Made by a program: the position numbers and the translations under genes. A DNA stretch of 64,000 nt from an uncultured Erysipelotrichaceae bacterium (GTDB lineage: Bacteria; Bacillota_I; Bacilli_A; RF39; UBA660). Each line of letters begins with the position of its first letter. Positions within the stretch are counted from its first letter, which is position 1. The notes under the pieces are model-generated. The model was not told the origin of the DNA, searched no databases, and saw only the letters and a program-made list of their open reading frames with translations. The stretch lies in the NCBI GenBank assembly GCA_902793375.1, contig CADBDE010000007.1:62001-126000 (forward strand), read 5' to 3'. Of the stretch, positions 1-64,000 are shown piece after piece.

Positions 1-812
1 ATTTTTTCAATTTCCTCTTTTGATAAGAAAGTTAATTTCTTTAAGTATTCAATAATCATTGAATCTTCTAAATTAATTAAGTACTGGTACATTTCATAAC
101 TTGATGTTTTATTCTTATCAAGCCATAAAGCATTGCCTTCAGTTTTTCCAAATTTTTTCCCAGTTGAATCAGTAACTAATGGCATTACCATACCATATGC
201 TTCTTTATCTAGTTTCTTTCTAATTAACTCAATTCCAGAAGTAATATTTCCCCATTGATCTGATCCAGCTACTTGGAGTGTTACTCCTCTATTTTCATAT
301 AAGTATAAGAAATCTAAGGCTTGTAAAATCATATATGAAAATTCAGCAAAAGTAATACCTGATTCCATTCTTGATTTTACTTTATCTTTAGCAAGCATAT
401 AATTAACATTAAAGTATTTTCCATAATCTCTTAAGAAATCAATAACATTTATATCTTTTATCCAATCCCAGTTATTTACTACTTCAAATCCAAATAAGTC
501 TTCTGCTTGTTTTTTTAATCCCTTAAAGTTATGTTCAACTTCTTCTTTTGTTATCATTGGACGTTCTGCATCTGGTTTAGGATCTCCAATTAGTCCAGTT
601 GCGCCTCCAACTAATAATATTGGATGATGCCCTGCTTTAGCAAGTCTCTTTGATATAAGAAAAGATGAATAATGTCCAATATGCATAGAGTCTGCTGTAG
701 GATCTGTTCCAATATAAAAAGTAAGTCCACCATTGTTAAGTTTTTCAATTAAATCTTGACTTGATATATCTTGTATTAATCCACGCCATTTTAATTCTTC
801 ATATAATTTCAT
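1..812 (-). CDS. tyrS: Tyrosyl-tRNA synthetase, N-terminal 270 residues (cut by window edge)
   Basis: This gene attaches tyrosine to tRNA-Tyr in the cytoplasm. Reading from ATG at 812-810, the protein opens MKLYEELKWRGL. It carries the class I HIGH motif at residues 44-47 (MHIGHY) and the second ATP-binding signature KFGKT at residues 220-224, both in TyrRS context. The frame stays open to base 1, so the C-terminal third, including the S4-like tRNA-binding domain expected in a protein of about 400 residues, lies outside the window. A GGAGG ribosome binding site sits 5 bases before the ATG. A Tyr-type T-box leader directly upstream supports both identity and start. Confidence 0.96.
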   Translation of the reverse strand, partial: MKLYEELKWRGLIQDISSQDLIEKLNNGGLTFYIGTDPTADSMHIGHYSSFLISKRLAKAGHHPILLVGGATGLIGDPKPDAERPMITKEEVEHNFKGLKKQAEDLFGFEVVNNWDWIKDINVIDFLRDYGKYFNVNYMLAKDKVKSRMESGITFAEFSYMILQALDFLYLYENRGVTLQVAGSDQWGNITSGIELIRKKLDKEAYGMVMPLVTDSTGKKFGKTEGNALWLDKNKTSSYEMYQYLINLEDSMIIEYLKKLTFLSKEEIEK

Positions 813-822
813 AATAACCTCC

Positions 823-1023
823 AAAAAAAAGATATTATAAATGTAAGAACGAGTTTACCCGTGGTACCATCTTACTTTATAACATCTTGTTATACACTTT
901 TATCTTAACGCGAGTACACGTTTTGACTCCAAATATGTATCTTCATATATTACTCTCTTAAGTATTTCCACCATTCTACTCTCTCTATAAAGATTATAAT
1001 AACTACTATTATTCTTCACCATC
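823..1023 (-). promoter_or_regulatory. T-box leader of tyrS, tyrosine specifier
   Basis: On the minus strand the leader holds the T-box antiterminator core (TGGTACCACGGGTAAACTCG, about 850-867) and an AGAGAG/GGTGGAAAT stem I region. A TAC triplet at 939-937 after GAAGA is a plausible tyrosine specifier. The terminator form pairs bases 870-887 with 829-848 and ends in eight T residues (830-823). By family knowledge, uncharged tRNA-Tyr would stabilise the antiterminator and allow tyrS transcription. The 5' limit is approximate. Confidence 0.93.
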
Positions 1024-1064
1024 AAATATATATATAGTTTACCATATATTTAAAATAAATCAAT

Positions 1065-1090
1065 AAAAAAGACTAAAATATAGTCTTTTA
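1065..1090 (-). terminator. Intrinsic terminator of the YtxH-like operon
   Basis: AAAAGACTA and TAGTCTTTT form a hairpin with a five-base loop followed by T residues on the minus strand. It overlaps the last codon of the gene ending at 1088. Confidence 0.85.
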
Positions 1091-1498
1091 CGCACCTTGT
1101 TTAGCTGCTTTTTTTTCTTCAATTCTAGAAATTACTTCTTTTGTTACAATTGATGCTTTTTCTTTTAATTCTTTAGCTGTTTTTTCAATAGCAGGAACAC
1201 CATATTCTTTAGCATATTTAATCAATTCTTCACATTTTTCTTTTAATAATGCTCCTTTTTGTTTAGCTATTTCTAAAACTTTTTCTTTATCTAATTCAGA
1301 AATACTTTTTTTAATTTCAGCAATCTTATTAGATAATGCATCTTTTACATCTTGTATATCAATATCTTTTATTTTATTAATTATTTCATCAAATAATTCT
1401 TTCAAATCTTCTCTTGTTTCGCTTCCTTTTTTTGGTGCAAATAAAACTCCTAGTGTTGCTCCAACTGCAACACCAGCAATAAACTTTCCTTTACCCAT
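1088..1498 (-). CDS. YtxH-like envelope/stress protein
   Basis: This 136-residue protein starts MGKGKFIAGVAVGATLGVLF, a glycine-rich hydrophobic segment ending in APKKGSETRE. That is the hallmark of the YtxH family of general-stress envelope proteins. Residues 35-136 are a highly charged helical, probably coiled-coil tail rich in Lys and Glu. The ATG overlaps the stop of the upstream 101-residue gene by one base (TAATG), so the two are translationally coupled. Pairing of a YtxH gene with a DUF948/YtxG-like gene is common in Firmicutes. The biochemical role of the family is not established. Confidence 0.85.
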   Translation of the reverse strand: MGKGKFIAGVAVGATLGVLFAPKKGSETREDLKELFDEIINKIKDIDIQDVKDALSNKIAEIKKSISELDKEKVLEIAKQKGALLKEKCEELIKYAKEYGVPAIEKTAKELKEKASIVTKEVISRIEEKKAAKQGA

Positions 1499-1803
1499 TA
1501 TTCATCTTCCTCCTCTTTTATAGTTTCCTTTTTCTTCTTCTTTTTTCCTTTAACTAACTTATTAACAACACCTGCAACAAATCCAGTTACTTTGTTATTT
1601 GCTGTTGATAAAGTATCACCAAGTTTTTCTATAGCATCAAATAAACCATTTAATTTTTGTGATTTACCTTCAACATCATCAAGTAAAATATTTACTTTAT
1701 CTATTGTTGAAATTAATTTTACTATAAGTATTATTATTACTATTAATAATACAGCACCTAGAAAATACAATACAATTGGCAGTATATCATTTAATACATC
1801 CAT
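1498..1803 (-). CDS. Small single-pass membrane protein, DUF948/YtxG-like
   Basis: The 101-residue protein has one strong membrane segment (about residues 7-29, ILPIVLYFLGAVLLIVIIIL). It is followed by an amphipathic region resembling DUF948 proteins (KVNILLDDVEGKSQKLNGLF) and a lysine-run then acidic tail. AAAAGGAGT lies 7 bases before the ATG. It lies between the acidic 329-residue gene and the YtxH-like gene in one operon. The DUF948 assignment rests on topology, size and the usual pairing with YtxH, so it is moderate; the function is unknown. Confidence 0.7.
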   Translation of the reverse strand: MDVLNDILPIVLYFLGAVLLIVIIILIVKLISTIDKVNILLDDVEGKSQKLNGLFDAIEKLGDTLSTANNKVTGFVAGVVNKLVKGKKKKKKETIKEEEDE

Positions 1804-1806
1804 ATA

Positions 1807-2796
1807 TTACTCCTTTTCTTCATCTTCATACATTGCATCGATTAAGTCAAACAAATTCTTGTCATCTTCTTTTTCTTCACCTTTTAATTTCTCAACTCTT
1901 GATGCTTTTGGTTTTTCTTCAATTACCTCTTTTGGTTCTTCTTTTTCAACCTTGTAATCTACATTATATTCTAACCCTAAATCATTAAAATATTCTTCTG
2001 CATCTCCAACAGTAACAGTCTTAACAGTTGGTTCTTCGTCATTTAAGTCATATAATAAATCTTCTTTTTCTTTTGGTTTGTCATCTTCAATATCAATTAT
2101 ATCTTCATCAATTGATGCAGATATCTCACTTGCAAGATCACCATATGCTTTTTCTCTTACCATATCAAGTTCATCTTTTTGTTGTACAAGTTCAACTTGT
2201 CTTAATTCACTTTTTGTTACAATTTGTTCTTTTTTATAATTCTTATTTAAAATACCATATATTGGAGAAATTATTGGAGAAGGTGTAAATCCTGATGATT
2301 TTTCCTCACTCTTTTCTTTTCCCTCATATAATTTATGATATGATTCTCTTGATTCCTCTTTATAAACCCTTTCACGAATAGGTTCGTTATAAGATTCTTC
2401 ATAAGATTTTTCTTTTTCAACGAATCTTTCGACTGGAGGTTCATCACTTACCACTTCAGGAATTGGTTCTGGTTCTATTTCCACTTCAGGTTCAATTTCT
2501 GGTTCTGTTTTTTCTTTAATAGGTCCAAAAATCTCTATTGTTTTTTCAACTTCAAAATCCTTATCATCAAATCCCATAGGAAACTTAAAATCTTTTTCTT
2601 CTTTTATTTCTTCTTTATTATTATCTAATTCAAGTCTATTTGATGATTTTTCTTCTTTAGTCTCTTCTTTTTTCTTTGTTTCTGCTACATCAATCTTCTT
2701 TGCAACAGGAACTCTTTCTTTAAATTCTTGAGTTTCATCAACTTCAACTTCTTCTTCTTCGAAAAATACATTTTTTAACTTATCAAATATTCCCAT
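1807..2796 (-). CDS. Acidic low-complexity cytoplasmic protein of unknown function
   Basis: No family was recognised with confidence. The 329 residues are dominated by Glu, Lys and Asp with a Pro/Glu-rich stretch (about 105-125, EPEVEIEPEPIPEV). There is no signal peptide or membrane segment. The N-terminus MGIFDKLKNVFFEEEE recalls the amphipathic starts of SepF-like membrane-tethered cell-division proteins. That similarity is weak, and no SepF core domain is visible. A short ordered-looking segment occurs near residues 255-280 (VGDAEEYFNDLGLEYNVDYK). AGGAGG precedes the ATG. It is the first gene of the operon with the DUF948-like and YtxH-like proteins and may be a disordered adaptor of that envelope system. 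Confidence 0.75.
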   Translation of the reverse strand: MGIFDKLKNVFFEEEEVEVDETQEFKERVPVAKKIDVAETKKKEETKEEKSSNRLELDNNKEEIKEEKDFKFPMGFDDKDFEVEKTIEIFGPIKEKTEPEIEPEVEIEPEPIPEVVSDEPPVERFVEKEKSYEESYNEPIRERVYKEESRESYHKLYEGKEKSEEKSSGFTPSPIISPIYGILNKNYKKEQIVTKSELRQVELVQQKDELDMVREKAYGDLASEISASIDEDIIDIEDDKPKEKEDLLYDLNDEEPTVKTVTVGDAEEYFNDLGLEYNVDYKVEKEEPKEVIEEKPKASRVEKLKGEEKEDDKNLFDLIDAMYEDEEKE

Positions 2797-2807
2797 ATAT
2801 GTACCTC

Positions 2808-3470
2808 CTATTCATCTAATGAACCTAAGATATCTTCATCTTTTATAACATCTTCTTTATCATATGCATCATATTCTTCAATATAATCTAAGAAATTTCC
2901 TTCTTCTCTTTTTGATTCAAAGAAATTATAAACTTCTTCTTCATATGATAATGTTTTTTCACCTATCAATGTATCCAAAATAACATCATTGTATTTAATA
3001 GATGCTAAAATTTTCAACGAGTTCTTTAAGGCATATTCTAAATTTTCTTTTTTAACATATGTTTCTATTTTTGAATAATTGTAAACCATTTCTATATAAT
3101 ATAAATCATTTTTTGGTTTACTTACTTTTACATATCCTTTTATATCATTATATGATAATTCTTTTGAAAAGTATAGGTCGTCTTCAAAAGTAGTTTCTAT
3201 ATCTTTCTTATGAAAATAAGACACTATATCTACATATAAATAATAATAGTCACCATTTGATAACAACATATAATTATTACCTTTTTTATTTTGAAGCATA
3301 AATCCTCTAGGAATATAATACTTATACCCTTTAAAATTATTATTTGATCCTTGTACTTTTAATTCTAAAGATTCATCTATTATATTCTCTATATCTTTAT
3401 CTGTAATGTTTTTTACATCACAGCCAGTAAACAAAATAACTAAGGCTAATACTAAAAATAATTTCTTCAT
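2808..3470 (-). CDS. Predicted lipoprotein of unknown function
   Basis: The 220-residue product begins MKKLFLVLALVILFTGCDVK, a type II signal peptide with lipobox FTGC and modified Cys17. The rest is soluble, with many aromatic residues and a YKYYIPRGFML segment near residue 50. An acidic tail follows (DEDILGSLDE). No named domain was recognised. It sits 11 bases upstream of the acidic 329-residue gene, on the same strand, and probably belongs to the same envelope operon. The ribosome binding site is modest (GGGTGT), but the signal peptide fixes the start. Confidence 0.8.
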   Translation of the reverse strand: MKKLFLVLALVILFTGCDVKNITDKDIENIIDESLELKVQGSNNNFKGYKYYIPRGFMLQNKKGNNYMLLSNGDYYYLYVDIVSYFHKKDIETTFEDDLYFSKELSYNDIKGYVKVSKPKNDLYYIEMVYNYSKIETYVKKENLEYALKNSLKILASIKYNDVILDTLIGEKTLSYEEEVYNFFESKREEGNFLDYIEEYDAYDKEDVIKDEDILGSLDE

Positions 3471-3538
3471 ATTACACCCACTCTAATTTAATTATACCAA
3501 ACTAATTACTTATATAATATCATTTTAACACTTTTTTT

Positions 3539-4183
3539 TCAAAATAGGCAATTTTTAGCATCTAAATAGTTTATTTTTATGCCTTTTTGTGTAAACTTCT
3601 TTTCATATTCTGTCATAATATTGTCAATTACATCACTATTATGTAAATCAAATGACACTTTTTCAAAATAATAACCATGTTTGCTTAATGTTTCTAAAGA
3701 ATATTCAAACAAGTTATTATTATCTGTTTTCATGACTATCTCTTTATCATTTTTAAAAATATTATCATATCTATTTAAAAAAGTTTCACTTGTCAGTCTT
3801 CTTTCACTATGCCTTTTCTTTGGCCAAGGATCAGAGAAATTTAAATAGACTATGTCAACTTCTTTTTTAAATACTTCATCTATTTCTTTAGCATCCATTC
3901 TTAATAATCTAAGATTTTTTGGTAATTCTTCTTCTGCTTCAATCTTTTGAATAGCTCTTGCTATAATACTATCATATTTCTCTATTCCAATAAAATTAAT
4001 ATTAGGATACATTAAAGCTTTACCAAGAATAAAATCACCCTTTCCCATTCCTATTTCTATATGAATTGGATTATTGTTACCAAATACTTTATTCCACTTA
4101 CCTAAATAATCTTTATTATTAAGTATTAATAATTTAGAATTATTCATAATATCTGATTTGTTTTTAACATTTCTAAGACGCAT
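3539..4183 (-). CDS. trmB: tRNA (guanine-N7)-methyltransferase
   Basis: The 214-residue protein forms m7G46 in tRNA using S-adenosylmethionine. Evidence is the SAM-binding segment HIEIGMGKGDFI, the NFIGIEKYDSIIARA segment and the TrmB signature LNFSDPWPKKRHSERRL, with TEYEKKFTQKG near the end. The length matches the family. The ATG at 4183 (MRLRNVKNK) was chosen because GGTGAT lies just upstream. A longer reading from 4213 has no ribosome binding site and adds a hydrophobic leader foreign to the family. Confidence 0.95.
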   Translation of the reverse strand: MRLRNVKNKSDIMNNSKLLILNNKDYLGKWNKVFGNNNPIHIEIGMGKGDFILGKALMYPNINFIGIEKYDSIIARAIQKIEAEEELPKNLRLLRMDAKEIDEVFKKEVDIVYLNFSDPWPKKRHSERRLTSETFLNRYDNIFKNDKEIVMKTDNNNLFEYSLETLSKHGYYFEKVSFDLHNSDVIDNIMTEYEKKFTQKGIKINYLDAKNCLF

Positions 4184-4252
4184 ATAAATCACCAAAAATA
4201 GTATAACACACATTTATTATTATGCATATAATATTACGAATAAGGAGGATTT

Positions 4253-4438
4253 ATGAATAATCAAATGCCATATGGTTTTTACCCACCATTTAATTATGAA
4301 CAAGGAGAAATAAAACAAATAAGTGATAGATTAAATAATTTAGAAAGAAAAATAAATAAACTAGAAAAGAAAATAGAAATAATGGAAAACAATAACAGTT
4401 TTAGACCTTTTCCTAACTATCCAGTTAATATGCAATAA
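4253..4438 (+). CDS. Small coiled-coil protein of unknown function
   Basis: This 61-residue plus-strand gene has an excellent AGGAGG site 6 bases before the ATG and a terminator right after its stop, so it is very likely expressed. The protein has an aromatic/proline head (MPYGFYPPFNYE), a 30-residue heptad helix (ISDRLNNLERKINKLEKKIE) and a tail FRPFPNYPVNMQ. This suggests a short oligomerising coiled coil flanked by sticky ends, a layout reminiscent of small spore-coat or surface-assembly proteins. No family was identified, and the coat idea is speculation from composition. Confidence 0.8.
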   Translation: MNNQMPYGFYPPFNYEQGEIKQISDRLNNLERKINKLEKKIEIMENNNSFRPFPNYPVNMQ

Positions 4439-4463
4439 AAAAACTTTCATAACGAAAGTTTTT
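4437..4463. terminator. Bidirectional terminator between convergent genes
   Basis: AAAAACTTTC and GAAAGTTTTT pair around a five-base loop. The stem is flanked by A and T runs, so it can serve both the plus-strand coiled-coil gene and the minus-strand glycosyltransferase. Confidence 0.85.
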
Positions 4464-4464
4464 A

Positions 4465-6471
4465 TTATTTCTTTTTCTTTTTTTCAGTTGTTAATTCTTT
4501 ATCTCCATAATAGATTATTAATCCATTTAGTCTAAATGAATTACTATCCATTTTAAAAGTAGTTAGTTTTTTGTTTATAAATGCTTCGTTTCTCTTTTGT
4601 ATGAATTCTTTGTTTTCTTTTTTTAATCCATTAACCATTTCTATATAATACTTATTATTGAATATTTCTACTATTACATCATATAGATCATTATACATGT
4701 GTTTAATAATTTCATCTTTTTCTTTTTTACTAGCATCATACAGTAAGTTAAAGATAAATTCTTCTATTCTCCAAGAAATTGTATAATACTTAAACTTATC
4801 TAAATCAATAGTACAATTTGATTTATACTTATTTAATCTTTTATTGAATTCTTTTAAGACATTAATCATACTAAATCCTACAGGACTTCTCATAATAGAA
4901 CTACTTCTAGCATAGTACTCATAATATGGTTTATTAACATATTTAATAGTCTTAGCTATCATAAGAACAAAAGGATTAGTACTTAAGTCTTCAAATTTAT
5001 CTTCTAAATAATTAATATCCAATTTATCAAATAATTCTTTTTTAAATACTTTATTACAAGTAGAAGGCATTATTGAAGAATACATAATTGCTTCATATTT
5101 TGAAATATTGTCAAAAATAGAGCTTTCTATTGCAGGTGTATGATATTTAGAATTATCTATTTTTATTAACCAATCACAAATAAATACATCAACATTTTTA
5201 TTAATTGCTTTTAATACTTCTTTAAAAAATTCTTTATTAACTGTATCATCAGAATCAATTGAAGCGATATACTTTCCTCTTACATTTTTCAATGCAACAT
5301 TTCTAACTTGTCCTAATCCACCATTATCCTGTTTTATATAAACAATTAAATCACTATATTTTTCTTTATATGAATTAATTATACTTTCAGAATTATCTGT
5401 AGAACCATCATTTATAATTAATATTTCACACTTATTTTTTATTCTATTTGGAATAGATTTAATAATTGATTTCAAACAACTATCCAAATATTGTTCAACA
5501 TTATATACAGGAACCACTATAGATAATAATTTTTCATATTCTTTTTCTTTTTCTTCAACTATTTTATAGTCTAGAAAATCTTCCATCTCTTTTTTTACTT
5601 TACTAGAATAATCTTTTCTAAAGTTTTCATATTCTTTTAATATTTGATTTCTATTTTTACTAACTAATTCAATTTTTTGACTAATCTCATCGATACTATC
5701 ATCACTTTCAACAACTAAAAACTTATCTAGATTAGATCCTTTTAATAACTCATTATTTCCAATAATACATGGTACTCCAAGATCCATACTTCTAAAGAAT
5801 ACTGTGTTATCACTATCAGTAAAATTAATATATAAATTAACTAAATTACCTTTAACATTGTTTTTTGACTTTACATGTTTAATATTAAACAGTTTTAAAA
5901 AATCTTTAGTAGTTTTATTAACACTAGTTAATACTGCCTTATAATTGTTAAAGCTTAATGCAGATAATTCGTTGTAAAAACTATGCATTGAATTATTTTC
6001 ATTATTCAAGATTCCAATTTTCTTTTTATCATACTCAGTTTGTTTTTCTTCTTTAATATCTAAAGATACATGAAAACATTTTATTTTATTTTTAAACGCA
6101 TTGTATAAATTAATATCTAAAAAGCCAATTTTCTCAATTGAAAAATCTTTTAATAAATTCATACATGAATTAAATAATAAATAATTATTTTCTGAAGATA
6201 AAGATCCTAAACTTTTAGTAAAAATAACCTTGTATTTTTTTTCTTCATTATAGTATTTAATTATATCCATATATTGTGATAAGAAATCTACAAAAATTAT
6301 TTGTTTATAATTACCATTATTTATAATATCAATATGTTTTTTTAAACTGTATCTATCATCTAAAACATACACATTATTAAATGTATGTTCAAAAGATTCT
6401 TTTAAATTAGTTTCTATCCATGGTAGTATTACTATATATTCATTATTGTATATCAATTCTTTGTCTATCAT
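4465..6471 (-). CDS. Two-part glycosyltransferase with C-terminal GT2 domain
   Basis: The 668-residue protein has a C-terminal family-2 glycosyltransferase domain from about residue 315. It shows LLSIVVPVYNVEQYL, the nucleotide-binding LIINDGSTDNS and a DXD-type SIDSDDTV metal site, followed by a helical C-terminal region. Residues 1-310 resemble a Rossmann-type (GT-B-like) region with no clear motif, possibly a second transferase half or a scaffold. It ends in a lysine run. The ribosome binding site (GGTGGG) overlaps the stop of the upstream GT32-type gene, 8 bases away, so the pair forms one operon. It probably adds sugars to a surface polymer; the acceptor is unknown. Confidence 0.88.
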   Translation of the reverse strand: MIDKELIYNNEYIVILPWIETNLKESFEHTFNNVYVLDDRYSLKKHIDIINNGNYKQIIFVDFLSQYMDIIKYYNEEKKYKVIFTKSLGSLSSENNYLLFNSCMNLLKDFSIEKIGFLDINLYNAFKNKIKCFHVSLDIKEEKQTEYDKKKIGILNNENNSMHSFYNELSALSFNNYKAVLTSVNKTTKDFLKLFNIKHVKSKNNVKGNLVNLYINFTDSDNTVFFRSMDLGVPCIIGNNELLKGSNLDKFLVVESDDSIDEISQKIELVSKNRNQILKEYENFRKDYSSKVKKEMEDFLDYKIVEEKEKEYEKLLSIVVPVYNVEQYLDSCLKSIIKSIPNRIKNKCEILIINDGSTDNSESIINSYKEKYSDLIVYIKQDNGGLGQVRNVALKNVRGKYIASIDSDDTVNKEFFKEVLKAINKNVDVFICDWLIKIDNSKYHTPAIESSIFDNISKYEAIMYSSIMPSTCNKVFKKELFDKLDINYLEDKFEDLSTNPFVLMIAKTIKYVNKPYYEYYARSSSIMRSPVGFSMINVLKEFNKRLNKYKSNCTIDLDKFKYYTISWRIEEFIFNLLYDASKKEKDEIIKHMYNDLYDVIVEIFNNKYYIEMVNGLKKENKEFIQKRNEAFINKKLTTFKMDSNSFRLNGLIIYYGDKELTTEKKKKK

Positions 6472-6478
6472 AACCCAC

Positions 6479-8299
6479 CTACTTTGCTAAAAATTTAACA
6501 ACTTTATCATTAGCTGATTTATTATTATTTTGGCTGACTTTTTTGTACATATCAATTATTTTATTTTTATTATTTATAGCATTTACAGTCTTATCTTTTA
6601 TTTCTAGAATATCAGATTCATTTTTTACCACAACATAATCTTCAATCTTATCATTTTTAAAGTAATGATGATTATTGCCACTTATACATACAGTTCCTAC
6701 TTCCATACTTTCTAAAGGAAGCATTGGAGCACATTCAGAATAAGTTACATATAGATTAACATCATTATTCTTCATTCTTTTTAGTAATTCATCTCTTGGA
6801 ATAGATTTATCTAATCCTTCAATTTTAACTCCTAAAAGATTAGCAAAATCAATTGCTTTTTGATTTAAAGGAACCATATCTATTACAGCATTATCAATTA
6901 AAGATGCTGCTGCTATTTGAGAAAACATATTCTTTCTCCAATCATCACATTTAGCAGCATATATTCCTATTTTTACTGCTTTCTTATTTTTTTCTTTAAG
7001 TATATCTGTTTTTATTTTTTTATCTATGGACACTTTATTTGTTAAGAACATACTATTAAACTTTTGAGCTTCATAAAAGTTTTCTAGACTTTCTTTACAC
7101 GTTGCCATTAAGTCTATATATCTTTTTTTGTGCAGTTTAATTATCTCTTTATTTCTCTCCCATCCATATGTATCTAATACTTGAGAATGACTTCCATGCC
7201 AGAATGTTTTTATTTGCATTTTCTTATTATTCTTTTTTAAATACTTAACAAGATCCTTCCATCCTACTGCAAAAGAACTAAATATTACTTGTTTAATATT
7301 TGTTGATAAAATTGCATCTCCAATTTTCTTAACATCTTTTTTTGATAAAAGTTCTCCTGAATCAACTAAATTATAAAACAACTCTTTAGTTGCACTTGTT
7401 GGCCCAAACCATTCTTTATTATAAAATACTATATATTTATTATTTTTATTTTTGTTTATTAATTCAATTGTTTCATTTATTCTATTTACATATTTTTCTG
7501 ATTTTCTATTTTTTTTCTTTTGCTTTTTATTTTTATAAAGTATTACAGGAAACAACACTGCTTTAACTGTTTTTTTAACATAATGTTTAGTCTTTCTATA
7601 TCCATTTAAAACCGCAATAGTTTTTCTCTTACCTATTTTTCTAACCATAGAATTTTCTATTCTATCTTTTCTTGGAACCCAGCTTGCATCATAATAATGA
7701 ATCATACAAGTATTGTCTGTAAATACATTATTTTCTCTATTATATGAATACGGATAAAAATACTCTCTTGGATAAATATAAATATTGCCATTTAATACTT
7801 GAAGTTTATTAGCATTCTTTTTTAATCCATATTGTGATAATACTTCACTTATAAGTTTAGGAATACTATTTTCACTCATTTTATCTTCTTCAAACTTATC
7901 AAAGCTTTGATATTTCTCTATTAATTTATTTGGAATTAGTGCATTAGGATTCTTTTCATACCATACTCCAACAGCCACATATCCAGTATCCTCAACTCCA
8001 ATAAATGTATCGTGTTCAAATAACTTGGAAATATCTTTAATTATTTCCATATCGGTATCAAAATATATTCCACCCATTTCTTTTAAAGCTTTACATCTAA
8101 AATAATCAGCAACAAAAGCCCATTTTTTTTCTTTATAAGCACCTTCAACAAAAGGGCACTCTTTTAAATCAACATTTTCTTCTGACCATTTTACTATTTC
8201 GTAATCTGGTAAGTATTTTTTCCAGCTTTTAATACATTTTTTTGCTAACTTAGGAAGTGGCTTGTTACCAAACCAACAATAATGAATATACTTCTTCAT
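6479..8299 (-). CDS. Glycosyltransferase with N-terminal GT32 (DXD) domain and C-terminal GT-B-like domain
   Basis: The 606-residue protein starts MKKYIHYCWFGNKPLPKLAK, typical of the Gly_transf_sug/GT32 family of capsular and mannosyl-type transferases. FVADYFRCKALKEMGGIYFD followed by TDMEI supplies the DXD metal site near residue 95. After about residue 270 a second domain begins (YIVFYNKEWFGPTSATKEL), with a GT4-like C-terminal region (VNLYVTYSECAPMLPLESM). The ATG at 8299 was chosen because GGGGGA lies 4 bases upstream; an in-frame ATG at 8311 has no such site. A consensus-like promoter lies directly upstream, making this the first gene of a two-gene operon. Confidence 0.88.
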   Translation of the reverse strand: MKKYIHYCWFGNKPLPKLAKKCIKSWKKYLPDYEIVKWSEENVDLKECPFVEGAYKEKKWAFVADYFRCKALKEMGGIYFDTDMEIIKDISKLFEHDTFIGVEDTGYVAVGVWYEKNPNALIPNKLIEKYQSFDKFEEDKMSENSIPKLISEVLSQYGLKKNANKLQVLNGNIYIYPREYFYPYSYNRENNVFTDNTCMIHYYDASWVPRKDRIENSMVRKIGKRKTIAVLNGYRKTKHYVKKTVKAVLFPVILYKNKKQKKKNRKSEKYVNRINETIELINKNKNNKYIVFYNKEWFGPTSATKELFYNLVDSGELLSKKDVKKIGDAILSTNIKQVIFSSFAVGWKDLVKYLKKNNKKMQIKTFWHGSHSQVLDTYGWERNKEIIKLHKKRYIDLMATCKESLENFYEAQKFNSMFLTNKVSIDKKIKTDILKEKNKKAVKIGIYAAKCDDWRKNMFSQIAAASLIDNAVIDMVPLNQKAIDFANLLGVKIEGLDKSIPRDELLKRMKNNDVNLYVTYSECAPMLPLESMEVGTVCISGNNHHYFKNDKIEDYVVVKNESDILEIKDKTVNAINNKNKIIDMYKKVSQNNNKSANDKVVKFLAK

Positions 8300-8333
8300 A
8301 AAGTCCCCCATTTCTAACTTATTTCATAGTTAA

Positions 8334-8362
8334 ATTATAACAAAATCAATATACTATTGCAA
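8334..8362 (-). promoter_or_regulatory. Predicted sigma-A promoter of the GT32/GT2 operon
   Basis: TTGCAA (8362-8357), a 17-base spacer and TATAAT (8339-8334) lie about 35 bases before the ATG at 8299. Confidence 0.8.
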
Positions 8363-8369
8363 TAAATAA

Positions 8370-8397
8370 AAAGAACCATATAATGATTCTTTTATTC
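8370..8397 (-). terminator. Intrinsic terminator of the ABC exporter gene
   Basis: AAAAGAATCAT and ATGGTTCTTTT form a stem with a T-rich tail on the minus strand, overlapping the stop at 8392. Confidence 0.8.
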
Positions 8398-10947
8398 TGT
8401 TCTTAATGCTTCAACTGGATCTTTCTTACTTGCTATATGTGCTGGTATTAATCCTCCAATTATAGTTAAAGTCATACTAACAACAATTAATATCAAAGCA
8501 TGAAGCGGATTTAATCTAGCTACATTAGAAAGTTCAGTTAAATCATATAATACTATATTAATTGGAATTGTTAATAATAATGCAATAATAATACCAATTA
8601 AACCTGATGCTAATCCAATAATAAATGTTTCTGCATTAAATACTCTTGTAATATCTTTCTTTCTTGCACCAAGTGCTCTTAGAATACCAATTTCTTTTGT
8701 TCTTTCAAGTACAGAAATATAAGTAATTATTCCAATCATTATTGAAGAAACTACTAGTGAAATTGATGAGAATCCTATTAGAACATAAGTAACTGCATCC
8801 ATAATTGAACCAGATAAAGCAACAATTGTATCAGCAAGATCTGTATATGTAACTCCTCCTGATTTGCTCTTTATTTCATTATTTTCAATAATATATTCAA
8901 CAGTATCAAAACTAATTGTTCCATTTAACATTCCATCTCTATAAGTTAAATTAACAAGCTTTGGTGATACCTCTTGAATAGTTTTATCAACGTTTCTTAA
9001 TCTATTATCATTATTACTATTAATATTATTAACCAAAAATTCAAGATAAGACTTAGCATGTGGTGTGATTTTTTCAATTATTTTATTATTGTATTCATCT
9101 AAATACTTAATAATTCTTTCTTTTGAATCAAAGTCTCTTGTATAAATACTAATTACAAATGGAGTTGCATCTCCACCAATCATTTGAAGAATATAATTTT
9201 TTGTATCTCTTCCTTCTGGTGTAGTTAAATCAAGTTTTTCACCTGTTAAAACGTTGTAATCAGCTTCTTTTTGTAGTTGAACAATACTAGATTTTTGATT
9301 TTCTTGTAACACATACTCTACCAAATCTTCAGTATATCCAATATTTGCCCCTTGTTGATAAAGTTTACTTTCTTCTTTTGCACGAATAATTCCAACAACT
9401 TTTAATGTAATTGCATCATTACTGTTATACATTCCATTAAAATCAAAATTTACTGTATAAACATTTCCAATAGGTTTATAGAAATCTTTGTTTAATATTA
9501 ATTTAAATTCTCTTCCTATTATTTCATCAAAAGGAACTTCATTTTGTGTTTCATCAAGTCCTAGGAAACTAATAAGTTTCTTATCTACCTTATTACTATT
9601 ATCAACTACTAAAACTAATTCTTCTTTGTTTTCAGGTAATTTTCCTTTTAAGACATCGTAATGTCTTTCAACAACTCCTTCACTATTCTTATCATATTTA
9701 AATGGAAGTGGTTGAAAATATGATGATGAATTAAGTGAAGACATGCTAGTTGATTGTAATGAAATAGTAGTAGGAATAACCGTTACGCGTCCACCAATTT
9801 TTCCTAAGACATTCATTGAAAGAAGTCTAACATTTGCAACTCCTAATACATCTTTAGGATCTATATTTTTTAAATAATTCATATATTCTTCAGAGAATTC
9901 ATTAGTATGTGTTAATTGATCAACAATAGCATCTCTTGGGAATACTACTTCTCTTTTTGTAAACTTATTTTCATCTTTTTTATTTGATAATGCTTGCATA
10001 TTTTCACTAGTTAAACTCATTGCTTCCTTAGAAATAAGAATTGGAAGTGATGATAGAGTTTGCTCTTCAAACTTATCTATTTGTTTATCAAACCCATTTG
10101 ATAGAGATAGGACTAAAGCAATTCCAATAATACCGATACTTGATGCAAATGCAGTAAGTATTGTTCTACCCTTCTTAGTTTTTATATTATTAAAAGATAA
10201 TTTTAAAGCAGTTAAAAAGTTCATTGATGTCTTCTTAATTTTATATTTTTCATCATTTTTTTCTTTTTCTGTAATTGGATTAGAATCATCAATTACTTCG
10301 CCATCTTTAAACTCAACTATTCTATTTGCATAAGAATATGCAAGTTCACTATTATGAGTAACCATAATAACTAATTTATCTTTTGCTATACTTTTTATAA
10401 GCTCCATTATTTGAACTGATGTTTTCGAATCTAAAGCTCCAGTTGGTTCATCCGCAAGAATTATATCAGGATCATTAACAAGTGCTCTTGCAATAGCTAC
10501 TCTTTGCATTTGTCCACCTGATAACTGATTAGGTTTTTTATGAGCATGTTCTTTTAATCCAACACGCTCTAATACTTCAAGTGCTTTTTTCTTTCTTTTT
10601 CTTGCACCAACTCCACTTAGAGTCATTGATATTTCAATATTTTCTAAAATTGAAAGGTGGGTAATCAAATTATAATTTTGGAACACAAAACCAATACAAT
10701 TGTTTCTATAAGCATCCCAATCTTTTTGATTATAATCCTTAGTAGAACTTCCATTGATTATTAAATCTCCTTTATCATAACGATCAAGTCCACCAACAAT
10801 GTTTAACATAGTAGTCTTTCCACTACCACTAGGACCTAAAATTGCAACAAACTCATTTTTTCTAAACTTTAAGTTAATTCCTTTTAAAGCATGTTGAGTA
10901 AATTCACCAGTTGTATAACTTTTACTTATTCCCTTTAATTCTAACAT
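8392..10947 (-). CDS. ABC transporter, fused ATPase and FtsX/MacB-type permease
   Basis: The 851-residue protein couples ATP hydrolysis to export or mechanotransmission at the membrane. Residues 1-235 are an ABC ATPase of the MacB/LolD class: Walker [10 protein letters not shown], signature QLSGGQMQR, Walker [12 protein letters not shown] and H-loop MVTHN. A membrane helix near 270 leads to a large extracytoplasmic domain (about 290-720). Three C-terminal helices with the FtsX signature follow ([20 protein letters not shown]). This four-helix architecture is found in peptide, antibiotic or lipoprotein-type efflux systems. No partner periplasmic-adaptor gene is adjacent. The ATG at 10947 follows AGGTGA by 5 bases; an in-frame GTG three codons earlier is that ribosome binding site itself. 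The substrate is not evident. Confidence 0.93.
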
Positions 10948-11030
10948 TTTTATCACCTACAATTAAACTATTATGATTATATATTATTTCGTATACAAAG
11001 TAAATCTTTTTTTATAAGAATTCTTACTAA

Positions 11031-11204
11031 TTATTTATAAATAATCATAGCTGAAAAACAATATACTTGTTCTTCAGAAAACATAGAAGTTGAAACCTGA
11101 TATTTAATATCTATTACATCGATATTTTCTGCATTTTCTAAAAAATTATTAATATCTTCTTCTAAATCTTTTTCATGGGATTCATCAAATATAATTACTT
11201 TCAT
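11031..11204 (-). CDS. Cse60-like small protein (DUF2758)
   Basis: The 57-residue protein MKVIIFDESHEKDLEEDINN has the charged helix, then VIDIKYQVS and a C-terminal strand FSAMIIYK. This is the layout of the Cse60/DUF2758 family, first noted in Bacillus as a sporulation-expressed gene. Its molecular function is unknown. GGTGAT lies 5 bases before the ATG. A perfect -35 hexamer TTGACA (11252-11247) sits upstream, so it seems to be transcribed on its own. It lies between the ABC exporter and rfbB. The family call is from memory of the motif and is moderate. Confidence 0.72.
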   Translation of the reverse strand: MKVIIFDESHEKDLEEDINNFLENAENIDVIDIKYQVSTSMFSEEQVYCFSAMIIYK

Positions 11205-11223
11205 AATATCACCATGATAATAA

Positions 11224-11252
11224 TATATGATTACTTTTGAAAAACTTGTCAA
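11224..11252 (-). promoter_or_regulatory. Predicted promoter of the Cse60-like gene
   Basis: TTGACA at 11252-11247 is followed after 17 bases by CATATA (11229-11224), or after 19 bases by TATATT (11227-11222). The -35 is perfect; the -10 choice is ambiguous. Confidence 0.55.
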
Positions 11253-11266
11253 TATTTAGTAATAAA

Positions 11267-11290
11267 AAAAGAAGATTAAAATCTTCTATT
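11267..11290 (-). terminator. Intrinsic terminator of the rhamnose operon
   Basis: AGAAGATTTTAATCTTCT followed by seven T residues on the minus strand, directly at the end of rfbB. Confidence 0.85.
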
Positions 11291-12308
11291 CTTTATACGC
11301 TTTTTTATACTCTCCAGATAAAATATTATCTATCCATTCTTGATTGTTTACATACCAATCTATTGTTTCTTTAATACCTTTTTCAAAAGTATATGTTCTT
11401 TTCCATCCAAGTTCTTTTTCAACTTTTGAAGAGTCAATTGCATATCTTAAATCGTGTCCTTTTCTATCCTCAACAAAAGTTATTAAATCTTCACTTTTAC
11501 CGACTTGTTTAAGAATTGTTTTAACTATAGTTAAATTATTTCTTTCTGAGTGACCTCCTAAGTTATATACCTCTCCATTTTTTCCTTTTCTAACTATTAA
11601 GTCTACTCCAACATTATGGTCATGTACATGAATCCAGTCTCTTACATTTTCTCCAGTTCCATATACTGGTAACTTTTCATTTTTTAATGCTTTAGATACC
11701 ATTAATGGAATCAATTTTTCTGGGAATTGATATGGTCCATAGTTATTCGAACATCTACTTATTGTTACTGGCATATTAAATGTTCTAGCATATGCCATTA
11801 CGAAAAGGTCAGCACTTGCTTTTGATGATGAATATGGGCTTGATGTATGAAGTGGAGTTTCTTCTGTAAATAATAAATCTGGTCTATCAAGTGGTAAATC
11901 TCCATATACTTCATCAGTTGATACTTGGTGATATCTAACTATATTTTTTCCTTCTTCATCTCTAAGCATTTTAAAAGCATTTAATAAATTCATCGTCCCA
12001 AGTATATTTGTTTCAGCAAATACATTTGGATTCTTAATAGAATTATCAACATGTGATTCAGCAGCAAAGTTAATTACAATATCAAATTTTTCTTTCTTAA
12101 ATAAATCATAAAGAGCATCTTTATCTCTTATATCCATTTTAATAAATTTATAGTTCTTTTTTCCTTCTAACATTTTAATATTATTATAGTTTCCTGCATA
12201 AGTTAATGCATCTAAACAAACAAAAGTATCTTTTGGATATTTATCTACAACGTAATGTAAATAGTTACTTCCAATAAATCCTGCTCCACCTGTTATTAAA
12301 AACTTCAT
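11286..12308 (-). CDS. rfbB: dTDP-glucose 4,6-dehydratase
   Basis: The 340-residue enzyme converts dTDP-glucose to dTDP-4-keto-6-deoxyglucose, the second step of dTDP-L-rhamnose synthesis. It has the NAD-binding start MKFLITGGAGFIGSNY, the active-site segment HQVSTDEVYGD, the YSSSKASADL catalytic Tyr/Lys motif near residue 157 and SRCSNNYGPYQFPEKLIPLM. The length is normal. It is the last gene of the operon rfbA, rfbC-D, rfbB, lying 8 bases after the rfbC-D stop. A terminator follows immediately. Confidence 0.97.
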   Translation of the reverse strand: MKFLITGGAGFIGSNYLHYVVDKYPKDTFVCLDALTYAGNYNNIKMLEGKKNYKFIKMDIRDKDALYDLFKKEKFDIVINFAAESHVDNSIKNPNVFAETNILGTMNLLNAFKMLRDEEGKNIVRYHQVSTDEVYGDLPLDRPDLLFTEETPLHTSSPYSSSKASADLFVMAYARTFNMPVTISRCSNNYGPYQFPEKLIPLMVSKALKNEKLPVYGTGENVRDWIHVHDHNVGVDLIVRKGKNGEVYNLGGHSERNNLTIVKTILKQVGKSEDLITFVEDRKGHDLRYAIDSSKVEKELGWKRTYTFEKGIKETIDWYVNNQEWIDNILSGEYKKAYKE

Positions 12309-12316
12309 AAACTATC

Positions 12317-13771
12317 CTACTTTCTTTTTAATATTTTTGCTTTTTCTAATTCTTTACAATATCTATCTGTTGCATATTGCCAAGTTGGTAACAACTCAAA
12401 ACCTGCTTCTTGTAATTTAGTTTTATCAAGTTTGGAATTTCTTGGACGATATGCAACTTTACTCATATCTTTTCCTTCATAATACTTTTCAGTTGATACA
12501 GGAATAATTTCAGTTTCTTTATTATTAGATTCCATAATGTATTTAGCAAATTCTGCCCAAGAACAATATCCTTCATTATTAACATTATATGTTCCATATT
12601 TATTTGTAGTAGACATTTCTACTAATAGTTTAGATAAGTCTACAGTATATGTAGGAGATCCTACTTGATCATCAACAACTGTAAGTTGTTTATGATTGTC
12701 AGAAAGTTTCAACATAGTTTTGATAAAGTTATTTCCATTTATACCAAATACCCATGATATTCTTGTTATAAAGTGATTAGGATTTCTTCTTACTTCTTCT
12801 TCTCCTTTGTATTTAGTAGTTCCATAAACACTTTTTGGATTTGGAGTATCTTCTTCAGTATATAATCCTTCTTTTTCTCCATCAAATACATAATCAGTAG
12901 ACATGTATACTATTTTTGCACCTACTTCTATTGAAGCATCAACAATATTTTTTGTGCCTTCAATATTTATTTTTTCACAAAGTTCTTTAGCTTCTGTTTC
13001 TGCTTTATCAACTGCAGTCCAAGCAGCGCAATGGAAAATAACGTCAGGATTATATTCTTTAATATAATTCATTACTTGTTCTCTATTTGTTATATCTAAC
13101 TCATCAATAGATGGAGCATAAATATCATATTCTCCTCTATCATGTAACTCTCTTACTAAATCATGGCCTAATTGACCAGTTATACCAGTAATGAAAAATT
13201 TCTTTGGTTTTCTTGTAAATTCAACATCACATTCTTTTAATGTGCATCTATCTTTATCTTTTGCAGATAACACAGGTTCTTTAATATCATATTTTTTAAA
13301 TATTTCATCCCAGTTAATTTTTAATTCTGGATCATTCCAAAGTATTCCACCTTCTAAACGAGGCATATACTTATTATCTACATAATACTCAAATAAAGTA
13401 TCATCTTTCAAAGATATAAATCCATGAGCAAATCCACGTGGTACATATAACATTCTTCCATTTTCAGGTGTTAGTTCAACACTTGTCCATTTCCCATAAG
13501 TTTCAGAATCTTTTCTTATATCTACTACTACATCAAGAACTGCCCCTCTATGGCATCTTACTACTTTAGCTTGACAATAAGGATCTTTTTGAAAATGTAA
13601 TCCTCTTACTATTCCTTTTCCACTTTTAGAATTACTAACTTGATATATTTCATTAAATCCAAGTTCCTTTAATTGTTCTTTAGTAACTGATTCGAAGTAT
13701 CCTCTTTCATCTCCAAATCTTTGTGGTTCTAATATATAACAATCTAATAAATTAGTTTCTGTTTTTTTCAT
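12317..13771 (-). CDS. rfbC/rfbD: Fused dTDP-4-dehydrorhamnose 3,5-epimerase and dTDP-4-dehydrorhamnose reductase
   Basis: One 484-residue polypeptide carries the last two steps of dTDP-L-rhamnose synthesis. Residues 1-185 are RmlC: ERGYFESV, GIVRGLHFQ with the catalytic His, VDIRKDSETYGKW and VPRGFAHGF. Residues 190-484 are RmlD: FITGITGQLGHDLV for NAD(P), VIFHCAAWTAVDKAE, YMSTDYVFDG and the Tyr/Lys pair in YGTTKYKGE. The ATG at 13771 lies 20 bases inside rfbA, and its ribosome binding site (AAGGAG) is within rfbA, implying coupled translation. The fusion would channel the 4-keto intermediate. Such fusions occur in other Firmicutes, so this is uncommon but not unique. Confidence 0.95.
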   Translation of the reverse strand: MKKTETNLLDCYILEPQRFGDERGYFESVTKEQLKELGFNEIYQVSNSKSGKGIVRGLHFQKDPYCQAKVVRCHRGAVLDVVVDIRKDSETYGKWTSVELTPENGRMLYVPRGFAHGFISLKDDTLFEYYVDNKYMPRLEGGILWNDPELKINWDEIFKKYDIKEPVLSAKDKDRCTLKECDVEFTRKPKKFFITGITGQLGHDLVRELHDRGEYDIYAPSIDELDITNREQVMNYIKEYNPDVIFHCAAWTAVDKAETEAKELCEKINIEGTKNIVDASIEVGAKIVYMSTDYVFDGEKEGLYTEEDTPNPKSVYGTTKYKGEEEVRRNPNHFITRISWVFGINGNNFIKTMLKLSDNHKQLTVVDDQVGSPTYTVDLSKLLVEMSTTNKYGTYNVNNEGYCSWAEFAKYIMESNNKETEIIPVSTEKYYEGKDMSKVAYRPRNSKLDKTKLQEAGFELLPTWQYATDRYCKELEKAKILKRK

Positions 13772-14867
13772 TCTTAATCTCCTTCTCTGCTACTTTCATT
13801 AAATAGTTACCATAAGAATTTTTATTTAAAAGTATTGCTCTTTTTGATAATTTATCTAATGTTAACCAACCATTTGTATATCCAATTATTTCAGGGCAAC
13901 AAATAACTATATCTTTATTTTTCTCTATTGTTCTAATCATACTTGATGCTTCAAGTAATGATTCAAAAGTACCTGTATCAAACCAAGTATAACCTTCACC
14001 TAAAATACTTGCTTTTAATTTATTCTCTTTTAAATACATATCATTTAAAGTTGTTATTTCAAGTTCACCTCTTGCAGATGGTTTAACTTGCTTAGCTTTT
14101 TTAGAAACACCTTTTGGATAAAAATACAATCCAGTAATTGCATAATCACTTTTTGGATTTTTAGGTTTTTCCTCAACTGATAAAACATTATTATATTGAT
14201 CAATTTCCATAATACCAAATCTTTCAGGATCTTTAACCTGATATCCAAAAATAGTAGCATATCCATCTTCAGCATTTCTTACAGCTTTAGCAAGTTCTTT
14301 TTCTAATCCATTACCATAATAAATATTGTCTCCCAAAACCATTGCACATGGATTATCTCCAATGAAATCTTCACCCAAGATAAAGGCTTGAGCAAGTCCA
14401 TCAGGAGAAGGTTGAATAATATATGAAATATTAATACCAAATTGTTCTCCACTACCTAATAATCTTATAAAACCTTGTTGATCTTCTCTAGTAGTAATTA
14501 CAAGAATATCTTTAATACCTGCTTGCATTAACACTGATAGTGGATAAAAAATCATAGGTTTATCATATACAGGTAATAATTGTTTACTAGTTGCTTCAGT
14601 TATTGGATATAATCTTGTTCCTGTTCCTCCTGCTAATATAATACCTTTAATATTTGAATTATTTTCAGGTTTCATTAAATCATCTAAAGAGACGTTATAA
14701 TAGTTTTCAAATTGTTTTAGCTCATCTGCTCTTATCTTTCTAGTACCTTTTTCAATCTTTATAATTGCATCTCTTCCAATATTTAATGCTTTTCCTACTT
14801 CTTCTTGTGTTACATTTTTACTTTCCCTTATACTTTTAAGTAAATTTCCAACATTTTTTGTTTCCAT
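13752..14867 (-). CDS. rfbA: Glucose-1-phosphate thymidylyltransferase with N-terminal XRE-type HTH domain
   Basis: The 371-residue protein has two parts. Residues 7-61 are a Cro/C1-type helix-turn-helix (LLKSIRESKNVTQEEVGKAL then IGRDAIIKIEKGTRKI). From residue 73 a full RmlA enzyme follows (IKGIILAGGTGTRLYPIT, SKQLLPVYDKPMI, MVLGDNIYYG, EEKPKNPKSDYAITGLYFY). RmlA makes dTDP-glucose and is feedback-inhibited by dTDP-rhamnose in known enzymes. The ATG at 14867 follows GAGGT; an in-frame GTG four codons earlier is part of that site. The palindrome at 14896-14920 lies over the promoter. The fusion may therefore let the first enzyme of the pathway repress its own operon in response to sugar-nucleotide state; this is inference. 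Confidence 0.95.
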   Translation of the reverse strand: METKNVGNLLKSIRESKNVTQEEVGKALNIGRDAIIKIEKGTRKIRADELKQFENYYNVSLDDLMKPENNSNIKGIILAGGTGTRLYPITEATSKQLLPVYDKPMIFYPLSVLMQAGIKDILVITTREDQQGFIRLLGSGEQFGINISYIIQPSPDGLAQAFILGEDFIGDNPCAMVLGDNIYYGNGLEKELAKAVRNAEDGYATIFGYQVKDPERFGIMEIDQYNNVLSVEEKPKNPKSDYAITGLYFYPKGVSKKAKQVKPSARGELEITTLNDMYLKENKLKASILGEGYTWFDTGTFESLLEASSMIRTIEKNKDIVICCPEIIGYTNGWLTLDKLSKRAILLNKNSYGNYLMKVAEKEIKNEKNRN

Positions 14868-14885
14868 AATATACCTCACAGGTTT

Positions 14886-14914
14886 ATAATAGCAAAAAAT
14901 GTTGCATTTTGCAA
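14886..14914 (-). promoter_or_regulatory. Predicted promoter of the rfbA-rfbCD-rfbB operon
   Basis: TTGCAA (14914-14909), a spacer of exactly 17 bases and TATTAT (14891-14886) lie just upstream of the rfbA ribosome binding site. The -35 element and most of the spacer are inside the palindrome at 14896-14920. Confidence 0.65.
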
Positions 14915-14920
14915 CATTTT
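14896..14920. promoter_or_regulatory. 25-bp palindrome: candidate operator for HTH-RmlA and/or terminator
   Basis: Arms AAAATGTTGCA and TGCAACATTTT are perfectly complementary around a three-base centre. On the minus strand the hairpin is followed by T residues, so it can terminate the upstream glycosyltransferase gene (stop at 14919). It also covers the -35 region of the predicted rfbA promoter, where a repressor such as the HTH domain of RfbA could bind. Both roles are compatible. Confidence 0.6.
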
Positions 14921-16265
14921 ATTTATAAAATTCTTTATCTATTATTTTTTTTAATCTAATAGCTTCATTTTCAATTGTTTTACTTTTAACATCAAACAAA
15001 TGCATTTCTTTAGCATTTATGTTGTCTTTACTTGTAATTGATATATCATATTCTTTAGAGACATTTTTTATTGAATATAATCCAAATAAACGATTATTAT
15101 CTTTTTTCTTATTGATTACTTCTTCCTCATCGTTAAAATACAAGTCACAAACATATTGGTTCTTAACAAGAAAATCTGAAATATCCATAACAATATCGAT
15201 ATTTTTACACTCATTTATTGAGCAATTAAATATCCATTTTATTTTTGGTACCAACATTTTTCTATACTTTCTTTTAGTCTCATCACTCAACAAATTAATT
15301 ATATTTTCATATCTAATTTGTTGTCGATATAATTGTTCACTATTTAAAACAAAATTATCTCTAATTTCTTTTTGAATCATCAATAATTCTTTTATTTCTA
15401 ATTCTCTTGATGCTGAAATAGATGTAGAATTACTGTGCTTTCTAAAATAATTTAAACTCTTTGAAGTATACGCAATTTTTCCTGTTTTCAATATTGAATA
15501 ATAAGTAAACCAATCCCCACTCATTTTATATTTTTTGGCATTTTCTAAAATATCAATAATTCTTTTTGGATTATTATTTCTAAAAATAACCGCAGAAACA
15601 TTTACTATCGTGTTCATAATAGATAATGCTTCTTTGATTTCTTCTTCACCTGTTTTTACATAACTATTATTCCATCTAACATCGCTTATAATAAAGTTCC
15701 AATCACGACATGAAGTGTTTTGAATAACATTATTCTCATTTATTCTCATACTCTCACAATATGATATAACTACTTCTTTATCATCAAAAGGTTTAATAAC
15801 ATTTTCTAAAAATTTTGGATTACAACTGTCATCTGCCTCAGCAATCCATACAAAATCACCTGTAGCATTTTCAAATCCTTTTTGCCACTGACTAAATACA
15901 GATCCACTATTCTTTTTATTTTCAATTAGTTTTATATTAATATCTTTATTATTATCTATTATTTCTTTTATTAAAGTAACACTATTATCTGTTGAACAAT
16001 CATCCAATATTAATATTTCATGAATTGGATATGTTTGAAACAAAACTGAATCAATTCTCTCTTTCAAATATTTTTCATAATTATAGTTTGGTATGATAAC
16101 AGATACTTTCTTAGGATTATTAATATTTAACTTGGAATATTTCTTCTTATAAATATTAATTCTTTTATTACGTTTATTTGTATATTTTTTATAATAGTGT
16201 TTATCTCTATATCTATTATAAATAAATTTTGGTGTAATTTTTAATACCATTTTTTTTATAATCAT
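14919..16265 (-). CDS. Family 2 glycosyltransferase
   Basis: The 448-residue protein starts with a basic segment. A GT2 domain follows from about residue 60 (VSVIIPNYNYEKYLKERIDS), with nucleotide-binding ILILDDCSTDNS and the acidic site WIAEADDSC. The C-terminal 200 residues are helical and charged, without a recognised family. The start at 16265 follows GGAGG by 6 bases. It lies upstream of the rfb operon and downstream of the acyltransferase gene on the same strand. It probably transfers rhamnose or heptose onto a surface glycan, but the sequence does not show which. Confidence 0.88.
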   Translation of the reverse strand: MIIKKMVLKITPKFIYNRYRDKHYYKKYTNKRNKRINIYKKKYSKLNINNPKKVSVIIPNYNYEKYLKERIDSVLFQTYPIHEILILDDCSTDNSVTLIKEIIDNNKDINIKLIENKKNSGSVFSQWQKGFENATGDFVWIAEADDSCNPKFLENVIKPFDDKEVVISYCESMRINENNVIQNTSCRDWNFIISDVRWNNSYVKTGEEEIKEALSIMNTIVNVSAVIFRNNNPKRIIDILENAKKYKMSGDWFTYYSILKTGKIAYTSKSLNYFRKHSNSTSISASRELEIKELLMIQKEIRDNFVLNSEQLYRQQIRYENIINLLSDETKRKYRKMLVPKIKWIFNCSINECKNIDIVMDISDFLVKNQYVCDLYFNDEEEVINKKKDNNRLFGLYSIKNVSKEYDISITSKDNINAKEMHLFDVKSKTIENEAIRLKKIIDKEFYK

Positions 16266-16339
16266 TATATTCCTCCTACTTACATCTATCATTAAAACAA
16301 TTATAATACTTCATTTATTCTTATAATAAACAAATATTA

Positions 16340-17419
16340 TTAAACATGATTCTTTGTTTTTTTCTTTATTATATTAATTAATTTAAATGCAAAATATGGG
16401 ATTAAAACTCCAAAAGAAATATATAATGGCCATGCCTTTTCATAAGCATATGGAAACCTACTATAATCATTTAAAATAGCAGTATTATTTATCAATAATG
16501 GAATATTTATTGATAAATCAATTAATTTAAAAACTAACAAATGAAAAGCCATTATCTCAAATGAATAAGAACCAATATCACTAATTATTTTTGACAAATG
16601 AACTAGTTTAGATATTATTTTTGATAAATATAAGCTAAGGTAAATACCACATACTCCACAAATAAAAAACAATAAAATATTACTAACTACATTATTAGCT
16701 AAATCAACTGATAAAAGTTGATTATTCATTATATAATACAACGCAATCACTGACAACGCGAAAACAAATATGTTTAAAAGTTTTAAAAAATCTTTTATAC
16801 CATTTCTTAATAAAAAACCAAGTGTATAAAAAGGAATTACAAGGAAAGCAATTTGCATATTATATGCTAAAACGCAACCTTTATTTACCAAATACACACC
16901 AACTCCACCTAATAAAAATGTAGAAATAAATAAACAAGCATATTTAAAATATTTATTATTTAAATATTTATTAATATAAAACAACATAAAAGAGAATATA
17001 ATTGATGATGCTAAATAAACAGGTACAAACCACAATGCACCAGCCATACTCTCTTGTCCCATAAAGATAAATGTATTAATTGTGTTAATGACAAAATCTA
17101 CAAAACGAAAATGCTCTACTCCACTTATTATTCCAATATGTAAGAAAAGATTATGAAAATATAATATTAATAGACTATACTTTACATATTTCGTCCAATT
17201 TGATTTAAATCTAGATACAAAAAAATCCCAAGGTTTTTCTAAGTATTTTTCTTTTGTATATAAGTATCCTCCTACAAAAAAGAACAATGGTAAGTGAAAC
17301 AAATAAACAAATTTCGATAAGTTGGGATTACAATGTCCCATTACTATAAAAACAATACCAATACCTTTAAAAATATTCCAAAACAGTTTATTATCTACAT
17401 CTTTAGTATTATTTCTCAT
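16340..17419 (-). CDS. Membrane acyltransferase, acyltransferase-3 (OafA/WecH-like) family
   Basis: The 359-residue protein has about ten hydrophobic segments. It opens with the family motif in FWNIFKGIGIVFIVMGHCNP (the conserved His of the acyltransferase-3 family in the first helix), followed by FVYLFHLPLFFFVGGYLY. Such proteins O-acetylate or otherwise acylate cell-surface sugars using cytoplasmic acyl-CoA. GAGGTG precedes the chosen ATG at 17419. The gene directly follows gmhA (11 bases), consistent with decoration of a heptose/rhamnose glycan. Confidence 0.88.
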   Translation of the reverse strand: MRNNTKDVDNKLFWNIFKGIGIVFIVMGHCNPNLSKFVYLFHLPLFFFVGGYLYTKEKYLEKPWDFFVSRFKSNWTKYVKYSLLILYFHNLFLHIGIISGVEHFRFVDFVINTINTFIFMGQESMAGALWFVPVYLASSIIFSFMLFYINKYLNNKYFKYACLFISTFLLGGVGVYLVNKGCVLAYNMQIAFLVIPFYTLGFLLRNGIKDFLKLLNIFVFALSVIALYYIMNNQLLSVDLANNVVSNILLFFICGVCGIYLSLYLSKIISKLVHLSKIISDIGSYSFEIMAFHLLVFKLIDLSINIPLLINNTAILNDYSRFPYAYEKAWPLYISFGVLIPYFAFKLINIIKKKTKNHV

Positions 17420-17430
17420 TAATGACACCT

Positions 17431-18084
17431 CTAATTGCCAAAAAAGTACTCTTCAAGCATTAAACAAATACAATGATAAACAGGCAAATGGAGTTCTTGA
17501 ACTTTAAAAGTTTCAGTTTCTGGTACTTTAATACATATATCAGAAATCATTGACAACTTACTATTTTTTTCCCCTGTTAACCCAATTACTTTCATCCCTT
17601 TTGCTTTAGCAGTAACCGATGCATAAATAATATTTTTACTATTTCCGCTTGTAGAAATTGCTAAAAAGACATCATTTTTATTACCAAACCCATTTACTTG
17701 CTGTGCAAAACACAATAATGGTTCGCAATCATTCATATAAGCAGTCGAAAGAGCAAAATGCCCATCTAAAGCAATTGCTGGTAATGTTCCTTGAAGATTC
17801 TCAGATAATACTTTTCCAAGTTCATCATCTTCTTTAATTAAATTATTTTTAAATGCTTCATCTAATTTTCTTGGTATTTTAAAAGATTTCATTAGTTCAC
17901 CAACAATATGTTCTGAATCTGCTGCTGATCCGCCATTACCAGCAATGAGTAGTTTTCCACCATTCTCATAGCACTTTTTTAATGTCAAAAAAGCATTTTG
18001 AATATCTTGTTTACAAATAAGTAAACTAGGATATCTTTCAATTAATTCATCAATGTATTTTGAACTGCACTTTTTTTTATCCAT
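17431..18084 (-). CDS. gmhA: Sedoheptulose-7-phosphate isomerase
   Basis: The 217-residue SIS-fold enzyme converts sedoheptulose 7-phosphate to D-glycero-D-manno-heptose 7-phosphate. Diagnostic segments are LLIAGNGGSAADSEHIVGEL, FLAISTSGNSKNI and a C-terminal VQELHLPVYHCICLMLEEYF holding the active-site Glu and His. AAGGAG lies upstream of the ATG. It is the third gene of a heptose cassette (hddA, hddC-gmhB, gmhA), with a 13-base gap to the fused gene. Confidence 0.95.
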   Translation of the reverse strand: MDKKKCSSKYIDELIERYPSLLICKQDIQNAFLTLKKCYENGGKLLIAGNGGSAADSEHIVGELMKSFKIPRKLDEAFKNNLIKEDDELGKVLSENLQGTLPAIALDGHFALSTAYMNDCEPLLCFAQQVNGFGNKNDVFLAISTSGNSKNIIYASVTAKAKGMKVIGLTGEKNSKLSMISDICIKVPETETFKVQELHLPVYHCICLMLEEYFFGN

Positions 18085-18097
18085 TTTTTAACACTCC

Positions 18098-19381
18098 TTA
18101 TTTATTATCATTAGACAATATTTTTTTAATTCCACGATAAAATGAATTAAAATAATAGTCTTGTCCATATTCCAAATTATTTTCATTAATTAAAATTGTT
18201 TTGCATTTCGCATTTTTACCAGCTAAAATGTCATTTTCACTATCTCCAACCATATATGAATCCTTTAAAGATATATTATAGTCCTTTGCTGCTTTTAAAA
18301 TCATACCTGGCTTTGGTTTCCTACAATCACACTCAATTTTTAATTCTGGGATTTCTCCCTCATAACCTTTATGTGGATGATGTGGACAATAATATATTTT
18401 ATCAATATATGCCCCTTTTTCTCCTAACAAAGTTTCCATTTTATTATGAATCATATTGAGTTGTTCTTCAGTTACTTCTCCGCGAGCTATAACAGGTTGA
18501 TTAGTTACTATTATTGCTAAATAACCTGATTCATTTATAAGTTTTATTCCTTCTGCAACATCATCGATAAGTTCAAATTGATCAATGTTACGTAAAAAAC
18601 CAACATATTTATTAATGACTCCATCTCTATCAATAAAAAAAGCCTTTTGTTTATTTTTTAAATTTTTTGCACTTACTTTTCCTATTCTTAAATCATTTGA
18701 AACCTGAAAATATCTATCAGGAGTTCCCATATCTTTAATATACTCAGGAGTATCATATGCAAACATTTTATTTGTATTGACTAATTTTTTTAGAATATCT
18801 CTATCTAAATCCGTTTTCTTAGGTTCTTCTACGTAATCAAGTATTTTACTATTTAATATATGAATTCCAGAATTAACTCTATTCGAATAGTATGTTCTTT
18901 CATCTTCTTTATTTAACCATTTTATTACATTTTGTTTATTATCTGTTACTATAATAGCACTATCATATGGGTGGTTATTTGGATGAGTACATAAAGTTAC
19001 TAAAGCTTTGTTCTTTTTATGAAAATCAATCATTTTTTCAAAATCAACTTCAAATATCAAATCACCATTAACTAAAATAAAATCTTCATCATGAATATAT
19101 TTTTTTAAGTAGAAAAAAGACCCAGCAGTTCCAAGAGGAACTTCTTCTTCAAAATACGTAATATTTACACCAAATTTTTCGCCATTTCCAAAATAATCCA
19201 TTATAACTTCTTTTAAATGTCCAACTACTATAATTATATCTTTAAAGTTATTCTTTTCAAAAAAGTCAATTTGATATTCTAGAATAGGTTTATTATTAAT
19301 TTCTATCATTGGCTTTGGAACATCTTTATTTATTTCGGCAATTCTAGTTCCTTTTCCACCAGCCATTATTACTACTTTCAT
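18098..19381 (-). CDS. hddC/gmhB: Fused heptose-1-phosphate nucleotidyltransferase and heptose-1,7-bisphosphate phosphatase
   Basis: Residues 1-235 of this 427-residue protein are a nucleotidyltransferase: MKVVIMAGGKGTRIAEINKD, PLGTAGSFFYLKKY and VNGDLIFEVDF. Residues 245-427 are a GmhB-type HAD phosphatase: FFIDRDGVINKYVGFL with the DXD nucleophile, VTNQPVIARGEV, the zinc-binding CPHHPHKG and CDCRKPKPGM, then MVGDSENDI. With HddA and GmhA this would carry D-glycero-D-manno-heptose through the 1-phosphate to the nucleotide-activated form. GDP is expected from known S-layer glycan pathways, but the base specificity cannot be read here. GAGGA within the end of hddA serves as ribosome binding site. 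Confidence 0.93.
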   Translation of the reverse strand: MKVVIMAGGKGTRIAEINKDVPKPMIEINNKPILEYQIDFFEKNNFKDIIIVVGHLKEVIMDYFGNGEKFGVNITYFEEEVPLGTAGSFFYLKKYIHDEDFILVNGDLIFEVDFEKMIDFHKKNKALVTLCTHPNNHPYDSAIIVTDNKQNVIKWLNKEDERTYYSNRVNSGIHILNSKILDYVEEPKKTDLDRDILKKLVNTNKMFAYDTPEYIKDMGTPDRYFQVSNDLRIGKVSAKNLKNKQKAFFIDRDGVINKYVGFLRNIDQFELIDDVAEGIKLINESGYLAIIVTNQPVIARGEVTEEQLNMIHNKMETLLGEKGAYIDKIYYCPHHPHKGYEGEIPELKIECDCRKPKPGMILKAAKDYNISLKDSYMVGDSENDILAGKNAKCKTILINENNLEYGQDYYFNSFYRGIKKILSNDNK

Positions 19382-19384
19382 ATT

Positions 19385-20422
19385 TTATTCCTCATCGTGT
19401 ATTGTCCATGCTTTAGCACCATCTTCACAAAGAGAAGGGACAATAACAATTCCATCTAATTTTCTTAATTTTTCAGCTAAGGAATATCTTTCTTTTGGTT
19501 CACATAAAATCATCATAAATCCTCCACCACCTGCACCAGATATTTTAGCTGCTTTTGCTCCATTTTTAATTATAAAATCATATAATTTATCTATTTCTGG
19601 ATTACTAATAGTTTTAGCCATTTTCTTTTTAGACTCCCAACCTTTATTTAATAATTCTGAAATTTTATTAAAATTAGCAGTAAGTAATGCATTTTTCATT
19701 TCAACTGCACCTTGTTTTAACTCCATCATACCTTCAAGAGATTTTTTATTTTTCTTTTTTGTACTTTTAATCTGATCATCAATAATTTTAGCACTTTCTC
19801 TAGAAGTTCCTGTATAGTATAATATCAATTCACTTTCAATTTCATTTTTAATCCAATTTTTAACTTTTAGTGGATTTACAATTACTTCATTATTCTTACC
19901 AAATTCCATAAAATTAAATCCCCCAAAGACAGCTGCATATTGGTCTTGCTTTCCACCATGTAAATCCAAATCTTCTCTTTCAATTGAATATGCTAGTCTT
20001 GCCATATCGTATTCACCAAGAGGCAAATTAAGCCATTCTGTAAATGCTTTTAAAATACAAACAACCATTGTACTTGATGAACCTAATCCACTTCCAACTG
20101 GAGCATCAGAGAAGGTAGTCATTTTAAACGATAGTTTATCTAATTTAAATTCCTTTAATAAGCGATTATATACTCCTTTATGAAGCAATAATTGTTTATC
20201 ATCGATTTTTATTTTTTTAGTTGAATCACATTCAAAGTATTCATTTCGATCTCTTGAATCAAATACTATCTTTCCATCGTTGGTTGGTTCAATAGTACAA
20301 TAGGCATACATTTCAATCGTAACATTTAAAATTGATCCTCCATACACATCACAAAATGGAGAAACATCAGTTCCTCCTCCTGCAAGTCCTAATCTTAGAG
20401 GTGCTTTTGCATTAATAATCAT
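19385..20422 (-). CDS. hddA: D-glycero-D-manno-heptose 7-phosphate kinase (GHMP family)
   Basis: The 345-residue kinase phosphorylates C1 of heptose 7-phosphate. It has the GHMP features APLRLGLAGGGTDVSPF near the N-terminus, the phosphate-binding PVGSGLGSSSTMVV loop near residue 110 and the third motif AAKISGAGGGGFMMI near residue 295. Its presence with GmhA and an HddC-GmhB fusion identifies the substrate as heptose rather than galactose or mevalonate. The ribosome binding site is weak. The start lies 9 bases after the stop of the large glycosyltransferase gene, so translation may be coupled. Confidence 0.93.
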   Translation of the reverse strand: MIINAKAPLRLGLAGGGTDVSPFCDVYGGSILNVTIEMYAYCTIEPTNDGKIVFDSRDRNEYFECDSTKKIKIDDKQLLLHKGVYNRLLKEFKLDKLSFKMTTFSDAPVGSGLGSSSTMVVCILKAFTEWLNLPLGEYDMARLAYSIEREDLDLHGGKQDQYAAVFGGFNFMEFGKNNEVIVNPLKVKNWIKNEIESELILYYTGTSRESAKIIDDQIKSTKKKNKKSLEGMMELKQGAVEMKNALLTANFNKISELLNKGWESKKKMAKTISNPEIDKLYDFIIKNGAKAAKISGAGGGGFMMILCEPKERYSLAEKLRKLDGIVIVPSLCEDGAKAWTIHDEE

Positions 20423-20431
20423 ATATTCACA

Positions 20432-23400
20432 CTACTTTCTATTATGTTTTCTAAAACTTTCTAAAGCTTTTTGATCTTTTTTACTATTACTATCTAAATT
20501 TTTCTTCAATTCAGACAAATCATTTTTTCTTATTTTTATTATCGCTTCTCTTAAATCATTTTGATTAGTAACAACATATTCTGAAGTACCAATTCTATTA
20601 ATTGACATTCCTCTCATTTTATCAATCATAGTAAAGCTTATTTTTTTATTAAATCCTGTATAAATAATTGGTATTACTCCTGACCTAAATGCTGCTATAG
20701 ATAAGTGCATTCTTCCAGTTATAACTGTATCAAAATATGGCATTATTTTTAATAATTCACCATATGATATTTTTGGATTTAAAACAAAATAATTTCTAAT
20801 GCCATATTCTTCAAATAAGTCTACAAACAACATATTAAAATCATAATCACTATAATAATCTCCCCAATGTCTTACATCATGACAAATTAGAACAAATAAA
20901 TAATCATTTCTTGTTTCAATATCAAAAGCATTAATAACTTTTCTAACATATTCTCTTTTATTTTCAATAGAATGTGTCTCGTAAAAACTTCTAAATGATG
21001 TTTCAGAGCAGTTAATTCCGATTATCTTCTTATCTTTCTTTTGTGTTTCTAAAAAATCTATTATATCATTTGTTCTACAAGTAGATGTTGTTGGTGCAAA
21101 ATATGCTGTATCTGGAAAATATTCCCCTTTTTTGTTTGTTAATTTATTAAAGTTTTCAATAGATAATTCATCTCTTAAATAAAATTTAACTGAATTTGGC
21201 AACTCATTTATAGTTTTAATTATTTCATCTTTTACATCTGATCTAAATGAACAAAAAATAAATACATTACTTCCATCTTTAGCCATTTTTTCTGCAAGCT
21301 TCAATCTATAAATGTTGTCTTCCAGTAACTGTGTTCCATCAATTAAATCTGCACCAAGAATAGCAAGATTTTTACATTTAATATCAGTATTAATAAAATC
21401 TTTAAGTGAATAAAAAACTTCCTTTGTTTTGCCACCAAAATTATTGAAACGATTTGTCCATAGATCATTTCTAGGTGTTAATAATAATATATTTTCATAT
21501 TCATTAAATATATTTAAAGCACCTCTAATCATTGCTTCATCACCTTTTGATCCATATCCATCAGGTGCAACAACAATGCAATCAACAGTTGGATTAAAAT
21601 CCTCTTCTATAATCTTCCATGCAGCTTCTTGGTTAAAATTCTTACTAATATTTTTTCTACTATCTAAAGACATTTTTTCAAGTTCTTTTTCGTCATTATA
21701 CAAGTTTAATACTTTTTCTGCAAATTCTTCATAATCATCAGCTATTTTCATTATTTTTTCAGCATCTCTGATTCCTTCTGCTCCAACAGAAGTTGTGACA
21801 ACTGGAATTCCATTATACATTGCTTCAACTATTTTTCCTTTAATTCCGGCACCATATCTTAACGGAGCAACTACCATTTTGGTATTACTATATAATTCTT
21901 TTAATTCTTCATCAGTTACAAAGCCTTTAACAATAATTCCACTTTTTTTACCTAATTTTTTTATTTCTTTTGGAGCATTTGAACCAACTATATAAAATGG
22001 AATATTTAATCTTTTTCTAATTATTGGATAAACATTATTTACAAACCATAAAACACCATCTACATTTGGTCTATGTCTAAATCCTCCAACAAACAAAATA
22101 CCTTTTTTAGAATTAAAATCATAATTTGTTTTTGTATCAATGTTATCAAAAATATATGCTGTTATAGCTTTTACATTAATACTCTTGTCTATTTTATGAA
22201 TTGCTTCTTCTTCAATATAGGATGGATAATAAACAACATCAGATTTTTTCATAATATCTAATTCTATTTTTTTCCATTTTTCTGATTCTTCTTTATGTGA
22301 TTCATCACCAGTTATTTCATATTCTCTCATTTCCCTTAAAAAATGTAAATCATGTCCATAATAAACAATCTTTATATCAGTATTATCTTTAATAAAATCA
22401 ATATATTTTGCAGTAATATGAGGTCTATTAAAATACACTATATCAATATTATTCTTGTTTTCTAAAATCCAACTTTTTATTCTTTCTTGATAATATAATC
22501 CATATAAAATTTCAACACCCATCTGTTCTAGAACATCTGCATATGGTTGATTATCATAAAAATTATCAGGTAAAAACTTAACTAAATACCCTTTATTAAC
22601 AAGCATTTTAATATATTGAAAAGTTGTTCTTGACCCAGCATCTTTATCAAACTCAGGAACGTAATGGTCAACATACAAAACAACTTTTTTCCCATTAATT
22701 CTATCTCTATATGAAATAATATCCTTTGATTGATTTGCTAATGGTAAACACTTTAGTTCTTCAACCCATTTTTCTCTTAGTTTCTTCATATTTTCAAGCT
22801 GATAATGTTTTAGGCTATTATCGTTATTAACATCCGTACCATTTGAAACGCCTTCATAATGTATAACTACTGACTTAGGTTGATATACAACTCTATAACC
22901 ATTTCTTCTAACCTGAAATGCTAAATCAGAATCTTCACAATATGCTGGAGCAAAATATTCATCAAAACCGCCAATTCTATCCCATATTTTTTTGTCTATC
23001 ATTATAGAAGCTCCGGAAATATAATCAACATCTCTGACATAATTAAAATCAGCTCTAAGCGGATCTCCGGTATTTCCATAATTACACGCTGTTCCATTGC
23101 TATGAATTATGCCGCCAGCTTCTTGTAAAGTACCATTTGGATAAACTAATTTTGATCCAACCATACCAATTGTATTATCGTTTTCTATCAAATTAACCAA
23201 AGATGACAACCATCCCTCACAAACTTCAGTATCATTATTCAAAAATAATAAATATTTTCCTCTAGCTTTTCTTGCAGCATTATTGCAATTCTTAAGAAAC
23301 TTTAAATTTGTTTCATTTCTAACAACTTTTATACCTTTTACATATGAAGTTAAAAATTTTGTCCCATCAATTGAAACATCATCACCTATAATTATTTCAT

Positions 23401-23824
23401 AACTTACATCACGAGAATTTTTCAAGATAGATTTTAAACACTTATATGTATATTTTACTTGATTATAAACTGGAATAACAATTGATACCATCGGTTCTTG
23501 TTCTTCTTTAAACACTAGTTTTCCTTCTCTTAAATATAAAATATCAATTGTATGGTCTCCGTAGTGAATATTTCCATGTTTAATTTTAAAAAGCAAAGAG
23601 TATGCTCTTATTGGATGGCGTATCATATCAATTCCTAATCTAAGGACCATTTTCTTTTTAGATCCTTCAGGCAAAAACTTATCAACAATTTTTCTATACA
23701 ATGATACTTTTTCCTTTTTGTGATTATCATTTGCACTAAGATTAGTTTTTATGTAAAATATTTCCCTATCTAATTGTTCTATTTTTTCTACTATTTTTTC
23801 ATAATCTTTTTCGTTTTTATTCAT
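20432..23824 (-). CDS. Three-domain glycan enzyme: GT2, GT4 and polysaccharide pyruvyltransferase
   Basis: This 1130-residue protein joins three modules. A short coiled coil (1-45) leads to a GT2 domain, about 110-370 (VSIVIPVYNQVKYTYKCLKS, GDDVSIDGTKFL, LFLNNDTEVCEGW, rhamnosyltransferase-like). Next is a GT4 domain, about 380-735 (KVVLYVDHYVPEFDKDAGSR, ILFVGGFRHRPNVDGVLWF, APLRYGAGIKGKIVEAMYNG). Last is a polysaccharide pyruvyltransferase-type domain, about 745-1110 (VAPDGYGSKGDEAMIRGALN, FYLRDELSIE, VITGRMHLSIAAF). It could build and pyruvylate a repeat-unit segment in one polypeptide. GGGGGA precedes the ATG at 23824. A promoter lies upstream, so it heads the heptose operon. Confidence 0.92.
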   Translation of the reverse strand: MNKNEKDYEKIVEKIEQLDREIFYIKTNLSANDNHKKEKVSLYRKIVDKFLPEGSKKKMVLRLGIDMIRHPIRAYSLLFKIKHGNIHYGDHTIDILYLREGKLVFKEEQEPMVSIVIPVYNQVKYTYKCLKSILKNSRDVSYEIIIGDDVSIDGTKFLTSYVKGIKVVRNETNLKFLKNCNNAARKARGKYLLFLNNDTEVCEGWLSSLVNLIENDNTIGMVGSKLVYPNGTLQEAGGIIHSNGTACNYGNTGDPLRADFNYVRDVDYISGASIMIDKKIWDRIGGFDEYFAPAYCEDSDLAFQVRRNGYRVVYQPKSVVIHYEGVSNGTDVNNDNSLKHYQLENMKKLREKWVEELKCLPLANQSKDIISYRDRINGKKVVLYVDHYVPEFDKDAGSRTTFQYIKMLVNKGYLVKFLPDNFYDNQPYADVLEQMGVEILYGLYYQERIKSWILENKNNIDIVYFNRPHITAKYIDFIKDNTDIKIVYYGHDLHFLREMREYEITGDESHKEESEKWKKIELDIMKKSDVVYYPSYIEEEAIHKIDKSINVKAITAYIFDNIDTKTNYDFNSKKGILFVGGFRHRPNVDGVLWFVNNVYPIIRKRLNIPFYIVGSNAPKEIKKLGKKSGIIVKGFVTDEELKELYSNTKMVVAPLRYGAGIKGKIVEAMYNGIPVVTTSVGAEGIRDAEKIMKIADDYEEFAEKVLNLYNDEKELEKMSLDSRKNISKNFNQEAAWKIIEEDFNPTVDCIVVAPDGYGSKGDEAMIRGALNIFNEYENILLLTPRNDLWTNRFNNFGGKTKEVFYSLKDFINTDIKCKNLAILGADLIDGTQLLEDNIYRLKLAEKMAKDGSNVFIFCSFRSDVKDEIIKTINELPNSVKFYLRDELSIENFNKLTNKKGEYFPDTAYFAPTTSTCRTNDIIDFLETQKKDKKIIGINCSETSFRSFYETHSIENKREYVRKVINAFDIETRNDYLFVLICHDVRHWGDYYSDYDFNMLFVDLFEEYGIRNYFVLNPKISYGELLKIMPYFDTVITGRMHLSIAAFRSGVIPIIYTGFNKKISFTMIDKMRGMSINRIGTSEYVVTNQNDLREAIIKIRKNDLSELKKNLDSNSKKDQKALESFRKHNRK

Positions 23825-23863
23825 GAGAATTCCCCCTAACAAGAATAACAATTATACATAAGA

Positions 23864-23893
23864 ATTATAACATAATTAATATGTTTAATACAA
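23864..23893 (-). promoter_or_regulatory. Predicted promoter of the large glycosyltransferase/heptose operon
   Basis: TTGTAT (23893-23888), an 18-base spacer and TATAAT (23869-23864) preceded by TGT (extended -10) lie 40 bases before the ATG at 23824. Confidence 0.7.
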
Positions 23894-23968
23894 GAATAAT
23901 AACTACTTTAAAGCTATGTTTTTTGATAATTATCATTTCACAAATATTAAGCTACTTTCATAGTACTT

Positions 23969-23999
23969 AAAAAAAAGAGCATTGATTTTTAAATGCTCT
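23969..23999 (-). terminator. Intrinsic terminator of the flavoprotein gene
   Basis: GAGCATT and AATGCTC pair around a seven-base loop, followed by eight T residues on the minus strand. Confidence 0.88.
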
Positions 24000-24010
24000 A
24001 AATTATTCTT

Positions 24011-25402
24011 TTATTTAATTCTTTTTAATATATCTCTTGCTGCAACAAGTCCTGTTGCTGCTGCTGCAACGATATTTCCTGCTTTTCCAGCTCCATCACC
24101 AATAAAATAAATATCTTCGTTTTCTATTTTCATATTATTATCTGTTGTTATTTCATTACTAAAGAACTTTATTTCTGGTCCATAAAGAAGCGTTTCGTCA
24201 TTATTTACTCCAGGTATTATTTTATCAAGAGTTTCAAGTCCTTCAAGAATATTTAAAATTATTCTATGAGGAAGTACAAGTGATAAATCTCCTGCTACAC
24301 AGTCTTTTAAAGTTGGTTCAACAAAACCTTTATTAATTCTATGCCATTCACTTCTTCTTCCTTGTTTTAAATCTTTAAGAGATTGTATTATAGGTTTCCC
24401 ATCTCCTAAAACATTTGCAATTCTTGCAATTGACTCACCATATAGTCTTGTATTAGTAGTTGGATGAGTAAGTGTTACTTTTGAAATAAAAGCAAAATTA
24501 CTATTATCAGACTTTATATCTTTTAAGGAATGTCCATTAACACATATATATCCTTCATAGTTTTCTTTAGCAACAAATCCTCCTGGATTTGTACAAAATG
24601 TTCTTATTTCATCGCCATATGTCTTAGTCTTAATAAAAATTGTTGGATCATAAATTACATCAGTTATTTCCTTTAATATTTCTTTTCTTGTTTCTACTCT
24701 AACACCAATTTCAATACTTTGAGAAACATATGGAATATTATATTTATCTGCAAGTTCTTGTATCCACTTTGCACCTGTTCTTCCTGGTGCAACTACTACA
24801 TATTTAGAATTAATCTCTTTTTCTTCTCTTCCATTCTTATATATTATTTTGTATCCATTCTTATCTTTACTAATATCTAATACATCACTTTTTTCAAAAA
24901 GAGTAACTCCTTCTTTTTCTAAATAATTAGAAATGTCTTTAATGTATCCTGGAAGTTTATCACTACCTAAATGTTTTTGTTTAATAATTAATAAACTTGC
25001 TCCAACCTTTGATATTTGTCCTTTAATTTTTTCTGCTTCTTCCATATTAGTTGGATATACTTTACTGTCCATATTAAATTTATTAAATATTTCTTCTGTA
25101 TCATCAATTAAATCTTTTGCTTCTTTTTGGCCCATATATTTAGTTAAATCTGTTTTACCAAGTTTTGGAACAAAATTTAATTTTCCATCTGAAAATGTCC
25201 CTGCTCCACCATATCCAGAAAGAATTCCACATGGTTTACAGTTTTTACATGCAGTTTTATCTCTATTCATTGGACAAACTCTTTTATCAGCTTTTAGTCC
25301 TCTATCAAGTATTGCCACTTTTAATTTTTTATTGTTTTCTAAAAGTTCGTAAGCAGTAAAAAGCCCAGCAGGCCCTGCTCCTACTATTATAACGTCGTAC
25401 AT
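24011..25402 (-). CDS. FAD-dependent oxidoreductase (uncharacterised dehydrogenase family)
   Basis: The 463-residue protein begins MYDVIIVGAGPAGLFTAYEL, a Rossmann FAD-binding fold. It has a Cys-rich insert (CPMNRDKTACKNCKPCGILS) and GYGGAGTFSDGKLNF, which mark the widespread 'NAD(P)/FAD-dependent oxidoreductase, FAD-dependent dehydrogenase' family of anaerobic Firmicutes. The C-terminal IYFIGDGAGKAGNIVAAAAT completes the FAD site. The four clustered cysteines may bind a metal or act in redox; this is inference. The chosen ATG (25402) follows GAGGTG. It lies 12 bases after leuS and may be cotranscribed with it. The substrate is unknown. Confidence 0.88.
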   Translation of the reverse strand: MYDVIIVGAGPAGLFTAYELLENNKKLKVAILDRGLKADKRVCPMNRDKTACKNCKPCGILSGYGGAGTFSDGKLNFVPKLGKTDLTKYMGQKEAKDLIDDTEEIFNKFNMDSKVYPTNMEEAEKIKGQISKVGASLLIIKQKHLGSDKLPGYIKDISNYLEKEGVTLFEKSDVLDISKDKNGYKIIYKNGREEKEINSKYVVVAPGRTGAKWIQELADKYNIPYVSQSIEIGVRVETRKEILKEITDVIYDPTIFIKTKTYGDEIRTFCTNPGGFVAKENYEGYICVNGHSLKDIKSDNSNFAFISKVTLTHPTTNTRLYGESIARIANVLGDGKPIIQSLKDLKQGRRSEWHRINKGFVEPTLKDCVAGDLSLVLPHRIILNILEGLETLDKIIPGVNNDETLLYGPEIKFFSNEITTDNNMKIENEDIYFIGDGAGKAGNIVAAAATGLVAARDILKRIK

Positions 25403-25414
25403 AGAACACCTCAA

Positions 25415-27832
25415 TTATTTAACAACAATATTTACAATTTTACCTGGAATTACTATTACTTTAACTATTTCTTTTCCTTCAGTAAATTTTAATACATTTT
25501 CATTTTCCATAGCTTTCTTTTCAGTTTCTTCTTTAGATAAATCTTTAGGTATATTAATTGTTCCTCTTAATTTACCATTTACTTGAACTCCGATAGTTAT
25601 ATCACTATCTTCTAGTTTAGATTCATCATATTTTGGCCATGGTTCATATGCAATTGTATTATTATGTTTGAATATCACATTCCAAATTTCTTCAGTTATA
25701 TGTGGACATAATGGATTTAATAATTTAATAAATCCTTCTGCATACTCTTTTGGGAATACTTCTTCTTTTTGAACAGCATTAACAAATATCATCATTTGAG
25801 AAATAGCTGTATTAATATTCAATGATTCATAATCATTTGTTACCTTCTTAACTGTTTGATGATATATTTTTTCAAGATTTTTATTTTCTTCATCTTTAAT
25901 CTTATTATCTTCACAAAATAAACGATATACTCTATCTAAGAACTTTTTAGAACCTACTACTGCATCATCATTCCATGGTTTATCTGCTCCAAGAGGTCCC
26001 ATAAACATTTCATATAGTCTTAATGTGTCTGCACCGTAATCATTAACAATATCCATTGGATTTACTGCAAATTCAGGATATCTTTTTCCCATTTTAATAC
26101 CATTTGCTCCCAAAATCATTCCTTGATGTACTAACTTTTGAAATGGTTCTTCACATGGAACTAATCCTTTGTCATATAAAAATTCATTCCACATTCTAGA
26201 GTATAATAAATGTCCTACCGCATGCTCTGGTCCTCCAACATAAAGGTCAACTGGCATCCAGTGCTCTAGTAATTTTTTATCTGCAAATTCTTTATCATTA
26301 TGTGGATCAATATACCTTAAGAAGTACCAAGATGATCCAGCACTTCCTGGCATTGTTGAAGTTTCTCTTCTTCCTTTTACTCCATCTACTTCTACATTAA
26401 CCCACTTTTGATCATTTTCAAGTGGAGCTTTTCCATTCTTACTTTTATAATCTTCAAGTTCTGGTAAAACAAGCGGAAGTTCTGAATCAGGAATAGATAT
26501 TGTTTTCCCATTTTCAAGATGTACTACAGGAACAGGTTCTCCCCAATATCTTTGTCTTGCAAATATCCATTCTCTTAAACGATAATTTACTTTCTTTTTT
26601 CCTACACCCATCTTAACTAGTTTATCAGTAATTGCTTTTTTAGCTTCTTCAACTGTTAAACCAGTAAATTCTTCACTATTTATTAATTTACATCCTTTAC
26701 CTAAATAATCTTGTTTTTCAAAAGCACATTTAGATACATCTCTTCCATCAATTACTTGAATCATTGGAATGTTATATTTTTCTGCATATTCAAAGTCTCT
26801 TTGATCATGAGATGGAACTGCCATAACAGCTCCTGTTCCGTAGCTTGCTAAAACAAAATCTCCCAAGAACACCTGAACTTCTTTTCCATTAACTGGGTTA
26901 ATTGCATAAATTCCCTCTAAGGCAATTCCATTTTTATCTTTATTTAATTCTGTTCTATCTATATCGCTTTTCTTTGCAGTTTCTTCTCTATATTTAACTA
27001 CATCATCCCAATTTTTGATTCTATCTTTTAAATCATCAACAAGTGGATTTTCTGGTGCTAAAACCATAAAAGTTATTCCATATATTGTTTCAATACAAGT
27101 TGTATAAATGGAAAACTTTCCTCCACCTTTTATTTGAAATTCTACTTCTACTCCTTCAGATTTACCAATCCAATTTCTTTGTATTTCTTTTGTAGATTCA
27201 GGCCAATCTAATGAGTCAAGATTTTTTAACAATCTTTCTGCAAACTTAGGAATATCAATAACCCATTGTTTCATATTCTTTCTAACAACAGGATATCCAC
27301 CACGTTCACTTTTACCATCAATTACTTCATCATTTGATAATACAGTTCCTAACTCTTCACACCAGTTAACTGGCATATCAATGTATTTAGCATAACCTGA
27401 CTCGAATAATTGTTTAAATATCCACTGTGTCCATTTATAAAACTCTGGATCACTTGTTGCTATTTCTCTATCCCAATCATATGAAAAACCAAGTGATTTC
27501 AATTGGCTTCTAAAAGTCTTAATATTTTTTTCAGTAAAAATTGCAGGATGATTACCTGTTTGAATTGCATATTGCTCTGCAGGAAGTCCAAAAGAGTCAT
27601 ATCCCATTGGATGCAAAACATTATATCCTTGCATTCTTTTCATACGACATACAACATCAGTTGCAGTATACCCTTCAGGATGCCCAGCATGAAGTCCTAC
27701 ACCAGATGGATATGGAAACATATCCAAAGCATAAAACTTAGGTTTATCAAAATCTTTAATATCAGTTTTAAATGTTTTATTTTTATCCCAATATTTTTGC
27801 CATTTCTTTTCTATTTCTTTATAATTATACAT
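25415..27832 (-). CDS. leuS: Leucyl-tRNA synthetase
   Basis: The 805-residue enzyme charges tRNA-Leu. It has the HIGH-equivalent [17 protein letters not shown] near residue 40, the editing (CP1) domain with [20 protein letters not shown], the [13 protein letters not shown] segment and the anticodon-binding C-terminal region. The length is typical of bacterial LeuRS. The KMSKS loop reads KMGKR at residues 580-584, a non-canonical form. The ATG at 27832 overlaps the upstream small membrane gene by 8 bases (ATGTATAA), so expression is coupled to it and to the Leu T-box. Confidence 0.97.
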
Positions 27833-28208
27833 TTTTAACAAGTCCTTTCTTTTTAAAATAATTACCTAAAAACTTTAAACTAATTAAGTAAATTGGTATT
27901 ATACAAACTGACGCAACTACAATCTGTAATACTATATCTGTTTTAAATATTAACACAACTGGTATTGAAATCAGCGCTATATCTATACCTAAAATAAGTC
28001 CAGTGAGTTTTAATAATCCTCTTAAATTTATTTTATCTAAATCAATATTATATTTTTTTATAAAATATTTTACTTCTGATGGTAATCCATCATAATCAGT
28101 TATTCCATCTGCTTTTTTCTTTAAATGTCCATTTTTATCATATCTTAAAACAGAAACGAAAAAATAGATTAAATAAACTAACAAAATAGTAATAAATGTT
28201 TCTATCAT
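27825..28208 (-). CDS. Small membrane protein cotranscribed with leuS
   Basis: No family was recognised. The 127-residue protein has an N-terminal membrane helix (about residues 3-20, [16 protein letters not shown]) and a charged central stretch with [20 protein letters not shown]. Two more helices follow near residues 70-115. The ATG at 28208 is set by GGAGGT 4 bases upstream; the longer frame to 28265 runs into the T-box helices and is not coding. Its stop overlaps the leuS start. Placement between a leucine T-box and leuS means it is induced on leucine starvation, but its job there is not evident. Confidence 0.82.
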
Positions 28209-28222
28209 AACTACCTCCAAAT

Positions 28223-28412
28223 AAAAAATATCCATCCTATAAGGACGAATATTTCGCGGTACCACCTTAATTCAGAACAAGTTCTGCACTTTACTCTTTT
28301 AACGCAAGATTACGTTTTGCTATCATCTAAGACAAGTTCATAAACAAGCATTGTTAATTTGCACCTTCCATTAACTCTCTTTAAATACTTAATTCACTAC
28401 TACTTCTTAAGC
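28223..28412 (-). promoter_or_regulatory. T-box leader of the leuS operon, leucine specifier
   Basis: The minus strand carries the T-box core AAGGTGGTACCGCG (about 28269-28256), a stem I with AAGAGAGTTAATGGAAGGTGCAA-type conserved bases and a CTT triplet at 28336-28334 after TGAA. The overlapping TTG is also a leucine codon, so either register reads leucine. The terminator hairpin (AATATTCGTCC with GGATGGATATT, 28253-28227) ends in six T residues. The leader controls the small membrane gene and leuS. Confidence 0.93.
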
Positions 28413-28432
28413 AAATTACATAAGATATTGTA

Positions 28433-30847
28433 TTATAGATCTTGTATATATTCAAGTATTTTTTTGAATAAATCAATGAATGATTTATCTAAGTTTTGTT
28501 TTTTCAATTTAATAATAAGCATTCTCTTTTCTTTATAAGAATATTCATCATTAAATAATATTTCTGCAATTTTCTCTTTTAATGAAGTTTCTATTTGTAA
28601 ATCAGATAAGATTTCATCTAAATCTTCATTTACAACGTGTACAGCATCTATTTCAATATCTTTTCCTTTACAGTTAATAGTTAATTGTCCTACTGTTGAA
28701 ACATCATTTATTTCTACAATAAAATCATTGTCTTCAACATATTTATTATTTGCATTTATTTGAGTTGAATCAAAGTATACTACTACGTCATCTGAATACT
28801 TTGTATTTCTAAATCTAATCTTATAATTTCTCTTATCTGGAACAATTCCTGTTTTTCCTTCAATAGATCTAATAATCAAAGTATAGTTATTTGGTAAATA
28901 GTTATAATCTATTTCAGTAATTAAATAAAAACCTTCTTTATATAAACTACTAATTCCATCATCTTCATATAATCTATATGTATTATTTTGTCCAGGGAAT
29001 ACATGTATTTCAATATCAGTTGGATTAGAAGTATTATTTATATTACTCTTATTAGATAGTGGGATAATACTTCCTTTCTTAGCAAATATTGGATAATCAT
29101 CTTCCTTATAGAAGGATACATACTTTCTATCTCCATTATATCTTTTTCCAGTAGTAAACTCATACCACACACCTTCTGGTAATAAGAATCTATGAATTGT
29201 TCTATTCATTATTTTATTCTTTTTATCAATAATTGGTGATACAAACAACTCACTTCCAAAGAAATATTCTATTTTATATAAATTATCGTCAATTACTTCA
29301 GGTTTATAATAATAGAATGGTTGGAATATCATAGTTCCTGTCTTATGATATTTATAAGCTTCTGTATATAAATATGAAGTTAATCTATGTCTTAATTTTA
29401 AATATCTACTAACAATGCCTTGAGTTCTAGAATCCCATCTCCATGGTTCTCTTTTATAGTACTTTCCTGGTCCTGCATGGAATCTTAAAATTGGAGAGAA
29501 TACTCCTAATTGAACTGATCTAATATATAGTTCAGGGTCTTCAATACCATCGATAAATCCACCTACATCATGACTCCACCAACAAGCACCAATATTAGAT
29601 GCTGATAAATTAAAGAATGGAGTGGATTTAAAATTAGCCCAGCTTACTTTTGATACCCCAGCATAAGACACTGGATAATTATGTACAGCTTTAAGTGAAT
29701 TTCTTGCAAGAATCATTCCTCTTTTAGCAGGATCTCTTGCTAAATTATTAAACATATAATAATTTAATATCCATAATTTATGATTATTACCATCATAAAA
29801 ATCATTCCAAAAGAAATCTACACCATACTGTTCAAGTGGTTGTAATCCATATTTTAATAAAGCATCTAAGAATTTAGGATTTAATGGATCTATCATTATA
29901 ATTCCTTCTTCTTGATATTCTAAGAATGTTTTAAATTCTTGATAATGAGCTTCATGTGGATATATTCCATCTTTAATATTTGTTTGAAGTCCTACTCTTA
30001 TTCCCTTTTGATGAAGTTCATTAATAAGTGCTTTTGGATCACTTATTAAATTATTATTAAAAGTAAAACCTGTTTCTATATCTTTAGTAGTTTCTGTATT
30101 TGTAATATGCCAACCTTTATCAAATAAAAATACTGATATGGGTATTTCATTTTTTTCAAATTTAGATACTAACTTTTGAACTTCTTCAGTAGTATATGAA
30201 TAATCTCTACACCACCAATTACCAAGTACATATCTTGGAATTAATGCAGGAAGTCCAGTTAACTTAAAATAATCTTGTACAACAAGTCCAAAATCTTTAT
30301 GATACAAAAAAACATATATATCTTTATTACCTTTTATAGGTTCTTCATAACTACCTAATTCATTTATTCTAATGCTTTCACTATCATCAAAAGAAACAAC
30401 ACCATCGATTGAATAAAGGCCTTTATTTTCAGGATTCTCAAATGATTTTTGTTCTGCACTAACATTTGATCCAAAATAGTTTTTAGCTTCTACAATTCCA
30501 TAATACCAAGTGTATCCGGTAGCTTTTAAATCTATTCTTAAGTTCTTTGAAGGATTTAATGGAACTCCTTTAAAGTCACATTCTTTATTATATGATAATT
30601 TAAAATAACTAGTTTCTATTTCTAAATATGATGAATCTTCTCTTTTTGTAAATTTAGGTACATCAAAATTACGAAATGAAACAAGTTCCGTTTTTAAATC
30701 GTTAAATGTAGAAGTTGGACTATATTCAAGTCTTATTAGTCTTTCAGTAAGTACAGTTATTCTATAAGTATTTCCTTGAATTACAGCTTCTTCATTAGAT
30801 TTTAAATTATTCAAGCTAATATGATAATTTTCTCCAAAATCGTACAT
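28433..30847 (-). CDS. Glycoside hydrolase family 31 protein with altered catalytic site
   Basis: The 804-residue protein has the GH31 layout: N-terminal beta domain, then a catalytic barrel with GNWWCRDYSYTTEEVQKLV, VFLFDKGWHI, the nucleophile segment FFWNDFYDG (Asp349), ASNIGACWWSHDVGGF, RFHAGPGKYYKREPWRWD and C-terminal beta domains. Family members cleave alpha-glucosides or alpha-xylosides. The position that normally supplies the acid/base Asp (GFSGDT-type segment) reads SYAGVS, with Val398 in place of Asp. There is no signal peptide, so it is cytoplasmic. A coiled C-terminal extension (about 735-804) is unusual. The ATG at 30847 follows AGGTGA. Confidence 0.92.
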   Translation of the reverse strand: MYDFGENYHISLNNLKSNEEAVIQGNTYRITVLTERLIRLEYSPTSTFNDLKTELVSFRNFDVPKFTKREDSSYLEIETSYFKLSYNKECDFKGVPLNPSKNLRIDLKATGYTWYYGIVEAKNYFGSNVSAEQKSFENPENKGLYSIDGVVSFDDSESIRINELGSYEEPIKGNKDIYVFLYHKDFGLVVQDYFKLTGLPALIPRYVLGNWWCRDYSYTTEEVQKLVSKFEKNEIPISVFLFDKGWHITNTETTKDIETGFTFNNNLISDPKALINELHQKGIRVGLQTNIKDGIYPHEAHYQEFKTFLEYQEEGIIMIDPLNPKFLDALLKYGLQPLEQYGVDFFWNDFYDGNNHKLWILNYYMFNNLARDPAKRGMILARNSLKAVHNYPVSYAGVSKVSWANFKSTPFFNLSASNIGACWWSHDVGGFIDGIEDPELYIRSVQLGVFSPILRFHAGPGKYYKREPWRWDSRTQGIVSRYLKLRHRLTSYLYTEAYKYHKTGTMIFQPFYYYKPEVIDDNLYKIEYFFGSELFVSPIIDKKNKIMNRTIHRFLLPEGVWYEFTTGKRYNGDRKYVSFYKEDDYPIFAKKGSIIPLSNKSNINNTSNPTDIEIHVFPGQNNTYRLYEDDGISSLYKEGFYLITEIDYNYLPNNYTLIIRSIEGKTGIVPDKRNYKIRFRNTKYSDDVVVYFDSTQINANNKYVEDNDFIVEINDVSTVGQLTINCKGKDIEIDAVHVVNEDLDEILSDLQIETSLKEKIAEILFNDEYSYKEKRMLIIKLKKQNLDKSFIDLFKKILEYIQDL

Positions 30848-30948
30848 TTTAATCACCTTTTATTCTATATATTAATATATCATAAAAAGAAAATTATTTG
30901 TAGTATTAAATAAAAAAAGATATGATATAATACTTTTTGGTGATTTTC

Positions 30949-31893
30949 ATGAATTCTTTTAAGTATAGCAATTCAAATAAAAGATATTATACCTTGGACT
31001 ATTATTATAAAAAGAAATATGATACAAAAGTTGCTAAAATAAGTTTAAATCTTGGTCTAACATGTCCAAATAAAGATGGAACTAAAGGCTTTGGAGGATG
31101 TATATATTGTTCTAAACTTGGAAGTGGAGAGTATGGAGGAAATCCAATAGAACCAGTTAAAAAGCAATTTGAAACAATTAAAAAAATAATGACAAAAAAA
31201 TGGCCAAATTGTAAATTCATCGCTTACTTTCAAGCAAATACAAATACATATGGACCTCTTGATTATTTAATAAAGAACTGGGAAGAAGTAATAAAATATA
31301 AAGACGTTGTAGGTATAAACATTTCTACAAGACCAGATTCAATTACAAAAGAATGTTTTAATTATTTAGAAGAATTAAATAAAAAAACAGATTTAGTAAT
31401 AGAATTAGGTCTTCAAACTACTAAGGAAGAAACATCTAAACTTATTAATAGATGTTCTACTCTAAAAGAATTTGAAAGTTGTGTAAAAGAACTTAATAAA
31501 AGAAATATAAAAGTACTTGTTCATATTATTAATGGACTTCCTTATGAAACTAAAGAAGATATGTTAAATACAGTAAAATACATAAATAAATTTAATATAT
31601 GGGGAATAAAAATACATATGTTACATATATTAAAAGATACAAAATTAGAAAACATTTATAAAAATGAAAATTTTCATGTATTAACACGTGAAGAATATGT
31701 TGATATAGTATGTGATCAACTAGAATTATTAAAAGAAGATATTGTAATTAATAGAATAACAGGTGATCCTAAAATAGATGATTTGATTGAACCATTTTGG
31801 TTAACTAAAAAGTTTTGTGTATTAAATGAAATAGATAAAGAAATGAATAAAAGAGACTCTTATCAAGGAAAAAACTTTAAGAATGATTCTTAA
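30949..31893 (+). CDS. Radical SAM protein, TIGR01212 (YtqA/YhcC) family
   Basis: The 314-residue protein opens with YYYKKKYDTKVAKISLNLGL. An unusual radical SAM cluster motif follows: TCPNKDGTKGFGGCIYCSKL, with Cys spacing longer than CX3CX2C, as in the TIGR01212 family. FIAYFQANTNTY and IGISTRPD-like (INISTRPDSIT) segments agree. The family is widespread and has been linked to tRNA or translation-related modification, but no reaction is assigned here. GGTGAT lies 4 bases before the ATG at 30949, and an extended -10 (TGATATAAT, 30921-30929) lies upstream. It is divergent from the GH31 gene. Confidence 0.9.
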   Translation: MNSFKYSNSNKRYYTLDYYYKKKYDTKVAKISLNLGLTCPNKDGTKGFGGCIYCSKLGSGEYGGNPIEPVKKQFETIKKIMTKKWPNCKFIAYFQANTNTYGPLDYLIKNWEEVIKYKDVVGINISTRPDSITKECFNYLEELNKKTDLVIELGLQTTKEETSKLINRCSTLKEFESCVKELNKRNIKVLVHIINGLPYETKEDMLNTVKYINKFNIWGIKIHMLHILKDTKLENIYKNENFHVLTREEYVDIVCDQLELLKEDIVINRITGDPKIDDLIEPFWLTKKFCVLNEIDKEMNKRDSYQGKNFKNDS

Positions 31894-31905
31894 AGTTTTA
31901 TTTTT
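31869..31905. terminator. Terminator between convergent genes
   Basis: A 13-bp perfect stem (31871-31883 with 31887-31899, loop TGA) is followed by T residues on the plus strand. It includes the stop codon of the radical SAM gene. Confidence 0.9.
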
Positions 31906-34027
31906 TATTAATTTGTACTAAGTTAGATAAATAAGTATTATTTTGACTATCTTTTATTCTAAATAAACAATAATAGTCTTTTGAAATATCTAAATCACTA
32001 AATTCTATTTTTATATCATCTTTAGTAGATAAATTAATTGTAGTTATTTCTTCATTATTTTGCCATGTTGGAGTATAATTCCCAAATTCATCCAAAATAT
32101 TATATTTATAACTTAAAAATGTAATATCTTCCCATTCCCCTAAATCAATATCAATTTTAGAATACGTTAAATTCTCATTTAAATCGATTGGGAATACCTT
32201 AGAAATGTATCCATTTGGATGCTCACTATCTACAACAAAATCTAAATAAACTCCAATAACATCTACTTTTAATTCATCTGGATCGAATCTTGAAATTGTT
32301 GCAGGAATAAAATATGTTACATAATCATTTCCTTTTGTAGATTCTATTGCCGTTAAGTACATTTTATTGCCTTTTTTATCTGTTATTGTTAATGATTTTT
32401 TTTCAATAGTAGTAACTAATTTATTTTCATGTATAGATATATCAGTACCATTGAATATTGGTATAAATAACCCATCTGTTGTTTTTTCAAAAATAATATA
32501 ATCAGCTTTACTATAATTATTTATTATTTCTTCATTAAGTGTAATAGCAACATTTCCCTCTCCAAAAGACTCAATTGCACTATTACTTAAATCCCACTCG
32601 GATATTTTACCTCCAACTAGTTTTTGTGAAAAATCATTAACAAAATTATAATAAGAATTAGAAAAAGATAATTCTTTATACTTTAATAAATTATTATTTA
32701 ATTCTTTTTGGTTTTCGTATGGAAAAAATATTGAAATACCATTGGTATTAACTAAATCTGTTTTTTGATATATTACTAAATCAGATAATGCTGTTTTTAA
32801 ATTACTAATTTCATCTTTGTATTTTTCTGGCATTCTATCAAGTAAATCCACCAAATCAACTAAATCATAATAATACTCTTTATTAGCTATTCGTCCATAG
32901 CTTTTAGAATTACTTCTTGTTCTAGATATCTTGGAATAATCAATTATTAAATCACTATCTACTTTTGAAAAAAGAGCATCAATATACTTTAAAACATTAT
33001 CCACTTTATTAAGTTTTAAAAGAGACAAACTAACTCCTTTAACATAATCTTTAGAACTATAATAATCATCATAGTAGTCAATTATTAATTTTCCTAAATC
33101 TTGACTAGCTGTTGTGCTATTTACCTTTTCTAAAAATTTATAATTCCAACCTGATCCAGGCTCAAACTCTTGGCTTGCTACCATATAATCAGCATAATTA
33201 GAAAGAGTTGATGCTATTTCTACACTAGACATTAAACAAGCATCAAATCCAATTAATTCTAATTTATTTTCTCCTATAAATGGGCTCTCATTAAGAGCTG
33301 CTTTAATATCAACGATAGACATTGAATCTAATTTATTATATTCATCATACCCATAACCATATATTGGTCCAGCACCATGATCCCATAGAATTAAATCATA
33401 ATATTCTGTATCAAAGGTCTTATAACCATAATTTAATAAAAATAACAAATTATCTTTATCAAGCATAGTACCAGTATTATCGTATTCTTCTATTTTTTGA
33501 AGTCCATCACTATTTATCTCAAATAATCCATGTTTATCATTTGGTATATCCTCATTATGCCATTTTTTAGAACCACCAGTGTATAAAACAATATTTACAT
33601 CACTATAATCAATTGATGAATCAATCATTTCGTTTATATCTTTAGTACCTGCTAAATATTTGCTTTCTAAGTCTGATCCTATCATATATATCATAACTGT
33701 TCTTTTACCCTTCTTTGAGTAAAAGAAATCATTATTAGCAAATATATAGAATCCTACTATACCTATAATAATGACTAAAAGTGCAGGTATACATATTTTT
33801 ATTATTTTTTTTCTTTTATTATCTTTTTTTTCTTTTTCATAATCTACTTTTAAAAGATCTGTTGTAGGAATTAGTTTTTCCATAGAACTAGAAAACACTT
33901 CTGCTTTTTTTATTTCTTCAACATCAAAAGAAGAAGTATGATTAACCACTTCATGTCCACAATTACCACAATATTTATCTGTTTCTAATATTTCTTGTCC
34001 ACAATTATCACAAACCATATTGTACAT
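31898..34027 (-). CDS. Membrane-anchored clostripain-family (C11) cysteine peptidase with N-terminal zinc ribbon
   Basis: The 709-residue protein starts with a zinc ribbon (CDNCGQEI then CGNCGHEV, residues 6-27). A basic linker and one membrane helix follow (about 78-98, IKICIPALLVIIIGIVGFYI). The extracytoplasmic C11 peptidase domain has RTVMIYMIGSDLESKY, the catalytic His in LILWDHGAG and the catalytic Cys in IGFDACLMSSVEIA. A C-terminal beta-rich region (about 480-709) follows. With zinc ribbon inside and peptidase outside, it looks like a surface-anchored protease. ATG at 34027 is preferred (AAAGG five bases upstream); ATG at 34018 is an alternative. Confidence 0.9.
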   Translation of the reverse strand: MYNMVCDNCGQEILETDKYCGNCGHEVVNHTSSFDVEEIKKAEVFSSSMEKLIPTTDLLKVDYEKEKKDNKRKKIIKICIPALLVIIIGIVGFYIFANNDFFYSKKGKRTVMIYMIGSDLESKYLAGTKDINEMIDSSIDYSDVNIVLYTGGSKKWHNEDIPNDKHGLFEINSDGLQKIEEYDNTGTMLDKDNLLFLLNYGYKTFDTEYYDLILWDHGAGPIYGYGYDEYNKLDSMSIVDIKAALNESPFIGENKLELIGFDACLMSSVEIASTLSNYADYMVASQEFEPGSGWNYKFLEKVNSTTASQDLGKLIIDYYDDYYSSKDYVKGVSLSLLKLNKVDNVLKYIDALFSKVDSDLIIDYSKISRTRSNSKSYGRIANKEYYYDLVDLVDLLDRMPEKYKDEISNLKTALSDLVIYQKTDLVNTNGISIFFPYENQKELNNNLLKYKELSFSNSYYNFVNDFSQKLVGGKISEWDLSNSAIESFGEGNVAITLNEEIINNYSKADYIIFEKTTDGLFIPIFNGTDISIHENKLVTTIEKKSLTITDKKGNKMYLTAIESTKGNDYVTYFIPATISRFDPDELKVDVIGVYLDFVVDSEHPNGYISKVFPIDLNENLTYSKIDIDLGEWEDITFLSYKYNILDEFGNYTPTWQNNEEITTINLSTKDDIKIEFSDLDISKDYYCLFRIKDSQNNTYLSNLVQINKK

Positions 34028-34065
34028 TCCTACCTTTACATTATAATACCATATTTTAACAATCA

Positions 34066-34089
34066 AAAAAAGAGAAATAATCTCTTTTA
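34066..34089 (-). terminator. Intrinsic terminator after the six-helix membrane gene
   Basis: AAAAGAGA and TCTCTTTTT pair around a five-base loop, with a T run on the minus strand. Confidence 0.8.
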
Positions 34090-34092
34090 CTT

Positions 34093-34755
34093 TTAAATAT
34101 TTACTTTTTTATTTAATCTCCAAAGAATGTAGCTTATAAGATATGTTAAAAAATACATAACAGAAATAGAAATTACTCCACTTACAATACCATTTCCAAT
34201 AAAATTATACCAATCGTAATCTTTCATAGAACTGCTTCCAAGATGTATTAAATAATTAGTAATATAAAAACATGAATATATAATCATTGGAATCATTCCT
34301 AATATAATAATTCTTTTATTTTGCTTATTATTATTTTCAAAGAATATATAAGTAATAAAGCTTAATATTGGAACAATTAAATGAAAGAACAAGTTACTAT
34401 TTTTAAAAAATGCAAAGTAACTATATTCAGAAAATGGTGCTAAATAAAACACTGTTACTAAAAATGTAAGAATTACTCCCACTGTAGCAATATGCTTAAT
34501 ATTATAAACAATAGTTGGAATTTCTTTTTTCTTTTTTGAAATAATTAAAAAATCATAATATAAAAATATTAGAGAAGCAATTCCCATCAAAATATTAGAA
34601 TCAACTGTAAAAAATTTAAGTGTTTCAATACTAGAGACTGAAAGAATTAAATCATCACTCATAAATCTAATTCCAGCAATCATAAAAATTGTTCCTATTG
34701 TAACTAAAATAACTATTATTAAATTAATTATTAACGATATCTTATACTTATTCAT
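34093..34755 (-). CDS. Six-helix membrane protein, possibly Pr6Pr family
   Basis: The 220-residue protein has about six membrane helices. A conserved-looking FFTVDSNILMGIASLIFLYY lies near residue 50, and polar/aromatic loops follow later (FAFFKNSNLFFHLIVPIL). The TVDSN motif and topology recall the Pr6Pr membrane family, but this is a weak match. It lies 12 bases after the CPWC lipoprotein gene and before a terminator, so these two genes form a unit. The start at 34755 is favoured over a TTG two codons earlier; the ribosome binding site is weak. Function unknown. Confidence 0.7.
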   Translation of the reverse strand: MNKYKISLIINLIIVILVTIGTIFMIAGIRFMSDDLILSVSSIETLKFFTVDSNILMGIASLIFLYYDFLIISKKKKEIPTIVYNIKHIATVGVILTFLVTVFYLAPFSEYSYFAFFKNSNLFFHLIVPILSFITYIFFENNNKQNKRIIILGMIPMIIYSCFYITNYLIHLGSSSMKDYDWYNFIGNGIVSGVISISVMYFLTYLISYILWRLNKKVNI

Positions 34756-34767
34756 AATCAATTACCA

Positions 34768-35469
34768 TTAACAAGCGTCACTACAAGTGTTTTCAAAAAA
34801 CTTATCAAAAGCTTCTTCTTCATCTTTTAACATTTCTTTAGTCAACTCTTCACGAGAATCTTTTTGTAAATCTGATTTACCAGTAGTTAATCTTTTAATC
34901 TCTCCTTTTTCTACATAAATAAAATTAGGAGCATAAATTCTCTTTTCACCTGTACTTACTTCTTCACCATCATTGTTTTTTATACTATAATCTCTTAAAT
35001 ACTCTGAAAACTTCTCTAAAAAGAATTTATATTCTTTAGTTCCTTCAATAGTTCTGACTAATTCATTATTTTCATTAAATTCATATTTGTCTCTTAATAT
35101 TTCATTACCTTCATCATCCCAAATATCAATATAATAGATTTTTTCAATATCATTTAGTCTTGATACTTCATCTGCTTTTTCTATAACACTTCTACACCAT
35201 GGGCAAAGTCTTGATCCAAAATAAACATAAAAAGTCTCTTTGTTTTCTATCATTTTGACAATATCTTCTGGTGTAGATTTAACAAATTTGTTATATTCAC
35301 TTAATGTAATTGTCCTATGCTTTTTACCAGATTTATTCTCCTCACCATTAATCTTTTCATAATCTTCTTTAAACTCTTTTCCTGTTTTATTATCCTTCTT
35401 TATTCCTAAGCACCCAGTTAAAGTTATAGTTGCTACTAAAAGTAATAAAATTAATACTTTTCTTTTCAT
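34768..35469 (-). CDS. Thioredoxin-like lipoprotein with CPWC motif
   Basis: The 233-residue protein has a lipoprotein signal (MKRKVLILLLLVATITLTGC, Cys20) and a thioredoxin-fold region with FYVYFGSRLCPWCRSVIEKA. The CPWC pair would be a surface thiol-disulfide redox centre. The fold continues with YYIDIWDDEGNEILRDKY and a cis-Pro-like APNFIYVEKGE segment. The C-terminus ends NTCSDAC, giving two extra cysteines. GGAGGA precedes ATG 35469. It is cotranscribed with the six-helix membrane gene, which might be its electron donor; this is speculation. Two operator-like palindromes overlap its promoter. Confidence 0.87.
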   Translation of the reverse strand: MKRKVLILLLLVATITLTGCLGIKKDNKTGKEFKEDYEKINGEENKSGKKHRTITLSEYNKFVKSTPEDIVKMIENKETFYVYFGSRLCPWCRSVIEKADEVSRLNDIEKIYYIDIWDDEGNEILRDKYEFNENNELVRTIEGTKEYKFFLEKFSEYLRDYSIKNNDGEEVSTGEKRIYAPNFIYVEKGEIKRLTTGKSDLQKDSREELTKEMLKDEEEAFDKFFENTCSDAC

Positions 35470-35515
35470 AAATGTCCTCCTTCCATGAAAACAATATATC
35501 AATTATTAATCAACT

Positions 35516-35545
35516 AATATATAACTTATAAGTTGAATTTATCAA
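35516..35545 (-). promoter_or_regulatory. Predicted promoter of the CPWC lipoprotein operon
   Basis: TTGATA (35545-35540), an 18-base spacer and TATATT (35521-35516) lie 47 bases before the ATG. Both flanking palindromes overlap it. Confidence 0.6.
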
Positions 35546-35555
35546 CTTAAAGTTG
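35523..35555. promoter_or_regulatory. Two tandem operator-like inverted repeats
   Basis: AACTTATAAGTT (35523-35534) and CAACTTAAAGTTG (35543-35555) are each palindromic and share the core TTCAACTT...AAGTT on the minus strand. Their centres are about 20 bp apart, two helical turns. One fills the promoter spacer and the other covers the -35 region, as expected for a repressor. Confidence 0.6.
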
Positions 35556-35583
35556 AATATAAAATAATTATATCATATATGTT

Positions 35584-36306
35584 TTATTTTTTTAAATAGT
35601 TAATATTTGCTTTCTTTGCTTGAGTCATTTGATTATATCTTTTTATACTATAATGCTTACCATTTTTATAAAAATTAGCTCCAGTTTGTTTAAAATAAAA
35701 GCTAGTATTTGTTTTAATACATTGTTCTCTTGTATTTAAAATCCACTCATAGTGACATTCTCGTGCTTTTTCTCCTGACTCTCCACCACATGTTACATGT
35801 TCAATTTTTCCACTTTTTAGATATTTTAAAATATCTATTTGTTCAAGCATTGGTTCTTCAATAATTTCTCTATGTTTAATTGGATATTTAAGTAATAAAG
35901 GTAATCTTTCATCTGCCATTTGTTGATTCTCACATGTAGCACATATTGTTACATTATCATATCCATCATTCCAATCATCAGGAATACATTCTAAAAATCT
36001 TTCTATTCTTTTTGTAATTATAACAAAATTTAAATCTTTCCTATATTTAATTATTTGCCAAATATCATTTCTCCAGTTATCTGCTTCTTCTATAAAAAAA
36101 TCTGATGTCATACACGTATATACAACTTCTCCACTGGGAATAAAATAAGTTCCATCTTTATGTTTTTTTATTCCTAAATTAAAGTCCTTTGTCTTCATTA
36201 CTTTCGTACTATCTTTATCATACATAGCATCTCTTCTAAACATATAACAGTTCAAACATCCTGCTGACTTTTTATGACAACCATGCCATGGATTCCAAAT
36301 AGCCAT
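35584..36306 (-). CDS. DUF5131 (phage Gp37/Gp68-like) family protein
   Basis: The 240-residue protein begins MAIWNPWHGCHKKSAGCLNC, the DUF5131/Gp37-Gp68 signature with conserved cysteines, continued by CYMFRRDAMY. FVIITKRIERFLECIP and the HVTCGGESGEKARECHYEW segment also match. The three N-terminal cysteines (Cys10, Cys17, Cys20) and a barrel-like sequence make an iron-sulfur/radical-type enzyme plausible, but no activity is established. GGTGAT lies 5 bases before the ATG. The family is common in phages and accessory regions; no other phage genes are nearby. Confidence 0.88.
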   Translation of the reverse strand: MAIWNPWHGCHKKSAGCLNCYMFRRDAMYDKDSTKVMKTKDFNLGIKKHKDGTYFIPSGEVVYTCMTSDFFIEEADNWRNDIWQIIKYRKDLNFVIITKRIERFLECIPDDWNDGYDNVTICATCENQQMADERLPLLLKYPIKHREIIEEPMLEQIDILKYLKSGKIEHVTCGGESGEKARECHYEWILNTREQCIKTNTSFYFKQTGANFYKNGKHYSIKRYNQMTQAKKANINYLKK

Positions 36307-36336
36307 AATATCACCTAAAATGAGTATATCATAATA

Positions 36337-36362
36337 AAAAAATACAGGAAATCCTGTATTCT
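36337..36362 (-). terminator. Intrinsic terminator of the metal-uptake operon
   Basis: AATACAGGA and TCCTGTATT form a tight hairpin followed by seven T residues, ending at the permease stop. Confidence 0.9.
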
Positions 36363-37178
36363 TTATTTGTTTAATATTATAGATGTTATTTTTAATAATA
36401 TAAAAATTACTAAATTAACTATAACTATAGTTGCCCCTGTAGGAGTAGTATTAAAATATGATACAAACATTCCTAAAGTAAATGATACTATTGAAATAAT
36501 AACACTTGTTATTACGACACTTTTAAACTTTTTAACAATCTGCATTGATGAAAGAGTTGGAAATATTATTAAACTAGATATTAATAAAGCACCCATAAGT
36601 CTCATACCTAAAACTACTACAATTGAACATAGTATTGCAAAAATCATATTATAAACATTTGTATTAATTCCAATAGATTTAGCAAATCTCTCATCAAATG
36701 TTATTGCAAATATTTTATTATAAGAAAACAAATATAGAGAAACAACAACAATAGATAATATAATACTTATTATTAATTCTGTTTCATTAATAGATAAAAT
36801 ACTTCCAAATAAATAACTATTAATATCAGTGTTTACTCCAGACATTGAAACTGCAAAAGTCCCAATTGCAAGACTTGATGCTGACATAAGTGCAATTAAA
36901 GAATCACCATGTATTTTACTATTATCACTTATTTTTAATATAAAAAATGATGAAATAACAACAACTGGAAGAGCAAATTCTAAAGGAGCAAATCCACAAA
37001 TTGTAGCTATTGCAAAAGCACCAAAGCCAACATGAGATAGTCCATCACCAATCATTGAGTTTCTTCTTAATACAAGAGATACTCCAATTAAAGAAGCACA
37101 TAATGAAATTAGAAGTCCTACAATAAATGCTCTTACCATAAATGAATATGAAAACATTTCAATAATATCATTAATCAT
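36363..37178 (-). CDS. znuB: Metal ABC transporter permease (ABC-3 family)
   Basis: The 271-residue integral membrane protein has eight or so helices and the ABC-3 family segments GVSLVLRRNSMIGDGLSHVG and GALLISSLIIFPTLSSMQI. These permeases import Zn2+ or Mn2+ with a substrate-binding lipoprotein and an ATPase. AAGGAGGG precedes the ATG, which overlaps the ATPase stop by 8 bases. Zinc is favoured because the operon starts with a Fur-family regulator and a ZnuA-like binding protein, but manganese cannot be excluded. Confidence 0.93.
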   Translation of the reverse strand: MINDIIEMFSYSFMVRAFIVGLLISLCASLIGVSLVLRRNSMIGDGLSHVGFGAFAIATICGFAPLEFALPVVVISSFFILKISDNSKIHGDSLIALMSASSLAIGTFAVSMSGVNTDINSYLFGSILSINETELIISIILSIVVVSLYLFSYNKIFAITFDERFAKSIGINTNVYNMIFAILCSIVVVLGMRLMGALLISSLIIFPTLSSMQIVKKFKSVVITSVIISIVSFTLGMFVSYFNTTPTGATIVIVNLVIFILLKITSIILNK

Positions 37179-37848
37179 TATGTACCCTCCTTACAAACTC
37201 ATCAACTGTTCCAAAGAATACATCATCTTCTCTTAATGATAATATTTTATTACCTATTAAATTATCATGATCTAGATCATGTGTAATCATTATAATTGTT
37301 ATATTATGTTTTTTATTTAAATCAACAATTGTTTTATATAATTCTTCTTTTGATTTACTATCTAAATTATTTGATGGTTCATCTAATATTAACAATTTAC
37401 TTGTTGCACATAAACTTCTAGCAAGTAAGACTTTTTGTCTTTGACCTCCAGATAAATCACAAAAACTTTTATCTTTTAAGTTTTCTATTCCTAGAATTTT
37501 TAAATTCTTAAGAGCTATTTCTTTTTGTTCTTTACTATAGAATATATTTTTATATTTATTTAATGTTCCAGATAAAACAATTTCCATAACAGATGCTGGA
37601 AAGTTAGAATCTACTTTAGTCTCTTGTGGCATATATCCAATGTAGTTTTTCTTTAAGCCATTATAAATAACTTTACCTTTTATAGGCTTAATAAGTCCAA
37701 GAATTCCCTTAATTAAAGTAGATTTCCCACTTCCATTAGGTCCTACTACACATATAAAATCATTTTCTTCTATAGATAAGTTAATATTTTTTAAAATTAT
37801 ATCCTTATCATAACCAAGTGTTATGTTTTTTAACTCAATTAAACTCAT
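37171..37848 (-). CDS. znuC: Metal ABC transporter ATPase
   Basis: The 225-residue ATPase has Walker A GPNGSGKSTLIKGI, Q-loop MPQET, signature FCDLSGGQRQKVLLARSL, Walker B LLILDEPSNNLD and H-loop MITHD. It energises the adjacent permease. The ATG at 37848 lies after AGGTGA; the in-frame GTG three codons upstream is part of that ribosome binding site. It starts 9 bases after the binding-protein stop. Confidence 0.94.
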   Translation of the reverse strand: MSLIELKNITLGYDKDIILKNINLSIEENDFICVVGPNGSGKSTLIKGILGLIKPIKGKVIYNGLKKNYIGYMPQETKVDSNFPASVMEIVLSGTLNKYKNIFYSKEQKEIALKNLKILGIENLKDKSFCDLSGGQRQKVLLARSLCATSKLLILDEPSNNLDSKSKEELYKTIVDLNKKHNITIIMITHDLDHDNLIGNKILSLREDDVFFGTVDEFVRRVHND

Positions 37849-37857
37849 ATTATTCAC

Positions 37858-38793
37858 CTAATTTAATGCTTGTTTTAAACTATCTATATTCTTTTTATAT
37901 ATATCAACATATGTTACTTCATTTTTAAAATCATCCTTAGAAATATTATGTGCTGTATTAAATTCTAATACTTTTGCGTTTGTTTCATTGGCAATTGTAT
38001 TTGCTATTTTTCCATTAGATAATTCTATATGAAATATAACTGGTATATTATTATCTTTAACATAATTAATTAAATATGCAACTGTCTTTGAACTTGCTTC
38101 AGTCTCATGTGCACATCCTGGAAATGCAGCTCTATAAGTTAATCCATATTCTTCAGTAAAGTATCTTAATGGAAATCTATCTCCAAAAACTAATTCTTTT
38201 CTTTTTGATGAATTAACAATATCTCTTATATTACTATCTATTTCACTCAATTTGTTTGTATATTCATTTCCATTTGTTTCGTACTTATCAGAATTTTCAC
38301 TATCAAGTTTTTTTATTTCTTCTTTTATACTATTTACTATTTTAATAGCATTAACTGGACTAGTCCAAACATGTTCATCATACTCTATTTCTTCTTCATC
38401 TTTTTCTTCATCTTCTTCCATGCCTTCAACATGTTCTTCTTCATATAAATCAACTATATCCATAAGTTTAATAATTTTTGTTTTTTCTTTATCAATATCA
38501 TTTAAAATATCATCAATCCAAGAATCTGATTCTCCACCAACATAGATAAAAATATCACTATTTTTTATATCAATAATATCTTTAGGTGTAGGTTCAAAAT
38601 CATGTGTTTCACTACCAGGTTTTAAAAGCATTTCAACACCAATATCATCAACATCTTTTATAACTGCTCTTGCAAAATCATAGCAAGGAAATGATGTAGT
38701 TACTATATTATACTTTGTTTCTTTTTTTTCTTTTCCACACCCTACAACAAAGAGTGAAATAATTATCAACAATACTGTGAATATTTTTTTCAT
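37858..38793 (-). CDS. znuA: Zinc/manganese-binding lipoprotein (ZnuA/AdcA-like)
   Basis: The 311-residue lipoprotein has signal MKKIFTVLLIIISLFVVGCG (Cys19). It has three candidate metal-ligand histidines in ETHDFEPTPKDI, EYDEHVWTSP and GCAHETEASS. The charged loop before the second ligand, usually His-rich in ZnuA proteins, is strongly acidic here (EGMEEDEEKDEEEIEYDEH). It sits directly downstream of the Fur-family gene, whose stop overlaps its start by one base. It would capture the metal outside the membrane and hand it to the permease. Confidence 0.92.
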   Translation of the reverse strand: MKKIFTVLLIIISLFVVGCGKEKKETKYNIVTTSFPCYDFARAVIKDVDDIGVEMLLKPGSETHDFEPTPKDIIDIKNSDIFIYVGGESDSWIDDILNDIDKEKTKIIKLMDIVDLYEEEHVEGMEEDEEKDEEEIEYDEHVWTSPVNAIKIVNSIKEEIKKLDSENSDKYETNGNEYTNKLSEIDSNIRDIVNSSKRKELVFGDRFPLRYFTEEYGLTYRAAFPGCAHETEASSKTVAYLINYVKDNNIPVIFHIELSNGKIANTIANETNAKVLEFNTAHNISKDDFKNEVTYVDIYKKNIDSLKQALN

Positions 38794-39191
38794 TATTTAT
38801 TCTCCTTTCCACAATTCATACATTTTCCATTTATAACAATATTATCTACTAAAGAAAAATTATGCTTTTTAGAAATATGATTAGATAGTTCTTCTATACA
38901 ATCACAATCTATGTGTTCCATCACTCCACAATCAACACATTTTAAGAAAAAATGATTAGTTTCTTCACAATCTTCCAAATATTGATAGAATACAGTATTA
39001 TTCTTTCCAATAGTTTGATTAATCTTTCCTTCTAAAACTAATTTGTCAACAAGTCTATAAATTGTTGTTAAACCAATTTCTTCATTGAGTTCTTCATAAA
39101 TTTCTTTAATTGTAAAATCATTATGATGTCTTTTTATTGTGTCAATAATTCTATCTTTTTGTTTTGTATTATAAGATTCTCTTTTTTTCAT
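38793..39191 (-). CDS. zur: Fur-family metalloregulator, probably Zur
   Basis: The 132-residue protein has a winged-helix N-terminal domain (DFTIKEIYEELNEEIGLTTI then YRLVDKLVLEGKI) and two CXXC pairs for structural zinc (LKCVDCG near residue 88 and GKCMNCG at the C-terminus). HFFLKCVDCGVMEHIDCDC provides regulatory ligands. As first gene of a znuACB-type operon it most likely senses zinc and represses the operon. A Fur-like box lies over its transcription start. GGAGCG precedes the ATG. Confidence 0.9.
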   Translation of the reverse strand: MKKRESYNTKQKDRIIDTIKRHHNDFTIKEIYEELNEEIGLTTIYRLVDKLVLEGKINQTIGKNNTVFYQYLEDCEETNHFFLKCVDCGVMEHIDCDCIEELSNHISKKHNFSLVDNIVINGKCMNCGKENK

Positions 39192-39206
39192 AAAATCGCT
39201 CCAATT

Positions 39207-39255
39207 TGAAAATCGTTTTCATATTAGATTATACTTCAATTTAAAAAAAAAGCAA
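39207..39255 (-). promoter_or_regulatory. Promoter with Fur/Zur-like box upstream of the metal-uptake operon
   Basis: On the minus strand TTGCTT (39255-39250), 16 bases and TATAAT (39233-39228) form a promoter. The 7-1-7 inverted repeat TGAAAAC-G-ATTTTCA (39221-39207) lies just downstream of the -10, over the expected start site. Its form matches Fur-family operators and suggests autorepression. Confidence 0.7.
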
Positions 39256-39285
39256 TAAAAAAATATGACTAAGTCATATTCTTAT
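39255..39285 (-). terminator. Intrinsic terminator after the CmpB-like permease gene
   Basis: AATATGAC and GTCATATT pair around a three-base loop, followed by seven T residues on the minus strand. Confidence 0.85.
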
Positions 39286-39920
39286 TAAAAATTCAAATAT
39301 TTTATTCCCAACTTATCATATATATCAAATGCTCTTGGTAATTTAAATAATCTTGCAAATAATAGATTATATAATTCATCAAGAATAATTGTAAAAAATA
39401 AGGTACTTGAAATAATAATAAATGTTTTTTTCTTTAATTTTATTGATAAATATATACAAAATGGAATCATACCATACATTAGAAATAATGCAGAAACTCC
39501 AAAAAACAATACACTTCTTAAGCAAACAAAACCATCAATATTACCAAAGTTTAATATTTCTACATTATAATCCCATAATCTTAATCCATCACACAAGTGG
39601 AAAATTAAAAACCCAGAAACATATTCTAAAATTCCTGTAACTAACATAGCTATTAAAAAAACTAAAATAGGTTTTTTCTTAAATTTTCTTGTAAACAAAT
39701 AAATTAATATTGCTCCTGTAGCATAAATATTTATCCAAGGAAGAAAATTTCCTCCTTGCCAATAAAAAGTTTTCATTCCACCATTAATAAAATAAAAAAA
39801 GAATTCATAAATCCAACCAAACATACCTGATAAAACAACAACGAGAAAAGTAATTCCAATAATCTGATATTTTTCTAATTTTAATTTATCATTTAAATAT
39901 TCATTAAAAACTTTTTTCAT
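39285..39920 (-). CDS. Membrane protein of the putative ABC-transporter permease family PF06541 (CmpB-type)
   Basis: The 211-residue protein has about six helices. The family-like motif SGMFGWIYEFFFYF lies near residue 31 and GILEYVSGFLIFHLCDGLRLWDYN near residue 97. The last matches the conserved E-Y-x-G...R-x-W-D-Y pattern of PF06541. No transport partner is adjacent and the function of the family is unclear. GAGGT lies before the ATG. Confidence 0.78.
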   Translation of the reverse strand: MKKVFNEYLNDKLKLEKYQIIGITFLVVVLSGMFGWIYEFFFYFINGGMKTFYWQGGNFLPWINIYATGAILIYLFTRKFKKKPILVFLIAMLVTGILEYVSGFLIFHLCDGLRLWDYNVEILNFGNIDGFVCLRSVLFFGVSALFLMYGMIPFCIYLSIKLKKKTFIIISSTLFFTIILDELYNLLFARLFKLPRAFDIYDKLGIKYLNF

Positions 39921-39947
39921 TAAAACCTCTTCTGTCTTTTATTATAA

Positions 39948-40535
39948 TCAAGATATTTGTTTTTCTTTTATTTTTTGTTGAATATCATATTCTTCAAAAC
40001 TAATCTGATGAGAATCTTCAAATAACAAAATAGTAGCTTCTTCAAAAAATTCATTCATTCTTGTTTTTGTATCATTTCTACTTATGACATACATACTTCC
40101 TTTATAATCTCTACTATTATTGTATTTGATAGTAAATCTATCTCTTAAGTTCTCATTTCTAATCTTATCTATAAAGTTCAAAGTAATTAAATCATCTTCA
40201 TTTCTTATACTTAAGTACTTTAAATCCTTATTCTCTTGTTTTTCGTCATTTATTATTAATTCATCTTTTCCATTTAATAAATGTAAGAATGCAAAATAAA
40301 GTGGATGATTTATATCTATTTCAAATGTAAGTTTATTCTTATTTTCTTCAGATTCTAAATCAATATCAAGGCTTGCACTAATTAAAACTTTATCACCTTG
40401 AACAAATGAGTAATTAGCGCATTCAAGACCATCTGCAGTAAATATTTCGGTTATTTGTTTATCTAAACTACTCTGATTATTTCCAACAAAAACCTTTATT
40501 TTTCTTTCATGATCCAATCTTACTTCTTTTTCCAT
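39948..40535 (-). CDS. Protein of unknown function
   Basis: No family was recognised. The 195-residue protein is soluble and charged. It shows alternating strand-like segments (KIKVFVGNNQS, KVLISASLDIDLESEENKN, LTFEIDINHPLYFAFLHLL) and a charged C-terminal helix. The pattern of a beta-rich domain with a central hydrophobic HPLYFAFLHLL helix suggests a small folded protein. The stop is TGA, the only TGA stop noticed in the window. GGGAG lies about 10 bases before the ATG. It lies between two other conserved-unknown genes on the same strand. Confidence 0.7.
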   Translation of the reverse strand: MEKEVRLDHERKIKVFVGNNQSSLDKQITEIFTADGLECANYSFVQGDKVLISASLDIDLESEENKNKLTFEIDINHPLYFAFLHLLNGKDELIINDEKQENKDLKYLSIRNEDDLITLNFIDKIRNENLRDRFTIKYNNSRDYKGSMYVISRNDTKTRMNEFFEEATILLFEDSHQISFEEYDIQQKIKEKQIS

Positions 40536-40591
40536 ACCTAAATACTCCCACCATAAGTTAGTATATCATAAAAAAAATAGATATGATATAT

Positions 40592-40843
40592 CTACTTTTC
40601 ATTTTTTTTACTTTTTATCTCTTGTAATTCAAATTTATATTGTTGTTTAACATCAGGATACTTTTCCTTATCTACTTCACTTAAAAAATCATCATAAGAT
40701 CTTATCCATAATGGACCATCTTCATATAATCCTCGATATATTACTTTTTTTTCTAAATTATCTGAATCAAGAGCAATATCTACTACTATATAGCTATCAC
40801 CTTTAAAATGTTTATATATCCTATTTTTTAAAACTTCTCTCAT
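40592..40843 (-). CDS. DUF1653 family protein
   Basis: The 83-residue protein has the DUF1653 pattern: RIYKHFKGDSYIVVDIAL, then KVIYRGLYEDGPLWIRSYDDFLSEVD. These small single-domain proteins are widespread and of unknown function. It starts 11 bases after the DUF1846 gene, with a modest ribosome binding site (TAGGGT), and is probably cotranscribed with it. Confidence 0.87.
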   Translation of the reverse strand: MREVLKNRIYKHFKGDSYIVVDIALDSDNLEKKVIYRGLYEDGPLWIRSYDDFLSEVDKEKYPDVKQQYKFELQEIKSKKNEK

Positions 40844-40854
40844 TTGTTTTTACC

Positions 40855-42318
40855 CTACAATTCTTCCTCTAAAAATTGATTTTCACAAGTAATATTTATT
40901 TTTAATTCTTTTAATGATTTTTTATCATTTCCAGTAACAATATATGTAGAATGAGCTTCTGTATTTTTTAATTTTGTTAAATTTGCCATTGCCTTTGCTG
41001 CAATTGGATTAGTAACAGAACAAATACTTAGGGCAATTAAAACCTCTTGTAAATTTAATCTCTCATCAAGACCCATTTCTTTTTTTAATTTTAAAATTGG
41101 TTCTAACACTGTTGGAGATAATAAATAAATATCATCAGGAATTTTACTTAAATACTTAATAGCATTTATTACTACTGTTCCTGCTGGAGTCATCAAATCA
41201 GTTTGCTTTCCTGTTATTATTTTTTTATCAACTTTCATCGCTATAACAGGAAGCCCATGTTCTTTTTCTCTTTTATCTAGAGCTGGTTTAATAACATCTA
41301 AGTAGTTTTCATCAATTCCTAATTCATTCATCAATAATTTTATTTTCTTAAATGTATCTTCATCACATAAACCCATTTTATAATTATTTTGTTCATTATA
41401 ATAACGTCTTACAATTTCTTTTTTTGAAGCTTCCTCTACGACTTTATTATCTGTTATACAGAAGCCAACCATATTTACACCCATATCTGTTGGCGAAAAA
41501 TATATATCCTTTTTAGAAACTTTATTTAAAATATTTTTTAGAATAGGGAAAGTTTCAATATCTCTATTATAGTTAACTGCTGTTTTACCATATTTTTCTA
41601 GATGGAATGGATCAATCATGTTTACATCCTTTAAATCAGCAGTAGCTGCTTCATATGCCAAATTTACTGGATGTTTAAGTGGCAAGTTCCAAACTGGAAA
41701 TGTTTCAAACTTTGCATATCCAGCGTTTACTCCTCTTTTATTTTCATGATAGATTTGAGAAAGACATGTAGCAAGTTTTCCTGAACCAGGTCCCGGTGCA
41801 TTAACAAGTATTAAAGATTTTGTTGTTTCAATATATGGATTTGCACCATATCCTTCATCACTTACTATTGTATCTACATCAGTAGGATATCCTTTAGTAA
41901 ATGTATGAATATATGTTTTAATTCCATTTCTATTTAACTTCTTTATAAATTTATCTACACTTGCTTGATTCTTGTATAGAGTAATAACTACACTATTAAC
42001 TGAAAACCCCATCTTTTTAGAATTTTTAATTAACTTTAATATTTCAAGATCATATGTTATTCCATACTCTCCTCTTGTCTTATTCTTTTCAATGTCTCCT
42101 GCATTAATACAAAATATTATTTCAAGATCATCTTTTAGTTCTTGAAACATACTTATTTTTACATCACTTTTAAATCCAGGCAAAATTCTTGCTGCATGTG
42201 AGTCATCAAATAGTTTCCCTCCAACTTCTAAATATAATTTATCAAATAATTTAAATCTTTCTTTAATTTTTTCACTTTGTATTTTTACATACTTTTTATT
42301 ATCAAATCCCACTTTCAT
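40855..42318 (-). CDS. DUF1846 family protein
   Basis: The 487-residue protein matches DUF1846: KLYLEVGGKLFDDSHAARIL, ILVNAPGPGSGKLATCLSQIYHE split over a P-loop-like glycine segment, and FETFPVWNLPLKHPVNLAYEAA. MGVNMVGFCITD also matches. Family members are conserved in Firmicutes and have a nucleotide-binding-like fold, but no reaction is established. The NAPGPGSGKLAT segment at about residue 174 could bind a phosphate group. AAGGT precedes the ATG. Confidence 0.9.
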   Translation of the reverse strand: MKVGFDNKKYVKIQSEKIKERFKLFDKLYLEVGGKLFDDSHAARILPGFKSDVKISMFQELKDDLEIIFCINAGDIEKNKTRGEYGITYDLEILKLIKNSKKMGFSVNSVVITLYKNQASVDKFIKKLNRNGIKTYIHTFTKGYPTDVDTIVSDEGYGANPYIETTKSLILVNAPGPGSGKLATCLSQIYHENKRGVNAGYAKFETFPVWNLPLKHPVNLAYEAATADLKDVNMIDPFHLEKYGKTAVNYNRDIETFPILKNILNKVSKKDIYFSPTDMGVNMVGFCITDNKVVEEASKKEIVRRYYNEQNNYKMGLCDEDTFKKIKLLMNELGIDENYLDVIKPALDKREKEHGLPVIAMKVDKKIITGKQTDLMTPAGTVVINAIKYLSKIPDDIYLLSPTVLEPILKLKKEMGLDERLNLQEVLIALSICSVTNPIAAKAMANLTKLKNTEAHSTYIVTGNDKKSLKELKINITCENQFLEEEL

Positions 42319-42408
42319 AAATATTACCTTCTCCTATTATAATTATAATATTTATAGTGTGAAATTCATATAAAAAAATAATATATTTACATATTATTAC
42401 AAAAATAA

Positions 42409-42434
42409 AAAGAGGTTTACCCTCTATTTACATT
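42409..42434 (-). terminator. Intrinsic terminator of the DUF362 gene
   Basis: AGAGGGTAAACCTCT hairpin followed by TTTTATTTTT on the minus strand. Confidence 0.8.
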
Positions 42435-43321
42435 TATAACTCTATAAGCTCGTAATCACATGAACCAAGGCCTAAACTTTCTGCATATTCAGTAATATGT
42501 CTTCCATATCTTGTATCAATTCTTTCCTTTATAGCATCTGTTCCTTCTTCATGTGTTTTCCAAATTGCATCGATAAATGCTTGATCGTTTGCAACAGGAT
42601 CTGTTGAAGCAAATATTCCAATATCCTTAATTACTGGATCTCCTTGATGAGCATCACAATCACAATCAAGAGAAATAGCGTTTGCAACTGTTATATATAA
42701 AATTGGTATATTATTCTCTTTTAAATAGTCACTAACAGCTGTTGCAGCTTCTGCCATTGATTCAATAAAATCTTTTTGTTCAATTTTAACTTTCCAGCAT
42801 TCATCTGGGTCTTCAGTTTGTCCACATGAATGAATATATGCTTTACCATTTCTTGAAGCTATACCAATTGATTGATTCTTTAAGTTAGCTCCAAATCCAC
42901 CCATGATATGTCCTTTTCCATGAGCTAAATTAAGTATTGAATCATAATGTTTAATACCTTCTCCAATAATATCATACTTTAAATGTTTACCATTTTTAAC
43001 AGGTATTTTAAATTCACCAATACCATCCATTATCTCAAGTCCATTTCCCATATCAACGAACCCATGATCTTTAGCAACTTCCATATGTTCTTTAGCATCA
43101 TTTCTTGCTCCTTCATATGCAGTGTTACATTCAATAATTGTTCCATTTAGTTTATCTACTAATGGTTTTATCAAATCTCTTTTTAAATAACCTTTAGCAC
43201 CTTTTTCACCTGTAGATACTTTAATTCCCACTTTTCCTGGTAACTCTACACCAAGTGCTTCATAAATCTTTATTAAATTTTCACTAGTTATTTCCTTAAT
43301 AAAATAAACTTTTGATTTCAT
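42434..43321 (-). CDS. DUF362 domain protein without ferredoxin cluster
   Basis: The 295-residue protein has the DUF362 pattern: GKVGIKVSTGEKGAKGYLKR, IIECNTAYEGARNDAKEHM, ILNLAHGKGHIMGGFGANLK and a C-terminal IGIFASTDPVANDQAFIDAI. Many DUF362 proteins carry 4Fe-4S motifs. Here the cysteines are few (HSCGQTEDPDECW and LDCDCDAHQGD), so no classical CX2CX2CX3C cluster is present. It may bind metal through the CDCD/H segment, but the role is unknown. GGAGGA precedes the ATG. It lies 5 bases after the LemA gene. Confidence 0.87.
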   Translation of the reverse strand: MKSKVYFIKEITSENLIKIYEALGVELPGKVGIKVSTGEKGAKGYLKRDLIKPLVDKLNGTIIECNTAYEGARNDAKEHMEVAKDHGFVDMGNGLEIMDGIGEFKIPVKNGKHLKYDIIGEGIKHYDSILNLAHGKGHIMGGFGANLKNQSIGIASRNGKAYIHSCGQTEDPDECWKVKIEQKDFIESMAEAATAVSDYLKENNIPILYITVANAISLDCDCDAHQGDPVIKDIGIFASTDPVANDQAFIDAIWKTHEEGTDAIKERIDTRYGRHITEYAESLGLGSCDYELIEL

Positions 43322-43326
43322 AAATC

Positions 43327-43884
43327 TTATTCCTCCACTTCTAATATATTATTAATATTTACAGATATCTCAAATAATTTCTTTTCCTTAAAGCCTCTAA
43401 ATCTAGCAATAATTGAAGCAGGAAGACTTTTAATTTTTTTATTATAATCATCAACAGCACTATTATAGTTATTTTTAGCATTAATAATTCTAGTTTCTGT
43501 AGATATAATATCATTTATAGAATTCTTTACTTCTTCTTTTTCTAATAATTCTTTTGGAATTACCTCAAATAATTTATTAACTAATTCAGAAATTATATTA
43601 TTCTTATTACATTTTAAATCTATATCATTTAATTTTTTAAATTCATCTATTTCTTTATCAAAATCATCTAGTAGTTCTTTAGCATCAATCTCATTTTCCT
43701 TTATTAAACTCAATAAAGATAGTATTTGTTCATTTTTTCTATTTAACTGAACATTAATATCTGATTCCTTATTAATTACTTCAGTATTTAAAGTAGTTAA
43801 TTTTGTATATGATTTAACAAATACTACTATTAATGCAAGAACAGCAAAAGATACTACAAGCATAATACCAGTTCCTTTTTTCAT
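43327..43884 (-). CDS. LemA family membrane protein
   Basis: The 185-residue protein has one N-terminal membrane helix (about residues 7-25). A LemA-type helical domain follows: SYTKLTTLNTEVINKESDIN, VQLNRKNEQILSLLSLIKEN, TRIINAKNNYNSAVDDYNKK and SLPASIIARFRGFKEKKLFE. LemA proteins are exposed helical-bundle proteins of uncertain role. It shares an operon with the DUF362 gene. GGAGGG lies upstream of the ATG. Confidence 0.92.
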   Translation of the reverse strand: MKKGTGIMLVVSFAVLALIVVFVKSYTKLTTLNTEVINKESDINVQLNRKNEQILSLLSLIKENEIDAKELLDDFDKEIDEFKKLNDIDLKCNKNNIISELVNKLFEVIPKELLEKEEVKNSINDIISTETRIINAKNNYNSAVDDYNKKIKSLPASIIARFRGFKEKKLFEISVNINNILEVEE

Positions 43885-43913
43885 AGTTATCCCTCCATTT
43901 TTATTATATCATA

Positions 43914-43945
43914 ATTAAAAAAAAATAAGCAATTAAAGCTTATTT
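43914..43945 (-). terminator. Intrinsic terminator of the 297-residue unknown gene
   Basis: AAATAAGC and GCTTATTT pair around AATTAAA, followed by a T-run on the minus strand. Confidence 0.85.
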
Positions 43946-44833
43946 ACTTCTTCCATGTTTTACTCCATTACTCTTTTTTAATCCATTTTCTACTTCATAA
44001 AACATTGGTATTTCATTATCAAATGCTTTTGATAATAATTCATCAATCTTAGAGTTTTCTTGTCCTTCGCAATCTACAAAAATATTTTTTGTTTTATATA
44101 ATGTTCCAAACATATCTAGATTTGAACAATTAACAAAATGAACTTTACCATTTTCATTTGTCCATTCATTTTTTATTTCAAAAGGTGGTATTTCTTTAAT
44201 ACTAATAATATCTTTTAGTGACTTTAAGTATTCTGTTATCTTATTTCTATTTTCTAAAGATAAACCATACTTAGATAACTGAACTTCACTATAATCAAGA
44301 TTACTATTTATATCATCATTATACATTACATCACTATGATTTCTCTTTCCAATATATGCAAATGTTGGAAATGGAAGACCAAATGGATAAAAACTACCCA
44401 AATCAATTTTATCATCATCTTTATTAGGGAATAATATATAATAAATATCATTTTTAGAATTACTAGTAATTTCTTTTGCTCCATGATTATTAATTAAATC
44501 TTCAAATGATTTATTCTCTTTTCTATCATCTGCAATTTTTATTCTTATTTTCATATTGTCTGGTAATTCACTAATTATTTTATCGCTTAATTCTCTATCA
44601 TATTCTAGAAAATCATATTCTTCATACTTGTAATGAAAGGGACTTTTAGACCATTTCCCATCAATATTAATTATTTCTGTAAATGATGGTACATAATTAC
44701 CTCTTCTTGATTCTAAATAATTAAGAACATATCTACCATCCTTTGTAACTTGAACATATTGTGCTTTAATTATATGATCTAACCCACCAGGATATATAAT
44801 TCTAATCTCTCTATTTACATTATTAAAGTCCAT
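43940..44833 (-). CDS. Protein of unknown function
   Basis: No family was recognised. The 297-residue soluble protein starts with a beta-rich region (EIRIIYPGGLDHIIKAQYVQ, DGRYVLNYLESRRGNYVPSF). It has a central aromatic/proline stretch (FYPFGLPFPTFAYIGKR) and ends basic (GVKHGRSK). There is no signal peptide or membrane helix. The ribosome binding site GGAGGG and a terminator of its own support a real, singly transcribed gene. Confidence 0.7.
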   Translation of the reverse strand: MDFNNVNREIRIIYPGGLDHIIKAQYVQVTKDGRYVLNYLESRRGNYVPSFTEIINIDGKWSKSPFHYKYEEYDFLEYDRELSDKIISELPDNMKIRIKIADDRKENKSFEDLINNHGAKEITSNSKNDIYYILFPNKDDDKIDLGSFYPFGLPFPTFAYIGKRNHSDVMYNDDINSNLDYSEVQLSKYGLSLENRNKITEYLKSLKDIISIKEIPPFEIKNEWTNENGKVHFVNCSNLDMFGTLYKTKNIFVDCEGQENSKIDELLSKAFDNEIPMFYEVENGLKKSNGVKHGRSK

Positions 44834-44864
44834 AACAATCCCTCCATATATTATTTCAACTATA

Positions 44865-45992
44865 TTATACCATAAATAATAATTTATTTAACAAATATTT
44901 TACATAATTAATTTTAAAAATATCTTCTTTTACTATTAAATCTTTACTATCAATTACTTGATTATTATTTATTAATTCAATATTACCTACTATGTCCCCT
45001 TTTTTAAGTGGTAATTTTATATTATTAATATTTACTTTATAATCGTATTTTATATCTTTATCACTTTTTTTACTTAGAATTGACAGATCATCTTTTAAAT
45101 ATACTTCTACTACTTCTTTATTTCCTTTATCTATTTTTATTGTATCAATTATTTCATCTTTACTCTTTATTTTATCTATTTTATAATTATCAAATCCATA
45201 ATTTAATAATTCTATTGTTTCGTTATTTCTTACCTTTCCCTCTTTCTCTCCAAGAACTATTGCAATTAATCTTAAATCTCCTTTTTTAGCAGTAACAGCC
45301 ATAGTATATCCTGCATCATCAGTAAATCCAGTCTTAAGTCCATCTGCTCCTTCATAAAATCTAATTAGTTTATTTGTATTAACAAGCCAGTATTTATTTT
45401 GAGTATTGGTTCTTATGTAATCTTCATATTTAGAAGAAAATTTAAATATTTCTTCATGTTTAATTAATTCTTTTGCTAATAACGCCAAATCAAATGCACT
45501 AGAATAATGTCCTTCTTCGTCTAGCCCAGTAGAATTTTTAAAAAATGTATTTTTAAGTCCAATTTCTTTTGCTTTTTTATTCATTAATTTAACAAATTCT
45601 TTTTCACTTCCTGAAATATATTCAGCAAGTGCTACAGTTGCATCATTAGCACTTACTATACTCATTCCTTTAAATAACTCTTCAACTGATAGTTTTTCTC
45701 CAGTTGAAAGCCATATTTGAGTTCCACCCATTCCAGATGCATTAGAGCTTGCTGTTACAATATCATTCCACTTAATACTTCCTTCTTCTATTTTTTCAAG
45801 TACAATTAATTGAACCATCATTTTAGTTAATGAAGCAATTGATACTTTTTCATCTTTATTTTTCTCATATAAAATTTTACCTGTACTTGCTTCAATCAAT
45901 ATTCCATTTTTTGCATTTGTAATTAATTCATCTGCATGTACTTTTGGAATAAAAAAAGTAAATAACAATAAAACAATTAATATTTTTTTCAT
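44865..45992 (-). CDS. D-alanyl-D-alanine carboxypeptidase (penicillin-binding protein, S11 family)
   Basis: The 375-residue exported enzyme trims the terminal D-Ala of peptidoglycan stem peptides. It has signal peptide MKKILIVLLLFTFFIPKVHA, the catalytic SLTK (Ser54, Lys57), SAN in IVSANDATVAL near residue 112 and KTG in GLKTGFTDDAGY near residue 219. A C-terminal beta domain and a hydrophobic/amphipathic membrane-anchoring tail end the protein, as in DacA/DacF. A plus-strand M15 carboxypeptidase gene diverges from it, sharing the 65-base intergenic region. Confidence 0.95.
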   Translation of the reverse strand: MKKILIVLLLFTFFIPKVHADELITNAKNGILIEASTGKILYEKNKDEKVSIASLTKMMVQLIVLEKIEEGSIKWNDIVTASSNASGMGGTQIWLSTGEKLSVEELFKGMSIVSANDATVALAEYISGSEKEFVKLMNKKAKEIGLKNTFFKNSTGLDEEGHYSSAFDLALLAKELIKHEEIFKFSSKYEDYIRTNTQNKYWLVNTNKLIRFYEGADGLKTGFTDDAGYTMAVTAKKGDLRLIAIVLGEKEGKVRNNETIELLNYGFDNYKIDKIKSKDEIIDTIKIDKGNKEVVEVYLKDDLSILSKKSDKDIKYDYKVNINNIKLPLKKGDIVGNIELINNNQVIDSKDLIVKEDIFKINYVKYLLNKLLFMV

Positions 45993-46057
45993 AATACCTC
46001 CATTAATTAATATGATTTATATAGAAATAATATGTTATAATTATTGAGGAGGATATT

Positions 46058-46981
46058 ATGAGTAAAAAGAAAAAAAAGAAGAAGAATATTTATTTATATT
46101 TAGATATATTATTAGTACTCATATTATTAATTGGAATTATTTATATAATAACTAACAATAATAAAGAAAGTAATAATGAAAATAACAAAAATAATATTAA
46201 TAATAATGAAACAGAACCAGAACCTATTTTAGATTCTAATAAAGAAAAACTTGAAAAATTAGGAAACATTAATAAAGAATTAGACTTTTTCAAAATGGAA
46301 TATTTAGATAGATATATTTCTTATAAAGATAAACATCCTGAATTAGACAATGAAACAATTATAGTATATGTTAATATTGGGCTTGATAATTCTTTTTATA
46401 CGAATGTAGAAGATAGTCCAAATAAGCATACTAATACTGTTTTATCAAATAAGTATTATTTTCTTGGAGATGATTATGTTCCAAAGGATTTAGTAACAAT
46501 TAATAATAATTATTCATCCGGAGATAAAAAAATGACTAAGGATGCAGCTAAAGCATTTGAAGAAATGGCTCGTGATGCAAAAAAAGCTGGCTATAATGTA
46601 AGAGCTGTATCAACATATAGAAGTTATTCTTATCAACAAAACTTATATAATAATTATGCTAAAAGTGATGGAAAAGAAAAAGCAGATACTTATTCTGCAA
46701 GACCAGGGTATTCAGAACATCAAACAGGTCTTGCTGTTGATGTTGATAATACTAAAGTATCATATACAAAATTTGGCACTACAAAAGAATTTGGTTGGAT
46801 GAAAGATAATTGTTATAAATATGGATTTATTTTAAGATATACTAAAGAAACAGAGTTTATTACAGGTTATATGAATGAACCTTGGCATTATAGATATGTA
46901 GGAAAAGATATAGCAAAATATATTTATGAACATCCAATGACTTATGAAGAATATTATGTTAGATTTTTAGAAAATAAATAA
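46058..46981 (+). CDS. D-Ala-D-Ala carboxypeptidase, VanY-like (M15B)
   Basis: The 307-residue protein has a very basic N-terminus (MSKKKKKKKNIYLYL), one membrane helix (about 11-30) and an Asn/Glu-rich linker. An M15B zinc peptidase domain follows: VSTYRSYSYQQNLYNNYA, the zinc motif YSEHQTGLAVDVD and EPWHYRYVG with the third ligand. It would cleave D-Ala-D-Ala outside the cell. GAGGAGG lies 7 bases before the ATG. It is divergent from the S11 carboxypeptidase and followed by a terminator. Confidence 0.94.
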   Translation: MSKKKKKKKNIYLYLDILLVLILLIGIIYIITNNNKESNNENNKNNINNNETEPEPILDSNKEKLEKLGNINKELDFFKMEYLDRYISYKDKHPELDNETIIVYVNIGLDNSFYTNVEDSPNKHTNTVLSNKYYFLGDDYVPKDLVTINNNYSSGDKKMTKDAAKAFEEMARDAKKAGYNVRAVSTYRSYSYQQNLYNNYAKSDGKEKADTYSARPGYSEHQTGLAVDVDNTKVSYTKFGTTKEFGWMKDNCYKYGFILRYTKETEFITGYMNEPWHYRYVGKDIAKYIYEHPMTYEEYYVRFLENK

Positions 46982-47000
46982 TATTTAATTGATTAATTAT

Positions 47001-47028
47001 AAAGCAAACATAAATGTTTGCTTTTTTT
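47001..47028 (+). terminator. Terminator of the VanY-like gene
   Basis: AAAGCAAACA and TGTTTGCTTT pair around a four-base loop and are followed by T residues. Confidence 0.88.
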
Positions 47029-47042
47029 ATAATAGATTAATA

Positions 47043-47075
47043 AAAAAAATAACATTATCACATAATGTTATTTTA
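47043..47075 (-). terminator. Terminator of the nucleoside phosphorylase gene
   Basis: AATAACATTA and TAATGTTATT pair around five bases, with eight T residues after the stem on the minus strand. Confidence 0.85.
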
Positions 47076-47081
47076 AATTAT

Positions 47082-48335
47082 TTAGTTAGTTTCTTTTTTT
47101 TCTTCTTGTTCTTCTATTGTAAATGCTTCAGTTATATTAAAATTATTATCTACTTGATTATAATACAATGTACATAAAGTATCTCCAACATTTACTGTAT
47201 CACCAATCTGTTTATTTAGGAATACTCCAACTCCATGATCTATTACATCTTCTATGGTAGATCTTCCACTACCTAATGAATTTGATACTTTACTAACTAT
47301 CAAAGCATTAATATCAGTAATAAGTCCTTTTTTAGTAGATTTAATTTCCATTTTGTTCTCGCTAATTGTCATGTCATCAATTCTTCCACCTTGATAAGTA
47401 ACAAACTGATAAAACTTTTCTAAGGCCTTTTTATTATTTATTGCTTCAATTACTTCATCTCTTGCATCAATAATAGAAATATTCTTTCCCATACTTACCA
47501 TGTTACTTGCAATATCTACACATAAATCATATAAATTATTTCTTACTTTTCCATCTAATAATTCAACAGCTTCTGCAACTTCCAAAGCATTTCCAACACA
47601 TACTCCAAGGGGAACGTTCATATCTGATACTAAACATCTTACTTCTTTTTCATAAACATTTCCAATTCTAATCATCAAGTCTTTTAGTTCTTTTGCACTT
47701 CTCTCATCTTTAATTAGCGCTCCATCTCCACATTTTATATCTATTAGAATTTTATCTGCTCCACTTGCAATCTTTTTACTCATGATACTAACTGCAATTA
47801 ATGGAATTGAATTTACTGTTCCTGTTACATCTCTTAAAGCATATACTGCTTTATCAAGTGGAACTAAAGAATCTGTTTGACTACAAATAACCATACCTAT
47901 TTCATTTAACTCTTTAATTAATTCTTCTTTTGTTAATGCGACTTTAAATCCTGGAATACTTTCTAATTTATCAATAGTTCCACCAGTTAAGCCTAAACCT
48001 CTTCCACTCATCTTTGGAACCTTTATTCCAAGGGATGCTACTATAGGAGCAATAATGAGAGTTGTTTTATCTCCAACACCACCAGTTGAATGTTTATCAA
48101 CTTTTACTCCTTCAACACCTGATAAATCTAAAACTTCTCCACTTTTAATAAAAATATCAGTTAAATCAAATACTTCTTGATCACTCATTCCATTAATACA
48201 AATAGCCATAAGAAGACTAGACATTTGATAATCTTTAACTTCTTTTTTTAAAAAACCACTAAATGCAAATTCATATTCTTCCTTAGTTAATTCTTCTTTA
48301 TTTCTTTTTTTATCAATGATATCAATAATATTCAT
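47082..48335 (-). CDS. pdp: Pyrimidine-nucleoside phosphorylase
   Basis: The 417-residue enzyme splits uridine or thymidine with phosphate in nucleoside salvage. Key segments are KVDKHSTGGVGDKTTLIIAP (phosphate loop), VPKMSGRGLGLTGGTIDKLE, ASGADKILIDIKCGDGALIK and the C-terminal GVFLNKQIGDTVNVGDTL lipoyl-like subdomain. The enzyme is slightly short at the C-terminus, with an acidic/lysine tail. GGAAGGGG precedes the ATG. The choice of Pdp over a strict thymidine phosphorylase follows the Gram-positive context; specificity is not proven by sequence alone. Confidence 0.93.
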   Translation of the reverse strand: MNIIDIIDKKRNKEELTKEEYEFAFSGFLKKEVKDYQMSSLLMAICINGMSDQEVFDLTDIFIKSGEVLDLSGVEGVKVDKHSTGGVGDKTTLIIAPIVASLGIKVPKMSGRGLGLTGGTIDKLESIPGFKVALTKEELIKELNEIGMVICSQTDSLVPLDKAVYALRDVTGTVNSIPLIAVSIMSKKIASGADKILIDIKCGDGALIKDERSAKELKDLMIRIGNVYEKEVRCLVSDMNVPLGVCVGNALEVAEAVELLDGKVRNNLYDLCVDIASNMVSMGKNISIIDARDEVIEAINNKKALEKFYQFVTYQGGRIDDMTISENKMEIKSTKKGLITDINALIVSKVSNSLGSGRSTIEDVIDHGVGVFLNKQIGDTVNVGDTLCTLYYNQVDNNFNITEAFTIEEQEEKKETN

Positions 48336-48380
48336 AAGAATCCCCTTCCTATTATAGAATCATTATAACATAAAAAAATA

Positions 48381-48406
48381 AAAAAACATATTATTAATAT
48401 GTTTTT
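48381..48406 (-). terminator. Intrinsic terminator of the XRE regulator gene
   Basis: AAAACATATT and AATATGTTTT hairpin with a T-rich tail on the minus strand. Confidence 0.8.
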
Positions 48407-48761
48407 ATCTTATTTTCTTTTCTATTAATTCTATAGTTCTTTTTTGATTATTAATTAAACTACTATATAAATCTGAATGTTTTCTTAATTCTATAATTAA
48501 ATCAATTTCTTCTTTAGCCATTCTTAACCCATAATCTTCTTTATTATCACTAACAACATAGCTATCAGTACCAATTAAATAATCTAAATCAACTTTAAAA
48601 TAATTTGATATTGCGATTAAGACATCAATTGATGCCATTCTTGTACCATTTTCATAACTACAAATACTACCCTTTGTAACATTTAATATATCACCAAGTT
48701 GTTGTTGAGTAAGATTAGCTTCTTTTCTTAACTCTTTTATTCTTTTACTAAATAAATTCAT
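48405..48761 (-). CDS. XRE-family transcriptional regulator
   Basis: The 118-residue protein has an N-terminal Cro/C1 helix-turn-helix (MNLFSKRIKELRKEANLTQQ, QLGDILNVTKGSICSYENGT, residues 5-58). A helical C-terminal region (about 75-118) follows, probably for dimerisation. ATG at 48761 gives the usual N-terminus; ATG at 48770 is possible. Just upstream an 18-bp palindrome (48793-48810) could be its own operator. The targets are unknown. Confidence 0.88.
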   Translation of the reverse strand: MNLFSKRIKELRKEANLTQQQLGDILNVTKGSICSYENGTRMASIDVLIAISNYFKVDLDYLIGTDSYVVSDNKEDYGLRMAKEEIDLIIELRKHSDLYSSLINNQKRTIELIEKKIR

Positions 48762-48792
48762 CCTACACATCTCTTTCAATCAATTTAAGTAA

Positions 48793-48810
48793 ATTATATT
48801 GAAATATAAT
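48793..48810. promoter_or_regulatory. 18-bp palindrome upstream of the XRE gene
   Basis: ATTATATT and AATATAAT are perfect inverted repeats around GA. They lie 30-50 bases before the XRE start and contain -10-like sequences, so this is a candidate autoregulatory operator. AT-rich palindromes arise easily by chance here. Confidence 0.4.
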
Positions 48811-48847
48811 ACTTAATAGGTCAAAGTTTACTAATTGTTAACGAACA

Positions 48848-48878
48848 AAAAAAGAAGCTTATTCAGCTTCTTCACTTT
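48848..48878 (-). terminator. Intrinsic terminator of ssb
   Basis: AAGAAGCT and AGCTTCTT pair around five bases, with seven T residues after the stem. It overlaps the stop of ssb. Confidence 0.85.
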
Positions 48879-49194
48879 TTTTGTTTGATAGAAATGTTAC
48901 TCTTTCAGCAATAACATCAAAATAATATTTCTTTTCATTATCTTTTTCTACAACACTACTTTGGATTCTTCCTTTTACTCCAACAATATCTCCTTTCTTA
49001 CAATATTCAACAGTAGATTTTGCATAAACATCCCATAGAATACAATTAATAAAATCTGTTTCATACTCTCCATCCATATTTTTAAAACTTCTAGGAATAG
49101 CTATTGTTATTCTAGACATTTTTTTATTAGTCTCTGTTTCTATTAATTCTGGATCTTTAACAAGTCTTCCAACCAAAACAACCTGATTTAACAT
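48859..49194 (-). CDS. ssb: Short single-stranded DNA-binding protein
   Basis: The 111-residue protein is a single OB fold: MLNQVVLVGRLVKDPELIET, SRITIAIPRSFKNMDGEYET, DFINCILWDVYAKSTVEYCK and KGDIVGVKGRIQSSVVEKDN. The C-terminus KKSEEAE lacks the Gly/Gln linker and the DDDIPF-type tip of housekeeping SSB, which recruits repair proteins. It may be a competence- or plasmid-type paralogue, like SsbB, with the main ssb elsewhere. AGGAGG precedes ATG 49194. It is transcribed alone. Confidence 0.92.
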   Translation of the reverse strand: MLNQVVLVGRLVKDPELIETETNKKMSRITIAIPRSFKNMDGEYETDFINCILWDVYAKSTVEYCKKGDIVGVKGRIQSSVVEKDNEKKYYFDVIAERVTFLSNKKSEEAE

Positions 49195-49277
49195 ACATTT
49201 CCTCCTTTCATGGAGATAATTTATCACTTATTATTTTTCTAATCAAATCACTATTTTTTGGTTTTAATTTAAATAAA

Positions 49278-49320
49278 AAAAAGAAATTATTATTTTCTTT
49301 TTTAGAAAAAATAATTTCCT
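49278..49320 (-). terminator. Terminator of the suf operon
   Basis: On the minus strand GAAATTATTTTTTC pairs with GAAAATAATAATTTC (one mismatch or bulge), followed by eight T residues. Confidence 0.75.
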
Positions 49321-49372
49321 ATATTTCTATTTATTATTTATTAGTAATTCAAAGTTTTTTAATTTTTTATTA

Positions 49373-50680
49373 CTATAAATTTCTTTTTAATAATTGATTT
49401 AATTCTACTGCATATTCCATTGGAAGTTCTTGTCTAAATCTTTCTATAAATCCAAGTATTATTAATTCAGTTGCTTTTTCTTCACTTATTCCTCTACTCA
49501 TTAAATAGAATAGTTTATCTTCACTAATTCTTGATACAGTTGCTTCATGTTCTAAATTACTTAAAGGTGTCCTACATATATTTGTAGGATATGCATCACT
49601 CTTAGAGTCTTTATCAAGAATTAAAGAATCACACTTTACTATTGCTTTGCTATTAATTGCAGATTCTTTAATATCAACTTTTCCTCTATATGTAGCATTT
49701 CCTCCAAGTCTTGCTATACTTTTTGAAATAATTGTACTAGTTGTATTCTTACCTATATGAATCATTCTTGCTCCACTATCTTGTTGTTGTTCTTTGGTTG
49801 CAACACTTATTGTAATACATGTACCACTAGAGTTGTCTCCTTTTAAAATACATGCTGGATACTTCATTGTTGCTTTACTTCCAATGTTACCATCAATCCA
49901 TTCCATTACACCATTTTCGGAAACTAAAGCTCTTTTAGTAACTAGATTAAGTACATTTGGGGCCCAGTTTTGAATTGTTGAATAACGACAACTGCTGTTT
50001 TTTCCAACATAGATTTCAACAACTGCTGCATGTAAACTTGAATCAGTATACGTTGGTGCTGTACATCCTTCAACATAGTGTAAATGACTATTATCATCTA
50101 CTATTATCAAAGTTCTTTCAAATTGTCCCATACCTCTTGAATTAATTCTAAAATAACTTTGAAGAGGTCTATCAAGAGTTGTATTAGGGGGAATATAAAT
50201 AAAACTTCCTCCAGAGAACACAGCACCATTTAGTGCTGCTAGTTTATTATCAGCACTACTAACAATTTTAGAAAAATATTTTTTAACTAAATCTGGATAT
50301 TGTTTCATTGCCATTTCTATTGAAGTAAAAATAACTTTCTTTTCTACTAACTCTTCTATCATATTGTGGTATATTACTTCACTTTCATATTGAACTCCTA
50401 TACCATCTAAATATTTTTCTGAATCAATTACTCCTAAGTTTTGAAATTCACATTTAATATTATTATCTATTTTATTCCAGTTAGTATTCATTCCTTGATC
50501 TTGACTTTTATAGTATATTACTTTATTAAAGTCTAAATCAAATTTTGGACCAAAATCAGGCATTTCTTGTTTATTAAATAACTCAAAACTTTTTAATCTA
50601 AAGTCTAAAACCCATTGTTCTTCATTCTTTATTTCAGATATTTTTTTTATGTTTTTTTCATTTAGTCCTTTTATTTCCAT
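49373..50680 (-). CDS. sufB: Fe-S cluster assembly scaffold SufB
   Basis: The 435-residue protein is the core scaffold of the SufBCD complex. It contains IEWID-type sequence VMEWIDGNIGSKATMKYPAC, the family's YSTIQNWAPNVLNLVTKRAL, HEATVSRISEDKLFYLMSRG and LEHEATV with the conserved His. The length is slightly below the usual 465. The ATG at 50680 lies after GAAGG. It is the last gene of sufC-D-S-U-B, where it receives sulfur from SufS/SufU. Confidence 0.96.
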   Translation of the reverse strand: MEIKGLNEKNIKKISEIKNEEQWVLDFRLKSFELFNKQEMPDFGPKFDLDFNKVIYYKSQDQGMNTNWNKIDNNIKCEFQNLGVIDSEKYLDGIGVQYESEVIYHNMIEELVEKKVIFTSIEMAMKQYPDLVKKYFSKIVSSADNKLAALNGAVFSGGSFIYIPPNTTLDRPLQSYFRINSRGMGQFERTLIIVDDNSHLHYVEGCTAPTYTDSSLHAAVVEIYVGKNSSCRYSTIQNWAPNVLNLVTKRALVSENGVMEWIDGNIGSKATMKYPACILKGDNSSGTCITISVATKEQQQDSGARMIHIGKNTTSTIISKSIARLGGNATYRGKVDIKESAINSKAIVKCDSLILDKDSKSDAYPTNICRTPLSNLEHEATVSRISEDKLFYLMSRGISEEKATELIILGFIERFRQELPMEYAVELNQLLKRNL

Positions 50681-50701
50681 AAAGAACAACCTTCTTTCTA
50701 T

Positions 50702-51121
50702 TTATTCTTCATCAATAATCTTTTTTACTGCATCCATTGGAAGAAGTGCACATTTTTTACGACTGGGTTGTTTATAAACCTCATTATAAATATTTAATTC
50801 ACCAAGTATATCTTCATTATATGGTTTTTCATTAATCATTCTATCAAAATTATCGATGATTATTTCAGCTTCTTCAACTGTTTTTCCCTTTAATGCTTTT
50901 GTCATAACACTAGAACATGATGTACAAATAGCACAAGCATCTCCATCAAATTTAATATCTTCAATTTTTCCTGTAACTATTTTTGCTCCTACTGTTATAT
51001 TATCAACACAAGATTCATTTCTTGAATTAACTTGTTTATAACTATCATCTTTAGGTAATCCTTTATTTTGTGGATTTTGATAATTATCTAATATTATTTC
51101 TCTTTTTAAATTTGCATCCAT
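50702..51121 (-). CDS. sufU: Sulfur-transfer protein SufU
   Basis: The 139-residue zinc protein accepts persulfide sulfur from SufS. It has the SufU/IscU segments KREIILDNYQNPQNKGLP, GDACAICTSCSSVMTKALKG (conserved Cys) and the C-terminal PSRKKCALLPMDAVKKIIDE. The insertion and lack of an IscU-style LPPVK motif mark SufU. GAGGG lies before the ATG. It sits between sufS and sufB. Confidence 0.95.
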   Translation of the reverse strand: MDANLKREIILDNYQNPQNKGLPKDDSYKQVNSRNESCVDNITVGAKIVTGKIEDIKFDGDACAICTSCSSVMTKALKGKTVEEAEIIIDNFDRMINEKPYNEDILGELNIYNEVYKQPSRKKCALLPMDAVKKIIDEE

Positions 51122-51138
51122 AATTCCCTCTATTCTTT

Positions 51139-52335
51139 CTATACTATTGTATCAAATATTTTATCTTGATTCAAAAGAACTTCTATTAATTTATCAATTT
51201 CTTCTTTTGTGTTATAGAAATATAAACTAACTCTACAAGTATTTGTTTTATCTATTACTTCTTGTAACATTTTAGCACAGTGATTACCTGCTCTAATACA
51301 GATTTTATAATTATTTAAAAATATTGCTACATCTTGACTAAAATACTCTCCAAGATTAAAAAGTAATATTCCTGAATCAATTGATTCATTATATAATTTT
51401 ACATTTGGTACTGTCTTTATTTTATCTATTAAATATTTCTTTAATTTCATTTCATATTTATGAATATTATCAAGTCCAATATTATTTAAATAATCTATTG
51501 CAGCACCAAGTCCTATTACTCCTGCTATATTTCTAGTTCCTGCTTCTAATCTATGAGGAAGTTCTTTAAGTTCATATTCTCCACTACTATAAAACATAGC
51601 GTTCATTCCTCCACCATATTCAAGAGGAATAATTCTTTCTAATAATTCTTCTTTTCCATATAAAACACCAACTCCTGTTGGACCTAACATTTTATGTGCT
51701 GAAAATGCTAAGAAACTTATGAAAGCATCTTCAACATCTACTTTCATATGTCCAATACTTTGAGTAGCATCTACTACAAATAATATATTATTTTCATTAC
51801 ATAGTTTTCCTATTTCATTAACTGGTCTAACATCTCCTATTGCATTTGTAACATGAGCAATAGAAACAACTTTAGTTTTATCTGTTATTTTTTCTTTTAT
51901 CTTTTGAACTGATAAAGAATAATCATCTTCTAAATCAGCATACACTATTTTAAATCCAAGTTGTTTTGATAAAACCATCCAAGGAAGTAAGTTTGATGCA
52001 TGTTCTCCCTTAGATAGTATTATTTCATCATCTCGTTTTAAATAATGAGACATAAACCCAAATATTATATTATTAAAGCTTTCAGTAGATCCTTTAGTAA
52101 ATATTATTTCTTTACTACTTTTAGCATTTATTAGTTCTTTTACTTTTTCACGAACACCTTCATATTTTTCATCTACTTTTAAACTAATATCATAGTCTCC
52201 TCTATGAGCATTAGCTGTATATTTAGTGTAATATTCTACAATAGAGTTAACAACTTGCTTTGGTTTTTGTGTAGTTGCTGCATTATCAAAATATATTAAT
52301 CCATCATTAAATATTTCAAAATCTTCTCTATTCAA
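51139..52335 (-). CDS. sufS: Cysteine desulfurase SufS
   Basis: The 398-residue PLP enzyme extracts sulfur from cysteine. It shows LIYFDNAATTQKPKQVVNSI, TANAHRGDYDIS, the PLP-lysine segment FLAFSAHKMLGPTGVGVLYG and the active Cys in CIRAGNHCAKML. The start codon is TTG (52335-52333), placed 6 bases after the strong GGAGGTGA site. No suitable ATG exists nearby and the N-terminus matches the family, so the TTG is credible. The weaker start may set SufS levels relative to SufC and SufD. Confidence 0.96.
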   Translation of the reverse strand: MNREDFEIFNDGLIYFDNAATTQKPKQVVNSIVEYYTKYTANAHRGDYDISLKVDEKYEGVREKVKELINAKSSKEIIFTKGSTESFNNIIFGFMSHYLKRDDEIILSKGEHASNLLPWMVLSKQLGFKIVYADLEDDYSLSVQKIKEKITDKTKVVSIAHVTNAIGDVRPVNEIGKLCNENNILFVVDATQSIGHMKVDVEDAFISFLAFSAHKMLGPTGVGVLYGKEELLERIIPLEYGGGMNAMFYSSGEYELKELPHRLEAGTRNIAGVIGLGAAIDYLNNIGLDNIHKYEMKLKKYLIDKIKTVPNVKLYNESIDSGILLFNLGEYFSQDVAIFLNNYKICIRAGNHCAKMLQEVIDKTNTCRVSLYFYNTKEEIDKLIEVLLNQDKIFDTIV

Positions 52336-52348
52336 TATATCACCTCCA

Positions 52349-53062
52349 TTATTTATTAATACTCTCTATTATTGCAGAGTAAATATCTCTTTCTTTTTCA
52401 GATAAGTCCATATCATTTAATAAAAATGCTTTTATTAATAAATCATCAGACTCATTATTAGTTAGTCCTCTAGACATCATATAAAATTTTTTATTTTCAT
52501 CAAATGTCCCAATATATGCAGAATGTTCTGCTTCTATATCATCACTATCAACAATTAGATTTGGTAAAATATTACTCTTACCATCTTTTAGATTTATTAT
52601 TTTATTATCTTGTTTAAAATCAACTCTTACAGCATTCTTATTTATTATTCCATCTACAATAAACTTAAACTCTTTATCCTCTACATTAATACAATGATTT
52701 ACAATTCTACTTTTTGTATCACTAGATAAATGATTAATCTTCTGAGTATAAGTATTATTTTTATAATTAATAATACTAGAATTATATTTTATACTAGAAT
52801 TAATATCTTTCATATTAATAGTAATGTCATCATTTGAATCTATTGCTAATTTATTAATAACAACATTAGAATTATCATCAATGTAATATGTTACTTTATT
52901 TTTTGTATTTTTTGTTTTAATAAATATTTTTAATAATGTTCCATTTACTACATAAACATTCAATTCTTTTTCAGTATCTTGTAAATCTACTGTTAAATCA
53001 GTATCTTTATCAATAAAGATATCACTATCTACAATACTATTATCTACTATTAGTTTATTCAT
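52349..53062 (-). CDS. sufD: Short SufD
   Basis: The 237-residue protein occupies the SufD position. It ends with the SufB/D core pattern (INHLSSDTKSRIVNHCINVE, DDIEAEHSAYIGTFDENKKF, YMMSRGLTNNESDDLLIKAF), including the conserved His in EAEHSA. SufD is usually above 400 residues; here the N-terminal half of the beta-helix is missing or much reduced. ATG at 53062 follows GGTGAG and overlaps the sufC stop by 8 bases. It likely pairs with SufB in the scaffold despite the reduction. Confidence 0.9.
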   Translation of the reverse strand: MNKLIVDNSIVDSDIFIDKDTDLTVDLQDTEKELNVYVVNGTLLKIFIKTKNTKNKVTYYIDDNSNVVINKLAIDSNDDITINMKDINSSIKYNSSIINYKNNTYTQKINHLSSDTKSRIVNHCINVEDKEFKFIVDGIINKNAVRVDFKQDNKIINLKDGKSNILPNLIVDSDDIEAEHSAYIGTFDENKKFYMMSRGLTNNESDDLLIKAFLLNDMDLSEKERDIYSAIIESINK

Positions 53063-53813
53063 TATTCTCACCACTATCTATAATAGATGTATCAGAATAT
53101 CCCTTTTTTTCTATTTCAAATGCTAAATCATATCCACCTGTTTTAACAATTTTGCCACATACCATCATATGAACAAATTGTGGTTTGATATATTCTAAGA
53201 TTCTTGGATAATGAGTTATTATTAATACTCCTGTTTTAGGATGATTTTTAAGATAATTATTTATTCCTTCACAAACTTTCTTTAAACTATCTATATCAAG
53301 TCCTGAATCTAACTCATCAAGAATAATAAACTTAGGTTCTAACAGTTCCATTTGAAGTACTTCGTTCTTCTTTCTTTCTCCGCCACTTGCTCCAACATTT
53401 ACTCCTCTATGAATTAACTCTTCAGGATAATCTAACTCTTTAGCTTTTCCTTCTAATTCCTTAACAAATTCAAAAAGTCCAATAGCGTTTTCTCGTCTTG
53501 CGTTAATTGCAGTTTTTAAAAACTCACTATTTACAACCCCTTCAATACTAATTGGATTTTGAAAAGATACAAATACTCCTAGTCTAGCTATTTCATCAGT
53601 TGCAAGTCCAAGTATTGATTTACCATCAAATTTAATATCCCCACTTACTACTTCATAGTTTTTATTTCCAAGAATTACTTTAGATAATGTAGATTTACCT
53701 GTTCCATTAGGTCCCATTATCGCATGTATTTCTCCTTCTTTTATATCTATATTAAAATCATTTAATATCTTTTTATCTCCAACAACTACATTTAATTTTT
53801 TAATACTAAGCAT
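53055..53813 (-). CDS. sufC: Fe-S assembly ATPase SufC
   Basis: The 252-residue ABC-type ATPase drives conformational change in SufBCD. It has Walker A GPNGTGKSTLSKVILG, the SufC-type signature GASGGERKKNEVLQM, Walker B FIILDELDSGLDIDSL and H-loop IITHYPRIL. GAGGTGG lies before the ATG. It is the first gene of the operon, preceded by an extended -10 promoter (TGATATAAT, -10 at 53840-53835). Confidence 0.96.
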   Translation of the reverse strand: MLSIKKLNVVVGDKKILNDFNIDIKEGEIHAIMGPNGTGKSTLSKVILGNKNYEVVSGDIKFDGKSILGLATDEIARLGVFVSFQNPISIEGVVNSEFLKTAINARRENAIGLFEFVKELEGKAKELDYPEELIHRGVNVGASGGERKKNEVLQMELLEPKFIILDELDSGLDIDSLKKVCEGINNYLKNHPKTGVLIITHYPRILEYIKPQFVHMMVCGKIVKTGGYDLAFEIEKKGYSDTSIIDSGENNE

Positions 53814-53873
53814 AGTACCACCTCAATCGTTATTATTATATCAAAAATAAATTTTTAAATAAACAATATGTAT

Positions 53874-53906
53874 AAAAAAAATAGATTTTTAAATCTATTT
53901 TTTCAT
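53874..53906 (-). terminator. Terminator after the pilin-like gene
   Basis: AAAATAGATTT and AAATCTATTTT form a stem with a T-run on the minus strand, just after the stop at 53911 and upstream of the sufC promoter. Confidence 0.85.
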
Positions 53907-53910
53907 TTAA

Positions 53911-55032
53911 TTAAATAACTATAACTGGGCGAACGCCGAAGTAGTCGTCGTAGTAAAGATAGTAGCTGAAGTAGCCTTCAGAGCCCACGCGCCAAACGTT
54001 GTAAGAGTTGTAAGGAGACCCAAGCCAATATGATGTCTCTTTTACGAAAGCTGGGGCATTATTACAAGTCCATGTTCCATTGCCACATCCAAGTTCAAAT
54101 GCTTCTTCTATTCTTAATAACCTTGCACTCTTTATTGTTGCTCCTTTTCCTTCTAGATATGTTTTATATGTATTTACATATTGAAATAAATTACTATTTG
54201 CATCATATACATATGTGCAATTTGTTCCTGACGTATATGTATTACTTGTACAATAACTTCCTGGATAATCTGTTCCTACTTTTCCATTCCAATAGTACGT
54301 ACTTGAGAATTCAATATTTCCATATGTTGTTCCACTTTCAAGCCATCCTTTTACTTCACTATCTTGGATTCCTTCTGTTGCTCCTGGTTTTTTGTTACTT
54401 CCTACATTTAAGTTGTAATGTGAAAGTAGTATTAAATCATTTCCATCATGTTTTACTACATAAAATTCTTCTGTATCTATTGTTACTATATCTCCAGTTA
54501 CCACTGTATCCTTTGTTTTACCAGATGGATATACTACTACGTTACTTGAAGTTCCTCCTCCAGAACCACTTCCACTTGCTTCTCCACCAGCTTCTGATAT
54601 ATTTCCGCTTATATCATCTAAATGAATTGGTCTCCATTCATTTGTGTCTGGATTTAATATCTTCTTCTAACTTATCTACACTTATTATTCCTTTTACACC
54701 TTGTCCTGCATCATCTACACTTATCCAATAATAACTATAACCTTTTCCATCATAAATAACTACTACGTAAGCATTAGTAAAATCTCCATATGGACTCTTG
54801 CTTGCATTTTCTGTCTTAATATAACTAGCTGGAATATAATATGTTGTATTTGTATCATACATTCCTAATTTTCCCGAATTTATACTATTTCTTTTGCAGT
54901 ATCAACATAAGCTGATTTTCTTGAATTACTAATATAATTAGTTACAGATGGTATTGCTATTATCATTAATATTCCTAAAATTATTATTACTGCTAAAAGT
55001 TCTATTAAAGTAAATCCGTTTTTCTTTTTCAT
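53911..55032 (-). pseudogene. Frameshifted type IV pilin-like gene with C-terminal lectin-like (FGE/DUF6273-type) domain
   Basis: The reading starts at ATG 55032 behind GGAGGA with a class III prepilin N-terminus (KKKNGFTLIELLAVIIILGI: cleavage after Gly, Glu at +5). It stops after 50 codons at 54882-54880. Frame changes near 54875-54883. A second segment (NSGKLGMYDTNTTYYIPASY to KLEEDIKS) ends at 54638 unless one extra A at 54653-54655 is removed. A third frame (NPDTNEWRPIHLDDISG onward) runs to 53911. The third part has a Gly/Ser linker, then a domain with ARLLRIEEAFELGCGNGTW and FVKETSYWLGSPYN, ending FGVRPVIVI, like the C-type-lectin-fold domains displayed by variable proteins. Intact, it would be a surface pilin-like protein. 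It could be a true pseudogene, or two sequencing or assembly indels. Confidence 0.75.
53924..54027 (-). other. Candidate diversity-generating retroelement variable region
   Basis: This block encodes the last residues of the lectin-like domain up to FGVRPV. About 53% of its bases are G or C by hand count, far above its AT-rich surroundings. TAC, AAC, GGC, TTC, AGC, GAC and CGC codons dominate, whereas flanking genes use A/T-ending codons. NNC codons are what adenine mutagenesis of AAC-rich template repeats produces. The 3' end is a GC-rich stretch (TTCGGCGTTCGCCCAG), as expected of an initiation-of-mutagenic-homing site. No reverse transcriptase or template is in the window. Confidence 0.55.
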
Positions 55033-55110
55033 TTCTCTTCCTCCTACTCTACTATAATACTATCATAACTTTATATAGTTGAAAATATTAATTCTTTTAT
55101 TTATAAAAAA

Positions 55111-55140
55111 TTGAGAAACAAATTATTTTTGTGTTATCAT
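55111..55140 (+). promoter_or_regulatory. Predicted promoter of the HIT gene
   Basis: TTGAGA (55111-55116), an 18-base spacer and TATCAT (55135-55140). The segment ATTTTTGTGTTAT is shared with the prsA promoter. Confidence 0.5.
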
Positions 55141-55160
55141 ATTATTAAGTGAGGTTATAT

Positions 55161-55550
55161 ATGGATTGTTTATTTTGTAAAATAATTAAAGGAGATATTC
55201 CTAGTAAAACAGTATATGAAGATGAATTAGTTAAAGTATTTTTAGATATTAATCCATCTACTAATGGAGATATGCTAGTAGTACCAAAAAAACATATTGA
55301 AAATATTTATGATTTAGATGATAAATTACTTCTTCATATTCATAAAGTAATAAAAGAATTATATGATTTATTAAGAGAAAAACTAAGTTGTGAAGGACTT
55401 ACAATAGTTCAAAATAATGGACATGGCCAAGAAATAAAACACTATCATGTACATGTTACTCCAAGATATTCAAATGATAAATTATCTACAAATAAAAATA
55501 CTGATATCTTAGTAAGTATAGATGATGTTTTTGAACAAATAAAAGATTAA
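55161..55550 (+). CDS. HIT family nucleotide hydrolase/transferase
   Basis: The 129-residue protein has the HIT histidine triad in KHYHVHVTPRY, the N-terminal zinc-type DCLFCKIIKGDIPSK and GDMLVVPKKHIENIYDL. HIT enzymes hydrolyse AMP-linked phosphoramidates or act in nucleotide salvage; the substrate is not evident. ATG 55161 lies after GAGGT; the in-frame GTG at 55149 is upstream of that site. It is transcribed on the plus strand, divergent from the pilin-like gene. Confidence 0.93.
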   Translation: MDCLFCKIIKGDIPSKTVYEDELVKVFLDINPSTNGDMLVVPKKHIENIYDLDDKLLLHIHKVIKELYDLLREKLSCEGLTIVQNNGHGQEIKHYHVHVTPRYSNDKLSTNKNTDILVSIDDVFEQIKD

Positions 55551-55583
55551 AAAAAATACTAATTATTTAATTAGTATTTTTAT
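55551..55583. terminator. Bidirectional terminator between convergent genes
   Basis: AAATACTAATTA and TAATTAGTATTT are complementary, with A and T runs on each side. Confidence 0.85.
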
Positions 55584-56399
55584 TTGTTCTTTTTTCTTTT
55601 TTTCATGATACTCATTGTATAACTTTGAAGCATCTCTTATTACTTGTTCAGTAAAATCAGAATAATCCATTGTATTTGGTGGTATTAAATATCCTTTTTT
55701 TGTTAGCAAAGTAGATAATGCAGCGAATTCTATTTCTAACATTTTCTTTCTTGACGCATATGACAAATCATCTAATTCACCTTCAAACATTTCAAATCTA
55801 TCTGAAAGTGCAATTTGTGATAACATCATTGAAGCAAAAATCATTCCCATTTGATTAACATCTAATGACCCTTCACCTTTTATTGGATTTGTAATTTCCA
55901 TTGCTTCTTCATAATCACCAGCAAAATACTTTCTCATAGATCTTGAATTAACTACTTTATTAATCAAATCAGTTCTTAATGAGTCATTATAATCTTTTGA
56001 AAAATTACTATTCTTAACTAACCATACATAAATATCATATACTTGCATATTTAATTCATTTGATGTTGCATCTGAATCAAAATTAGTTACTTTTTGAGAC
56101 ATTTTATTTAAGTAAAAAGTATTAACAAGTCCAAGTAATGTAATTAAGTCATCAGCTCTTTCTTGTTTGTTTACTACTTCATCTATTTTCATTGTTATTG
56201 ATTCCACAACCTCATCATAAATATCTTCTTCAGATAATTCATTTATTAGTTTATCTACCTCTACAGAAAACTTCTTATAAATAGGTTGTAATGAATAAAA
56301 TAAATAACTATCTTCTCTTTCATCTGCTTCTATCATTTTAGTAATTAATACTCTTTCTTTTTTTAATAAAGATACTGATTTTTTAATTTTATTTTCCAT
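55563..56399 (-). CDS. Helical protein of unknown function
   Basis: No family was recognised. The 278-residue protein is soluble and almost entirely helical. Charged segments include KIKKSVSLLKKERVLITKMI and ELSEEDIYDEVVESITMKID, with a lysine-rich C-terminus (YHEKKKKEQIKILIK). A less charged segment (SLDVNQMGMIFASMMLSQIA, about 190-210) could be a buried helix. ATG 56399 follows GGGGG by 5 bases. It lies next to the YjcZ-like microgene on the same strand. Confidence 0.7.
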   Translation of the reverse strand: MENKIKKSVSLLKKERVLITKMIEADEREDSYLFYSLQPIYKKFSVEVDKLINELSEEDIYDEVVESITMKIDEVVNKQERADDLITLLGLVNTFYLNKMSQKVTNFDSDATSNELNMQVYDIYVWLVKNSNFSKDYNDSLRTDLINKVVNSRSMRKYFAGDYEEAMEITNPIKGEGSLDVNQMGMIFASMMLSQIALSDRFEMFEGELDDLSYASRKKMLEIEFAALSTLLTKKGYLIPPNTMDYSDFTEQVIRDASKLYNEYHEKKKKEQIKILIK

Positions 56400-56441
56400 A
56401 TTTACCCCCAAAACTTGTGTGTTATTATATATCTAAATAAT

Positions 56442-56472
56442 AAAAAAAGCAAGTTTTACAACTCACTTTATA
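56442..56472 (-). terminator. Terminator of the YjcZ-like microgene
   Basis: AAGTGAGTT and AACTTGCTT pair (two G-T pairs) around GTAA, followed by seven T residues on the minus strand. Confidence 0.7.
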
Positions 56473-56492
56473 ATGCAATTGCAATTATATAT

Positions 56493-56573
56493 TTATACCC
56501 AAGAACCAATAATAATTACTAATAGAATAAATAATACTAATACAATTGCAGAAGATGATGTACAATTATTCAT
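56493..56573 (-). CDS. YjcZ-like 26-residue membrane microprotein
   Basis: This tiny gene encodes a protein beginning MNNCTSSSAIVLVLFILLVI and ending IIGSWV. The pattern of an alanine-initiated helix with VLFILLVIIIGSW matches the YjcZ/tiny-membrane family, whose Bacillus members are tied to sporulation. AGGAGG lies 7 bases before the ATG, and a terminator follows. It has one membrane helix (about residues 8-24). The length, ribosome binding site and terminator together make it a real gene despite its size. Confidence 0.82.
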   Translation of the reverse strand: MNNCTSSSAIVLVLFILLVIIIGSWV

Positions 56574-56658
56574 AATATAGTCCTCCTTTTCTATAGTCAT
56601 AGTATTCTATGGCTTAATAATAAAAAAGTTCTTATATATAACTATTTTATTTAAAATA

Positions 56659-56688
56659 TTGTTAATTTATTTATTTTTGTGTTATTAT
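56659..56688 (+). promoter_or_regulatory. Predicted promoter of prsA
   Basis: TTGTTA (56659-56664), an 18-base spacer and TATTAT (56683-56688), about 30 bases before the ATG at 56717. Confidence 0.65.
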
Positions 56689-56716
56689 AATTATGTACGA
56701 AATGGAAGGAGAACAT

Positions 56717-57691
56717 ATGAAAAAAATAATGATACCAGTTTTAGCAGTTTTACTTCTAGTAACTGGATGTAAAAGTATACCAAAATTAGAAAATGGAAAA
56801 GAAAAAGTTGTTAGTTTTAAAGAAGGTGGAATTGCTGTAGATGATTTATATAATGAAATGAAATCAAAATATGCATTAAATATTCTACTAGATATGATTG
56901 ATAAAAAAATAACTGATGAAAAATATGAAATTACTGATGAAGAAAAAGAATATATTGAAAATCAAAATAGTTCAGAAAAAACATACTATGAAATTCTTTA
57001 TAAAAATAGTTATTCAACATTTGAACAATATATAAGAGCTAGATATGGAGTTAATACAACACAAGAGTTAGAAGAAATTTATAGATTAAGTTATAGAAGA
57101 ACTCAATTAATTAAAGATTATTTAAAAGAACATATTACAGAATCAGAAATAAAAGATTATTTTGAAAATTCATATATAGGTGATATTGAAGCAAGTCATA
57201 TTTTAATTACTGCAGATTATAATGATACTGCAACTGATGAAGAAAAGAAAGCAGCTGAAGATAAAGCATTAGAAACTGCTAAAGAAGTAATTAAAAAATT
57301 AGATGAAGGAAAAGACTTTGCAGAACTTGCTAAAGAATATTCAAAAGATGGTAGTGCTTCTGATGGAGGAAATCTAGGAAGATTTGGTCATGGCGATATG
57401 GTTGAAGAATTTGAGGAAGCAGCATATAAACTAGAAGTTGGAAAATACACTAAAGAACCAGTTAAAACTAAATTTGGTTACCACATAATTTTAAAAACTA
57501 AAGATTATGGAAAAGGTGAATTAGAAGATGCTAAAGAAGAAATAATTGATGCTTTAGTAGAGCAAAAATTAGCTAATGATTCAAATGTTAATTACAAAAC
57601 TTTAATTGATGTTAGAGAAGACTTTGGAATTACTATTGAAGATAGTACTTTAAAAGAACAATATGACAATTATAAAGAAAATTATTCATAA
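56717..57691 (+). CDS. prsA: Foldase lipoprotein, PrsA-type peptidyl-prolyl isomerase
   Basis: The 324-residue lipoprotein has signal MKKIMIPVLAVLLLVTGCKS (lipobox VTGC, Cys18). An N-terminal SurA-like helical region follows. A parvulin domain lies near residues 155-250: IGDIEASHILITADYND, AKEYSKDGSASDGGNLGRFG and TKFGYHIILKTKDYG. It helps exported proteins fold at the outer face of the membrane. ATG 56717 follows AAGGAG; the longer in-frame start at 56693 would spoil the signal peptide. Confidence 0.94.
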   Translation: MKKIMIPVLAVLLLVTGCKSIPKLENGKEKVVSFKEGGIAVDDLYNEMKSKYALNILLDMIDKKITDEKYEITDEEKEYIENQNSSEKTYYEILYKNSYSTFEQYIRARYGVNTTQELEEIYRLSYRRTQLIKDYLKEHITESEIKDYFENSYIGDIEASHILITADYNDTATDEEKKAAEDKALETAKEVIKKLDEGKDFAELAKEYSKDGSASDGGNLGRFGHGDMVEEFEEAAYKLEVGKYTKEPVKTKFGYHIILKTKDYGKGELEDAKEEIIDALVEQKLANDSNVNYKTLIDVREDFGITIEDSTLKEQYDNYKENYS

Positions 57692-57719
57692 AAACTTCAT
57701 ATAGTTTTTCTTAAATAAT

Positions 57720-57752
57720 ATTTAAACCGTACCAAATGGTACGGTTTTCTTA
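57720..57752 (+). terminator. Terminator of prsA
   Basis: AAACCGTACC and GGTACGGTTT form a GC-containing hairpin with T residues after it. It lies between convergent genes and may serve both. Confidence 0.9.
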
Positions 57753-57787
57753 TTCTATAAAAGTAATATTTTTCAAATACTTATATA

Positions 57788-58456
57788 TTATTTTCTTTTA
57801 ACTAACTTATATACATCTTCATGAATATCATTTATTGATCTCATTTCATCATTTTTACTACATTCTACTTTATCCCAAGATAAATAATCTGCTACAAAAA
57901 TAGCACTTTTATAAACCTTTTTCATAAACTCTAAATCTCTTTCATGTATATCATTGGATACACCATCATTTTCTTTTCTTGCTTGTCTTAATCTTGTTAC
58001 TAAATCAAATGGTGCATATAAAAATAATACATTATCTGGTTCTTTTATACCTATTTTATTATATTCAAAATCTGTAACATAATCGATAAATCTTTTCTTT
58101 TCATCTAAATCTTCAATTAAAGCAGATTGATAGATTAAACTAGAAGTTGTATATCTATCAAGTAATATTACATCTCCATTTTCATATGATTCTTTCAATT
58201 CAGAATACCATGCTACAGCTCTATCTACTGCATATAAACTATTTACAAAATATGGTGATAAATCTTTTGGAATACCAAATTCTCCTTGTAAATATTTTTC
58301 TACTGGTGCACCATAATAAGTATTATATGATGGAAAATGATGGTTTGCTATTTTTCTTCCTTCTTGTTCTAGACGATTACTTAACTTATTAAATTGAGTT
58401 GTCTTACCAATTCCATCACAAGCACCTTCAAATACTATTAATTTACCTTTTTCCAT
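57788..58456 (-). CDS. tmk: Thymidylate kinase family protein
   Basis: The 222-residue kinase phosphorylates dTMP. It has LIVFEGACDGIGKTTQ (P-loop with one residue more than the usual GxDGxGKTT), the DRYTTSSLIYQSA segment with DRY and the RQARKENDGVSNDIHERDLE lid region. The P-loop insertion and the HHFPSYNTYYGAPVEKYLQG segment suggest a divergent subgroup of the family. GGGGGA precedes the ATG. Identity as dTMP kinase is strong, but another nucleoside monophosphate cannot be ruled out. Confidence 0.9.
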   Translation of the reverse strand: MEKGKLIVFEGACDGIGKTTQFNKLSNRLEQEGRKIANHHFPSYNTYYGAPVEKYLQGEFGIPKDLSPYFVNSLYAVDRAVAWYSELKESYENGDVILLDRYTTSSLIYQSALIEDLDEKKRFIDYVTDFEYNKIGIKEPDNVLFLYAPFDLVTRLRQARKENDGVSNDIHERDLEFMKKVYKSAIFVADYLSWDKVECSKNDEMRSINDIHEDVYKLVKRK

Positions 58457-58561
58457 ATTATTTCCCCCATCAATATAATTTTCTTAACAAAAAAATATTT
58501 TAAAATAATAAACTAATAATTGTCAATAATAATTATTATTTAACTTCTTTTCAAGTAAACA

Positions 58562-59410
58562 TTATTTTATATCATAAACATCATTTTCATATGTAGGACT
58601 CCAATATGCATAGTTAGAAAGAGATGTTTCATCAATAACGAAATATCTTTTTTCTTTATCTAATCTAGCAATTCTTTTCATTTCTTCTTCTGTTAATTCA
58701 AAATCAAATATATTTAAATTATCTTTTATATGTTCAATATTTCTTGATCCAGGTATAACAATAAATCCCATTTGTATATGCCATCTTAAGATGACTTGAG
58801 CAGGACTTTTTGCATATTTTTTTCCTAATTCTTTAAATAGTGGTTCATTAATTAAATTTGAATCACCATGTCCAAGTGGATACCAACTCATAACTTTAAT
58901 CTTTTTTTCTTTTAAAAGATCCTTTTTATTCTTACCAGTATAATATGGATGTCTTTCTCCTTGATATACTTGTGGTTTAATTTCACATTTTTCTAATATT
59001 TCATTTAATGCATCACTATCAAAGTTTGATAAACCAATTGCTTTTATTTTTCCTTCCTTATATGCTTTTTCAAGTAACTTATATCCTGCTAAATAATTAC
59101 CTGCTGGTTGATGAAGAAATAATAAATCTATATAATCTACACCTAATCTTTCCATAGTTTCTTCTACTGCATTAGGGTTTTCATATTCAGATACCCACAG
59201 TTTTGTGGATAAAAATATTTTTTCACGAGGAATTCCTGATTTTTTTATTCCTCTTCCAACTGCTCTTTCATTAACATAAGCATTAGCAGTATCAATTAAT
59301 CTATACCCCAAAACTAAAGCATTACAAACACTTTCTTCAGCATCAACAGGGCTAATCATAAAAGTTCCTATTCCGATTTGAGGCATTTCTATTCCGTTAT
59401 TTAATTCCAT
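58562..59410 (-). CDS. Aldo/keto reductase
   Basis: The 282-residue NADPH-dependent reductase has the catalytic tetrad in YRLIDTANAYVNE (Asp, Tyr), FLSTKLWV (Lys) and DLLFLHQPAG (His). The NADPH-binding IPGSRNIEHIKDN lies near the C-terminus. ATG 59410 follows AGGAGG by 7 bases. It is a single gene without related neighbours; the carbonyl substrate is unknown. Confidence 0.93.
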   Translation of the reverse strand: MELNNGIEMPQIGIGTFMISPVDAEESVCNALVLGYRLIDTANAYVNERAVGRGIKKSGIPREKIFLSTKLWVSEYENPNAVEETMERLGVDYIDLLFLHQPAGNYLAGYKLLEKAYKEGKIKAIGLSNFDSDALNEILEKCEIKPQVYQGERHPYYTGKNKKDLLKEKKIKVMSWYPLGHGDSNLINEPLFKELGKKYAKSPAQVILRWHIQMGFIVIPGSRNIEHIKDNLNIFDFELTEEEMKRIARLDKEKRYFVIDETSLSNYAYWSPTYENDVYDIK

Positions 59411-59504
59411 ATTGATTCCTCCTAACAATCTTTATAATGTAATTATAACAAAATGATATTATTTTTTAAATAAATTATCATAAAAATATTTTAACTTAAT
59501 CTTT

Positions 59505-59537
59505 AAAAAAAATCACTTTATATAAAAGTGATTTTTA
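59505..59537 (-). terminator. Intrinsic terminator of nifJ
   Basis: AAATCACTTT and AAAGTGATTT pair around TATAT, with a T-run of eight on the minus strand. Confidence 0.88.
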
Positions 59538-59544
59538 ATATTTT

Positions 59545-62500
59545 TTACTCTTTTTTAGTTAAAGATTCATAATATGCATATCTATTTTCTGCATTCTTTT
59601 GGTTTTGTTCATAAAGATTTAGTTTTTCTTCTTTATTTACTGATGCAAGTGAAGCATATCTTGTTTCACCTTCAAGGAATTCAGCATATTTAGAGAAATC
59701 TGCTTTTGAATCAAGTGAGAATTCACCTGTTTCAGGATTTCTTCTAAATATTGGGAAGTATCCTGCTTCTGTTGCTCTTTTTTCTTCTCCAATAGAATCT
59801 CCCATACCAACCTTTAATCCTTGTGCTATACATGGAGCGTATGCAATTATAATTGATGGGCCATCATAGTTCTTAGCTTCTGTGAATGCCTTAATTGCTT
59901 GCATTGGATTAGCTCCTAAAGAGATTGTTGCAACATATACATGTGGATATGATAAAGCCATTTTAGCAAGATCCTTTTTAGCAACTGTTTTACCTGTTGC
60001 AGTAAATTTAGCAACACTTCCCACTTTACTAGATTTAGATGATTGTCCACCAGTATTAGAATATACCTCTGTATCAAGAACTAAAATATTTACATTTTCT
60101 TTATTTGATAGAACATGATCAAGTCCATTATAACCTATATCATAAGCCCATCCATCTCCACCTACTATCCAGAATGATTTAGTCTTAATGAATTCTTTCA
60201 TTTCAATTAAATCTCTTAATTTGATATTTTTAACTGATTCATATAATAAACAACTTGATTCATAATCACAATGCTTATAGTAAGATGCAACTACTTCTTT
60301 ATATTCTTTAGGAATTACTTTTAAATTATCATAAATAATCTTTCTTATTCTTTCTTTATGAAGTCTATCAGCTAAAGCAATACCATAACCAAACTCTGCA
60401 TTATCTTCAAATAATGAATTAGCCCACGGAATACTATAAGATGTTGCTGGAATACTTCCTCCATAAATTGATGAGCATCCAGTTGCATTACTAATTACTA
60501 ATTCATTTCCAAATAATTGAGTTAATAATTTTAAGTAAGGTGTTTCTCCACATCCAGCACATGCTCCAGGAAATTCTATTTTTGGTCTTGAGAATTGACT
60601 CCCCTTGATATTAGTTAATGGAAGTGGTTTCTTTTCTTTTACATTATTGTATAAGTATTCACTATTCTTAAGAGCATCTTCTGTTTTTACTTCTGATGTT
60701 GGTTTCATTGTAATAGCTTTTTCTCCTTTTTTACCAGGACAAATTTTACTACATAATCCACAACCAGTACATTGATCCATGCTTACTCCTATAGTAAATT
60801 TTAATTTTTGATTTGGAATCATTGCATCTTGTAATTCTTCTTTTAAACTAGCAGGTGCTTTCTTCTCTTCATTTTCATCAAGTAAATATGGTCTTATTAC
60901 TCCATGAGGGCAAACAAATGAACATTGGTTACACATAATACATTTTTCTGGATCATAACAAGGAAGAACATCTGTCATATCACGTTTTTCATCTTTACTT
61001 CTTCCACCTTCAAATGTTCCATCAACATATTGTTCAAGTTCACTAACTTTTAATTCATTTCCATGTCTTCCAATTATTAAATCAAAGATTGTCTTTTCTT
61101 TATCATTTTTTTCTTCTTCTGTAGTATAGATTTCCTTTTTATCTACTTGTTCAAGAGTCTCTAGTGCTTTATCAATAGCTTTAACATTCTTTTCTATTAC
61201 TTCTTTACCTTTATTACTAAATAATGTTTCAAGAGATTTTTTAATTTCATTAATAGCAAAATTAAAATCAATTAATTTAGCAATCTTAAATATTACTGTT
61301 GCCATAACTGTATTAATCTTATTACCAAGTCCTACTTCTCTTGCAACTTTATTAGCATTTATAATATAGAATTTAATATTTCTATCTTTAATTATGTTAA
61401 TATCACGATTAGTCATATATTTCATTAATTCTTCTTTACTTTTTTCAGTATTAAGAATAAATGTTCCATTTTCTTCTATATTATTAAGCATTTCATATTT
61501 CTTTAAATATGTATCTTTTGTACATACTACTACTGAAGGTGATTTTACATAGAAAGTTTGTTTAATTTCTTTCTTACCAAGTCTTAAATGGCATTTTGTA
61601 ACTCCACCAGACTTTTTAGAATCATATTCAAAGTATCCTTGAGCATAAGCATTAGTATTATTACCAACAATTTTCATGATATCTTTAGATACACTAACCA
61701 TTCCATCTGATCCAAATCCCCAAATAAGTATCTCATGATTATCTGATTTGTACCCAAAATCAACAGGTTCTAAGCTTAAGTTAGTAACATCATCAGTTAT
61801 ACCAATAGTAAATCCATTAAAGTTATCTTTCTTATCTAAGAATTCATAAACTGCATAAATTTGTTCTGGAGTAGTATCTTTACTAGATAATCCATAACGT
61901 CCTCCAATAACTTTAATATTTAATTTAGCTTCATTAATAACACTTACTACATCCAAGTATAATGGTTCATTAGCACCACTTTCTTTAGTTCTATCAAGTA
62001 CTGCAATATTCTTAACAGTCTTTGGTAATACATTTAATAAGTATTTAGAACTAAATGGTCTATATAAATGTACTTCAATAAGTCCTACTTTTTCGTCTTT
62101 TGGAAGTTTATCTATCGTTTCTTTTATTGTTTCACAAACTGATCCCATAGCAACGATAACTTTTGTTGCATCTTTTGCTCCATAGTAATTAAATGGTTTG
62201 TATTCTCTTCCAGTAATCTTTGATATATTTTCCATATATTCATTAACTATATCAGGAAGAGCATCATAATATTTATTATGAGCTTCACTTATTTGGAAAT
62301 AAATATCATCATTTTCATTAGTACCACGAGTTACATTATTAATTGACAATGCTCTTTTCTTAAATTCTTTTAAAGCTTTTTTATCAATTAATGGTTTTAC
62401 TTCTTCCATTTTCATTACTTCAGTTTTTTGAAGTTCATGACTAGTTCTAAATCCATCAAAGAAGTTTACAAATGGAACTCTTCCCTTAATTGTTGATAAA

Positions 62501-62961
62501 TAACTTACACTTGTTAAGTCCATTACTTGTTGAACTGAAGAAGATGCTAAAAATGCAAAACCAGTTGCACGTGTAGCATAAATATCTTGATGATCTCCAA
62601 GAATAGATAGTGCATGAGTTGCCAAACTTCTTGCTGCAACATTTATTACACAAGGAAGTAATTCTCCTGCTATTTTATACATATTTGGAATCATTAATAG
62701 TAAGCCTTGAGATGCTGTATAAGTAGATGCTAAAATACCATTTTGAAGTGCACCATGAACTGTTGCTATTGCTCCAGCTTCACTTTCCATTTCAACTACT
62801 TTTACTTCATCACCCCAAAAGTTTTTCTTACCAGTACTTGCCCATTTATCAGCATATTCTGCCATAGGAGATGCTGGTGTAATTGGATAGATTCCTGCAA
62901 GTTCTGTAAAATTATAAGCTACATAACTACAAGCTTCATTTCCATCCATTATTTTATACAT
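59545..62961 (-). CDS. nifJ: Pyruvate:ferredoxin (flavodoxin) oxidoreductase
   Basis: The 1138-residue homodimeric enzyme oxidises pyruvate to acetyl-CoA and reduces ferredoxin, a mark of anaerobic metabolism. Domains in order are pyrimidine-binding (MDGNEACSYVAYNFTELAGI), the central gamma-like domain, a 2[4Fe-4S] ferredoxin domain (CIMCNQCSFVCPHG and CTGCGLCSKICPG, about 690-770) and TPP-binding (GDGWAYDIGYNGLDHVLS). EFPGACAGCGETPYLKL supplies cysteines of the proximal cluster. The length is typical. GGTGAT lies 5 bases before the ATG. Confidence 0.97.
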   Translation of the reverse strand: MYKIMDGNEACSYVAYNFTELAGIYPITPASPMAEYADKWASTGKKNFWGDEVKVVEMESEAGAIATVHGALQNGILASTYTASQGLLLMIPNMYKIAGELLPCVINVAARSLATHALSILGDHQDIYATRATGFAFLASSSVQQVMDLTSVSYLSTIKGRVPFVNFFDGFRTSHELQKTEVMKMEEVKPLIDKKALKEFKKRALSINNVTRGTNENDDIYFQISEAHNKYYDALPDIVNEYMENISKITGREYKPFNYYGAKDATKVIVAMGSVCETIKETIDKLPKDEKVGLIEVHLYRPFSSKYLLNVLPKTVKNIAVLDRTKESGANEPLYLDVVSVINEAKLNIKVIGGRYGLSSKDTTPEQIYAVYEFLDKKDNFNGFTIGITDDVTNLSLEPVDFGYKSDNHEILIWGFGSDGMVSVSKDIMKIVGNNTNAYAQGYFEYDSKKSGGVTKCHLRLGKKEIKQTFYVKSPSVVVCTKDTYLKKYEMLNNIEENGTFILNTEKSKEELMKYMTNRDINIIKDRNIKFYIINANKVAREVGLGNKINTVMATVIFKIAKLIDFNFAINEIKKSLETLFSNKGKEVIEKNVKAIDKALETLEQVDKKEIYTTEEEKNDKEKTIFDLIIGRHGNELKVSELEQYVDGTFEGGRSKDEKRDMTDVLPCYDPEKCIMCNQCSFVCPHGVIRPYLLDENEEKKAPASLKEELQDAMIPNQKLKFTIGVSMDQCTGCGLCSKICPGKKGEKAITMKPTSEVKTEDALKNSEYLYNNVKEKKPLPLTNIKGSQFSRPKIEFPGACAGCGETPYLKLLTQLFGNELVISNATGCSSIYGGSIPATSYSIPWANSLFEDNAEFGYGIALADRLHKERIRKIIYDNLKVIPKEYKEVVASYYKHCDYESSCLLYESVKNIKLRDLIEMKEFIKTKSFWIVGGDGWAYDIGYNGLDHVLSNKENVNILVLDTEVYSNTGGQSSKSSKVGSVAKFTATGKTVAKKDLAKMALSYPHVYVATISLGANPMQAIKAFTEAKNYDGPSIIIAYAPCIAQGLKVGMGDSIGEEKRATEAGYFPIFRRNPETGEFSLDSKADFSKYAEFLEGETRYASLASVNKEEKLNLYEQNQKNAENRYAYYESLTKKE

Positions 62962-63011
62962 AAAATCACCCTCTCTATTATCACTACTTTATTATATAAC
63001 ATTTATCAAAA

Positions 63012-63048
63012 GAAAAAAAGAATCTTTAATAAGATTCTTTTTATTTTT
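63012..63048 (-). terminator. Terminator of the Cys-rich repeat gene
   Basis: AAAGAATCTT and AAGATTCTTT hairpin followed by T residues on the minus strand. It separates the repeat gene from nifJ. Confidence 0.87.
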
Positions 63049-63077
63049 CAATTAATTTAAGTTACACCATAATGATA

Positions 63078-64000
63078 TTATGTACTACACCAACAAAAAA
63101 TTCCATATGCTCCGCTTGGTCCACGAACAGTAGAAGCATTAACTCCTCCGCCCCAACCTTCACAAGTCCAATAACCATATCCTCTATTACCACAATATGA
63201 TGGGCAATATGCAGTACAATAACCTACAGTAGAATGGTTATTACCATCGTTCCAACTATATAGGTGGCCTGTTCCATAACATGTTTCAGAATAAGTTGAT
63301 GTTGTACATTGAACGCCATTATAATTACTTGTGTAATATTTTGTACATGTTCTTGAACCTGCTACATTATTATATGCTGAACTACAACCACCACAAGATG
63401 TAGAAGTATGTGAATAACTTGAACATTGACCTACACAAGAATTAGAACTATTAACATATCCAGATTTACATGATGCTATTGTACATCCTGAGCTCCATGA
63501 TGCTACGTTTGCATTATTACTACATGCTGAACATCCTGTGTTTCCATTACTTGATGTTGTTCCTGCAGAACATCCAACACAAGAGTTTCCACTCTTTCCA
63601 TATCCTGCTTTACATGTTGCGATAGTACAACCTGAGCTCCATGTATATACTCCTGTTGCATTAGAGCATGTTGAGCATCCTGTGTTTCCATTACTTGATG
63701 TTGTTCCTGCAGAACATCCAACACAAGAGTTTCCACTCTTTCCGTATCCTGCTTTACATGTTGCGATAGTACAACCTGAGCTCCATGTATATACTCCTGT
63801 TGCATTAGAGCATGCTGAACATCCTGTATTTCCATTGCTTGATGTTGTTCCTGCAGAACATGCTGAACATGCATTTCCATTCTTTCCGTATCCTGCTTTA
63901 CATGTTGATACAGTACATCCTGCTCCTGTCCATGAATATACTCCTGTTCCATTTGTACATGCTGAACATGATGTGCTTGTGTTTCCAGCACTTGTTGTCG
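63078..64000 (-). CDS. Cysteine-rich tandem-repeat surface protein, C-terminal part (cut by window edge)
   Basis: The frame is open from the window edge to TAA at 63080-63078, giving 306 residues of the C-terminus. At least four copies of a 48-residue repeat are visible, with GCSACSNATGVYTWSSGC and TIATCKAGYGKSGNSCVGC as core. Cysteine spacing is regular, resembling extracellular disulfide-rich repeats (EGF/TNFR-like in style, not an assigned family). After the repeats comes a unique Tyr/Cys/Trp-rich domain ending GIFCWCST. It has no sorting signal at the C-terminus. The protein is most likely a large exported adhesin-type protein whose N-terminus lies beyond base 64000. The alternative frame in 63503-63991 is not the coding one. 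Confidence 0.85.
   Translation of the reverse strand, partial: TTSAGNTSTSCSACTNGTGVYSWTGAGCTVSTCKAGYGKNGNACSACSAGTTSSNGNTGCSACSNATGVYTWSSGCTIATCKAGYGKSGNSCVGCSAGTTSSNGNTGCSTCSNATGVYTWSSGCTIATCKAGYGKSGNSCVGCSAGTTSSNGNTGCSACSNNANVASWSSGCTIASCKSGYVNSSNSCVGQCSSYSHTSTSCGGCSSAYNNVAGSRTCTKYYTSNYNGVQCTTSTYSETCYGTGHLYSWNDGNNHSTVGYCTAYCPSYCGNRGYGYWTCEGWGGGVNASTVRGPSGAYGIFCWCST
63418..64000 (-). repeat. 144-bp tandem repeats coding for 48-residue Cys-rich units
   Basis: A marker sequence (GAGCTCCATG on the plus strand) recurs at 63490, 63634 and 63778, with a diverged copy near 63922. The period is exactly 144 bases. The copies starting at 63535 and 63679 differ at about 3 of 144 positions by eye, indicating recent duplication or gene conversion. 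Outer copies are more diverged. Confidence 0.9.

Follow-up and report, generated by a model that had tools for sequence, protein, structure and literature searches.

A GH31-derived protein lacking the acid/base aspartate across an order of genome-reduced bacteria

The GH31-like gene and its product

The stretch of DNA analyzed here (the window) comprises 64,000 nucleotides of contig CADBDE010000007.1 (assembly GCA_902793375.1, positions 62,001 to 126,000 of the forward strand) from an uncultured Erysipelotrichaceae bacterium placed by GTDB in the order RF39, family UBA660. It carries a gene for a GH31-like protein of 804 residues, followed on the same strand by the genes for a small membrane-like protein and leucyl-tRNA synthetase and preceded by a divergent gene for a tRNA-modification protein (Table 1). 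The barrel and C-terminal domain profiles of Pfam (PF01055, 164 bits, E 5.8e-48, and PF21365, 54 bits, both above the cut-off) place the 804-residue protein in the GH31 fold and sequence family, and a DUF5110 domain is also present. The gene is the only place in the window's 1.59-Mb genome that matches the GH31 barrel family.

Table 1. Features of the window. Residue numbers are those of the GH31-like protein; counts out of 118 refer to the clade alignment described in the text.
Feature	Position	Strand	Basis and remarks
GH31-like protein, 804 aa	28433..30847	(-)	ORF from ATG, Pfam, alignment to LlGH31_u1
Barrel (about residues 185-506), proximal C-domain (about 507-590), then distal C-domain and C-terminal region			limits transferred by LlGH31_u1 alignment
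Asp243 codon	30119..30121	(-)	subsite -1 (CtGII Asp443); kept in window, not Asp in 52/118 (one is a gap)
Asp349 codon GAT	29801..29803	(-)	retained nucleophile position (LlGH31_u1 Asp341)
Val398 codon GTA	29654..29656	(-)	acid/base position (LlGH31_u1 Asp394)
Asp427 codon	29567..29569	(-)	subsite -1 (CtGII Asp662); kept in window and in 112/118
His457 codon	29477..29479	(-)	subsite -1 (CtGII His691); kept in window, lost in 72/118
Small membrane-like protein, 127 aa, directly downstream	27825..28208	(-)	no Pfam match
Leucyl-tRNA synthetase gene (leuS)	25415..27841	(-)	Pfam; downstream in 49/61 loci
tRNA-modification radical SAM protein MnmL/YtqA, divergent	30949..31893	(+)	NCBIfam TIGR01212, 334 bits; upstream in 25/57 loci
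Clostripain-family (C11) peptidase domain after zinc ribbon	31898..34066	(-)	

By far the best solved relative of the window protein is LlGH31_u1 from Lactococcus lactis (PDB 7wj9, E 6.3e-108), which aligns over residues 20-645; the next GH31 protein follows only at 1.2e-37, and the GH31_u1 alpha-1,3-glucosidases are thus its closest sequence relatives. PDB 7wjc, which holds the LlGH31_u1 sequence with Ala at the acid/base site, gives E 2e-108. According to the structural report, LlGH31_u1 is an alpha-1,3-glucosidase in which Asp341 is assumed to be the nucleophile and Asp394 the acid/base, the D394A variant is referred to as an inactive mutant, and the enzyme forms a hexamer to which the C-terminal helices contribute (PMC9061262). 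An AlphaFold2 model obtained with the window protein and one homologue as input reached a pLDDT of 34.3, too poor for a comparison with the C-terminal four-helix domain and hexamer of the GH31_u1 alpha-1,3-glucosidases. A C-terminal stretch of about 65 residues is present in the window protein and well conserved among its homologues in the order.

Loss of the acid/base aspartate

The preliminary description of this DNA proposed a GH31 protein that has its nucleophile, Asp349, and carries Val398 where the acid/base Asp is expected, and it suggested an alignment with characterized GH31 structures as a check. Its numbering and coordinates fit, and such an alignment, with LlGH31_u1 (7wj9), bears out both assignments: Asp349 is paired with the nucleophile Asp341 and Val398 stands opposite the acid/base Asp394, the window segment YAGVSKVSW running gap-free along FSGDSVISW of LlGH31_u1. 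Hence, of the two carboxylates of GH31 retaining hydrolases, the nucleophile Asp on beta-4 is present in the window protein and the acid/base Asp on beta-6 is replaced by Val.

To place this replacement among related proteins, 118 homologues (E up to 0.001) from the window's order were taken as the clade set. They were chosen across genera, with a bias towards better-scoring matches; duplicates were discarded, as was one homologue interrupted by an internal stop (L113). The outgroup consists of 25 GH31 proteins, 20 of which are GH31_u1-like. Residues 389-427 align without a gap in all 118 clade rows and all 20 GH31_u1-like rows, and Gly397, adjoining the acid/base site, is invariant in both sets. 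The misplacement of the residue by eye, which the preliminary description had allowed for, is therefore excluded. The same ungapped alignment, and the agreement across many separate genomes, leave a negligible chance that misalignment or a sequencing artefact conceals a true acid/base residue elsewhere. Nor is Val398 an oddity of one species, since Asp is missing from this column in 116 of the 118 clade rows.

Asp occupies the acid/base column in 25 of 25 outgroup rows, compared with two of 118 in the clade (and none in a smaller count of 102 clade rows). The clade rows carry Lys (46), Glu (25), Ser (15), Arg (8), Gln (7), Asn (6), His (4), Tyr (2), Asp (2), Val (1), Ile (1), and Pro (1). Val is thus found in the window alone. 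Among the other 10 rows of the window's genus, nine have the codon GAA (Glu) and one AAT (Asn) at this position, and the window codon GTA is one base away from GAA. In a FastTree tree of the 118 clade rows and the 20 GH31_u1-like rows, calculated without the five remoter GH31 proteins of the outgroup, the clade is set apart by a branch with support 100. The two Asp rows (L139 and L142) are close relatives nested inside the clade, and both lack Asp243 and His457; on these grounds, their Asp may represent a return to the ancestral residue.

Distribution and genomic context

Homologues were detected (E up to 0.001) in 62 of 97 relatives and, in the order as a whole, in 338 of 385 genomes and 108 of 117 genera, all of the genomes listed belonging to one family. 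Genomes in the order measure about 0.6-1.9 Mb, and RF39/UBA660 bacteria are described as genome-reduced in three reports (PMC6784871, PMC13155120, PMC12306168). Of 117 sampled genomes, 105 have a GH31 match, and in 103 of these, the gene (or its pieces) is the sole GH31 place; the second place is below the cut-off in one of the other two (G027) and a fragment in the other (G118). The gene is not indispensable, because 12 of the 117 genomes are without a match and several of these are 93-95% complete.

The usual neighbors of the clade GH31 gene are housekeeping genes, not sugar genes. The order GH31 gene, small membrane-like protein, leuS recurs in 48 of 61 loci. Pyruvate kinase was considered as a constant partner and rejected, as it precedes the GH31 gene in just 19 of 57 loci. 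The outgroup differs in this respect: none of the clade neighbor markers was found by tblastn (E 1e-3) at 10 outgroup GH31_u1-like loci of 11.5-15.5 kb, and 10 neighbor proteins scanned from eight of these loci divide into five sugar-related ones, each from a different locus (GH3 twice, a GH35-like protein, glycogen phosphorylase, and an MFS sugar transporter), and five that are not sugar-related. Other enzymes of alpha-glucan metabolism are rare in the order, GH13 being found in 13 of the 117 sampled genomes and glycogen phosphorylase in none of them (the GH13 and glycogen phosphorylase searches were positive in 13 and 12 of 14 control genomes, respectively).

The small membrane-like protein is clade-specific within the sample, with a match in 18 of the 19 clade genomes listed and in one of 140 others, where the match is weak and has internal stops. 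It is present in 100 of the 105 genomes with the GH31 gene; its persistence in nine of the 12 genomes without a GH31 match weakens its candidacy as an obligate GH31 partner. Among eight members scanned, one shows a weak resemblance to YajC (E 0.00035). In two genomes without a GH31 match (L180 and L181), MnmL, the small protein, and leuS lie side by side, leaving an empty site, and a third locus from such a genome ends before the gene order can be told. Genomes without the GH31 gene appear to nest among those with it in the leuS tree (one row) and the MnmL tree (two rows), with weak support in trees of which that of leuS does not hold the outgroup together. As a separate observation, the window leuS is 75% identical to that of L181, 47-48% identical to those of L176 and L177 (same family), and 56% identical to that of L183 from an outgroup family, and two kinds of leuS may circulate in the order.

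Decay of the active-site pocket

Six canonical residues were followed through the clade: Asp349, the acid/base position, Asp243, Arg382, Asp427, and His457. The nucleophile is kept in 110 of the 118 rows, Asp427 in 112, Arg382 in 99, Asp243 in 66, and His457 in 46, and in no row are all six found together. The five residues other than the acid/base are intact in 44 rows, including the window, and within these 44, residue 398 is Ser (14), Glu (11), Lys (10), Arg (3), Asn (2), or Val, His, Ile, or Pro (one each). Of the sugar-contact residues of LlGH31_u1, His280, which contacts the 6-OH, is kept in none of the 118 rows, and Gln343 and His427 are kept in two rows each; the Gln343 column sits in a shortened loop and was scored as a gap in another alignment. 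The window protein has Asn290 for His280, Tyr351 for Gln343, and Phe431 for His427, and the position of Phe391 is changed as well. The 20 GH31_u1-like rows share 55 invariant columns, and 20 of these columns are retained in 90% or more of the clade.

On the tree, the acid/base column has undergone 31 changes within the clade, which puts it at the 61st percentile of 791 columns (median 25). The nucleophile column has changed eight times and the Asp427 column four times, both fewer than most columns, with His457 and Asp243 at 18 and 19 changes. The acid/base position thus changes about as freely as a typical column. The nucleophile and Asp427 are still constrained, and this constraint is the chief argument against a pocket that is entirely idle. 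Column entropies were compared between 16 outgroup rows and 100 random clade samples of equal size. The mean entropy of ten published active-site columns is 0.0 in the outgroup and 1.22 in the clade samples; that of 84 other outgroup-conserved barrel columns likewise rises, from 0.08 to 0.80. With all clade rows included, the mean is 1.43 bits for the active-site columns versus 0.97 for the other outgroup-conserved barrel columns (permutation p 0.058). Decay at the active site therefore exceeds that of other once-conserved barrel positions by a modest margin.

One member outside the 118 rows, L176, keeps a single one of the six residues (Arg382). Its reading frame (L176:1957-5574, plus strand) has a 427-codon in-frame extension ahead of the GH31 part (403 codons from the first Met), which consists of 19% Asn and 10% Gln and is poor in Lys and Arg.

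The preliminary description had offered two outcomes for a protein of this kind, an altered mechanism (transferase, lyase-like, or substrate-assisted) or loss of activity. For hydrolase activity, a loss is favored indirectly by the 12 residue types at the acid/base site, the repeated loss of other sugar contacts, and the shift of constraint to the C-terminal domains discussed below. A new mechanism common to the clade finds no support, because no replacement residue is shared and the pocket residues differ between members. Judged by its residues, the subgroup of 44 rows that keeps the nucleophile and the other checked -1 residues could nevertheless work by an altered mechanism.

Such proteins, at least in the window's genus and in members with an otherwise intact -1 site, might still be enzymes that use Asp349 on activated donors needing no acid catalysis (glycosyl phosphates, fluorides, or nucleotide sugars), or act as transferases or lyases. 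The retention of the nucleophile and Asp427, and of all five residues in the 44 rows, speaks for this possibility. However, residue 398 varies even within these rows, the 6-OH contact His280 is replaced in 118 of 118 rows and the +1 residues Gln343 and His427 in 116 each, and the common neighbors are not sugar genes; we consider continued catalysis of this kind unlikely. The same 44 rows would also be compatible with a sugar sensor or lectin, in which sugar binding in the pocket, with no cleavage, would be signaled by way of the C-terminal domains. Loss of His457 in 72 rows and the lack of Asp at position 243 in 52, with as many changes on the tree as given above, argue against it; glucose binding of the LlGH31_u1 type is therefore unlikely as a clade-wide function, and a role in sugar sensing appears distinctly improbable.

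Purifying selection and the shift of conservation

Among the 14 closest pairs, dN/dS (Nei-Gojobori) ranges from 0.025 to 0.125; the dS values of 0.38-1.58 are partly near saturation. Clade-wide loss of a catalytic residue in a protein under continued purifying selection, as seen here, is one feature expected of a GH-derived pseudoenzyme. The mean column entropies of the outgroup and the clade samples are 1.84 and 1.51 for the N-domain, 1.19 and 1.37 for the barrel, 1.70 and 1.00 for the proximal C-domain, 2.03 and 1.05 for the distal C-domain, 2.61 and 1.35 for the linker region, and 2.49 and 1.16 for the C-terminal helices. Sequences in the clade samples resemble one another more closely overall (mean identity 0.52 versus 0.41 in the outgroup), so the lower entropy outside the barrel is partly expected; a less conserved barrel is not. 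Moreover, 41 columns reach at least 93% conservation in the clade and no more than 30% in the outgroup; 34 of these lie after residue 460. The C-terminal domains are now the most conserved part of the protein in the clade.

These data bear on the suggestion that the gene is a functionless, decaying remnant of a lost pathway. Decay of the pocket, the 12 of 117 genomes without a match, the two loci where the neighbors stand side by side with the GH31 gene missing, and one homologue with an internal stop (G316) would all be consistent with such a remnant. Against this stand the low dN/dS values, the presence of a homologue in 338 of 385 genomes of an order with reduced genomes, and the 41 columns conserved in the clade and not in the outgroup, which together make it very improbable.

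A probable scaffold derived from a glucosidase

Collectively, the sequence data suggest that the protein is probably a GH31-derived pseudoenzyme, kept as a non-hydrolytic and perhaps oligomeric or protein-binding scaffold. An ancestor close to the GH31_u1 alpha-1,3-glucosidases would have lost the acid/base Asp early in the order, either in a single event, followed by a return to Asp in one small group, or repeatedly. The acid/base and several sugar-contact positions would then have drifted, with purifying selection continuing to act on the folded protein. We infer that glycoside hydrolysis is most likely gone and that the GH31 body may be kept for folding, assembly, or contacts. The C-terminal domains probably carry the scaffold role, whether by oligomerization, as in the LlGH31_u1 hexamer, or by protein binding; this reading is suggested by the use of C-terminal helices in that hexamer and by the conservation of the C-terminal domains in the clade.

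Several observations count against a pseudoenzyme. The nucleophile and Asp427 are kept more often than expected of a wholly abandoned pocket, and the other five checked residues remain together in 44 rows, the window among them. In 25 rows, the acid/base site is occupied by Glu, which could in principle act as an acid. The excess of active-site decay over that of other conserved barrel columns is modest (see the permutation value above).

Glycosidase folds reused without catalysis are known from 4F2hc/rBAT, Klotho, and the chitinase-like lectins, which are animal proteins and belong to other GH families. One report mentions 4F2hc-type proteins without catalytic residues and, closer to the present case, sandfly GH31 proteins that lack them, namely NET37 clade IV and a lysosomal alpha-glucosidase-like protein; GH31 proteins predicted to be inactive include a sandfly protein with its proton donor replaced by proline (PMC8063059). 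The insect proteins are paralogues that exist beside GH31 copies with catalytic residues, whereas the bacterial gene is the sole GH31 in nearly all sampled genomes that have one. No bacterial pseudo-GH31 case was found in the open-access literature that was searched.

A broader reading, which we put forward tentatively and with more doubt than confidence, is that the GH31 glucosidase of these genome-reduced bacteria, usually the only one they have, became a structural protein throughout the order. Catalysis would have been lost early and the pocket left to drift, the C-terminal domains would form the conserved working surface of the scaffold, and one lineage would have added a long Asn/Gln-rich tail. 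The genomes of these bacteria measure about 0.6-1.9 Mb and rarely encode other alpha-glucan enzymes, yet they have kept an 800-residue former glucosidase. Annotation based on family membership would assign them an alpha-glucosidase that they probably lack. The clade offers more than 100 natural variants, some retaining parts of the active site that others lack, in which to study how a fold is reused after the loss of catalysis.
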